From the NCBI GenBank assembly GCA_030602585.1, contig JAUVZJ010000002.1, positions 67,262 to 100,853 on the forward strand: a stretch of DNA of 33,592 bases, in the 5' to 3' direction. Positions within the stretch are counted from its first letter, which is position 1. Each line of letters opens with the position of its first letter. Below, piece after piece: positions 1 through 33,592 of this stretch. Source of the DNA: Candidatus Methanophagales archaeon (lineage in GTDB: Archaea; Halobacteriota; Syntropharchaeia; Alkanophagales; Methanospirareceae). The notes beneath the pieces are model-generated. The model was given only the letters and a program-made list of their open reading frames with translations. It did not search any database and was not told where the DNA came from. The position numbers and the translations under genes were made by a program.

Positions 1-126
1 GAATATTACACCGATGACCGGCATAAGAAGCAGCATCTTGTCCACCTTTAACTTTAACAACATCACCACTACCTCCATAACTATCAATATTGCAACAATC
101 AGTATCCCTATACTCAATGGTTCCAT
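1..126 (-). CDS. N-terminal part of a small membrane protein, cut by the window edge
   Basis: An open frame on the minus strand starts at ATG 126-124 and runs off the window at position 1, giving about 42 residues (start MEPLSIGILIVAILIV). The visible part is almost entirely hydrophobic: one membrane helix at residues 5-24, a short Lys-containing turn, then the beginning of a second. A purine-rich GAGGTATC stretch (minus strand, 138-131) sits a few bases upstream of the ATG and can act as ribosome binding site. AT-rich DNA at 150-200 offers several TATA-like boxes. The gene follows the coiled-coil membrane protein in the same direction with a 75-nt gap, so it may belong to the same group. The family cannot be named from this fragment. 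Confidence 0.55.
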   Translation of the reverse strand, partial: MEPLSIGILIVAILIVMEVVVMLLKLKVDKMLLLMPVIGVIF

Positions 127-201
127 ATCCGATACCTCTTCCCCTTTACCTTAATATATCTATAATATACATATACGACATATTATTTATTATATATTAT
201 A

Positions 202-1476
202 TTATTTTGCTTTTATATACCTTAACCTCTCGGAATCATATATCAACCTCGAATGAGCATCAGAAGCTAAAAGCCTGTATCTGTGAATAAATCCACGGAT
301 GTCAGAATATGAATCTGATATTGACTTAAGTTCCTCAATCTCGCTCATCTTATCTTTTGCCCAATATTCCACGGGATAGACTTCCGTTGTTGGATTCTCC
401 CTTGCTATTTCCTCCTCAATTTCGAATATCTTGTTATAAACCGCCTCCAGAGCGGAAATTGATTTTATTATGAGCGCCTCACCATACCCCCGCAGCTTTC
501 TCATCTGTGAAGGCAACATGCACTCCTCTATACTTTTCCTTATCTCTTCTACCTCTCTTTTATCTTCTTCTTTTTCCGAAATTTCAACTACTACATTTGT
601 CAGCACAAACGTGTCTTCTTTATACATCTCAAACGCATCCTTCAGTAGCTCAACCAACCTTTCAATCACGCTTTTCAACACTTTTGATGCATTCTCGTAA
701 TTTCCATGCCCTATGCTATGCTCGACAATTTTCAGGTCGGTTCTGATTCTGGACGTATCTGCATTTGCACTCTCTCTCCCTTCCACTTCCAAACTATTTG
801 CATTCCGCAAACAGGTTCTCAGCGTTTCTTCCAGGATTGAAGCCACTTCATTCATAAACATGGATAGCTCAAGTGAATCCATTTCAATGTTCTCTCCATC
901 TCTTAGCCTGGATTCTATCTTCTCTATCTGACCGCGTATATTCTCATACCCTGCGTTTTCGAGCTTTCTTATACCTTCCAAATAATCCCTGCATTTATCC
1001 ATCATCCTCGAATAAAGGACGACCTCATGCCTGTCTTTTATGCCCTCAAACATCTTAATCACCCATTCAACATCTGCAAAGACTACTTTCTTTATCTTCG
1101 TTCTGTCTATTCTTGTCTTTCCATTTACCACACATCCCAGCTCAAATAAGCCCTCTTTTACCCGCCTCAACTCCTCCCTGAATTCCTTTGTGCTTATCCC
1201 GTATTTATCTTCGAAATCGTATAAACTACGCATTTGTTCTACATACCGATTTGCAACCCCCATGATGTCCTGCTCCATTACCTTCTCCTTTACGTTCTTC
1301 TTCCTTACCGTAACGATATATCGAGCCAGGAACGCCGCTACTATTGTTGCAGGGATGAACATGAGTATAAAGGTTATTGCAGAGTCCGACCCGGTATTGA
1401 AGAGTATGAAGATGGCGAGAGCAATTAATGCTAAATACGCTAATGGAACGATTATCCTATACCTCCTCATACGCAA
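202..1476 (-). CDS. Membrane-anchored coiled-coil protein of the FtsZ-like locus
   Basis: This 424-residue protein has a hairpin of two membrane helices at the N-terminus (about residues 8-27 and 33-54). They are bracketed by Arg/Lys-rich segments (RMRRYR before, VRKKNVKEK after), which predicts that both the N-terminus and the roughly 370-residue remainder lie in the cytoplasm. The remainder is charged, almost free of Gly and Pro, and reads as long alpha-helical or coiled-coil segments. I do not recognise a named family. The start overlaps the 3' end of the upstream FtsZ-like gene by 20 nt, so the two are probably translationally coupled; ATG 1470 is an alternative start with less overlap. 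A membrane-tethered helical protein coupled to a tubulin-fold protein suggests an anchor or adaptor, which is inference from context only. Confidence 0.8.
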   Translation of the reverse strand: MRMRRYRIIVPLAYLALIALAIFILFNTGSDSAITFILMFIPATIVAAFLARYIVTVRKKNVKEKVMEQDIMGVANRYVEQMRSLYDFEDKYGISTKEFREELRRVKEGLFELGCVVNGKTRIDRTKIKKVVFADVEWVIKMFEGIKDRHEVVLYSRMMDKCRDYLEGIRKLENAGYENIRGQIEKIESRLRDGENIEMDSLELSMFMNEVASILEETLRTCLRNANSLEVEGRESANADTSRIRTDLKIVEHSIGHGNYENASKVLKSVIERLVELLKDAFEMYKEDTFVLTNVVVEISEKEEDKREVEEIRKSIEECMLPSQMRKLRGYGEALIIKSISALEAVYNKIFEIEEEIARENPTTEVYPVEYWAKDKMSEIEELKSISDSYSDIRGFIHRYRLLASDAHSRLIYDSERLRYIKAK

Positions 1477-2398
1477 GCCTCCTTATCTCACGCAATCTTT
1501 CCAATTGGTCGAACTTATAGGTGAACAAATTGGTTATCGCTGCTATGTTCCGATTTGTAATGGATACAGCCAGATGGCACTCTTTTGAATGCGAGAGCAT
1601 GAATTCCTCTATCTGCTCTCTATCCACACTCTTACTTATAATATAATATTTTGGCACTCGAAGAAAGGAGACGCTCTTCTCACTACCTATCGGTGCATCA
1701 GAAACGCTGAGCTTCTCCAATGAAACACGAAGAAGCGTTCTAAGGTCAAGAGGTTTGTGCCTCAGAAAAGGGAAGATATAACCCCACAATCCTTTCGTAA
1801 GCTCCGAAGCCCTCGATAATACCACATATCCGGGCTCATTATCAAAAGACAAAGCCTTTACAACCTCATCCATAGGCATGGACAATTGCATCTCATCGGG
1901 TAACGAACCTAAGGGTGATGTCCCTGTAAGGATGTCAGCGATGCAAGATGCAATATACCTGTTATAGCTTGGATAAAAATCTTCGAAATTTGGAAGGTGC
2001 GCTATTCTCTGGTTATCCGCGATTATAAATGAGTTCACATGCTCCTTTAGCTTTTCCATCGAATAATATGCATTTATTGTCTCCTCTCTTTTTTCCCTTC
2101 TGTTCGTAGGCAAAACGCCAACGAGAAACATTTTTATGTTCAGCTCAGTCAGTATTCCCGGTATGGTGGACGTTATGTTACTATCACCAAGTCCGGCGAA
2201 TAAAAAAGCAAAATTAACGCTTTTGCCTTTTACCTGTTTTTTTAACTTCGTTTCTATTTTATCATTATCCTTGTCGCTTTTTTCTTCCGGCTTGGGCTTG
2301 ATAACGATTGGCTTCGCTCTTCTTATCGCTTTATATTCCAGTAAAGCATCGAGAATTGCTCCACCTGCGTTTCCTATTCCGATGAATAGGTATGTCAT
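1457..2398 (-). CDS. Highly divergent FtsZ/CetZ (tubulin superfamily)-like protein
   Basis: The N-terminus MTYLFIGIGNAGGAILDALL matches the first nucleotide-binding loop and helix of CetZ/FtsZ (GxGxAGG, residues 7-13). Around residues 95-130 the order VGVLP, then E, NAYYSMEKL, then VNSFIIADNQ follows the CetZ/FtsZ pattern VLP...E...NA...L...VD..I..DN. A later YNRYIASCIADI segment fits the T6 helix. The tubulin signature loop (GGGTGSG) is replaced by AGLGDSNITS near residues 68-77, and the stretch between the first loop and this site is short and filled by a Lys/Glu-rich linker (about residues 28-58). At 313 residues it is shorter than CetZ or FtsZ. Superfamily membership is read from motif order; loss of GTP hydrolysis is inference. 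It heads a leftward operon with a membrane coiled-coil gene and diverges from two secreted, anchored proteins. A relationship to the FtsZ-like families described next to membrane-remodelling genes is possible but untested. Confidence 0.75.
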   Translation of the reverse strand: MTYLFIGIGNAGGAILDALLEYKAIRRAKPIVIKPKPEEKSDKDNDKIETKLKKQVKGKSVNFAFLFAGLGDSNITSTIPGILTELNIKMFLVGVLPTNRREKREETINAYYSMEKLKEHVNSFIIADNQRIAHLPNFEDFYPSYNRYIASCIADILTGTSPLGSLPDEMQLSMPMDEVVKALSFDNEPGYVVLSRASELTKGLWGYIFPFLRHKPLDLRTLLRVSLEKLSVSDAPIGSEKSVSFLRVPKYYIISKSVDREQIEEFMLSHSKECHLAVSITNRNIAAITNLFTYKFDQLERLREIRRLAYEEV

Positions 2399-2412
2399 AT
2401 TATTCTCTTAAA

Positions 2413-2425
2413 AAAATTTATAGTT
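2413..2425. promoter_or_regulatory. Shared TATA-like box between divergent operons
   Basis: AAATTTATAG, centred near 2420, reads CTATAAATT on the other strand. It lies about 26 nt from both the minus start codon at 2398 and the plus ATG at 2447. That is the archaeal TATA-to-start distance, so both transcripts would begin at or next to their start codons (leaderless). The gap between the two genes is only 48 nt, leaving room for little else. Assigned from position and composition only. Confidence 0.5.
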
Positions 2426-2446
2426 TATTGTGCTTTATATTTTTTG

Positions 2447-3424
2447 ATGAAAAAGCGAAGTTTGGCTACATTAATGACATTACTGCTAACCTTGATTATA
2501 TTCACCACCCTGTCTTTTTCCACACCTGTGGTAGGCTCAGACGAGCTGAAGAGGGAGCTACTTGAAGATATAATATCAGTGGATAAGCCCGAATTATTTG
2601 GCGAGTATGGTGAGTTAGATATTGCAAAGGCAAAGATGCAGGCGGTGATACAGGGTATGGAAGGTAGCGAGGTAACCCGAAATACAAAGGAATGGGTGGA
2701 TATTTTCCTCGGAATTATTGATGATTTTGAAGGAATCGCGCATTTAAACGAAAGTTCTGTCCCTTCAGACCACGTAGGAGCTATTGAAACCGCAGATAGA
2801 ATAAATACGTCCATAAATACGCTCAGCGGACACGAGATAGCGGAAGCGGAAATACCAATGCTTACAGAGCTCGCGCTTAAGCAATTTTACAGGAGGGAGG
2901 GGAAATTCTTTGAGGATATTGCGAGGGATGAGGAAGAAACAAGGGAGAAGATCGAATATGAGAAGATAAGTTCAATTTCATATAAAAAAGGTGGCATATA
3001 CACGATAAGCGATGCGAGCAGGATGGAGTTCGAGTCAAGAAGAGAAGAATGGGTATATAAAAGGGAGATGAAAAAGGCATCGGAATATATAAATGCATCA
3101 ATGTCACATCTTGATAATGCAAGAAACCCCTCCTCAGATTTCTTTGGCGCTGCCGCTGCTTTTAGGGAGATAATAAAAGCGGGGGATTCGTTTGATGAAG
3201 CGAAGAAAATATATGAGGAACATAAGGATAAAGAACTGGAGAATGTAAAAGGGATTGAAAATGAGATAAGAAATGTTTATTACAGTTTGATGCGTGATAT
3301 GCTTAAGGACGTTGCAATTTATCTTTTTTTCCTTTCCATTTTCACCGCTATAATATGGTGGGATTTCAGAAGATGGGGTGATGCGTTGGATGATACCATG
3401 TTGGGGGAAGAGCTTATTGGTTAG
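2447..3424 (+). CDS. Secreted alpha-helical protein with C-terminal membrane anchor
   Basis: The 325-residue product starts at ATG 2447. A TTG three bases upstream is in frame but less likely, because the TATA-like box places transcription start at about 2447. A signal peptide with a basic start (MKKRSLATLM) and hydrophobic core ends near residue 30 (STPVVGS). The next roughly 250 residues are highly charged and helical with no recognised domain. A single membrane helix lies near the C-terminus (DVAIYLFFLSIFTAIIWW), followed by a short tail of about 20 residues rich in acidic residues. This is a type I topology: helical ectodomain outside, small tail inside. The gene overlaps the next one by up to 47 nt, indicating co-translation. 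Family unknown; the shared architecture with the downstream protein suggests partners in one surface complex. Confidence 0.8.
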   Translation: MKKRSLATLMTLLLTLIIFTTLSFSTPVVGSDELKRELLEDIISVDKPELFGEYGELDIAKAKMQAVIQGMEGSEVTRNTKEWVDIFLGIIDDFEGIAHLNESSVPSDHVGAIETADRINTSINTLSGHEIAEAEIPMLTELALKQFYRREGKFFEDIARDEEETREKIEYEKISSISYKKGGIYTISDASRMEFESRREEWVYKREMKKASEYINASMSHLDNARNPSSDFFGAAAAFREIIKAGDSFDEAKKIYEEHKDKELENVKGIENEIRNVYYSLMRDMLKDVAIYLFFLSIFTAIIWWDFRRWGDALDDTMLGEELIG

Positions 3425-5852
3425 GATTGCAATTGGAACTGTTGTACTCTTTGCTCTTTTGAGCTGTGTGCAGACTGCAGGAGCATCGGATATAGAAGTA
3501 TATCCAGAGACCATAAAAATACCATTCAATCAGCCAAAACAGCCAGACGAGACTGTATTTCAATCGGGGACAATAACAATCACTAATCATGGTGTAAATG
3601 ACACGAAGGTGGAGATTCAATCTGACCTCGGCACTATTACACCAAACCCTCCTATTGCAATCCCTGCTGGACAACCTATAGAAGTTACGATTGAGGCTTC
3701 ATCAGATGCAGGAGAGGGGCCGCATGTCCTTACAGTGAGAGATGCAGACGGAGAGGTAACTACAGTCACCGTAATCATAGAATATAAAGCACAAATTGTG
3801 GTATCGCCTTCTACAATCCATTTTGGGACGAGATATGATCCGCTTCATCGAACTGAGACACGGACAGAAACAGTTACGATCAGTGAGCATTTTGGATATA
3901 AAGCTGCCGGAAGCCTCACAATAGGAAAAATTGGGAACGAGTGGGTTACGATAAAAGGTGCTCCACCAAATTGGATAGGGAAGGGCTCTTCTGCTAAGAT
4001 TGAATTTCAGATAAGTCCTGAAGAGGAGGCTATTAATAAAAACGAATATTCATGGGGATATCGCATTTCGAGCAGTAATGCTGGCTCTGCTACGATAGAT
4101 ATTGATGCATACATATTGATGCCACCAAAGCTTGGCAGACTTTACGATGAAGAACTGGAAATAAAATTCGATAAGCCAAAGGGAACGGTTTCGAAATATG
4201 ATAGGTATATTGATGTGCGAGTGAGAAATGAAGGTGACGAGACACTGTATTTCAATAGCAGGTTCACAGAATATCCAAGCGGAATAACGATTAGGATAGT
4301 TAATCCTTCGGGATCGGTTTCTGGGAAGCCTAGCAGTGAAAACATCAGGCTTCATATCGTCACACCGTACGACGCACCCGAAGGAACATACACTGGAAGG
4401 CTGGATATAGATGCAACAGATAAAGATGGTACATATGATGCCGGACATGGAGAAGTGGACATAACCATAAAGATAAAGTGGCCGGTTGATTTCAACATTT
4501 CTTCTACTTCTGTTTATTTCACAGCATCTCCACCTTCTATTGATTTTGGGTCCATAGAGCTGAAAGAGCAAGGATATGAAAAGAAAGAAGTGAATATAAC
4601 ATTAACAGAGTTCTATCGCTACAAGCCGGTGCGGAATTTACGGCTTCCAAAGAGTGGTGAATACAGGAACTGGCTAAAAGAAGAGATAGATTTCGCTGAA
4701 ATTCCCCCGGGTGAGTCGAGAAACATTACACTCAAAATAGAACCGGGATTGGAGGCAGTGCCTAAGTACTATTTGTGGAAATATGATATAAGTGCTTCTG
4801 AGATAAGCGCAAAGAGAATGGAAGTAAAGGCGATGGTTGTGCCGATAAATATCCCTGAGATGATAGAATATTTGAAGTTATTTAGAGAAAGCACCCTTTA
4901 TAAGAGTTATCCATCGTCAGAAGTTATCATATCAAACGGTGTAGAGATGCTGGAAGTAGTAGAGAGAAGCGAAATAGGTGCTGAGGACTGGAAAAAAATA
5001 CCCATCTTGATGAAAGGAACTCTCTCGCTACTATTATCGCTGAACGATGCTATTGTATTCACGGACGAAAAAACGTATGGGGAAGCGGTGGAGAGCTTAT
5101 GGACTGCCTGGATATCAACGTCCACAATAGGCTCGAATTCTAATCTGACCAATTGGGATATATCTGGGTATGCAAAGGATATTTCAGCAGGTGCGGATAA
5201 GACAACGGAGGAGGTGTTGATGGACGAGGCGAAGATGCTTGAATTGCGAGGCTGGAACATAAAGAAAGCAGTGGAGCACGCAATGGCAATGGACGACATA
5301 AGCGGACTAAAAGAGGAAGAAAACGTGCTCGAATCCGCTCTTTCATATCAATACGCCGCTACTATATATGGTCTGCTCGACGACAAGGAAAAGAGAATAG
5401 AATGCGCCTATGAGGAATCTTTGCTCATGGATAAGCATGATGAATTGGTAAGTGATGCAACAGACCTTCGTATTAAATCGGATAATATCGTATCAAATAG
5501 CAAGGAGAACGACCTTATTACAATCAGAATTGTTAGAATCGGGGACATATATCTCCTTTTAAATCCGTATAAATACGATACTTTTTCTGCGAGCTATGGC
5601 TCAGCGGAGAGATACCTTGAGGACGCATCAAAGAAGTATAAGGTTGCAGGCGAGCTGCTTATGGCTGAGAATACAAACGATGATTTAAATAAACTAAAAG
5701 GCGAAAGGAGATATATACTATCTTTGTTCTTCATTATGTGCATACTGTATGGTGTGGCTTTCATCTACGTGATAAACCGGGTTATCATGGGCACGATGGC
5801 TTATATGAGGGACATGTATGAGCGAGAGGTGGGGGATATTATGATAACGTAA
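3378..5852 (+). CDS. Large Ig-like surface protein with helical stalk and C-terminal anchor
   Basis: The product is about 824 residues if GTG 3378 is used. ATG 3381, ATG 3390 and TTG 3417 are in frame; TTG 3417 follows GGGGGAAG and would give a shorter, typical signal peptide. The signal segment (IAIGTVVLFALL) ends near AGAS at residue 37. Four beta-rich Ig-like domains follow (about 40-135, 138-246, 250-368 and 375-495). Domains 2 and 4 look like internal duplicates, each starting SPPSIDFG- or SPSTIHFG-like and ending in a W.Y.IS motif. Residues 495-775 are helical, then one membrane helix (FFIMCILYGVAFIYVI) and a short basic/acidic tail. It overlaps the preceding secreted gene and so shares its operon. 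The role is unknown; the architecture suits a cell-surface stalk or adhesin-like scaffold tied to the FtsZ-like locus. Confidence 0.85.
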   Translation: MMRWMIPCWGKSLLVRIAIGTVVLFALLSCVQTAGASDIEVYPETIKIPFNQPKQPDETVFQSGTITITNHGVNDTKVEIQSDLGTITPNPPIAIPAGQPIEVTIEASSDAGEGPHVLTVRDADGEVTTVTVIIEYKAQIVVSPSTIHFGTRYDPLHRTETRTETVTISEHFGYKAAGSLTIGKIGNEWVTIKGAPPNWIGKGSSAKIEFQISPEEEAINKNEYSWGYRISSSNAGSATIDIDAYILMPPKLGRLYDEELEIKFDKPKGTVSKYDRYIDVRVRNEGDETLYFNSRFTEYPSGITIRIVNPSGSVSGKPSSENIRLHIVTPYDAPEGTYTGRLDIDATDKDGTYDAGHGEVDITIKIKWPVDFNISSTSVYFTASPPSIDFGSIELKEQGYEKKEVNITLTEFYRYKPVRNLRLPKSGEYRNWLKEEIDFAEIPPGESRNITLKIEPGLEAVPKYYLWKYDISASEISAKRMEVKAMVVPINIPEMIEYLKLFRESTLYKSYPSSEVIISNGVEMLEVVERSEIGAEDWKKIPILMKGTLSLLLSLNDAIVFTDEKTYGEAVESLWTAWISTSTIGSNSNLTNWDISGYAKDISAGADKTTEEVLMDEAKMLELRGWNIKKAVEHAMAMDDISGLKEEENVLESALSYQYAATIYGLLDDKEKRIECAYEESLLMDKHDELVSDATDLRIKSDNIVSNSKENDLITIRIVRIGDIYLLLNPYKYDTFSASYGSAERYLEDASKKYKVAGELLMAENTNDDLNKLKGERRYILSLFFIMCILYGVAFIYVINRVIMGTMAYMRDMYEREVGDIMIT

Positions 5853-6329
5853 GTAACCCATCAAAAGTTTTGTCCTCCACTTCACCTTAAAAATCACAAG
5901 CTCCAAGCAAAGCAGCATTGCATACTCCCTTTCTCTCCTTTCGCCAAAACGCATAGCGCGTGCCAATTTATTGCACTGAGCGGCAGGATTCCCGTTCTTC
6001 GTAATGTATCTGTCCGCGCCTTTCTTCCATGCTTCCTCTATAATTTCCGGGTTCTCTATCCCGGTGAAGAAAACAAAAGGGATGCTATCCCGTGTTTCTC
6101 TCACTTCTTCCAGAAATTCGAGTCCGTCCATTCCCGGCATCCTGCAATCAGAGATAATTACGTCAAAGCGCCCTTTTTCGAGTTTAGCCAGCGCTTCTTC
6201 TGCGAAATCCACACTGGTGATTTCAAATTCACCTTCCCTTCTCAGGAATATCTGTGTCAACTCCAATACCATTGGGTCGTCATCCACATGCAAAACACGT
6301 ATCCGCACTGGGTTTAAATATTCATCCAT
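5718..6329 (-). CDS. Response regulator receiver (REC) protein, C-terminus probably damaged
   Basis: A complete receiver domain occupies residues 9-125: acidic pocket D16-D18, phosphoacceptor D61 (IISDCRMPG), T89 (FFTG) and K111 (ITKNG). It should be phosphorylated by a histidine kinase not present here. GGGGGAT lies 4 nt upstream of the ATG and a TATA-like box lies at 6387-6394. After residue about 142 the frame enters the repeat at 5850-5904 and then the antisense of the 3' end of the Ig-like surface protein gene. The last 60 residues are therefore not a believable domain, and overlap the opposite gene by 135 nt. Many archaeal proteins continue from such a REC into PAS or kinase domains, so this is either a stand-alone REC with a chance tail or a truncated sensor. 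REC call firm, C-terminus doubtful. Confidence 0.8.
   Translation of the reverse strand: MDEYLNPVRIRVLHVDDDPMVLELTQIFLRREGEFEITSVDFAEEALAKLEKGRFDVIISDCRMPGMDGLEFLEEVRETRDSIPFVFFTGIENPEIIEEAWKKGADRYITKNGNPAAQCNKLARAMRFGERREREYAMLLCLELVIFKVKWRTKLLMGYLRYHNIPHLSLIHVPHISHRAHDNPVYHVDESHTIQYAHNEEQR
5850..5904 (-). repeat. Repeat copy A, inverted relative to copy B at 8452-8503
   Basis: On the minus strand this stretch reads GGAGCTTGTGATTT, a 9-nt insert, then GTGGAGGACAAAACTTTTGA and GGGTTACTTA. It matches copy B on the plus strand at nearly every other position. It begins at the stop codon of the Ig-like surface protein gene and supplies the last credible codons of the response regulator. The core CAAAACTTTTG is self-complementary. 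The two copies bracket the three response-regulator genes in opposite orientation. Confidence 0.8.
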
Positions 6330-6383
6330 ATTTTATCCCCCTTTTTTTCTTTATCCCTATAGATGAGTAAGAATAAGGGATTT

Positions 6384-6396
6384 GGGCTTATATAGA
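6384..6396 (-). promoter_or_regulatory. TATA-like box for the first response regulator
   Basis: The minus strand reads TCTATATAAGCCC, about 60 nt upstream of the ATG at 6329. This would give a leader of roughly 35 nt that contains the GGGGGAT ribosome binding site. Called from composition and distance. Confidence 0.4.
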
Positions 6397-6434
6397 CAAT
6401 TAAAGTATAACAAAGCGTTCAAAAATTGAACGGA

Positions 6435-7481
6435 TTAATCCAGAATAAGCACCTGCACCTCTTTAGCATTCATCACGTTTAATTCACGCTCCAACCGATG
6501 CAACTCAACCTCACTCAAAGTCCGCGCATCGAATGGCATTGTTAAGCGACACTTACTTGTCGTGACGATGTCCGTCACCGATTCGACGAACCGAAGAATA
6601 ACCTCAAATCCGTTCTGGTCAATGAGGTATTCTAAACCTTCCAGCATGATTACGCTCTCAACGTCATTTTCCGCAAATTCTTTTACTGCTATGCTCAACT
6701 GTGTTATGTTTGTCGGAACAACATGGTTCTCTCCTTTGACATGTGTTAGCCAGGTTATCGGCACGTCCTTTATATTATTGTATTCCTCGTGAACGTGCGA
6801 AGGATTAGTCCTTGAGATGAGCAGCCCTTTAAACCCGTATTCAATTAGTTTGCCGAACAACTTGAAACTCGTATCAGGTTTTTCCTCAACGATCAAATAG
6901 CCTTTACCCTGCTTGAATAATCTATGCAACGCAGATTGCTCAAGTTTTTTCACTCTTTTTTCTGCCTGTTTACGCTCGCGGATTTCTCGTTTCAGTTCTT
7001 CGTTTGCTTCCTCCAGTTCGGCGGTGCGTTCCTTTACTCGCAGTTCCAGTTCGTCATGAGCTTTTCGCAGCGCCTCCTCCGCCCACTTCCGTTCCAGAGC
7101 CCTACGGATGTCCAGAAGCAAGCGTTCCATATCATAGGGTTTTTGCAGATAGCTGAAAGCGCCCATGTTTACTGCTTCCATGGCTGATTCAAGGGAAGCA
7201 TAAGCAGTCAGGATAATAACCTCGGTGCGAGGAGATTTTTTTTTGATGCCTTTCAAGACTTCAATGCCAGATATATCAGGCAGCTTGAGGTCTATCAGCG
7301 CCAGCGACAAATCATCATCTTCTCTTGCTGCTTCTATGCCTTCTTCACCTGTCAGAACGGCTATGGGTCTATAACCTTTGGCTTTTAATACATCCGAAAG
7401 AGTTTCTCCCAATTTGGGGTCATCTTCCACGAGTAATATTTTTGGCTCTTCATTAATTCCGTTATTATCCATTTTCGGCAT
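6435..7481 (-). CDS. Response regulator: receiver, coiled coil, DUF835 output
   Basis: The 348-residue protein starts with a receiver domain (about residues 13-130) with D20/D21, phosphoacceptor D64 (ALIDLKLPD), T92 (ILTAYAS) and K114 (LQKPYD). These are NtrC-like receiver motifs. A long charged coiled coil follows (about 130-180, rich in EELKREIRERKQAEKRVKKL), of the kind that usually links receivers to sensor domains. The C-terminal 165 residues (from GKGYLIVEEKPD to the end) match DUF835, an archaeal domain of unknown biochemical role found at the end of two-component and PAS proteins; it resembles RecA/KaiC-like folds. There is no DNA-binding or kinase domain. It has its own TATA box at 7524-7533. 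It probably acts by protein contact, and its partner cannot be told from the sequence. Confidence 0.88.
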   Translation of the reverse strand: MPKMDNNGINEEPKILLVEDDPKLGETLSDVLKAKGYRPIAVLTGEEGIEAAREDDDLSLALIDLKLPDISGIEVLKGIKKKSPRTEVIILTAYASLESAMEAVNMGAFSYLQKPYDMERLLLDIRRALERKWAEEALRKAHDELELRVKERTAELEEANEELKREIRERKQAEKRVKKLEQSALHRLFKQGKGYLIVEEKPDTSFKLFGKLIEYGFKGLLISRTNPSHVHEEYNNIKDVPITWLTHVKGENHVVPTNITQLSIAVKEFAENDVESVIMLEGLEYLIDQNGFEVILRFVESVTDIVTTSKCRLTMPFDARTLSEVELHRLERELNVMNAKEVQVLILD

Positions 7482-7523
7482 CGTATGCTACGTATGTATG
7501 ATGTTGGAGTATTGAAACACCTC

Positions 7524-7538
7524 TTATATATAACCTTT
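7524..7538 (-). promoter_or_regulatory. Strong TATA box with BRE-like element for the REC-DUF835 gene
   Basis: The minus strand reads AAAGG followed by TTATATATAA. The TATA core is centred near 7528, so transcription should begin near 7502 and leave a leader of about 20 nt before the ATG at 7481. This is the clearest archaeal promoter in the window. Confidence 0.6.
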
Positions 7539-7576
7539 CTGTTCTCTGACCTGCATCTTGTATCCTGTATCTCCAA

Positions 7577-8341
7577 TCACTTTTCTCCCAGCGCACGTTG
7601 AAGCTTTTCACGTTTTATCTCTTCCAACAGCGCGAACAATTTTTCCAGCTCTAAGGGCTTGTAGAGATAAGCAAATGCGCTTAGTTCAAGTCCTCTCTCG
7701 ACCAACGAGCCCATCTCACCCACATAGCCTGTAATCAATATTACCGGAAGATGGGGATATTTCTCTCTTATTTCTCGCAATACGTCCAGCCCGGTTATTC
7801 CATTGAGTTTCATATCTAACAGCACTACATCTTCTTCTGATTTAACACCGTCCATTACCCGGAAGGGGTCGGTCTCATAACGGGCTTTGATGTTTCTTTT
7901 TTGTAATATGCCGCTCAAAGTCATGCAAAATTCGTAATCGTCATCAACAATAAAAATAACACGCTCTTTTTTCAAAGAAGAAAGGAAAGATAGAATCGCC
8001 GTGAAGTCAAGAGGCTTGATTAAAACTCCAAGTGCACCTTGCTCTCGGGCTTGTGATACCAGCGCATCTGTTGAATATGCAGTCATCATTACGACTGGCA
8101 TCTCAGGAGCAATAGATTTGATTTTCACAAAAGCCTCAACACCATTTACTTCCGGCATTTTTATGTCCATCAGAACCGCATCAAAAGGACGCAGCCCTAC
8201 CTTTCTCACCGCTTCTGAACCGCTAAACGCTGTTTCTGCATCATAATCTTTAACCCGTAGAATATCCGCTATTGTCTTAGCCATTAGTGGCTCATCATCT
8301 ACCACTAAGATGCTGAGTTTATCTTCTTCGCTCTTGCTCAT
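7577..8341 (-). CDS. Tandem receiver (REC-REC) response regulator
   Basis: The 254-residue protein is two receiver domains and nothing else. REC1 (about residues 9-122) has acidic D15/D16, phosphoacceptor D59 (VLMDIKMPE), T88 (MMTAYS) and K109 (LIKPLD). REC2 (about 127-245) has D133-D135, D176 (VLLDMKLNG), a T in LITGY and K in LYKPLE. Both look fully competent for phosphorylation. I chose ATG 8341 because AAGAGGTG lies 11 nt upstream; an in-frame ATG at 8383 would add 14 residues from repeat-like DNA. With no output domain it may act as a phosphate relay or by protein binding. It is the first of three same-strand response regulators here; no histidine kinase is encoded in the window. Confidence 0.88.
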   Translation of the reverse strand: MSKSEEDKLSILVVDDEPLMAKTIADILRVKDYDAETAFSGSEAVRKVGLRPFDAVLMDIKMPEVNGVEAFVKIKSIAPEMPVVMMTAYSTDALVSQAREQGALGVLIKPLDFTAILSFLSSLKKERVIFIVDDDYEFCMTLSGILQKRNIKARYETDPFRVMDGVKSEEDVVLLDMKLNGITGLDVLREIREKYPHLPVILITGYVGEMGSLVERGLELSAFAYLYKPLELEKLFALLEEIKREKLQRALGEK

Positions 8342-8389
8342 TTCTGTGCCAACACCTCTTGAAAATCCAAAATCCCAATACATACCAAT

Positions 8390-8431
8390 AAGCCCTTACA
8401 GTGCTTGCGGGGTGGTAGGGGCAGAACTTCA
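8390..8431 (+). repeat. Degenerate copy of the double-hairpin element
   Basis: AAGCCCTTACAGTGCTT and GCGGGG...GGGGCAGA match the copies at 11422-11462 and 32023-32064. The first stem has one mismatch (GTGCTT instead of GGGCTT) and the second hairpin has decayed. It lies between the REC-REC gene and repeat copy B, outside genes. Confidence 0.65.
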
Positions 8432-8451
8432 CAGTTTGGAATTTGATGCCC

Positions 8452-8503
8452 GGAGCTTGTGATTTGGTGGAGGACAAAACTTTTGAGGGGCTACTTATCT
8501 AAG
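8452..8503 (+). repeat. Repeat copy B, inverted relative to copy A at 5850-5904
   Basis: It reads GGAGCTTGTGATTT, then GGTGGAGGACAAAACTTTTG and GGGGCTACTTA on the plus strand. It lacks the 9-nt insert of copy A. It begins just past the stop codon of the flavin reductase gene, as copy A begins at the stop of the surface protein gene, so both copies sit at gene 3' ends. Confidence 0.8.
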
Positions 8504-9053
8504 ATTTCGCCCGTTTATACTTCGCTTCTTTCATATCCACGGCGAAGAATTCACCGCCTATATGACATAGTGGTCTCGCTTTATCCAAGTCCATCAATCC
8601 TGCTTCCTTTCCGAGCTCGTCCTTCACTGCTACTGCCAATACACTTCCCGTTATCCAAATATGGTCGCCTAATTCAACATGTTTTTCGAGCTTGCATTCT
8701 ATCCACGCTATTGCTTCTTTTATACGAGGCGGCTTCACCGCCTTTGCTTTTTCTTCCGTTAGCCCCGCATGCTTGAGTTCGCTATCTTCATACGGATAAT
8801 CCGTTTCCAGAACTTGCATTAGCTCGCCAAAGTCTTTTCCTACCACGTTCACCACAAACTCGCCATTCTTCTGGATGTTCTTCCACGTATCGTGTGCAGG
8901 ATTGCACGAGAACCCATATAAAGGTGGCTCGGAGCTTATGGGTGAATTAAAGCTGAAAGGCGCTGCATTTGCTATCCCTCTCTCCGATATTGTCGTAATA
9001 ACCACCACTGGTCGAACGAGCAATTTCGGGTATGCTTTCTTTTCGAGTTCCAT
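8499..9053 (-). CDS. Flavin reductase-like FMN-binding (split barrel) protein
   Basis: The 184-residue protein has the layout of the flavin reductase-like FMN-binding family. The N-terminal RPVVVITTISERGIANAAPF is the strand pair and glycine turn that usually contacts FMN. The middle DTWKNIQKNGEFVVNVVG and the later GDHIWITGSVLAVAV complete the split barrel. Members transfer electrons between reduced nicotinamide or other donors and flavin. The archaeal group is mostly uncharacterised, so the substrate is not assigned. AGGAGGG (minus strand, 9075-9067) precedes the ATG by about 13 nt, and an AT-rich TATA-like box lies near 9095-9103. The gene diverges from ABCE1. Its stop codon falls inside the edge of repeat copy B, so the final residues may have been shaped by that repeat. 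Confidence 0.85.
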   Translation of the reverse strand: MELEKKAYPKLLVRPVVVITTISERGIANAAPFSFNSPISSEPPLYGFSCNPAHDTWKNIQKNGEFVVNVVGKDFGELMQVLETDYPYEDSELKHAGLTEEKAKAVKPPRIKEAIAWIECKLEKHVELGDHIWITGSVLAVAVKDELGKEAGLMDLDKARPLCHIGGEFFAVDMKEAKYKRAKS

Positions 9054-9142
9054 TTTTCTTTCATTTCCCTCCTATGCACTTTTAACCTTCCACTTATATT
9101 TTTTTATTTATTCTCGCTATCTATACATTAAAGTTGTGGAAG

Positions 9143-9154
9143 TTTTTATATACT
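9143..9154 (+). promoter_or_regulatory. TATA box for ABCE1
   Basis: TTTTTATATACT is centred near 9149, 43 nt upstream of the ATG at 9192. That predicts transcription start near 9175 and a leader of about 17 nt with no clear Shine-Dalgarno sequence. Confidence 0.5.
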
Positions 9155-9191
9155 TTTTCGTAATAAAATAAGATTTTCGAAAAATTGCAAA

Positions 9192-10973
9192 ATGCGGATA
9201 GCGATATTGAAGAGGGATAAGTGCCAGCCGAGGAAATGCGAGTATGAATGCATAATATACTGCCCGATGGTGCGAACAGGGGTGGAGACGGTAGTCCAGG
9301 GTGACGATGACAAGCCGGTAATATCAGAGGAATTGTGTGAGGGATGCGGGATATGCATAAAAAAATGCCCCTTCGCTGCCATTTCTATAATAGGCTTGCC
9401 GGAAGAGCTGAAGGGTGAAGAGACGCACAGATATGGTGAAAACGGGTTCGTTCTTTATGGAATGCCCCTTCCAAAAGCAGGGAAGATAACCGGGATGATA
9501 GGCGAGAATGGGATAGGGAAGAGCACTGCAATTAAAATATTATCGGGGTTGCAAGTGCCAAACATGGGCAAAGTAGAAGCAGAGGCGGAAGCAAAGGCGA
9601 GTTGGGATGAGATAATAAAGAAATATGCAGGGTCTACGTTACAAAATTACTTCGATAAGCTGTCAAAAGGAAAAATTAAGGTGGCTTATAAGCCGCAATA
9701 CGTGGGTGCAATACCAGAATTCTTCGATGGCAAAGTTTACGAGTTACTGGAAAGCACGGACGAGAGAGGAGTAGCAAAACAGCTCGTGAGGGCTTTTGAG
9801 CTCGAAGAAGCGATGGAGAATGATATAAAGGAGCTAAGTGGTGGCGAACTGCAAAGGGTTGCGGTAATAGGTTCTATGATAAGAGATGCCGATTTCTACT
9901 TCTTTGACGAGATAACGCCTTATCTGGACATTTATCAAAGAGTGAAAGTGGCAAAAGGAATAAAGGATGTTTTGAAGGATAAAGCAGTGATTGTGGTGGA
10001 ACACGACCTCGCTATCCTTGACATGCTTGCTGATTACGTGCATCAACTATATGGCGAACCCGGTGGGTATGGCGTTGTTACGATGCCAAAGAGCACGAAT
10101 AGAGGCATAAACGAATATTTGAGTGGATTCTTGCAAGCGGAGAACGTTCGGATAAGAGATAAGCCGATAGAATTCAGCGCTCATCCACCGAGGGCGAAGC
10201 GAGAAGAAAGAAGTGTTTTCATCGAATACGATGGATTTGAGAAGAAATATAGTGGAGATGGATTTGTATTGGAGGCGAAGCCGGGCAGTATAGAGGAAGG
10301 GGAAGTATTGGGCATAGTCGGGAGAAATGCCATTGGTAAAAGCACGTTTGTGAAAGTATTAGCAGGCGAGACAGAGCCGACAACCGGAAAAATAGCGTTT
10401 GATATTACCGTTTCTTACAAGCCGCAATATATAAAAGGCGAGCTGGATATGAAAGTGAAGGATTTTATTTATTCGCTAAAAGAAGAATCAAGCGAAGCCG
10501 ACGTTATTGACGTGCTGCACCCGTTGGGAATATCAGAGATAGAGGAAAAGAACATAAAAGAGCTCAGTGGTGGCGAATTACAAAACGTTGCGATAGCGGC
10601 GTGTCTTTGCCATGATGCATCATTATATATGATGGACGAGCCGTCAGCGCATCTTGACGTGGAGCAGAAGGTGCGGTTGATAAAGACCGTCAGGCGGTAT
10701 GCGGAGCGAAGAGGCGTATCAATGTTGATCGTGGACCATGACATATATTTGATAGATTTGTTAAGCGATAGGTTGATGGTTTTCGACGGTGAGCCGGGGG
10801 TGCGAGGGGAAATAAAAGGTTGTTTTGAGATGCGAGAAGGAATGGATTTGTTTTTGAAGGATTTAAGCGTAACGTTCAGGCGTGATGAAAGCACGCTTCG
10901 TCCAAGGATAAATAAGATAGGGTCGGCAAAAGACCGTGAACAGAAGAAGAAAGGGAAGTATTATTATTTGTGA
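9192..10973 (+). CDS. abce1: ABCE1/RLI ribosome recycling ATPase
   Basis: The 593-residue cytoplasmic protein splits 70S ribosomes after termination together with the release factors aRF1 and aPelota. Two [4Fe-4S] ferredoxin-like motifs open it: C11, C16, C20, C24 and C49, C52, C55, C59. The first ABC domain has Walker A GENGIGKST (104-112), Q-loop KPQY, signature LSGGELQ (215-221), Walker B FFDE and switch VVEHD. The second has GRNAIGKST (377-385), LSGGELQ (458-464), MDEPSAHLD and VDHD. The C-terminal RPRINKIGS segment is the conserved hinge. In the first domain the usual DEPSSYLD-like stretch reads DEITPYLD, with the catalytic Glu kept. Length and order are typical. It is a single-gene unit with its own promoter, convergent with the MNT-HEPN gene. 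Confidence 0.97.
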   Translation: MRIAILKRDKCQPRKCEYECIIYCPMVRTGVETVVQGDDDKPVISEELCEGCGICIKKCPFAAISIIGLPEELKGEETHRYGENGFVLYGMPLPKAGKITGMIGENGIGKSTAIKILSGLQVPNMGKVEAEAEAKASWDEIIKKYAGSTLQNYFDKLSKGKIKVAYKPQYVGAIPEFFDGKVYELLESTDERGVAKQLVRAFELEEAMENDIKELSGGELQRVAVIGSMIRDADFYFFDEITPYLDIYQRVKVAKGIKDVLKDKAVIVVEHDLAILDMLADYVHQLYGEPGGYGVVTMPKSTNRGINEYLSGFLQAENVRIRDKPIEFSAHPPRAKREERSVFIEYDGFEKKYSGDGFVLEAKPGSIEEGEVLGIVGRNAIGKSTFVKVLAGETEPTTGKIAFDITVSYKPQYIKGELDMKVKDFIYSLKEESSEADVIDVLHPLGISEIEEKNIKELSGGELQNVAIAACLCHDASLYMMDEPSAHLDVEQKVRLIKTVRRYAERRGVSMLIVDHDIYLIDLLSDRLMVFDGEPGVRGEIKGCFEMREGMDLFLKDLSVTFRRDESTLRPRINKIGSAKDREQKKKGKYYYL

Positions 10974-10984
10974 GGGTGTTGTAC

Positions 10985-11019
10985 TTGTCTACCGCTGAGC
11001 CCGGAGAGAACACAGAGAG
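10985..11019 (+). repeat. Weak copy of the ACCGCCGAG-type repeat
   Basis: TGTCTACCGCTGAGCCCGGA followed by GAGAACACAGAGAG resembles the better copies at 13312-13349 and 17349-17386 (TGTTTACCGCCG...GAGAGCGCTGAGA). It fills the gap between the convergent ABCE1 and MNT-HEPN genes. Similarity is partial and the purine-rich composition makes chance matches easier. Confidence 0.4.
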
Positions 11020-11778
11020 TCAGAAAACGGTCAATCTATTTTTCACCATTTCCAGGATTTTTTGTGCATAACTTATTGCTTCTGCGGCGTCTTTCTCCGT
11101 AAACGATTCATAAGGTATTGCCGGAGGTGCAATTGCATCCGGGTATCTTGTGGTAAGGTAATATCTGTCCAAAATCTTCCCGCAGTCAATGATTTGTTCA
11201 AACTCACTTTTATAATTTTTGCATCTGACGGCAAGTTTAAATATTGAATGTTCCCAAACATATCGCTCACCTTTAAAATAAAGATAGGCTTTTAATGCTT
11301 TCTGTCCCGCCTGTTCAGAGAAGAAACAGGCATCGGAGTAATCTTTCTGCGCATACATCCTTTTAGCAGATTCAAAGTCATGCTTTGCCTGTTCTAACCA
11401 GCGATTTGCCTCTTCTTTACTAAGCCCTTTCGGGGCTTGCGGGGACATGGGCGGAGCCCATGACTTTTCATATAAAACCCTCCCTTCTTTCAGCACTCGC
11501 TCAATAAATGGATTCTCCCATTCAATCATCCTCTCGAACTCCTCCGGCGTATAAACGAAAACATCCACATTTCCCAAATCATTGTCTATAAGTTTTGCTA
11601 CCTCTATCAACCTTTCTAAAAATCTTTTACCCGTCTTTTTTATAACTACAAAATCCAAATCGCTGTATTCATCGGCTTCACCTCTGGCATAAGAGCCAAA
11701 AAGGATAATTCTCTCCGGCTGATACTCTTTCAACCTTTCCAGCACTATTTTCAATCTTTCCATTGCTTCATACTTCAT
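11020..11778 (-). CDS. MNT nucleotidyltransferase-HEPN fusion (toxin-antitoxin type)
   Basis: Residues 1-105 are a minimal nucleotidyltransferase (MNT) domain with GSYARGEADEYSDLD (D40 and D42 metal ligands) and a third acidic position in VDVFVY. Residues 122-252 are a HEPN domain (WLEQAKHDFESAKRMY, then ACFFSEQAGQKALKAYL) with the R-x4-H ribonuclease motif R172...H177. In most archaeal pairs these are two adjacent genes: HEPN is the RNase toxin, and MNT neutralises it by adding AMP near the R-x4-H motif. Here they are one protein. The linker, residues 106-119 (SWAPPMSPQAPKGL), is exactly the translated double-hairpin repeat at 11422-11462. A TATA-like box (GATATAATAA, minus strand, near 11823) gives a leader of about 19 nt. 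Fusion is seen directly; how it is controlled is not. Confidence 0.88.
   Translation of the reverse strand: MKYEAMERLKIVLERLKEYQPERIILFGSYARGEADEYSDLDFVVIKKTGKRFLERLIEVAKLIDNDLGNVDVFVYTPEEFERMIEWENPFIERVLKEGRVLYEKSWAPPMSPQAPKGLSKEEANRWLEQAKHDFESAKRMYAQKDYSDACFFSEQAGQKALKAYLYFKGERYVWEHSIFKLAVRCKNYKSEFEQIIDCGKILDRYYLTTRYPDAIAPPAIPYESFTEKDAAEAISYAQKILEMVKNRLTVF
11422..11462 (+). repeat. Intact double-hairpin element inside the MNT-HEPN gene
   Basis: Hairpin 1 is AAGCCC-TTTCG-GGGCTT (11422-11438) and hairpin 2 is CATGGGC-GGA-GCCCATG (11446-11462). Both stems are perfect. Compared with the copy at 32023-32064, hairpin 2 changes on both arms and stays paired. Here it is read from the minus strand as protein linker. 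Confidence 0.85.
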
Positions 11779-11842
11779 TCAATTTCAATGAACTTGCTAA
11801 CCTGCATATCCCACTCATTATTATATCATTCCTCAGATATTA

Positions 11843-11855
11843 AAATTTATAGATA
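11843..11855 (+). promoter_or_regulatory. TATA-like box for the Tes-like gene
   Basis: AAATTTATAGAT is centred near 11849. Transcription would start near 11875, past the ATG at 11867 and right at the in-frame ATG 11876. This argues for a leaderless message starting at the second ATG. Confidence 0.45.
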
Positions 11856-11866
11856 CATAACAAAAA

Positions 11867-13342
11867 ATGAAATCCATGCCTGTATCCGCACCTACACTCA
11901 TCCGAACCACGAAAAGCATCTGTCCCGTATGCTACTGCATCATAGATGCGAACCTGTATGAAGAACGCGGCGCAGTTTACATGGAGAAGAGCTGTGCGGA
12001 ACACGGCGCTTTTAAAGACCTCTGCTGGTCGGATTATCAACTTTACAAACAATTTGAAGCGAAGGGCATCGAAGGTGCGGGAAGAAGAGGAATAAAGGAA
12101 GATAATGGAGAATGCCCTTTTGCTTGTGGGTTGTGCCCACAGCATGAATCATCCACTGCTTTGGGAATCATAGACGTAACGATGAGATGCAACCTGAGAT
12201 GCCCTATCTGCTTTGCAAAAAGTAATGATAAAGGAAATGGTAGTGGACATGAAAAAGACCCTGAAATAGAAGAACTAAAAGCGATTATAGACAACTTCGC
12301 ATCGAATACAAATGCCGCAGGGCTTCAATTCAGTGGCGGCGAGCCCACGCTGAGGAACGACCTCCCTGAGCTAATTTCGTATGCAAGAAAAAAGTTCGAG
12401 CACGTAGAGGTGAATACCAACGGTATAAAAATGGCAGAGAGCGAGGAATACTGCAAAGAGATAGAATCCGCAGGCACAAGTGTTATTTACCTTCAATTCG
12501 ATGGTGTAACAGAAGAGCCCTACGAGAAGCTAAGAGGTCGAAACCTGCTCGAAGTAAAGAAAAAAGCGATAAAAAACCACCGAAATGCGGGACCCAAACC
12601 CGCTATCGTTCTCGTGCCTACCATCGTAAAAGGCGTGAACGAGGACCAAATCGGCGCTATTATAAAGTTTGCAATAGAGAATAGTGATATTATAAGAGGC
12701 GTAAATTTCCAGCCTGTTTCCTTCTGCGGTAGGACGTCATATACCGAAAATGAACGGATAACGGTTTCTGACGTCATTAGTAAAATAGAAGAACAAACAG
12801 GTTTTCTTCGTAGAGATGATTTCTTGCCTCCTTCGCAGATGAGCGTGCTACTTGGAACTTTAGGCAAATCAGAAGTGGGCTGTCATTTCTCCTGTGGCGC
12901 TTTTTCTTATCTCGTAGTAAACCCTTTTAAAAAAAGCGTTTACGGAAAAATGCTTCGCAGAAACGGTAAAGCAGTAGAAAAAGTAGAGCCGATAACGAAA
13001 TACGTGAATATGGAAAGATTAGCGGCGGCATATAAAAAAAAGAAAAAGATACCTGTTTTTACTGCTTTAAGAAGTATCCGTCCGGGTTTTTTAAAAGAGT
13101 TTTTTATCGGGTTCATAAAAAGCCACAGTTACCGGGACTTAAGCGACCTCCATTTCAACCTTCTATTTATTGGCGCAATGCATTTCATGGACACATACAA
13201 TTTCGATTTTGCTCGTTTAAAGAAATGTGCGGTACACTATGGCTTGCCAGATGGTAGAATAGTGCCCTTTTGCTCGCATAATAACATACATAGGCGTGAA
13301 AAATCAGTATTTGTTTACCGCCGGGAACGCGGGGAGCGCTGA
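11867..13342 (+). CDS. tes: Tes-type radical SAM enzyme (tetraether lipid synthase family)
   Basis: The 491-residue product (488 if the leaderless start ATG 11876 is used) has the radical SAM motif CNLRCPIC (C108, C112, C115). It also has the N-terminal cysteine set typical of Tes relatives of MJ0619: ICPVCYC, C43, C53 and CPFACGLC (C83, C87, C90). FSGGEPTLR is the SAM-binding GGE motif. The C-terminal CAVHYGLPDGRIVPFCSHNN is a family hallmark. Characterised members join the ends of two archaeol chains to make macrocyclic and tetraether lipids at the membrane. Related paralogues may form other lipid C-C bonds, so the exact product is not certain. The final residues (about RRERGER) are encoded by the repeat at 13312-13349, so the native C-terminus may have been altered. 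It stands alone, divergent from MNT-HEPN. Confidence 0.82.
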   Translation: MKSMPVSAPTLIRTTKSICPVCYCIIDANLYEERGAVYMEKSCAEHGAFKDLCWSDYQLYKQFEAKGIEGAGRRGIKEDNGECPFACGLCPQHESSTALGIIDVTMRCNLRCPICFAKSNDKGNGSGHEKDPEIEELKAIIDNFASNTNAAGLQFSGGEPTLRNDLPELISYARKKFEHVEVNTNGIKMAESEEYCKEIESAGTSVIYLQFDGVTEEPYEKLRGRNLLEVKKKAIKNHRNAGPKPAIVLVPTIVKGVNEDQIGAIIKFAIENSDIIRGVNFQPVSFCGRTSYTENERITVSDVISKIEEQTGFLRRDDFLPPSQMSVLLGTLGKSEVGCHFSCGAFSYLVVNPFKKSVYGKMLRRNGKAVEKVEPITKYVNMERLAAAYKKKKKIPVFTALRSIRPGFLKEFFIGFIKSHSYRDLSDLHFNLLFIGAMHFMDTYNFDFARLKKCAVHYGLPDGRIVPFCSHNNIHRREKSVFVYRRERGER

Positions 13343-13349
13343 GATGAGA
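13312..13349 (+). repeat. ACCGCCGAG-type repeat copy at the end of the Tes-like gene
   Basis: TGTTTACCGCCGGGAACGCG followed by GGGAGCGCTGAGATGAGA matches 17349-17386, with the first 12 and last 16 bases nearly identical. It supplies the last codons and stop of the Tes-like gene. Confidence 0.7.
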
Positions 13350-13462
13350 AAGAATGGTTTTTGAACTTGTGGAGTCTTTTACCGAGAATCGAGAAGACAT
13401 AAATAATCACTATTCGACATTTTTCTTTCAAATATGCTAAAGAAAAATTTAAACATTCGGAA

Positions 13463-13474
13463 AATTTATATAGC
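13463..13474 (+). promoter_or_regulatory. TATA box upstream of the broken FlaD/E-like gene
   Basis: AATTTATATAGC is centred near 13469, preceded by CGGAAA. It predicts transcription from about 13495, 25 nt before ATG 13520. A promoter this good in front of a broken frame suggests recent decay or readthrough. Confidence 0.5.
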
Positions 13475-13519
13475 CTTTATGTAAATTAAGTTAAAGGGAT
13501 CAGTTAAAAATATAAAGAA

Positions 13520-14221
13520 ATGATAAATAGAAAAATGATGCGGCAAATGGGAGGTGGTGGCATTGACGAGGAGAGAGTAAAAAATCAGAAGAAGGCTGTG
13601 AAACAATTAAAGGAAATGGGTGATGTAGAGGTAGGGAGGCTGCAAAATTTGTAAGATGCTATTGAGAAGTTGACAGAAGAAACAGGGACAGAAGCAGAAA
13701 CACAATCGCAGTCAGAAAAACCGATAATTCACAATCCGGCGGTATCAGAATCAGAGTTGAATGAATTTGGAGTCGGAGCCGGGATCGGAAATGAAAATGA
13801 AGTAGTTGACACGGTTACGCTTGCACAACTTATGCAATGGGTGGACAGCGCACTCAATCTCATCGGACTGGAGAAGTTAAATCAGATCGTCGAATTGTAT
13901 GCACTGACCGGTCGTATACCAGAAGAGATGAAGGATACAATTTTAAAAGTCACGGCACTCCCGGACGCCGTTCTAAGCCCGGAGAAGGGCCACATAGAAA
14001 CGAAACACTGCATTATCGCACTGTGCGAATTAGACAGGATTCTCACCGGTGAGCACCAGGAACTGTTCGTGCTTCTAAAGGAGGTGTGCAACGACCACCG
14101 CCCTTTAAAAAATCCCACTGTCAAACACTCTCAAGTCCAAATCAAATCACAATCCCCGGGTCCCAGGAAGACCAAGAAAGAAAAGAAAAAAATAACCCCA
14201 AAACCAAAAAAGAATGGCTGA
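13520..14221 (+). pseudogene. Archaellum accessory FlaD/E-like gene interrupted by one in-frame TAA
   Basis: From ATG 13520 the frame gives 44 codons (start MINRKMMRQMGGGG, end EVGRLQNL), a TAA at 13652-13654, and then 188 more sense codons in the same frame up to TGA 14219-14221. Without the stop it would be one protein of about 233 residues. GGGAGGTGG at 13549-13557 is a strong ribosome binding site that would best serve a start near ATT 13562. The central part (VTLAQLMQWVDSALNLIGLE... then LYALTGRIPEEM) resembles the archaeal FlaD/E domain pattern of W..FL...G...L...L.YY...GWI. The C-terminal 35 residues are a basic Lys/Pro-rich tail. Residues after the stop could be made alone from TTG 13670. 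The FlaD/E assignment is tentative; the interrupting stop is certain from the sequence. Confidence 0.6.
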
Positions 14222-14279
14222 AGCGGCGATTACCACTGCGATAATAACTATTGCTTGCGTGATATGTGCTGAACTAAAA
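14214..14279 (+). pseudogene. N-terminal stub resembling archaellum FlaF/FlaG
   Basis: ATG 14214 overlaps the end of the preceding frame by 8 nt, as in fla operons. It encodes MAEAAITTAIITIACVICAE, the short polar start and single membrane helix typical of the stator proteins FlaF and FlaG. After 21 residues the frame runs into DNA that is the 3' end of the RfcL gene on the other strand. The formally open frame continues to 14573 but is antisense there. This looks like a breakpoint that removed the rest of an archaellum operon. The match rests on 21 residues, so confidence is modest. Confidence 0.4.
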
Positions 14280-15755
14280 GAAATCCCCCAATGTCTTTTG
14301 GTTTTTCACCTCTTTCACCTCCTCTTCCTCGCCTTCTTTTATTCTTTCTATTTCTTCTTTTACAACTTTGGATTTCGCTTCTTTTTTACTTTTCTCCACC
14401 GTTACCTCCTTCTCCCCTTCTCCTACACCTACCGCAATCGCCTCGCGGTATATCCTCTTCGCTTTTTCCTCTCCCTCTTTAGCCCCTATTTCCGTATCAC
14501 TAACCAAAAACGCAATTTGAGGGACATCAAGCCGGAGCGATGCTGTAATATCCACCGCCTTTCTTTCGTCTAAGAAAAAAAACTGCAAAAAAGGAACGAC
14601 AAAGAATCGTGCATAGCTCAGTGGCACTTTGCAATACGCACCTATTTTCTTCGCTATCTCTTCGCGTATAGGCGCGGATTTTCTATCTTCACCACTTCGC
14701 TGCTCGCGTTGCCACGGCGACCGAAAATATCGCCTTTGCCATCCTTCTCTTTTACCGCCCTGCATTTCTTTTGCAGAAAGCACGCCACAAGCCATTAAAC
14801 TGGATGCATAGCGCCAGAACTTGAAATTCTCACAGCGTCTTGCTCTTCCTAAAAACGTATCCGCCCTGCTCAGGTAATGCAGCCCGTGCAAAAAGCTTTC
14901 TTCATCATATTCATACGAAAAATTCTTATATATCCATTGTATGCTTTCCTCTGGCGTCTTGTCAACACTGTAAAGAGAGAAAAGCGCTTCTTGCATATCG
15001 TAGCCCTCTACACCGAAGATTTTATTCAATACCGCAAAAATGTCCTCCTCAACGTCCCTTCCTCCTGTCGCTATGTCTCCCTTCTCTAATTTCGATTCCG
15101 ACATTGAAATAGCCTGCAAGTCGTTTATTGCGGACCTCAAATCACCATTAGCGTTTTTAGCCAGAATGCGCAGAGTTTCATCAGCTATCTCTATCCCTTC
15201 GTCATCGCTTATCTCACTCAGCACACGAAAAACCTTCCCCGGTTCTACCTGCAGGAACTTAATTGTCCTGCAATTCCGCTGCAACGCTTTTCCCATCCCG
15301 TATTTGTCGTTCGCGGTGAGGATCATCGGCTGTGTGCTTTTTTTCACTATCTCAGTTATCGCCTTTTTTCCACCCCGATCTTCGTTGCCATGCAGGTTGT
15401 CAGCCTCGTCCAAAATGATTAATCTTGTCGTGTGACTGAAAGTATTGCTTGTGGAAGCCGGTCCTACTATACTTTTTATCACTCCTTCACTTCTCTGGTC
15501 TGATGCGTTAAGTTCTATGACTTCCCATCCGCGCTCGGAAGCAAGAGCATACGCGGCTGATGTCTTTCCACAGCCCGGAGGTCCGTGAAGTATAGCAGCT
15601 TTCTTCGACTTTGCCTTATAGACCGCCTCAGCCCACTCTTTTAGTTCTTTTATCGCTTCTTCGTTGCCCACAACTTCTCTTAACTTCTTTGGGCGGTATT
15701 TCTCTGTCCATTCCACGCTACTCCCCTGCATATCCATTATATCATAGACACGCAT
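14274..15755 (-). CDS. rfcL: Replication factor C large subunit (clamp loader)
   Basis: The protein loads the PCNA sliding clamp together with RfcS. The N-terminal WTEKYRPKKLREVVGN is the RFC box. Walker A GPPGCGKT lies at about residues 58-65, and Walker B ILDEAD (DEAD box) at about 114-119. The C-terminal third is low-complexity Lys/Glu. It ends with QKTLGDFF, a PCNA-interacting (PIP) box at the very C-terminus. The frame is open back to 15959, but that extension is antisense to rpiA. I place the start at ATG 15755 (MRVYDIMDMQGSSVEW); ATG 15737 is equally possible. The resulting length of about 490 residues is normal. The 3' end meets the archaellum-like remnant head-on with a few bases of overlap. 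Confidence 0.95.
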   Translation of the reverse strand: MRVYDIMDMQGSSVEWTEKYRPKKLREVVGNEEAIKELKEWAEAVYKAKSKKAAILHGPPGCGKTSAAYALASERGWEVIELNASDQRSEGVIKSIVGPASTSNTFSHTTRLIILDEADNLHGNEDRGGKKAITEIVKKSTQPMILTANDKYGMGKALQRNCRTIKFLQVEPGKVFRVLSEISDDEGIEIADETLRILAKNANGDLRSAINDLQAISMSESKLEKGDIATGGRDVEEDIFAVLNKIFGVEGYDMQEALFSLYSVDKTPEESIQWIYKNFSYEYDEESFLHGLHYLSRADTFLGRARRCENFKFWRYASSLMACGVLSAKEMQGGKREGWQRRYFRSPWQREQRSGEDRKSAPIREEIAKKIGAYCKVPLSYARFFVVPFLQFFFLDERKAVDITASLRLDVPQIAFLVSDTEIGAKEGEEKAKRIYREAIAVGVGEGEKEVTVEKSKKEAKSKVVKEEIERIKEGEEEEVKEVKNQKTLGDFF

Positions 15756-15789
15756 CCTTAATATGTTTTTGATTAGCTCTAAAAAAAGA

Positions 15790-15801
15790 AAAGTTTTAAG
15801 A
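15790..15801. promoter_or_regulatory. TATA-like box shared by rfcL and rpiA
   Basis: AAGTTTTAAG is centred near 15796 and reads CTTAAAACTT on the other strand. It lies about 30 nt from rpiA ATG 15826 and about 41 nt from rfcL ATG 15755. No other convincing box fits between the genes. This stretch also resembles the AT-rich inverted repeats near 20653 and 32382. Confidence 0.35.
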
Positions 15802-15825
15802 AGGGAAAAACTCCAGATTGAGAAT

Positions 15826-16518
15826 ATGAGTGAAGATAAAAAGAGAAAGAAGAAAAAGGAAAAAGCAGCAGAATCCGCAGCTTCTCTGATAAAAGACGGT
15901 ATGGTAGTGGGTCTCGGCACGGGGTCTACGGCAGAATTTGCGATAAGAAGGATAGGCAACAGGATAAAAGATGAGGCGCTCGATGTTTTGGGCGTTCCTA
16001 CTTCGCTTAGAACCGAAACGATAGCAATAGAATGCGGGATTCACGTTACCACACTTTCTGAACATCCTTCTCTGGATATATGCATAGATGGAGCAGAACA
16101 AGTGGATTCTCAACTAAATTTGATAAAAGGCGGATGGGGCTCGCATACGAGGGAGAAAATAGTGTCTTACGCAACAAAAAAACTTGTTATCTGTGTTGAA
16201 GAGGAGAAAATAGTGGAGTTGCTAAATAAGGCTGTTCCTTTAGAAGTTTTACCTTACGCCGTGAAAGTAGTGGAGAGCCAGGTGAAAGAGCTTGGAGGTA
16301 TGCCTGTTTTGAGGAATGAAGGAAATAAAGGGGGATATTTTATAACGGAGAATGGGAATCTGGTGATAGATGCGGATTTTGGCGTTATAAGTAATCCGGA
16401 AGAAATGAGCGGTGTTCTTTCTTCGGTTGTCGGCTCTGTCGAGCATGGAATATTTACGAATGCTACTGAAGTGCATGTGGGAGATGAAAAAGGAGTTAAG
16501 GTATTAAAAAGAGAATAA
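15826..16518 (+). CDS. rpiA: Ribose-5-phosphate isomerase A
   Basis: The enzyme interconverts ribose 5-phosphate and ribulose 5-phosphate, feeding nucleotide synthesis and the ribulose monophosphate route. The start is ATG 15826 (MSEDKKRKKKKEKAAESAAS); frame upstream of this is not conserved. Phosphate-binding GLGTGSTAEF lies at about residues 30-39. The active-site block reads DGAEQVDSQLNLIKGGWGSH then TREK. The Asp, Lys and Glu equivalent to E. coli D81, K94 and E103 are present, but the position of D84 (DGAD) is Glu, and the usual GGGGA is GGWGS. The C-terminal GNLVIDADFG and VEHGIF motifs are standard. The 230-residue length fits. Basic Lys-rich residues 5-13 precede the fold. It is followed by mfnB after 24 nt, probably one transcript. 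Confidence 0.94.
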   Translation: MSEDKKRKKKKEKAAESAASLIKDGMVVGLGTGSTAEFAIRRIGNRIKDEALDVLGVPTSLRTETIAIECGIHVTTLSEHPSLDICIDGAEQVDSQLNLIKGGWGSHTREKIVSYATKKLVICVEEEKIVELLNKAVPLEVLPYAVKVVESQVKELGGMPVLRNEGNKGGYFITENGNLVIDADFGVISNPEEMSGVLSSVVGSVEHGIFTNATEVHVGDEKGVKVLKRE

Positions 16519-16542
16519 AAATAAAGAAGAGGCGTGATAAAA

Positions 16543-17259
16543 ATGAAATTGTTGGTGAGCCCGAAGGATATGGAGGAGGCGAAGGCGGTGATTCGCGGAA
16601 ATGCTGATATTGTAGATGTGAAGAATCCGAAAGAAGGTTCTCTTGGCGCTAATTTCCCCTGGATTATAAAGGCAATAAAGGAATTGGTGGAAAAAGAGAA
16701 AGGAGACGGTGTAAAAATAAGTGCTGCGATAGGAAATTTCGATTATAAGCCGGGGACTGCTTCTTTAGCCGCGTTAGGTGCTGCATCTGCCGGTGCAGAA
16801 TATATAAAAGTCGGATTGTTCAAAATAAAAACGAGGCAGGAGGCGATAGATTTGCTTACCGGGGTTGTTAAAGCGGTGAAAGACTTCGCACCAACCAAGA
16901 AAGTCGTTTCTGCTTTCTATTCTGACTACAAACGAATAAATTCGATTTCGCCTTTTGAAATTGCGGAAATTGGGAAAGAGGTGGATATAGACGTGGCGAT
17001 GGTGGACACGGGTATAAAAGACGGTAGGACAACATTAGAGTTTCTGAGTGAAGAAGAGCTTAAGACGTTTGTTTCGGAATCGAAAGCGCTGGGACTGGAG
17101 ACTGCTATTGCGGGCTCGCTTAAATTTGATGATATTCCTGCGATAAAAGCGATAAAAGCCGATATAATTGGTGTTAGGGGTATGGTATGCGGTGGTAACA
17201 GAGAAGACCGTGTAAGGGAGGAGTTGGTGAGCGAGTTGAAAAGGATGGTTGCGGAGTGA
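16543..17259 (+). CDS. mfnB: (5-formylfuran-3-yl)methyl phosphate synthase
   Basis: MfnB condenses two molecules of glyceraldehyde 3-phosphate to the furan precursor of methanofuran, the first C1 carrier of methanogenesis and its reversal. The 238-residue TIM-barrel protein keeps DVKNPKEGSLGANFPW, with D25 and Schiff-base lysine K27, and the second lysine in VDTGIKDGRT (K159). I chose ATG 16543 because GAGGCGTGA lies 5 nt upstream; GTG 16534 would add three residues. Late motifs LETAIAGSLK and IGVRGMVCGG are typical phosphate-binding loops of this family (formerly DUF556). It follows rpiA in the same direction. It is the main sign of C1 metabolism in this organism. Confidence 0.95.
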   Translation: MKLLVSPKDMEEAKAVIRGNADIVDVKNPKEGSLGANFPWIIKAIKELVEKEKGDGVKISAAIGNFDYKPGTASLAALGAASAGAEYIKVGLFKIKTRQEAIDLLTGVVKAVKDFAPTKKVVSAFYSDYKRINSISPFEIAEIGKEVDIDVAMVDTGIKDGRTTLEFLSEEELKTFVSESKALGLETAIAGSLKFDDIPAIKAIKADIIGVRGMVCGGNREDRVREELVSELKRMVAE

Positions 17260-17348
17260 AAGTATCTGCTCAAAATTCGTTGAATTTTGAACGGACAGTG
17301 AAAAATGAAAAATGTAAAGTGCAAAAGTCAAAATAAACCTTTCTGTAT

Positions 17349-17386
17349 TGTTTACCGCCGAGATCACTGAGAGCGCTGAGATGAGA
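17349..17386 (+). repeat. ACCGCCGAG-type repeat copy
   Basis: TGTTTACCGCCGAGATCACT followed by GAGAGCGCTGAGATGAGA is a near copy of 13312-13349. On the minus strand it supplies the last codons of the broken small gene at 17364-17585. Confidence 0.7.
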
Positions 17387-17585
17387 TAATTAAAATCTTT
17401 TTACCCTTTATTTTTCCATAAACGGTCTCATTAACCGGGATTTGCACCTCTTCTCCCGATATCAGCAGCTTTGCATCCACTTCTTACACTAATTCCACCT
17501 CTAAATCACCTCCTTCAACCTCTACCCGCTCACCCTCCGATAACTTCTCAAAATCCTCCATTGATTTTAATCTCACTTTTTTCAT
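17364..17585 (-). pseudogene. Small gene after DUF3841, interrupted by an in-frame TAA
   Basis: From ATG 17585 the minus strand encodes MKKVRLKSMEDFEKLSEGER and continues to EVELV. It then meets TAA (17486-17484) and continues in the same frame with EVDAKLLISGEEVQIPV and ETVYGKIKGKKILII up to TGA at 17366-17364. Both halves have coherent, beta-rich coding character and belong to a single protein of about 73 residues. Another nonsense codon is not needed if the TAA was once a sense codon such as TAT or TAC. It begins 6 nt after the DUF3841 stop, so the two formed an operon. The family is unknown; a small partner or antitoxin-like role is only a guess from position. The last residues come from the repeat at 17349-17386. 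Confidence 0.55.
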
Positions 17586-17591
17586 CACTTA

Positions 17592-18182
17592 CTATCTCGC
17601 CTTAAAATAAGTTACGGTTACTACTTCGTCCATATAAATATTTTCGATGCATGCCTGTATTGTCCCTCCGCCCATCCATTCCGAATGATTTTTCAAAAGT
17701 TCAAGGTCGAAGATTCGTTCCCAACTCATCATGATTTCTTCCTTAAATGGTGAGGGTGGAGGCCAATTTTCCAAATCTATCTTTATTCCCGCACTTTCGC
17801 AGCGGCTGTCCCAATTCTCACTCTCCGCTTCTGACAAAGACAAATACCAGCAATTAAGGACTGCGTGCCAGGCTTCAAAGTCTGACAATAATACTCTGTC
17901 AGAGCTAACGAGAAATTCAACTCGCACTCCTGATGTACCACGAGGTAAGTGTCCACTCCGTCGCAAATCAGGTTTTGGATGATACCATGCCCATATAGGA
18001 TATTTGTTACGTGGATAATTTTTCACTCGCTGTTCGAGCTGTCCAACCATCCAATCGTATGCGGGTCTAAACCAATTGTCAATCTCTTTATCCGCATCAA
18101 TATGAAGTTCGTTACACTCAAGCACTCCCGATTTCTCTGCACGTGTCCAGGTTTCTTTTGTTTGTATTGTCCACAGCCGCAT
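17592..18182 (-). CDS. DUF3841 protein
   Basis: The 196-residue protein begins MRLWTIQTKETWTRAEKSGV and contains YDWMVGQLEQRV, YPIWAWYHP and KPDLRRSGH, the conserved stretches of DUF3841. Its function is unknown; it is rich in Trp and Tyr. The start is set by the canonical MRLWTIQT N-terminus. A TATA-like box (ATTTATACGC, minus strand, near 18326) is far upstream, with a possible small frame at ATG 18283 (start MFGTKEKLEVISTIRS) preceded by AGGGGC. That frame overlaps the DUF3841 start in another phase for 160 nt, so it is either a leader or the ruined end of another gene. The gene heads a pair with the broken small gene below it, at the edge of the defence island. Confidence 0.85.
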   Translation of the reverse strand: MRLWTIQTKETWTRAEKSGVLECNELHIDADKEIDNWFRPAYDWMVGQLEQRVKNYPRNKYPIWAWYHPKPDLRRSGHLPRGTSGVRVEFLVSSDRVLLSDFEAWHAVLNCWYLSLSEAESENWDSRCESAGIKIDLENWPPPSPFKEEIMMSWERIFDLELLKNHSEWMGGGTIQACIENIYMDEVVTVTYFKAR

Positions 18183-18356
18183 CTTTTCAACTCAAAAGAA
18201 TCGAGTTCCTTTTGTTTGTTCAGCAAATTTCTAAGGCTTCTTATTGTGGATATAACTTCCAGTTTTTCTTTTGTTCCAAACATGTGCCCCTAGCAATCGG
18301 TAACCTCTTATTGCTCGCATGCGTATAAATGTCTTATTTGCTAGCTTTCATCCAAA

Positions 18357-19901
18357 TTATCCATCTTTTACACTTTCTAAAATCACCTCAAATATATCCT
18401 TTATTTCCGGTGGTAATTCCTTCAATCCATCGGCTTTCTTAGGCCCGTCTCTTTTCTTATTATAATCTCGTGGAGATTTAGCACAATCAAAATCGGGAAT
18501 GAAATATTTCTCAATGCAGTCTTCTTTCAGACAATAAACAGGATGGCTGTCATTCCCGAAGGTGTTCTTCATATCTTCGATCGTCTTACAAAATTTGAAT
18601 TTGGAAGCATTTATGGTAAGGGTGTTGTATTTATCACAGACATTTCCTGCGGTATCTCGTTTATCTCCATCAAGAATGACTGCACACATGTATGGTGTCT
18701 TGGGGATGGTATATAACAAGTGCTTCCAATTATCCCCATTCAAATGGTAAATCCCAACCTTGTTCATGATTTCAAACCAATTCTCATGCCACTTTTCCTT
18801 CAAATGCTTTTCTAAGAGGATTTGTAAAATATATGCATCACTTGTTCCTTCAACATAAAGGTGGATGTCTTTAAGGCTTGTTGTATGCGGCAAATAACCT
18901 GCGAACGTGTTCGGGTCTCCTTGATTTTGCTTCAGGTCAATTTTGATAAACTTCTCTTCTATTGGAGTGTAGAAATACACTGAGACCCTATCTTTTTTGT
19001 CTTTCCACAAAATGGGATTGACGAAGGTTGGATCCTGCGTTGCGATAAATATTTGTCTCTCTTTGGATTCATTGAGCAAGAAGTTTAAGAATTCTTGCTT
19101 TACAAAAGGATTCAACCCAAGCTCAGGCTCATCTATTAAGACTATTTTTTCATCACTAAACAAAATATCCACTGCTAAGCAGGCTAATGATCTGACACCC
19201 GAACCTTGCTCTGACAGCGGCGTTTCAAAGTCCTCACCATCTACTTTTCTAATTAATTTCTCATATTTTTCATCATCGATTTTCGCATCAACAATTCTAT
19301 TGAGAAAATCTATCCATTTACGTTTCTGAGAACCTTTCAATTCCTTGTTTTGTATGTATTCTTCAAAATCTTTTTCTTTATAATTTTGAAGACGTTGCTC
19401 CGGGCAATAAAGTACATTTCTCTTAATTTCCTCTATGACATCGCTATGGATGAAAATTGAGAAATGCTTTGCGTTTAAGCCATAAGCGTCACGGGGCTTT
19501 TCCATGACTATGTGGTTACTAATTTGTCCACATGATGCGTTTTTCAATTTTTCTTTTTGCTTTTCCAAAACTCTTGGAACAAGTTGGTTTATTTGTTCTT
19601 CATCAAGAGATAATTCCACCATCATTTGCGTTTCTCGATCCTTCAAATAAAAGTCGTTGTATCCAAGAGTGAGAGAGAGACACATAATATCGGAATCACT
19701 CTCTCTGAAATCTTCACATTCTGGGCAAAAGTATTCATAGCCACCTAACTCCAGCTTCCCGAGCGACTGAATAAACTCTAATAGGTTTGTCTTTCCACAA
19801 TTGTTTGGACCTATGACGATGTTTAAATCTCTTAAATCTTTCAACTCCGCATGTTTGACGTTTCTGTAGTTCTTTATCTCGATTTCCCTAAAAATTATCA
19901 T
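18357..19901 (-). CDS. OLD-family ATPase with TOPRIM nuclease domain
   Basis: The 514-residue protein has an ABC/SMC-type ATPase half: Walker A GPNNCGKT (31-38), signature-like LSEQGSGVRSL (229-239) and Walker B IVLIDEPELGL (253-263), with an ATQD switch (287-290). The C-terminal half is a TOPRIM domain with the acidic residue in YVEGTSDAYIL (E351) and the DxD pair in ILDGDKRD (D411, D413). OLD proteins are ATP-controlled DNA nucleases used in phage defence, alone or with a helicase (Gabija). No helicase is present here, so it is a class 1-like OLD or partners with the upstream fragment. Its ATG overlaps the upstream stop (ATGA). An unusual CPEC motif sits at residues 59-62 in the first insertion. 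Confidence 0.88.
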   Translation of the reverse strand: MIIFREIEIKNYRNVKHAELKDLRDLNIVIGPNNCGKTNLLEFIQSLGKLELGGYEYFCPECEDFRESDSDIMCLSLTLGYNDFYLKDRETQMMVELSLDEEQINQLVPRVLEKQKEKLKNASCGQISNHIVMEKPRDAYGLNAKHFSIFIHSDVIEEIKRNVLYCPEQRLQNYKEKDFEEYIQNKELKGSQKRKWIDFLNRIVDAKIDDEKYEKLIRKVDGEDFETPLSEQGSGVRSLACLAVDILFSDEKIVLIDEPELGLNPFVKQEFLNFLLNESKERQIFIATQDPTFVNPILWKDKKDRVSVYFYTPIEEKFIKIDLKQNQGDPNTFAGYLPHTTSLKDIHLYVEGTSDAYILQILLEKHLKEKWHENWFEIMNKVGIYHLNGDNWKHLLYTIPKTPYMCAVILDGDKRDTAGNVCDKYNTLTINASKFKFCKTIEDMKNTFGNDSHPVYCLKEDCIEKYFIPDFDCAKSPRDYNKKRDGPKKADGLKELPPEIKDIFEVILESVKDG

Positions 19902-20623
19902 TCTTCACAATCCCCTCCTTTCGCCAATCCGTAATGCTCTATCAACCCTTCCAGCTTGCTCGGCGAGTATGCGCAAACCTGCGAAAACACGCGCTTCCAA
20001 TCCCGGAAAAGCATCTCCGTTCTCGACGACTTCGACTTCTCCAGCGCTTCATATAAAACGGAAATGACCTTCTCACTCGTTTCGCTCTCAGGACCGAAAT
20101 CAGCCAATAAAAAATCCGCATCTATCGCTTTTCTTCTCAGCGATATAATGGCTTCCAATAACCTATAAACCGATTCTTCGCATAGTTCCGTCGGTTCATT
20201 CGCCATCCATTGATTCCTCCTGAACTTGACGAACGAGATTTTATAGCCATCTAAAATCACACCGAAAAACTTACCAAAATTTTCTGCCTTGCCATCCGAT
20301 TCCTCTTTTATATACGCCTCGATTTGCTCCTTCGCTTTGACAAACTCGCTTCCCGTATCCAATTTCTTCGGTGCTTTGTATTCTATGATAACCGTTCCGT
20401 AGAGCGCATCCTCTCTTCTACCTGAAATCTTTGTTCTGTGCTCGTAAGCCACCTCCGGCTCTTCTCCTTTTTCAAAAAACTTCGCAATTAACTCTTGTAT
20501 CAGACCTTCAACCTTAATCTTCAGTTCTTCTTCGTTACGTGCCTTCTTCGCATACTCTTTTATCCTTTTACCAATTCTTTTCGCATCTAATCCTAAATCT
20601 AATCTTTTGTCAGGTTTTTCCAT
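19898..20623 (-). CDS. N-terminal nuclease-like stub of a type IIG-like restriction enzyme
   Basis: The 241-residue protein matches the N-terminal region usually seen in giant Eco57I/type IIG-like restriction-methylation enzymes: YEHRTKISGRREDALYGTVI, IEYKAPKKL, FFGVILDGYKISFVKF and ADFGPESETSEKVISVLYEA. The acidic residue before IEYK and the ExK pair are consistent with a PD-(D/E)XK nuclease. In full enzymes a methyltransferase region follows after YG.... Here the protein stops at YGLAKGGDCEE and the OLD-like gene starts in the overlapping ATGA. It is either a truncated gene reused with a new partner or a genuine short two-gene system. GAAGGTAAGAG lies just upstream of the ATG. Assignment of the parent family is from remembered motif order. 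Confidence 0.7.
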   Translation of the reverse strand: MEKPDKRLDLGLDAKRIGKRIKEYAKKARNEEELKIKVEGLIQELIAKFFEKGEEPEVAYEHRTKISGRREDALYGTVIIEYKAPKKLDTGSEFVKAKEQIEAYIKEESDGKAENFGKFFGVILDGYKISFVKFRRNQWMANEPTELCEESVYRLLEAIISLRRKAIDADFLLADFGPESETSEKVISVLYEALEKSKSSRTEMLFRDWKRVFSQVCAYSPSKLEGLIEHYGLAKGGDCEE

Positions 20624-20652
20624 CTCTTACCTTCTAATATTTATTCACAAAC

Positions 20653-20671
20653 CTTTTCTTAAAAAGAAAAG
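20653..20671 (-). terminator. AT-rich inverted repeat after the HsdS remnant
   Basis: CTTTTCTT-AAA-AAGAAAAG has 8-bp perfect arms and sits in the 62-nt gap between the HsdS remnant and the nuclease stub. Similar AT-rich stretches occur at 15780-15800 and 32384-32400, so it may be a dispersed element rather than a true terminator. Confidence 0.35.
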
Positions 20672-20685
20672 CTTTACCAAAAGAA

Positions 20686-20757
20686 TTATTTTTCGCACAG
20701 CTCTTCCAACCTCACCTTCTTCCACCCCTCCTTTAATGCAATGCTTTCTTCACTCAT
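20686..20757 (-). pseudogene. hsdS: HsdS specificity subunit reduced to its first 23 codons
   Basis: ATG 20757 overlaps the YhcG stop (ATGA) and encodes [20 protein letters not shown] then CEK and TAA. The pattern EGWKKVRLEELCE is the standard opening of type I specificity subunits (LPEGW..V.LGE.C). The target-recognition domains are gone; the next gene starts 62 nt on and is unrelated. Short length limits certainty, but position directly after HsdM and YhcG is where HsdS is expected. Confidence 0.65.
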
Positions 20758-21776
20758 ATCTCAACACCCTCCAGTCTTTTCGCTATCTCTTCACCAGAAG
20801 GCAGGTATTTTCGCAATTCCTCTGGTAAGGTAGTTGTGATTTTATAGGTAGAGACCCCGATGGGCTGGGTGGTATCCTTGAGAGCATACTCAACGATAAT
20901 CCGGTTTTTCTCTTTGCAGAGGATAATCCCGATAGATGGATTCTCCTCCGCCAGTCTTACCGTATCATTTAATACCGAAAGATAAAACTGCATTTTGCCC
21001 GCATACTCCGGCTTGAACTCGCCTACTTTCAATTCAATCGCAACCAGACATCTTAATCTCCTGTGATACAGAATGAGGTCAACGAAAAATTCCTCACCGC
21101 CTACTTCAAGCCGGTATTGATTCCCGATAAATGTAAAATATCCGCCCATCTCTATTAGAAATCGCCGTATATTGTTTATCAAGGCAAGTTCAAGTTCTCT
21201 TTCGGAATGCTCTTCGCGCAATTCCAGAAAATCAAATGTATATTCATCCTTAACCGCTAATTTTGCCGGTGGTCGGTATTTTTCAGGTAAACTCTGGTCA
21301 AAATTGGTTTGGTTCAGCAGGAATCTCTCATAAGCTCGGCTCTCTACCTGATGTATAAGCACATTTTTTGTCCAGCCGAACTTTTTAGTCATTCTGATAT
21401 AAAATTCTCGCTCCAGATCGTCCTTGCACTTACTCATAATTAATACATTTTTTGTCCAGCTAATTTCTGCAACCAATGGTTGCAGTTTTTTACTATCCTT
21501 ATAGGTAAGGTAAAAATTTCTCATATTCCATAGATTCCGTTCTGAAAAGCCCTTAATACCCGGAAATTCCATTTGAAGATCTTTGGCGAGTTGTTCAACA
21601 ACAGATTTCCCCCAACCTTCCTTCTCCTGCCGCTCTACAATCATTTTCCCGATATCCCAATAGAGCGTTATCAATTCTTTATTTACCGCTCTAAGCGCTT
21701 CATACTGAGCCGAAAGGATTCTTTCCTTTATGTCCTTCAAGAAAGATTGATAGTTATCTGGTGCTATCTCACTCAT
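20754..21776 (-). CDS. YhcG/DUF1016 PD-(D/E)XK nuclease
   Basis: The 340-residue protein has the DUF1016 N-terminal domain ([20 protein letters not shown] then [12 protein letters not shown]) and a C-terminal PD-(D/E)XK nuclease: D233 ([11 protein letters not shown]) and E248-x-K250 ([10 protein letters not shown]). This family is common inside type I restriction loci. It overlaps the HsdM gene by 8 nt and the HsdS remnant by 4 nt. A short motif (SWTKNVLI / GWTKNVLI) appears twice at residues 106-113 and 134-141, a small internal duplication. Its role in such loci is unproven; an accessory nuclease in defence is likely. No HsdR motor subunit is visible in the window. Confidence 0.92.
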
Positions 21777-23322
21777 CCGGTCTCTCCTCCAGTATCTTTA
21801 CCACGTTCTCGGCTATATTCCCTTCCAGCTCGTGCGCTTCGGCATTCAGCCGTTCCAGTTCTTCGTTTAGTTCATGCAATCTCTCGTTGAAATCAAAATC
21901 CTCTTCTTCCTTTTCCGCAACACCCACATACCTGCCGGGGTTCAACGAATATCCCTGGTCTATGATTTCTTCTATGGTCGCCACATTGCAAAGTCCGGGA
22001 ATATCACGATATTCATCCTCTGGAAAATATTGTTCCATAAGTTTCTGGCTTCCTTTATCCGTTTCTACGCGCTCTTCACGGTAAAGCCTCACGATATTTG
22101 AAATGAACTCAATCTGCTCAGGTGTAAATTCCCTGTGCGCACGGTCTATCTGCCGGTAAATACTGCGGGCGTCTATAAACAAAACTTTGTCCTTGCGGTT
22201 TGTATGCTTCTTTCCTTTATCAAAAAACCAGAGCGTGCAGGGCAACGTCACGGTATAAAAGAAATTCGGACCTATGGCAATCACCACACTCACCGCTCTA
22301 TCTTCTACCAGTTTCTTTCTGACTTCCAGTTCTGACTGCCGGGCATCGCTGGCTGAGTTCGCCATCACAAAACCCGCTCTGCCATTTTCATTCAATGCGC
22401 GCCAGAAAACCTGTATCCAGAGGTAATTGGCATTGTCCACTTTTGGAACGCCATAACCAAACCGCTTATCCGCTCTGGCTTTCTCCTTATCAACACCATT
22501 AACATTGAAAGGCGGATTTGCCATCACGAAGTCGAACTTACCGATACTGTTGTGAAAATCCTCATAGTAAGTGTTGCCCTGCCGAATATCGCCTGATAGA
22601 CCATGAACAGCGAGGTTCATCTTGCAAAGTCGCACTGTCTCCGCTGTCTTTTCCTGCCCGTAAATAGAGATTTCCGCACTGGGATTCTTTTTGTGTCTTT
22701 CTACAAATTTCGCACTCTGCACGAACATACCGCCAGAACCACAGGCAGGGTCATGGATTCTGCCGTGATACGGTTCAATCACTTCCACGATAAGTTTTAC
22801 CAGCGAGGTCGGAGTAAAGAACTCACCGCCTCTTTGCCCTTCTGCCATGGCGAACTTCCCCAGGAAATATTCGTAGATTCCCCCAAAGACGTCTCCTTCA
22901 AGTGTCATGGGAATACCGGAGAAAATTTTGAGCAGTGCGACAAGAACGTCATTTTCCAGCCGGTTATAAGTTTTTGGGAGGACGTCTTTTAGGTCTTCAT
23001 TTTCTATTTCAATGGCTTTCATGGCATCGTTAATCGCTTTGCCTATGTTTTCTCCTTCCGGGAGATTCAAGAGATATGAAAAACGAGCATTCTCAGAAAG
23101 ATAGAGAATACCTTTCGCCTGATAATCGGCTTTTGTGATTCCACGACGGCTACTCATCCGTTGTTTTTCTATTTCCTTCTCCGCAAGTGTGAACTTATAG
23201 TCTGCGAAACGTAAGAAAATCAAACCCAGAACAGGGACGGAGTATTCAGAAGATTTAAGCCTCGAATTAGCCCTGAGTTGGTCCGCGGCATTCCATAACC
23301 TTTTTTCTATTTCGTTTATCAT
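21769..23322 (-). CDS. hsdM: Type I restriction-modification DNA methyltransferase subunit
   Basis: The 517-residue subunit transfers a methyl group from SAM to adenine N6 within a target chosen by HsdS. SAM-binding motif I is [10 protein letters not shown] (191-200) and the catalytic motif IV is NPPF (269-272). The N-terminal helical domain ([18 protein letters not shown] then [16 protein letters not shown]) and a C-terminal coiled coil ([20 protein letters not shown]) used for HsdS contact are both present. It looks intact. With HsdS cut to 23 codons and no HsdR here, it either uses a specificity subunit encoded elsewhere or is idle. Its start overlaps the RadC stop (ATGA), which couples the two. 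Confidence 0.93.
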
Positions 23323-24002
23323 ATAAATCCCTCTTCTTTTAAACTTGTAAACCCATTTTTACCTATTATAACATGGTCAAAGATGTCAATGCCCATAACC
23401 TTTCCGGTTTCGACCAATCTTTTTGTAATTGCAATATCTTCTTCGCTTGGTGTTATATCACCCGAAGGATGGTTATGCGCTAAAATTATCCCTGCTGAAA
23501 AAGTATTCACAGCAGGATGAAATATATCCCTTGGATGGACAATGTTCCTGTCCAAAGTGCCAATAGAAATTACTTCGTCATGTATTATCTTGTTCTTCAC
23601 ATCTAAATACAGCCCCCTGAAATGCTCTTTGTTTAAATTTCCCATGTCCTGGAGATAATTAAAGACATCATTTGGGTTTCTTATATAAACTTCTTTCGTC
23701 TCAGAGAAGAATCGTCTCCCAAGTTCAAAACTTGCGATTATTTGACAAGCATGCACTTCATTTAAACTCAAAAGTTCTTTTAATTTCTCAACGTTCGTTT
23801 CGTTGAGTATAGCTTCATTCCCGTAATCTTTCATTATTCTATCAGTAATCTCTAAAACACCTTCTTTTTTTGTCCCTCTCCCCAATATTATGGCTAATAA
23901 TTCTGAGTTTTTCAATGTGCTGGGACCGTATTTCTTGAGTTTTTCCCTCGGTCTTTCCTCAAGGGGCAATTCTGTGATTTTTGGTTTGTATTCGATGTTC
24001 AT
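23319..24002 (-). CDS. radC: RadC family JAB/MPN metalloprotein
   Basis: The 227-residue protein has an N-terminal helix-hairpin-helix region ([20 protein letters not shown]) and the C-terminal JAB1/MPN-like domain with zinc ligands H176, H178 and D189 in [15 protein letters not shown]. The name is historical; the family was linked to repair, but its activity is unsettled and it is often found on mobile and defence islands. It is the first gene of the leftward run RadC-HsdM-YhcG-HsdS remnant. A TATA-like box (CTTAAAAATAAAAGG, minus strand, near 24032) predicts transcription start within a few bases of the ATG at 24002. Length is standard. Confidence 0.93.
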
Positions 24003-24079
24003 TTTATCGCATCTACAAAGTTCCTTTTATTTTTAAGGAGTATCCATAACATTTAAAAATATCACAAAAGTTGTTAAAA

Positions 24080-24709
24080 TTACCCCACAACCAGCCTGCA
24101 AAAATCCCTCACTGGACATTCCTCGCATCTCTTACGCTTGCAATATTTTATGCCGAGCTTAACAAGTGCAGTCTCAATTCGTGAAAGTTCTTCACCCTCA
24201 AATTCTTGCAGATTTATGTCCAGATTCTCTGCCACGCTTTTAGCTTTGCTCGATATCGTGGGGCTTATTTGCCATACACCGCGCAATTCACGCAGGAATA
24301 TCTGTGTCGTTACCGCACCAATCCCCTTAAATTCTTGTAACCGCCTCTCCAAATCTTTTGTATCTGAAGATTCTTCATAAATGCTCTCCAACGACCCGTA
24401 TTTCTCTTTTAGCATCTCCATTATATCCAGCAACTTTGTCGCCGTAGAAAAGTCGTATCGCACATACCCGCCTTCGTCTAAAATCCTGACCAGTTCGTCC
24501 CAGCCAGCAGCGATGATCTTCTCCATGCTGTCAACTCCATACCGTTCAAACGTTTTGTAGGTGTTCGATGCAATTTTCTCGCTTATTCTCGCACCAAACA
24601 GGATAGAAGCTAAGAACCATTTGAACCTGCCTGACGACTCCTCCAGATCTATTCCAAAGTCTTCGGCATATAGAGAGAAGTTAGTGAGAAGCACTTCGAT
24701 TTTGTCCAT
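24080..24709 (-). CDS. Endonuclease III-like HhH-GPD/Fe-S protein lacking catalytic residues
   Basis: The 209-residue protein has the helix-hairpin-helix FKGIGAVTTQIFLRE (127-141) and a C-terminal four-cysteine loop C190, C195, C198, C204 (spacing 4-2-5, close to the 6-2-5 of endonuclease III). In active glycosylases the hairpin carries Lys (GVGRKT) and a downstream VDTH supplies Asp. Here these read GIGAVT and ISPTIS, so both catalytic residues are missing. It should bind DNA, with the cluster structural, but is unlikely to work as a standard glycosylase/lyase. It starts almost exactly where transcription is predicted (TATA-like ATAATTTATAG at 24731-24741, minus strand). It diverges from the radical SAM gene by only 69 nt. 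Confidence 0.82.
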   Translation of the reverse strand: MDKIEVLLTNFSLYAEDFGIDLEESSGRFKWFLASILFGARISEKIASNTYKTFERYGVDSMEKIIAAGWDELVRILDEGGYVRYDFSTATKLLDIMEMLKEKYGSLESIYEESSDTKDLERRLQEFKGIGAVTTQIFLRELRGVWQISPTISSKAKSVAENLDINLQEFEGEELSRIETALVKLGIKYCKRKRCEECPVRDFCRLVVG

Positions 24710-24730
24710 AGATATTCGTATCCCTCTAAC

Positions 24731-24742
24731 TGCTATAAATTA
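24731..24742. promoter_or_regulatory. TATA-like box shared by the HhH-GPD gene and the radical SAM gene
   Basis: GCTATAAATTAT reads ATAATTTATAGC on the other strand and is centred near 24736. It lies 27 nt from ATG 24709 (leaderless) and 43 nt from ATG 24779 (leader about 17 nt). Confidence 0.5.
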
Positions 24743-24778
24743 TGATTGAACTTAACGATATATGTAGCTACAAGAAAG

Positions 24779-25444
24779 ATGGATGTTTGTAACGAAACCA
24801 AACGAAAATATTACAGGTTCAGAGCGGATAGATTCTACGGTGGTATCGCAACCGCAGACTGTATGGGCTGCAGCATGGACTGTGCATTCTGCTGGAGCTA
24901 CCGAACGAGAATCCATCCAGAAAGGTTTGGAGAGTTTTACACGCCAGAAGAAGTTGCGGAACGACTTGTTAAAATCGCACACGAACATGAGTTCGGAGCG
25001 GTCAGGATAAGCGGAAACGAACCGACGCTATGTAAAAACCATCTGCTGGATGTAATAAGAACCGTTGAGCTTTTAGACCAAACCCTTCTCTTTGTGCTTG
25101 AAACCAACGGTATATTATTAGGTGAGGCTGAAAAATACGTTGATGAGTTGTCAAAATACCCTAATTTGCATGTAAGGTTGTCTTTTAAAACCGGAATACC
25201 AGAAAATTTTGAGCAGATAACAAACAGACCGAGGGAATGGTTTGAGCTGCAACTAAAAGCTGTGGAGAATTTGTATAATAAGAATGTGTCGTTTCATCCC
25301 GCTATTGTAAAGGACTATGCGGATGCTTATTTAGTAGATAGATTAAGCGATATATTGCCAGAAATAGTTGGGCGGATAGAATACGAAAGTTTAAAGCTTT
25401 ATTCGCACATAAGAAGACGAATGAAGGAAAGGGGGTTATTATGA
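24779..25444 (+). CDS. Radical SAM protein of unknown substrate, coupled to an HhH protein
   Basis: The 221-residue protein (start MDVCNETKRKYYRFRADRFY) carries the radical SAM cluster motif C31-x3-C35-x2-C38 (CSMDCAFC), preceded by a fourth cysteine C28. The SAM-binding GNEPTL takes the place of GGEPTL. It is short and has no extra Fe-S (SPASM or twitch) domain, similar in size to activase-type enzymes. A TTG at 24746 would extend it by 11 residues, but the TATA-like box at 24731-24742 favours ATG 24779. The 3' end overlaps the next gene (ATGATG), so the two are co-translated. Substrate unknown; its company of two helix-hairpin-helix proteins makes a nucleic acid or DNA-repair-linked role worth testing. 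Confidence 0.85.
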   Translation: MDVCNETKRKYYRFRADRFYGGIATADCMGCSMDCAFCWSYRTRIHPERFGEFYTPEEVAERLVKIAHEHEFGAVRISGNEPTLCKNHLLDVIRTVELLDQTLLFVLETNGILLGEAEKYVDELSKYPNLHVRLSFKTGIPENFEQITNRPREWFELQLKAVENLYNKNVSFHPAIVKDYADAYLVDRLSDILPEIVGRIEYESLKLYSHIRRRMKERGLL

Positions 25445-26121
25445 TGCGGTTAAAGACGATTTTCGAAGATAGCTTCAAAGAAGTTTTAGTAGCGGCGAAA
25501 GAAGGCGAGCTTCGATGCTTAACTAGTGAGAGATGGGATGGAGATGCGGTATTGATTGTTGTAGATGCCTCTTTGGATTCAATTGGATTAAACTACTTCA
25601 AAATCGTTGTGCCGAGAGTTAAGCGGTTTTATAGCGATTACGTAAAGACCGGCGAGATAAGTTCGTTTAATGTGTTTTCAAAGCTTTCGGCAGAAGATGC
25701 GAGGTTGAGGGGGCTAATGAATAACAGACGTGTTTGGCATGCGGCAATAGACATAAGTCGTGTTCTAAGTGGCGTTAAAGAAAGTAAGGGTTTTGAGAGC
25801 GATTTCGATGCGTTACGGTATTGGGCGGAGCGTGCGAACCATAAGGAATGGAAGAAAGATGATATAGGAAGGATTAATGGTGTCGGACTGATTACGTTTC
25901 AGTATCTGCGAATGCAAGCCGGTATAGACACGAGCATGCCGGATAAGATAATAAAACGGGTGGCGGAACGAGAATTTGGAGTTCATGCAAACGATGATTT
26001 ACTGTTTATCGAAGAGATGGAACGGTTGTCGAAAGAGATAGGCTATTCGCAGATATTGCTCTGCTGGGCGATATGGTTGAGGGAATCGGATATGGGAAAA
26101 GGAGAATGGGAGGTGCTGTGA
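25441..26121 (+). CDS. Helix-hairpin-helix DNA glycosylase-like protein
   Basis: The 226-residue protein has a helix-hairpin-helix at 141-157 (DIGRINGVGLITFQYL) followed by SMPDKIIKR, in which D168 stands where HhH-GPD glycosylases keep their catalytic Asp. The hairpin lacks the Lys of bifunctional enzymes. The N-terminal half (about 1-110) is helical and resembles the glycosylase fold in pattern only (SKLSAEDARLRGLMNNRRVW). No Fe-S cysteines. I do not know a named family. It overlaps the radical SAM gene by 4 nt, so both are likely made in step and act together. As a mono-functional base-removing enzyme or a DNA-binding partner, it would complement the catalytically empty HhH protein across the promoter. 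Confidence 0.72.
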   Translation: MMRLKTIFEDSFKEVLVAAKEGELRCLTSERWDGDAVLIVVDASLDSIGLNYFKIVVPRVKRFYSDYVKTGEISSFNVFSKLSAEDARLRGLMNNRRVWHAAIDISRVLSGVKESKGFESDFDALRYWAERANHKEWKKDDIGRINGVGLITFQYLRMQAGIDTSMPDKIIKRVAEREFGVHANDDLLFIEEMERLSKEIGYSQILLCWAIWLRESDMGKGEWEVL

Positions 26122-26202
26122 AGCAGACAGGCGACTTATAGCCCCAAATCTTCACTTATCGTTTGAAGAGCATCAAGAGCGAGTTTGAAATCTTAACTTA
26201 AT

Positions 26203-26754
26203 TTAACTTGTCTTGACTTCTTCCCACCTCTTTAGCCACTCCTTTTCGCCCGTTTCTCGTGAAAGAGCGATAATACTCCTTTCTATCCTTTCCCTGTCAA
26301 TCCTCTCGCCCTGCATATCAAGAATACCTTTTGCATCTTCTAAATCTATTGCTCGTCCTGCAATTATCTTCTGAACCATTAAATCCTCTGGTGATATATA
26401 GCGTATGGACATATCTTCAACGGTTATTTCCCTCGCCGTTTCAATCGCTTCTCGTTCAAATGCAGTGATAGAAAAAATAAAATCTACTCTTACACCTGTT
26501 TCGAGATGTTCCACTGGCAAAACCCAAGTCTCTCGGATAAACTTCTCCAGGTCACGAGGAAGAACACGAAAAGAACCTTCGATGCCGTTTAAAACTCTGT
26601 TTACTTCCTCTGGTATCAATGCGATTGTAACATCAATATCCTGTGTAAATCTTGGTAGCCCGTATTGAAGGACTGCCTGCCCACCAATGACCATATATGG
26701 TATGCCTGCCGCGGATAAACAATTCGCTACTGATTTCAACGCTTTTGGAATCAC
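26203..26754 (-). CDS. AbiEii-like nucleotidyltransferase (toxin-type)
   Basis: The 183-residue protein has the nucleotidyltransferase core GGQAVLQYGLPRFTQDIDVT, with metal ligands D39 and D41, and a third Asp in VRVDFIF. This arrangement is typical of AbiEii/MenT-like proteins, which block growth by transferring nucleotides to tRNA or other targets. It starts at GTG 26754, 1 nt after the stop of the small upstream gene, with GAGGCGGGG as ribosome binding site. It probably forms a toxin-antitoxin pair with that 80-residue protein. Family relation is from motifs; which partner is the toxin is inferred from known AbiE-like systems. Confidence 0.8.
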   Translation of the reverse strand: MIPKALKSVANCLSAAGIPYMVIGGQAVLQYGLPRFTQDIDVTIALIPEEVNRVLNGIEGSFRVLPRDLEKFIRETWVLPVEHLETGVRVDFIFSITAFEREAIETAREITVEDMSIRYISPEDLMVQKIIAGRAIDLEDAKGILDMQGERIDRERIERSIIALSRETGEKEWLKRWEEVKTS

Positions 26755-26755
26755 T

Positions 26756-26998
26756 TTAACCCCGCCTCTTTTCAGTAAACAATTTCCTCATTTCTATCAA
26801 ATGCTTGAGATGTTTGTTTCTTTTCGCATCTTCATCAGAGACCCATGCCCACTGGACTTTATCCTTATGCAGTGTTAATGCCGCTTGATAAAGCGCTTCA
26901 AAAATCTCGATTCGCTCTAACGGAGTCTTATCTCTAAGCCGTTCTCTTTCATAATCCTTTACCCATACCGAAAACTTCGCCCATCTTCCATTTTTCAT
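26756..26998 (-). CDS. Small partner of the AbiEii-like protein (putative antitoxin)
   Basis: The 80-residue protein (MKNGRWAKFSVWVKDYERER and on) is charged, Trp-rich and helical, with no recognised DNA-binding motif. GGGGTGAGAG lies 2 nt before ATG 26998. It precedes the nucleotidyltransferase gene with a 1-nt gap, the order usual for antitoxin then toxin. The role is inferred from that order. No family recognised. Confidence 0.65.
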   Translation of the reverse strand: MKNGRWAKFSVWVKDYERERLRDKTPLERIEIFEALYQAALTLHKDKVQWAWVSDEDAKRNKHLKHLIEMRKLFTEKRRG

Positions 26999-27131
26999 GC
27001 TCTCACCCCGTTTATGCGGATTCGATTTTTTAGCGGATATGTCAATATTCCTATATTAAAACGAAATCATTAATATCTTCCATTCAAAAATTTACATTTC
27101 CAATTTAAAAATCTTTTAATGGTTTGATCAA

Positions 27132-27707
27132 ATGCCTTATGGAGAAGAAATGGAAAGCATAGAAAAGGAAATAAAAAAATGTAAGCGTTGCGAGTTATGG
27201 AAAACGAGAACCAATCCCGTCGTTGGAGAAGGCACGTTATCTGCGAGATTATTGTTCGTAGGTGAAGCACCGGGCTACTACGAAGACCTGGAAGGCAGAC
27301 CATTTGTGGGAAAAGCGGGGAAGGTACTTGATGAGTTATTGGAATCCGCGGGGTTGCAAAGAAACGAAGTTTATATAGCCAATGTTTTAAAATGCCGACC
27401 GCCGGATAATAGAAATCCAGCAACGGACGAGATAAGAGCCTGCACTTCTTATTTAGACGCACAACTGGAAATCATTAAACCCGAAGTTATTGCTACACTC
27501 GGAAACTTCTCGTTGTCCTATATCTTCGATAAGTTCGGGTTGAAGAAGGATAAAATAAGTAAAATGCACGGTAAAGAATTTAACGTAAGCACAATTCCGG
27601 GCATTAAAAAAATAATACCGTTGTATCATCCAGCAGTTGTCACTTACAATCCAAAGATGAAAGAAGTGTTGGTTGAGGATTTTAAGGCGCTGGCTAAATA
27701 TTTTTAA
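27132..27707 (+). CDS. Type 4 uracil-DNA glycosylase
   Basis: The 191-residue enzyme removes uracil from DNA. Family 4 motifs are clear: GEAPGYYEDLEGRPFVGKAG (the water-activating loop, about residues 51-70), NVLKCRPPDNRNP and PLYHPAV. Four cysteines bind the [4Fe-4S] cluster: C17 and C20 (KCKRC), then the Cys of LKCRPP and of RACTSY. Two starts are possible: ATG 27132, which fits a leaderless message from the TATA-like TTTAAAAA at 27104-27111, and ATG 27150, which gives the usual family N-terminus. It stands alone between the toxin-antitoxin pair and the regulator gene. Confidence 0.94.
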   Translation: MPYGEEMESIEKEIKKCKRCELWKTRTNPVVGEGTLSARLLFVGEAPGYYEDLEGRPFVGKAGKVLDELLESAGLQRNEVYIANVLKCRPPDNRNPATDEIRACTSYLDAQLEIIKPEVIATLGNFSLSYIFDKFGLKKDKISKMHGKEFNVSTIPGIKKIIPLYHPAVVTYNPKMKEVLVEDFKALAKYF

Positions 27708-27795
27708 ATGAAACAGGATAGAGTATGAAAGTGAGAACATGGTGGAAATAAAACCCGTTATTTAAGGGTTAGATATTATTTTTTAATTGATTGTT

Positions 27796-28062
27796 TTATG
27801 AAATAATATACTTTAATACCTCTCTCAACCGCCTTAATAAAATCGCTTTTCCTTTCTCAGTTAATATATATCTAACGCTCCTATCCTCCAAAACTTTCCT
27901 TTCCAACAATCCGGTTTTAGTTAATTCCTTTAAGGCTCGTGTAGCAGTAGCCCTGTGTTTTGTTAATTTTGCGATTTCTCCAAAATTCATCTTCTCTTTT
28001 TCAGACAGCGATAGAAGAATATCATCACAGCCAGCCTTTGCTAATACTCTCAATAGTTTCAT
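27796..28062 (-). CDS. Winged-helix transcriptional regulator
   Basis: The 88-residue protein is a single winged-helix domain: ILLSLSEKEKMNFGEIAKLT (helices 1-2), RATATRALKELTKTGLL (recognition helix) and RKVLEDRSVRYILTEKGKAI (wing). It is of the ArsR/MarR-like archaeal type with no extra sensor domain. I chose ATG 28062 because CTATAAAAAG on the minus strand (28093-28084) places transcription start at 28063, a leaderless message; TTG 28080 is an in-frame alternative. It diverges from the small basic protein/nuclease pair across a shared promoter, so it probably controls that pair and itself. Confidence 0.88.
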   Translation of the reverse strand: MKLLRVLAKAGCDDILLSLSEKEKMNFGEIAKLTKHRATATRALKELTKTGLLERKVLEDRSVRYILTEKGKAILLRRLREVLKYIIS

Positions 28063-28083
28063 AAAAACTGAAGAAACCAAAAA

Positions 28084-28093
28084 CTTTTTATAG
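28084..28093. promoter_or_regulatory. TATA-like box between the regulator and the nuclease unit
   Basis: CTTTTTATAG reads CTATAAAAAG on the minus strand and is centred near 28089. It sits 26 nt from the regulator ATG at 28062. The plus-strand message would start near 28115 with GAGAGG ahead of ATG 28141. Confidence 0.5.
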
Positions 28094-28140
28094 CAGATAG
28101 AAGCAAAAGTGATACTAAGGTGGGTAAGAGAGGAAAATTT

Positions 28141-28281
28141 ATGACAAAGAAAGAACCCACAACATTAAAAGGGCGGGAAAGAAAAAGGATGACCGGAGAC
28201 GGTAGAAAACGCACCCCCGTTGAGAACTTGGTAGAAGGTGCTTTTGGAATAAAGAAGAAAAAAGTTAAAAAGAATAAATAA
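28141..28281 (+). CDS. Small basic protein upstream of a nuclease
   Basis: ATG 28141 opens a 46-residue frame (MTKKEPTTLKGRERKRMTGD then GRKRTPVENLVEGAFGIKKK) ending in a Lys-rich tail, TAA 28279-28281. GAGAGG lies 7 nt before the ATG and the nuclease gene starts 14 nt after the stop. The length and high Lys/Arg content suggest nucleic acid binding or a small partner for the nuclease. No family recognised. The promoter, ribosome binding site and tight spacing argue that it is real. Confidence 0.55.
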   Translation: MTKKEPTTLKGRERKRMTGDGRKRTPVENLVEGAFGIKKKKVKKNK

Positions 28282-28295
28282 AAGAGGAACATAAA

Positions 28296-28835
28296 ATGTT
28301 CAGAAGTTTGTGTGATGATGTGTTAGACATTATTTGGCAATGGATACCTAAGAAAAAATATTCCGAAAAACCACATGACAAATATAGAGATGACCTAATG
28401 GTGTTCATCAGGAGTGAGCTAAAGCGAGGTCAACAGAATATTTTATTTGGAACTCCTAAAAAACACCGTATTAAAAAGGAAACGGGAAAAGCATATGCAG
28501 ATATTGAAATTGACAGGAACATTGGAATAGAACTAAAACTAAATTTGAAAGGGAAGAGTAAAATAAGCGGACTTACGGGACAAATAGATTATTATGAAGA
28601 AGAATATAACTGTATAATCATTGTTCTCTGTGGAGAAGTAAGTGAAGAAACTGTTGAAGAGGTTGAATATAAAATCAAACGAAAGTATGGTAGTGCGGGA
28701 TTTGGTCTTGGTTCTCAGGGACCGAGAGTAGAAGTTGTAAGAAAGGATGAAGCATCACTGGAGAGAAGGAAGAAAGGAAAAGAAACTTCAGGAGGGTATA
28801 ATGCAGAAGAACTTATTAAAAAAGCATTCGGATAG
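28296..28835 (+). CDS. PD-(D/E)XK nuclease-like protein
   Basis: The 179-residue protein has the restriction-fold motif ADIEIDRNIGIELKLNL, with D69, E79 and K81 as candidate catalytic residues, followed by GQIDYYEEEYNCIIIVLCGE, which fits the third strand. The first 60 residues are helical, and the C-terminal tail (about 150-179) is basic. AGAGGAAC precedes ATG 28296. It follows the small basic protein at 14 nt. DNA is more AT-rich from here to about 30.9 kb, in keeping with an acquired segment. A stand-alone defence nuclease or a Holliday-type resolvase are both possible; the target is unknown. Confidence 0.8.
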   Translation: MFRSLCDDVLDIIWQWIPKKKYSEKPHDKYRDDLMVFIRSELKRGQQNILFGTPKKHRIKKETGKAYADIEIDRNIGIELKLNLKGKSKISGLTGQIDYYEEEYNCIIIVLCGEVSEETVEEVEYKIKRKYGSAGFGLGSQGPRVEVVRKDEASLERRKKGKETSGGYNAEELIKKAFG

Positions 28836-28918
28836 TATTAAAATGAAAAAGACTATCATAAAAAGAAAAAATATCAAAAGAACTACAAGACTTTAGACAT
28901 TTGAGTAGTAAATGAAAA

Positions 28919-29116
28919 ATGAACAAAATAGTGTCTGCTCTAATATTAATAGGACTGTTAGGATATGCTATGTTTATGCCAGTTCCTTTATATGATGATG
29001 TATATCGGCTCATTGGTAGAATTACTGGAGCAGTAATAATTTGGGGAGTTATAGTGCTATTGTCAAATCGTGGAAAGAAAAAGGAGAATCAAAATGAGGA
29101 GAAAAGAATTGCATAA
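28919..29116 (+). CDS. Small two-helix membrane protein
   Basis: The 65-residue product (MNKIVSALILIGLLGYAMFM at the start) has membrane helices at about 5-21 and 34-49 joined by a short polar loop, and a Lys/Glu-rich tail. It overlaps the CAP-domain gene by 23 nt. No family recognised. Coding status is supported by composition and the tight overlap only. Confidence 0.55.
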   Translation: MNKIVSALILIGLLGYAMFMPVPLYDDVYRLIGRITGAVIIWGVIVLLSNRGKKKENQNEEKRIA

Positions 29117-29519
29117 GAACCATTATATAAGCCCAAAAGCTGTGCATCATCTGATAAACAAAGAAAGAAGAAAAAGAAATATTCCTTATGTTAAGTGGAG
29201 TCAGGAAATGTATCACTTAGCAAAGAGCCAAGCAGATTATTGTAGAAGAGTAAAACACATGGTTCATTCTAATCGTTATGCTCTCCAGGGTGGTGAGAAT
29301 TTGTTTTACTGTGGTGGAAATACTACACCAAAAGCAGTTGTTGATACTTGGATGCACAGTAAAGATGGACACCGTGAGTGGCTTTTGGATCCAAGAGTCA
29401 AGTGTGCTGGAGTCGGTGTATCCAATTCAAAACGTGGTGTTTATGTAGCTTGGGCTTTTAGTTCAAGTTGTATAGTTGAGGGAGTTAAATCGTTTTTAGG
29501 AAAAATATTGAAGAAATAA
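29094..29519 (+). CDS. CAP-domain protein, short form
   Basis: The 141-residue protein is a CAP/SCP domain: HHLINKERRKRNIPYVKWSQ, LAKSQADYCRR, HSNRYALQGGENLFY and GHREWLLDPRVKCAGVGV cover the conserved order (H...N...L...A..., GEN, S.GHR..LL.P.....G). I chose ATG 29094 because AAGGAG lies 8 nt upstream; ATG 29070 is a longer option. There is no signal peptide, so it may stay inside or be held by the small membrane protein encoded just before. CAP domains bind lipids or other proteins, sometimes acting as proteases; the role in archaea is unknown. A longer CAP protein follows after 2 nt. Confidence 0.87.
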   Translation: MRRKELHKNHYISPKAVHHLINKERRKRNIPYVKWSQEMYHLAKSQADYCRRVKHMVHSNRYALQGGENLFYCGGNTTPKAVVDTWMHSKDGHREWLLDPRVKCAGVGVSNSKRGVYVAWAFSSSCIVEGVKSFLGKILKK

Positions 29520-29521
29520 AA

Positions 29522-30598
29522 ATGTCCTTAGCAGACCGGGATTACATGAAAAAGAATTATAGGCATAAAACAAAGAACTCTTCAAGGTTTAAAGGTTGGA
29601 ATCCTCATTCATCAGCATATAAAGGAAGGAAAGGTAATTATATAAATAAATCTAAAAACTGGTTTTTTGATAAGAAACATCCTCACAGTAATCTACGCTT
29701 AGGTGACTTCCTAACAAACATTGGTATAATAACTGCACTGTGTATAATCCTTTCAATTATATACTCTTGCTCTGATATTTTCACTGTGATATCAGTTTGG
29801 TTGTTAGGATTAATTGTGATTGTTGGTTTGTCATTGATGTATTTCATTCTGAAGTATTCATACAAGGCTCTCATTAATATAAGATATGGAATCAGAGGAC
29901 TAACAAACGGAGCAAAGCTCATTTTAGTGATTCTGTTGATAGTTTTTTCTTTTCAGGTATATCAAGTTAGAGATGATGTTATCTCACCTAATTTACTTCT
30001 TGTTGATAAGTATATTGATAATTCTTCTATCAAAGAGGATGTAAGTAGTATAATAGAGACATGGGAAGAATCAGTAGTTAATATAACTGAAGAAGTATAC
30101 AAAGAAAGTACTCCAACATATGAGGAATTAAAAGAGTGTGAAAAGTATATTTTTGATAAGACAAATGAGAGGAGAAGAGGGAACAATTTGCCTAATTTAG
30201 TTTGGGACTCAAATCTCGCAAATATAGCACGAGATCATAGTTTAGATATGGCACAAAACAATTTTTTTGATCATACAAACTTGAGGGATGAAGATCCAAC
30301 TGCAAGAGCAATAAGGCAAGGATATAGTGTCTATAAAGAATTAGGAGGCGGTTGGTACTCTGAAGGAATAGGTGAAAATATTGGGAAGATGTCAACTGGT
30401 AATGTACGCTTTTCTGACGATTTCTCTAATCCTACTTATGTTTCAAATGATCCAGAGAGTATTGCTACTGCTCTTATGAGAAGTTGGATGTTTAGTCCTG
30501 GGCATAGAGGAAACATTTTAGATTCAGGATATGATAAGATAGGTATAGGTGTTGCTTATGATGGAGAAGATTATATATCCACTCAAAATTTTTGGTAG
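29522..30598 (+). CDS. Membrane-anchored CAP-domain protein
   Basis: The 358-residue protein begins MSLADRDYMKKNYRHK, a basic cytoplasmic stretch of about 60 residues. Membrane helices follow at about 62-83, 89-109 and 125-142. The C-terminal 150 residues are an outward-facing CAP/SCP domain: FDKTNERRRGNNLPNLVWDS, ARDHSLDMAQNNFFDHTN, GIGENIG, SWMFSPGHRGNIL and GIGVAYDG. The GEN and GHR motifs of a complete CAP domain are intact. It starts 2 nt after the shorter CAP gene, so both are in one operon. N-terminal DRDYMK openings also occur on other archaeal membrane proteins. The partner or ligand is unknown. Confidence 0.88.
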   Translation: MSLADRDYMKKNYRHKTKNSSRFKGWNPHSSAYKGRKGNYINKSKNWFFDKKHPHSNLRLGDFLTNIGIITALCIILSIIYSCSDIFTVISVWLLGLIVIVGLSLMYFILKYSYKALINIRYGIRGLTNGAKLILVILLIVFSFQVYQVRDDVISPNLLLVDKYIDNSSIKEDVSSIIETWEESVVNITEEVYKESTPTYEELKECEKYIFDKTNERRRGNNLPNLVWDSNLANIARDHSLDMAQNNFFDHTNLRDEDPTARAIRQGYSVYKELGGGWYSEGIGENIGKMSTGNVRFSDDFSNPTYVSNDPESIATALMRSWMFSPGHRGNILDSGYDKIGIGVAYDGEDYISTQNFW

Positions 30599-30608
30599 AG
30601 GACAAAAA

Positions 30609-30833
30609 ATGAAAACAAAACCAACATCTGGGATATTAATTATGGCAATTGTGGTGTTAGCAATAGTACCGTTGTCTATGGGTTATGTGGAACCCTTAAC
30701 TGTAAATCAAATAACCAAAACAATTATAGAGGGTGAGAAATTGAGAATAGAGGGAACAGCAAACCTTGTGCTTTATACTTCTATAAAACCAATATTCCCT
30801 TTTTTATACCAGAAATTAATACCTTTTGTTTAG
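30609..30833 (+). CDS. Short secreted protein, possibly a truncated larger one
   Basis: ATG 30609 opens 74 residues with a typical signal peptide (MKTKPTSGILIMAIVVLAIV ending PLSMGYVEP) and a short, Leu/Ile-rich remainder. The end (SIKPIFPFLYQKLIPFV) is not domain-like, so the gene may be cut off. It follows the CAP operon by 10 nt. No family recognised. Confidence 0.5.
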   Translation: MKTKPTSGILIMAIVVLAIVPLSMGYVEPLTVNQITKTIIEGEKLRIEGTANLVLYTSIKPIFPFLYQKLIPFV

Positions 30834-30924
30834 GGGTAAAATCCCTTTCCATCTCCATGTCTATTCATCACCAATAGATATGGAGTATGGTATATCTAAA
30901 ACAATATGGTACTTTATAAAACTC

Positions 30925-32331
30925 ATGGTGACAATAAAACCGTTCAAGGCGACGATACTGAACCCGGAACTGGGAAACCGAACTGAACTTGTTTGCCCGG
31001 TTTACGATACCATTGACGCATCGCTGTACGATAAATATTCAGTTAGGAAAAACAATGTAATCCACTTTACCACGAGAAAAGAGGGAGTGGAGGAGCACGA
31101 GTTTGTGGATTATGCAAAAAAGTGTTTAGAGCGTTTCTTCACTGATGAGATTTTAATCGAGCGCGAAAAACCTTCTTTCTACATCTATGGAATCAGATAC
31201 AGGCTGTCGGAAGAGATTATGGAACAAATCCCGGAAGAAGATAGAAGAGAGACCTATTTCGCATTTGGGTTAGTAGCACTGGTGGAAGTCGAGGAACTCA
31301 ACGAACATAGCATATTAGGACACGAAAAGACTTTTGAGGCGAATACGCAGGAGCGATACCATCTGCTGAAAGCGTGCGGGATGGATTTCTCGCCTATTGC
31401 TGCGGAATACAACATGCCAGACCACGGTATAAACAGTATTTTCGAGGATTATCTTGGTTTCAGCAGACCTGACTTGAAGATAGATGAGCATAGAAAGCCG
31501 ATTGTGGACGTCGAATTAAATGGTGCACGGCACTTGCTCTGGAACGTTTCAAACGAAGAAATTATTGGCAAGGTTCAACAGTTGATGCGTGACAAAAAAG
31601 TTATGATTCTCGATGGGCATCACAGATATACCGCTTCTTATCGGTTGAGTAGAGATAAAGAGGATGGAGCGACGTACACGCTAATGATGCTCTTGGAAGG
31701 CGGGGATAGAGCGCTTTTTTTGATACCCTGGCATAGATGCGTGAAAAAATGTCGTATGGAAGATTTATGGACGAGAATAGAAGAGAATTTTGCTATTGAA
31801 GGTTACGATAAGCGTAAAAGCGAGAATGTGATGGGTGCTATCTATTCAAAGCTCAACGAATGCAACGATGAATTTGACGTTAGATTAGGCATGTATGACG
31901 GAGAGAAATTCTATTTGCTGCGAGCAGATGAGCAGCGAATAAGGAAATTAGCGGATGAAAGAGGCGAGCGAGTGGGACTGGACGTAATATGCCTGCATGA
32001 ATGGCTTATTGAGCCAACACTTAAGCCCTTACAGGGCTTGCGGGGTCATGGGGCAGAGCCCCATATTGGCAGACCAGAGGATATTGTTTTCACCTCCAGT
32101 CCGCGAGATGCGATTGAAAAAGTGGATACAGGGGGTTGCAGGGTTGCGTTTTTTCTTAAACCACTGCGAGTAACAGATGTGGAATACAAGGCACGAGTGG
32201 AGAAGAAAGAATTTCCACAAAAGTCAACGCTCTTCCTGCCAAAGGTCGCTGAGGGTGTTGTGATGCGGAGGTTCAAGAAGATAGAAGAAGTCAGAGAACA
32301 GAAGTCAGAATTCTGTTTTTCTATTCTCTGA
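30925..32331 (+). CDS. DUF1015 family protein
   Basis: The protein of about 468 residues starts at ATG 30925 (MVTIKPFKATILNPE); frame further upstream to 30826 is not conserved. It has the DUF1015 marks: VCPVYDTID near the start, ILDGHHRYTASYRL in the middle, and PQKSTLFLPKVAEGVVMRR near the end. Function is unsettled across the family; the DGHHRY segment recalls ParB-like nucleotide-binding motifs. Residues 367-380 (KPLQGLRGHGAEPH) are encoded by the double-hairpin repeat at 32023-32064, inserted in frame between LIEPTL and IGRPEDIV, where relatives have a short loop. The last residues run through a hairpin at 32292-32330. Apart from these the gene looks intact. Confidence 0.88.
   Translation: MVTIKPFKATILNPELGNRTELVCPVYDTIDASLYDKYSVRKNNVIHFTTRKEGVEEHEFVDYAKKCLERFFTDEILIEREKPSFYIYGIRYRLSEEIMEQIPEEDRRETYFAFGLVALVEVEELNEHSILGHEKTFEANTQERYHLLKACGMDFSPIAAEYNMPDHGINSIFEDYLGFSRPDLKIDEHRKPIVDVELNGARHLLWNVSNEEIIGKVQQLMRDKKVMILDGHHRYTASYRLSRDKEDGATYTLMMLLEGGDRALFLIPWHRCVKKCRMEDLWTRIEENFAIEGYDKRKSENVMGAIYSKLNECNDEFDVRLGMYDGEKFYLLRADEQRIRKLADERGERVGLDVICLHEWLIEPTLKPLQGLRGHGAEPHIGRPEDIVFTSSPRDAIEKVDTGGCRVAFFLKPLRVTDVEYKARVEKKEFPQKSTLFLPKVAEGVVMRRFKKIEEVREQKSEFCFSIL
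32023..32064 (+). repeat. Intact double-hairpin element inserted in the DUF1015 gene
   Basis: Hairpin 1 is AAGCCC-TTACA-GGGCTT (32023-32039); hairpin 2 is ATGGGGC-AGA-GCCCCAT (32048-32064). It is 42 nt long, a multiple of three, and keeps the DUF1015 frame open. The hairpin 2 stem differs from the copy at 11446-11462 by changes on both arms that preserve pairing. Confidence 0.85.
32292..32330 (+). terminator. Nested hairpin with T-run at the end of the DUF1015 gene
   Basis: CAGAGAA (32292) pairs with TTCTCTG (32324). An inner CAGAA pairs with TTCTG, followed by TTTTT. It overlaps the last codons and the stop of the gene. It could end transcription before the transporter gene. Confidence 0.4.
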
Positions 32332-32412
32332 TTTCTGGTCTTGTGTCTATCTTGTGAAATCTCGTGGTTTTTTATTAAAACTTTCTTTAAAAAGAAAATT
32401 TTATCAAGAAAT

Positions 32413-33592
32413 ATGTTTCATTTTAATTCTAATCGAACAGTTACAAAAGTAGTCATAATCGCGGCAATCTGTGTTTTTAGCACGCAATTTGGCGTTACGG
32501 TAATTGCACCACTGCTTGGCGAGCGTGTAGAAGCATCAGAAGCACCGTTCTTCGCAGCTGCTTTGATTTTCTCCGCTTTTACTATCGTAAGCGCACCTCT
32601 TGGTATCCCCGGTGGTATTGTTTCAGATAAATTTGGAAGAAAGCCATTGATAATAGCCGGGCTTTTGCTTTACGCAGTTGCATCCGCTCTTTTTCCGTTT
32701 TCAAACAGCCCTTACGACTGGATATTTGTGCGAGCATTACAAGGAGCGGGTGCAGGCTTGTTCTTCCCTGCAATCACGGCGTTGCTCGCGGAGGTTACGA
32801 GTTACGAAGCGCGAGGGCATGCGCTTAGCGTGTACAACATCGGTTTGGGCGCTGGCTTAGCGCTGGGTCCGATTTCAGGAGGCATTCTTTTCGATATTTA
32901 CGATATTCGCATGCCGTTTTTCTTTTGCGTTGCCTTTGCGCTTCTAAGTGTCGTTTTGGTGCTGTTCTTTGTTCAAGAGCCAAAAATAAGGTTAAAGAGA
33001 AAAGGAAAAGGGTTATCGTTAAATGAAAGAGAAAGAAAAGCATTGACGCTCTCTTGTATCGTGATATTTTTTGGAATAGGAGTTGCAGCCATTATGGGTG
33101 CCTTATTCTCTCCTTTTGCTTTTGCTCCTGAGAGCCTCAAGCTTTCTGCTGGAATCATCGGTGCGATTCTTTCCGCAATGTTCGTGGTGTTCGCAATACT
33201 GCAAGCAGGATTTAACCGGCTGATGAAGCACACAGGAGAGATTGTTCTCTCGATTGCAGGCTTGTTCTTGTGTGCTTGTGGTTTGCTTGTGCTTTACTTC
33301 GCAACCCGCGTCTCAGAACTTTTTATAATGAGCGTTTTCCTTGGCGCAGGCTTAGGTGCGATTTCTCTTGGCACGTTAACGCTGGCATCGAAAGCGGCAG
33401 GGGAAGGTGAAAGAGAGCAGGGGGAGAAAGGAAAAGTAATGGGCATCTATTACACGGTGTTTTACGCTGGTCTGGGTGGTATTCCGCTTGTTTGCGGTGC
33501 GCTCTCGGATATTTTCGGTGCAAGGTTGCTGTTCCTGGCGTATGCTGCGCTTTTATTCGTGTTGATGTTTGTGGTGTGGAGGGTTGGGTTGG
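32413..33592 (+). CDS. MFS transporter, cut by the window edge
   Basis: From ATG 32413 the frame stays open to the end of the window (393 residues seen). It shows about 11 membrane helices and the MFS signature GGIVSDKFGRKPLI between helices 2 and 3, repeated in weaker form as GALSDIFGARL between helices 10 and 11. A central cytoplasmic loop (KIRLKRKGKGLSLNERERKA) divides the two six-helix halves. The N-terminal MFHFNSNRTVTKVVIIAAIC fits a drug/proton antiporter-like group, but the substrate is unknown. AT-rich TATA-like boxes lie at 32368-32400. The C-terminus is missing. Confidence 0.9.
   Translation, partial: MFHFNSNRTVTKVVIIAAICVFSTQFGVTVIAPLLGERVEASEAPFFAAALIFSAFTIVSAPLGIPGGIVSDKFGRKPLIIAGLLLYAVASALFPFSNSPYDWIFVRALQGAGAGLFFPAITALLAEVTSYEARGHALSVYNIGLGAGLALGPISGGILFDIYDIRMPFFFCVAFALLSVVLVLFFVQEPKIRLKRKGKGLSLNERERKALTLSCIVIFFGIGVAAIMGALFSPFAFAPESLKLSAGIIGAILSAMFVVFAILQAGFNRLMKHTGEIVLSIAGLFLCACGLLVLYFATRVSELFIMSVFLGAGLGAISLGTLTLASKAAGEGEREQGEKGKVMGIYYTVFYAGLGGIPLVCGALSDIFGARLLFLAYAALLFVLMFVVWRVGL

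Follow-up and report, generated by a model that had tools for sequence, protein, structure and literature searches.

What does a tubulin-superfamily gene do amid genes for membrane and surface proteins in an archaeon, and do these genes form a system? ANME-1 archaea are major anaerobic methane oxidisers that are not obtainable in pure culture, and the window analysed here, a stretch of 33,592 nucleotides, derives from a genome of these methane-oxidising, uncultured archaea (Methanophagales). An earlier note had described five genes that read outward from a 48-nt gap. All five are present (Table 1), but of the third leftward gene, TM146, the window contains only the 5' part, and the set is larger than proposed: the leftward operon extends past the window's left edge with the rest of TM146, then TubL, and then S352. 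The conserved set thus comprises seven genes in the order S352-TubL-TM146-CC424-TubS / SP326-Ig824. The 20-nt overlap noted earlier between CC424 and TubS holds with the TTG at 1476 as start codon, and shrinks to 14 nt with the ATG two codons on (1470), while the SP326 and Ig824 genes overlap by 47 nt. The divergent gap between TubS and SP326 is a putative promoter: it carries a TATA-like sequence, TTTATAG, which lies about 19-25 nt away from the start of TubS and, on the other side, about 22-29 nt from the ATG of SP326, and such an element is also found in relatives with a similar gap length (gap sequences of 12 genomes).

Table 1. Features of the conserved set. Negative positions lie left of the window; L007 and G000:C66 coordinates are added for genes that extend beyond its left edge.
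Feature	Position	Strand	Basis
S352; signal peptide, ectodomain, TM segment and 80-aa cytoplasmic tail	-4100 to -3042; L007:6162-7220	leftward operon	topology
TubL, 904 aa; FtsZl1/Tubulin_2	-3045 to -331; L007:7217-9931; G000:C66:64216-66930	leftward operon	PF13809, synteny
TM146, 146 aa	1..126 (5' part); remainder to -314 (L007:9948-10388)	-	ORF
CC424, 424-aa coiled-coil membrane protein	202..1476	-	ORF, synteny, hydropathy
TubS, 313-aa tubulin-superfamily protein	1457..2398	-	profile, alignment, dN/dS
TubS residues 66-76, LFAGLGDSNIT (T4 site)	2171..2203	-	alignment
Divergent gap TubS/SP326, 48 nt if SP326 starts at ATG 2447	2399..2446	.	sequence
SP326, 326 aa	2444..3424; ATG at 2447	+	ORF, hydropathy, conservation
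SP326 cytoplasmic tail (..RRWGDALDDTMLGEELIG)	3359..3421	+	conservation
Ig824, 824 aa	3378..5852	+	ORF, hydropathy, predicted structure, homologues
Ig824 cytoplasmic tail (..YMRDMYEREVGDIMIT)	5775..5849	+	conservation

The gene arrangement exceeds chance, since more than 20 related genomes share it. Besides the window's own genome, 26 ANME-1 genomes from 10 genera have the seven-gene order as far as their contigs reach, and so does G042, a genome of another family of the same class (TubS 37%, TubL 65% identity). Among 59 genomes, 27 encode both TubS and TubL, 3 encode one alone, and 29 neither (the TubS counts leave out one broad profile search that also picked up CetZ); within the family, this co-occurrence has a Fisher p of 4e-5 when kinship is ignored. 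Where the two halves of the set are split, both are still present, as in G040, in which the SP326-Ig824 pair is relocated to another contig yet retained. The neighbours thus recur beyond the genome, as had been anticipated for a system, and homologues are found in haloarchaea as well. Short intergenic distances alone may preserve gene order, and the genes could then be unrelated envelope genes that are merely co-expressed, but the deep conservation, the retention after the split in G040, the joint absence within genera and the sets on haloarchaeal plasmids make this very improbable. The set is nevertheless dispensable, as several ANME-1 genomes have none of it, for example G003, which is 98% complete.

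For TubS, membership in the tubulin superfamily, as proposed in the earlier note, is borne out by PF00091 (E 2.2e-8, 35.1 bits against a cut-off of 33) and by profile matches in the PDB to FtsZ and CetZ (best E 2.4e-7). AlphaFold models of TubS and Ig824 were computed from shallow alignments of window and related-locus sequences; that of TubS is of low confidence (mean pLDDT 48, pTM 0.54), and its top Foldseek matches are again FtsZ and CetZ (probability 1.00, TM about 0.41). The label "FtsZ-like", however, fits only in part, as the loops of a normal GTPase are lost. T1 is retained (GIGNAGG), whereas an alignment with haloarchaeal TubS, CetZ and FtsZ reveals that the T2-T3 region is deleted, and T4 is degenerate, with AGLGDSN in place of the GTP-binding signature GGGTG(S/T)G (GLGGGTGCG in haloarchaeal TubS). 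In T7 (DxxD), the first Asp is gone and the second is mostly, but not always, retained (SMPMDEVV). A full T7 loop complementing TubL had been considered at PLDLRTLL and was rejected, as T7 falls at about residues 171-185 when the protein is aligned with haloarchaeal TubS and FtsZ. With the T4 signature and the T2-T3 loops missing, TubS is, judged by its motifs, a pseudo-tubulin and not a tubulin-type GTPase. Its C-terminal half is strongly conserved, and a dN/dS of 0.21-0.35 indicates purifying selection. TubS is not a canonical division FtsZ either (TIGR00065 score 20.5, cut-off 295.2), and two FtsZ and two CetZ proteins are encoded elsewhere in the same genome. It forms a monophyletic group with haloarchaeal TubS (support 100/99), a clade of its own apart from FtsZ and from CetZ, the cell-shape tubulins of Haloferax, which share the superfamily with TubS and from which it differs also by the lack of the T4 signature. 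The haloarchaeal orthologues and that of genome G018 retain T2-T3 and T4, and in the tree the degenerate TubS clade has this intact copy of G018 as its sister.

The second tubulin, TubL, is a member of the FtsZl1/Tubulin_2 family (PF13809, E 5.2e-23, 82.3 bits against a cut-off of 27). In 12 sequences, the motifs T1-T6 are overall kept: T1, T2, T3 and T6 are retained, and T4 is an invariant GGGTGSS, in which the final Gly is replaced by Ser. There is also an invariant T7-like LDLNDL. TubL therefore likely is the candidate GTPase of the set, as far as its motifs tell. Its N-terminal tubulin-like domain is followed by a coiled coil (SMC-type matches, residues 297-448), an architecture as in the FtsZl1/Tubulin_2 family, for which Makarova and Koonin (2010) described vWA-linked operons and predicted membrane remodelling (PMC2875224). 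The ANME-1 set differs from such operons by its second, degenerate tubulin and the Ig surface proteins, and an assignment to them was rejected, as the conserved genes include no vWA, protein kinase, OmpA or P-loop GTPase. Apparent internal stop codons in TubL of G040 and G042 lie past the true end of the gene. An anti-phage defence system was also considered and rejected; PADLOC gave weak coiled-coil matches of TubL and nothing more.

How would these tubulins be linked to the envelope? The topologies proposed earlier, i.e. a TM hairpin, signal peptides and C-terminal anchors, agree with hydropathy. CC424 has its predicted TM hairpin at residues 8-26 and 33-51, followed by a long cytoplasmic helical or coiled-coil part, and we propose it as membrane anchor of the tubulins; TM146 likewise combines TM segments with a short coiled-coil tail. 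SP326 consists of a signal peptide, a helical ectodomain, a C-terminal TM segment (286-304) and a cytoplasmic tail that is more conserved than any other part (mean pairwise identity of 72%, versus 61% in the ectodomain). Ig824 has a signal/anchor peptide, tandem Ig-like (Hydin/cadherin-like) domains, a helical membrane-proximal part, a TM segment (780-798) and a cytoplasmic tail. Of the four Ig-like domains claimed, three are confidently modelled as beta-sandwiches (about 38-367), while the rest of the model is of low confidence and the fourth domain (about 368-490), poorly modelled, is likely. The distal Ig part evolves fastest (45% identity versus 63% in the tail), and the C-terminal G-D/N-hydrophobic motif of the tail is retained in haloarchaea (..SGDFLI). 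A similar motif is seen in the SP326 tail (LGEELI).

Such surface proteins could serve adhesion or the positioning of a sheath or S-layer, with Ig824 and SP326 binding sheath, S-layer or a syntrophic partner and the tubulins positioning them. The tandem Ig/cadherin-like domains with their fast-evolving distal part would suit this role, and sheaths as well as Ig-bearing sheath adhesins are known from ANME-1 cells (PMC11576556), but the haloarchaeal relatives are not known for sheaths or partners and the conserved set includes no sheath or S-layer gene, so that we consider this explanation unlikely. The short conserved tails and the several single-span receptors could also point to a complex for sensing or signalling across the membrane, whose tubulin-like proteins act as nucleotide-dependent switches and not as filaments; Makarova and Koonin did allow for non-filament FtsZl1 proteins. 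As the conserved set has no kinase, transducer or transcription-factor gene, and as multiple tubulins per haloarchaeal operon suggest assembly, this appears quite unlikely.

The closest relatives of the set are found in haloarchaea, where an operon combines TubS with a second small tubulin and with homologous coiled-coil and surface proteins (TubS 2.4e-49, Ig 4e-56, SP326 1.2e-20, CC 1e-8); Ig824 homologues occur in 8 genomes outside the class. CC424 and haloarchaeal proteins of 690-708 aa are homologous by way of L209:15320-17410, a protein that bridges them with matches both to the ANME-1 family (E 9.3e-37) and to Natrinema (3.3e-29). ESCRT-like genes adjoin the haloarchaeal operon, also on plasmid PHS2 of Halobacterium salinarum, and the neighbouring Vps4-like AAA ATPase and PQQ-propeller protein match the description of the Halo_adaptin ESCRT-associated system, for which Makarova et al. 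(2024) predicted a role in membrane remodelling (PMC10936438). The Halobacterium operon spans OE_RS12070-OE_RS12025, in which OE_RS12060 encodes TubS and OE_RS12040 the small tubulin TubB. Both systems share the orthologous CetZ-like tubulin (TubS), homologous Ig, SP326-like and coiled-coil membrane proteins, and the same operon logic. Halo_adaptin, but not ANME-1, has the small tubulins TubB and TubX and the adjoining genes for the Vps4-like ATPase (VAT N-domain), ESCRT-III-like, wH and PQQ proteins, whereas ANME-1 has FtsZl1 (TubL), TM146 and S352 instead, and a TubS without GTP loops. The Halo.Tub CetZ-like group with quasi-tandem copies and coiled-coil neighbours (Santana-Molina et al. 2023, PMC9871819) is very probably the same as haloarchaeal TubS, as judged from its description; in the part of that source considered here, no conserved surface-protein partners are reported and ANME-1 is not named. 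We found no literature on an ANME-1 tubulin or FtsZ system, and the ANME-1 version of the Halo_adaptin-like set, with FtsZl1 in the second tubulin's place, appears to be undescribed. TubL shows no homology to the haloarchaeal 408-aa second tubulin beyond the common tubulin fold, and therefore it need not occupy the same place, and its "replacement" of that tubulin is one by position in the set, not by descent.

Is the ANME-1 set then a reduced Halo_adaptin ESCRT system that forms vesicles or sorts proteins, and whose ESCRT-like partners are encoded at other loci or have diverged too far to be recognised? The homology of TubS, CC424, SP326 and Ig824 to loci beside the Vps4-like ATPase and PQQ-propeller genes speaks for it, but no ESCRT-module genes stand beside the ANME-1 operons in the flanks examined, searches of ANME-1 genomes for Snf7 and the haloarchaeal wH family gave no match (a good positive control was lacking), and the matches of the window's genome to the haloarchaeal ATPase are generic AAA proteins. 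These negatives are weak, as the families diverge fast, and we regard the explanation as somewhat unlikely. With no ESCRT partner found, the haloarchaeal prediction transfers less well to ANME-1.

That the seven genes form a system reaching from the cytoplasm through the membrane to the surface, as the earlier note had proposed for five of them, is well supported by the recurrence and the tubulin profile. Fairly probably, this system is a membrane-spanning tubulin-superfamily machine, a scaffold linked across the membrane with surface proteins; its topology, complex formation, polymerisation and process we infer. In such a machine, TubL would be the GTP-dependent, probably self-assembling cytoplasmic subunit, and TubS, as descendant of a GTP-binding partner, may have kept the fold's interaction half and serve as a non-hydrolysing partner or as an adaptor. 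The TM hairpins and cytoplasmic coils of CC424 and TM146 would fasten the complex to the membrane. The connection across the membrane would be made by S352, SP326 and Ig824, as their short conserved tails could dock inside while the variable Ig and helical ectodomains extend to other cells or the surface layer. Assembly driven by GTP would then gather the surface proteins and bend or remodel the underlying membrane and envelope. Shape, adhesion and remodelling had been suggested before as possible roles; of the possible processes, membrane remodelling or vesicle formation would be the likeliest, followed by shape or adhesion. More tentatively, we consider it possible that ANME-1 has an undescribed cytoskeleton that spans the membrane. 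In it, an FtsZl1 GTPase would have taken the place that a small tubulin partner had in an older archaeal system, the other tubulin would have become a pseudo-tubulin adaptor, and conserved receptor-like tails would connect the assembly with Ig-type surface proteins. The whole would be an archaeal counterpart of cytoskeleton-adhesion coupling.

The set links three families that had been described separately, FtsZl1, Halo.Tub and Halo_adaptin, and it documents a GTPase that turned into a pseudo-subunit in a tubulin-type system, with intermediate states surviving in living lineages. Halobacterium salinarum is a genetically tractable archaeon, and as it carries the homologous operon on a plasmid, the function is directly testable there. 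For the building and shaping of the ANME-1 envelope, this conserved set, which joins tubulin-superfamily proteins with surface proteins, is a concrete candidate.

The leftward operon in the ANME-1 (Methanophagales) genome runs past the edge of the window; the five genes recognized in the earlier note stand, but the set does not end with them. Its order is TubS (a tubulin-superfamily protein) – CC424 (a coiled-coil membrane protein) – TM146 (a 146-aa membrane protein) – TubL (904 aa) – S352, and the rightward pair is SP326 – Ig824, with S352, SP326 and Ig824 being surface-anchored. The reading frames and overlaps described there were reproduced, start-codon choice being the sole departure, and hydropathy agrees with the TM hairpin of CC424 and with the signal peptides and C-terminal TMs of SP326 and Ig824; S352 has a signal peptide, a TM and a cytoplasmic tail of 80 residues. 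Four Ig-like domains had been claimed for Ig824, of which three are confidently modelled beta-sandwiches and the fourth is only probable; structurally, Ig824 matches Ig repeats of the Hydin and adhesin/cadherin types. In the profile search, CC424, TM146, S352, SP326 and Ig824 all remained below Pfam cut-offs. The 48-nt divergent gap contains a single TATA-like element suitably placed for both directions, which is kept in short gaps of several related genomes, and the gap is possibly one shared bidirectional promoter.

Coordinates of features in the window and in related loci
Feature	Source	Position	Remark
TubS	window	1457-2398 (-)	313 aa
Divergent gap	window	2399-2446	TATA-like element
Three consecutive response-regulator-like genes	window	5718-8383	directly downstream of Ig824 gene, opposite strand; outside conserved set
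Restriction-modification/defence-island-like cluster	window	18357-23322	by eye: AAA ATPase, possible nuclease, methyltransferase-like protein
Haloarchaeal-type copy, first contig	G018, L075	1-1215 (-)	
Haloarchaeal-type copy, second contig	G018, L209	175-3474, 14004-17410	
FtsZl1 (PF13809) gene within about 6-11 kb of TubS operon, in a haloarchaeal-type genome	G253, L151	7512-17690	
Same arrangement	G280, L214 and L219		
Two neighbouring CetZ genes, intact motifs	L178	6568-11135	same genome as the window; 285-aa secreted or membrane protein between

The tubulin relationship of TubS holds (PF00091, 35.1 bits, cut-off 33), and TubL, encoded just left of the window, matches Tubulin_2 (PF13809, 82.3 bits, cut-off 27), the family described by Makarova and Koonin as FtsZl1 (PMC2875224). 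Together with two FtsZ and two CetZ-like genes, they make six tubulin-superfamily genes in this genome (G000), where the window occupies C66:67262-100853. As with the 285-aa protein beside CetZ at L178, a secreted-type protein of 280-284 aa comes after CetZ in G012 (L166) and G009 (L167); the one at L166 is weakly similar to SP326 (E 1e-5).

The earlier note had proposed testing whether the neighbours recur, and they do: within the limits of the contigs, gene order is kept in 26 other ANME-1 genomes (metagenome bins) of 10 genera, and also in G042 from a second family of the class (identity 37% for TubS, 65% for TubL). In G040, the sister of G042 in the same family, the SP326-Ig824 pair lies on a separate contig (halves on L073 and L211), whereas G042 has both halves together, pointing to a recent rearrangement in which both halves were retained. 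TubS is present in most sampled ANME-1 genomes and TubL in almost the same set: both occur in 27 genomes, one only in 3 and neither in 29 (25/3/7 within the family; Fisher p 4e-5, uncorrected for kinship). The three one-only genomes are 66-87% complete and include G018, which has a different TubS. Within one genus, the set is jointly present in G023 and jointly absent in G003 (98% complete) and G031. Named TubS relatives are Methanophagales/ANME-1 records or bins filed as other methanogens, the nearest being Methanophagales CR_Bin_179 (95% identical).

Among 394 sampled genomes, full-length Ig824 occurs in ANME-1 and in the second family, and beyond the class in eight genomes. A homologous operon is found in these eight and on plasmids of Halobacterium salinarum R1 (PHS2), Natrinema and Halobaculum (the latter checked for TubS only), in the order TubX, TubS, CC (a coiled-coil membrane protein), TubB, a ~1000-aa surface protein, SP326 and Ig, TubX and TubB being small tubulins. 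ANME-1 profiles match the haloarchaeal proteins with E-values of 2e-49 (TubS), 4e-56 (Ig), 1e-20 (SP326) and 1e-8 (CC). Next to the haloarchaeal operon are genes for an AAA ATPase and a PQQ-propeller protein, together with others arranged as reported for winged-helix and ESCRT-III-like proteins. This locus corresponds to the Halo_adaptin system described by Makarova et al. 2024 (PMC10936438), who noted two Ig-like proteins in it alongside a CetZ-related and a membrane protein and proposed vesicle formation or protein sorting; the haloarchaeal side is therefore already known. The text consulted draws no link to ANME-1 or FtsZl1. No ESCRT genes occur in the flanks of the ANME-1 loci, genome-wide searches of ANME-1, though lacking a strong positive control, matched neither Snf7 nor the winged-helix family, and the haloarchaeal ATPase as query retrieved only generic AAA proteins from the ANME-1 genome. 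The FtsZl1 genes near the TubS operon in two haloarchaeal-type genomes mark a possible route of FtsZl1 entry into the ANME-1 set.

In addition to the normal set, the ANME-1 bin G018 has a haloarchaeal-type copy with TubS, TubB, a long CC, SP326 and Ig on two contigs whose adjacency is inferred; a two-domain Cdc48-like AAA gene lies nearby. The similarity of its CC protein to both versions (9e-37 and 3e-29) settles the CC homology, and this copy bridges the two. Haloarchaeal and G018 TubS have intact nucleotide loops (T4 GLGGGTGCG; T7 DIQD in haloarchaea, by alignment). T4 is half-decayed in the second family (AGLGGEIGG) and reads AGLGDSN in ANME-1, and both have the T2-T3 region deleted. In the tree all TubS form one clade (100/99), within which the intact TubS of G018 is the sister group of the degenerate proteins; loss of the pocket is thereby placed on the lineage leading to ANME-1 and its sister family. 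Judged from its motifs, ANME-1 TubS is a pseudo-tubulin, evolving under purifying selection (dN/dS 0.21-0.35) with a still highly conserved C-terminal half. In TubL, the T1, T2, T3, T4 (GGGTGSS) and T6 motifs are invariant, with a T7-like LDLNDL. TubL is the only other tubulin at the ANME-1 type-A locus, which has no TubB gene, and is not a TubB orthologue.

The C-terminal cytoplasmic tails of SP326 (W..LDDTxLGEELI) and Ig824 (YxxDxYEREVGDIxV) are alike and strongly conserved, the latter reaching haloarchaea (..SGDFLI); in Ig824 the tail is 63% conserved versus 45% for the distal Ig part. Such receptor-like tails suggest a common cytoplasmic partner.

The components of the ANME-1 set come from described families, and no description of the combination of FtsZl1, pseudo-tubulin and surface proteins in ANME-1 was found in the literature searched, the coverage of which is incomplete. 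The structural models are weak. In the proposed mechanism, TubL would be the GTP-dependent subunit that assembles and TubS a partner without hydrolysis, CC424 and TM146 would serve as membrane anchors, and S352, SP326 and Ig824 would provide the links to the outside. The most likely process would be membrane or envelope remodelling, because both parent systems have independently been predicted to do so (PMC2875224; PMC10936438), with adhesion or shape as the next candidates.
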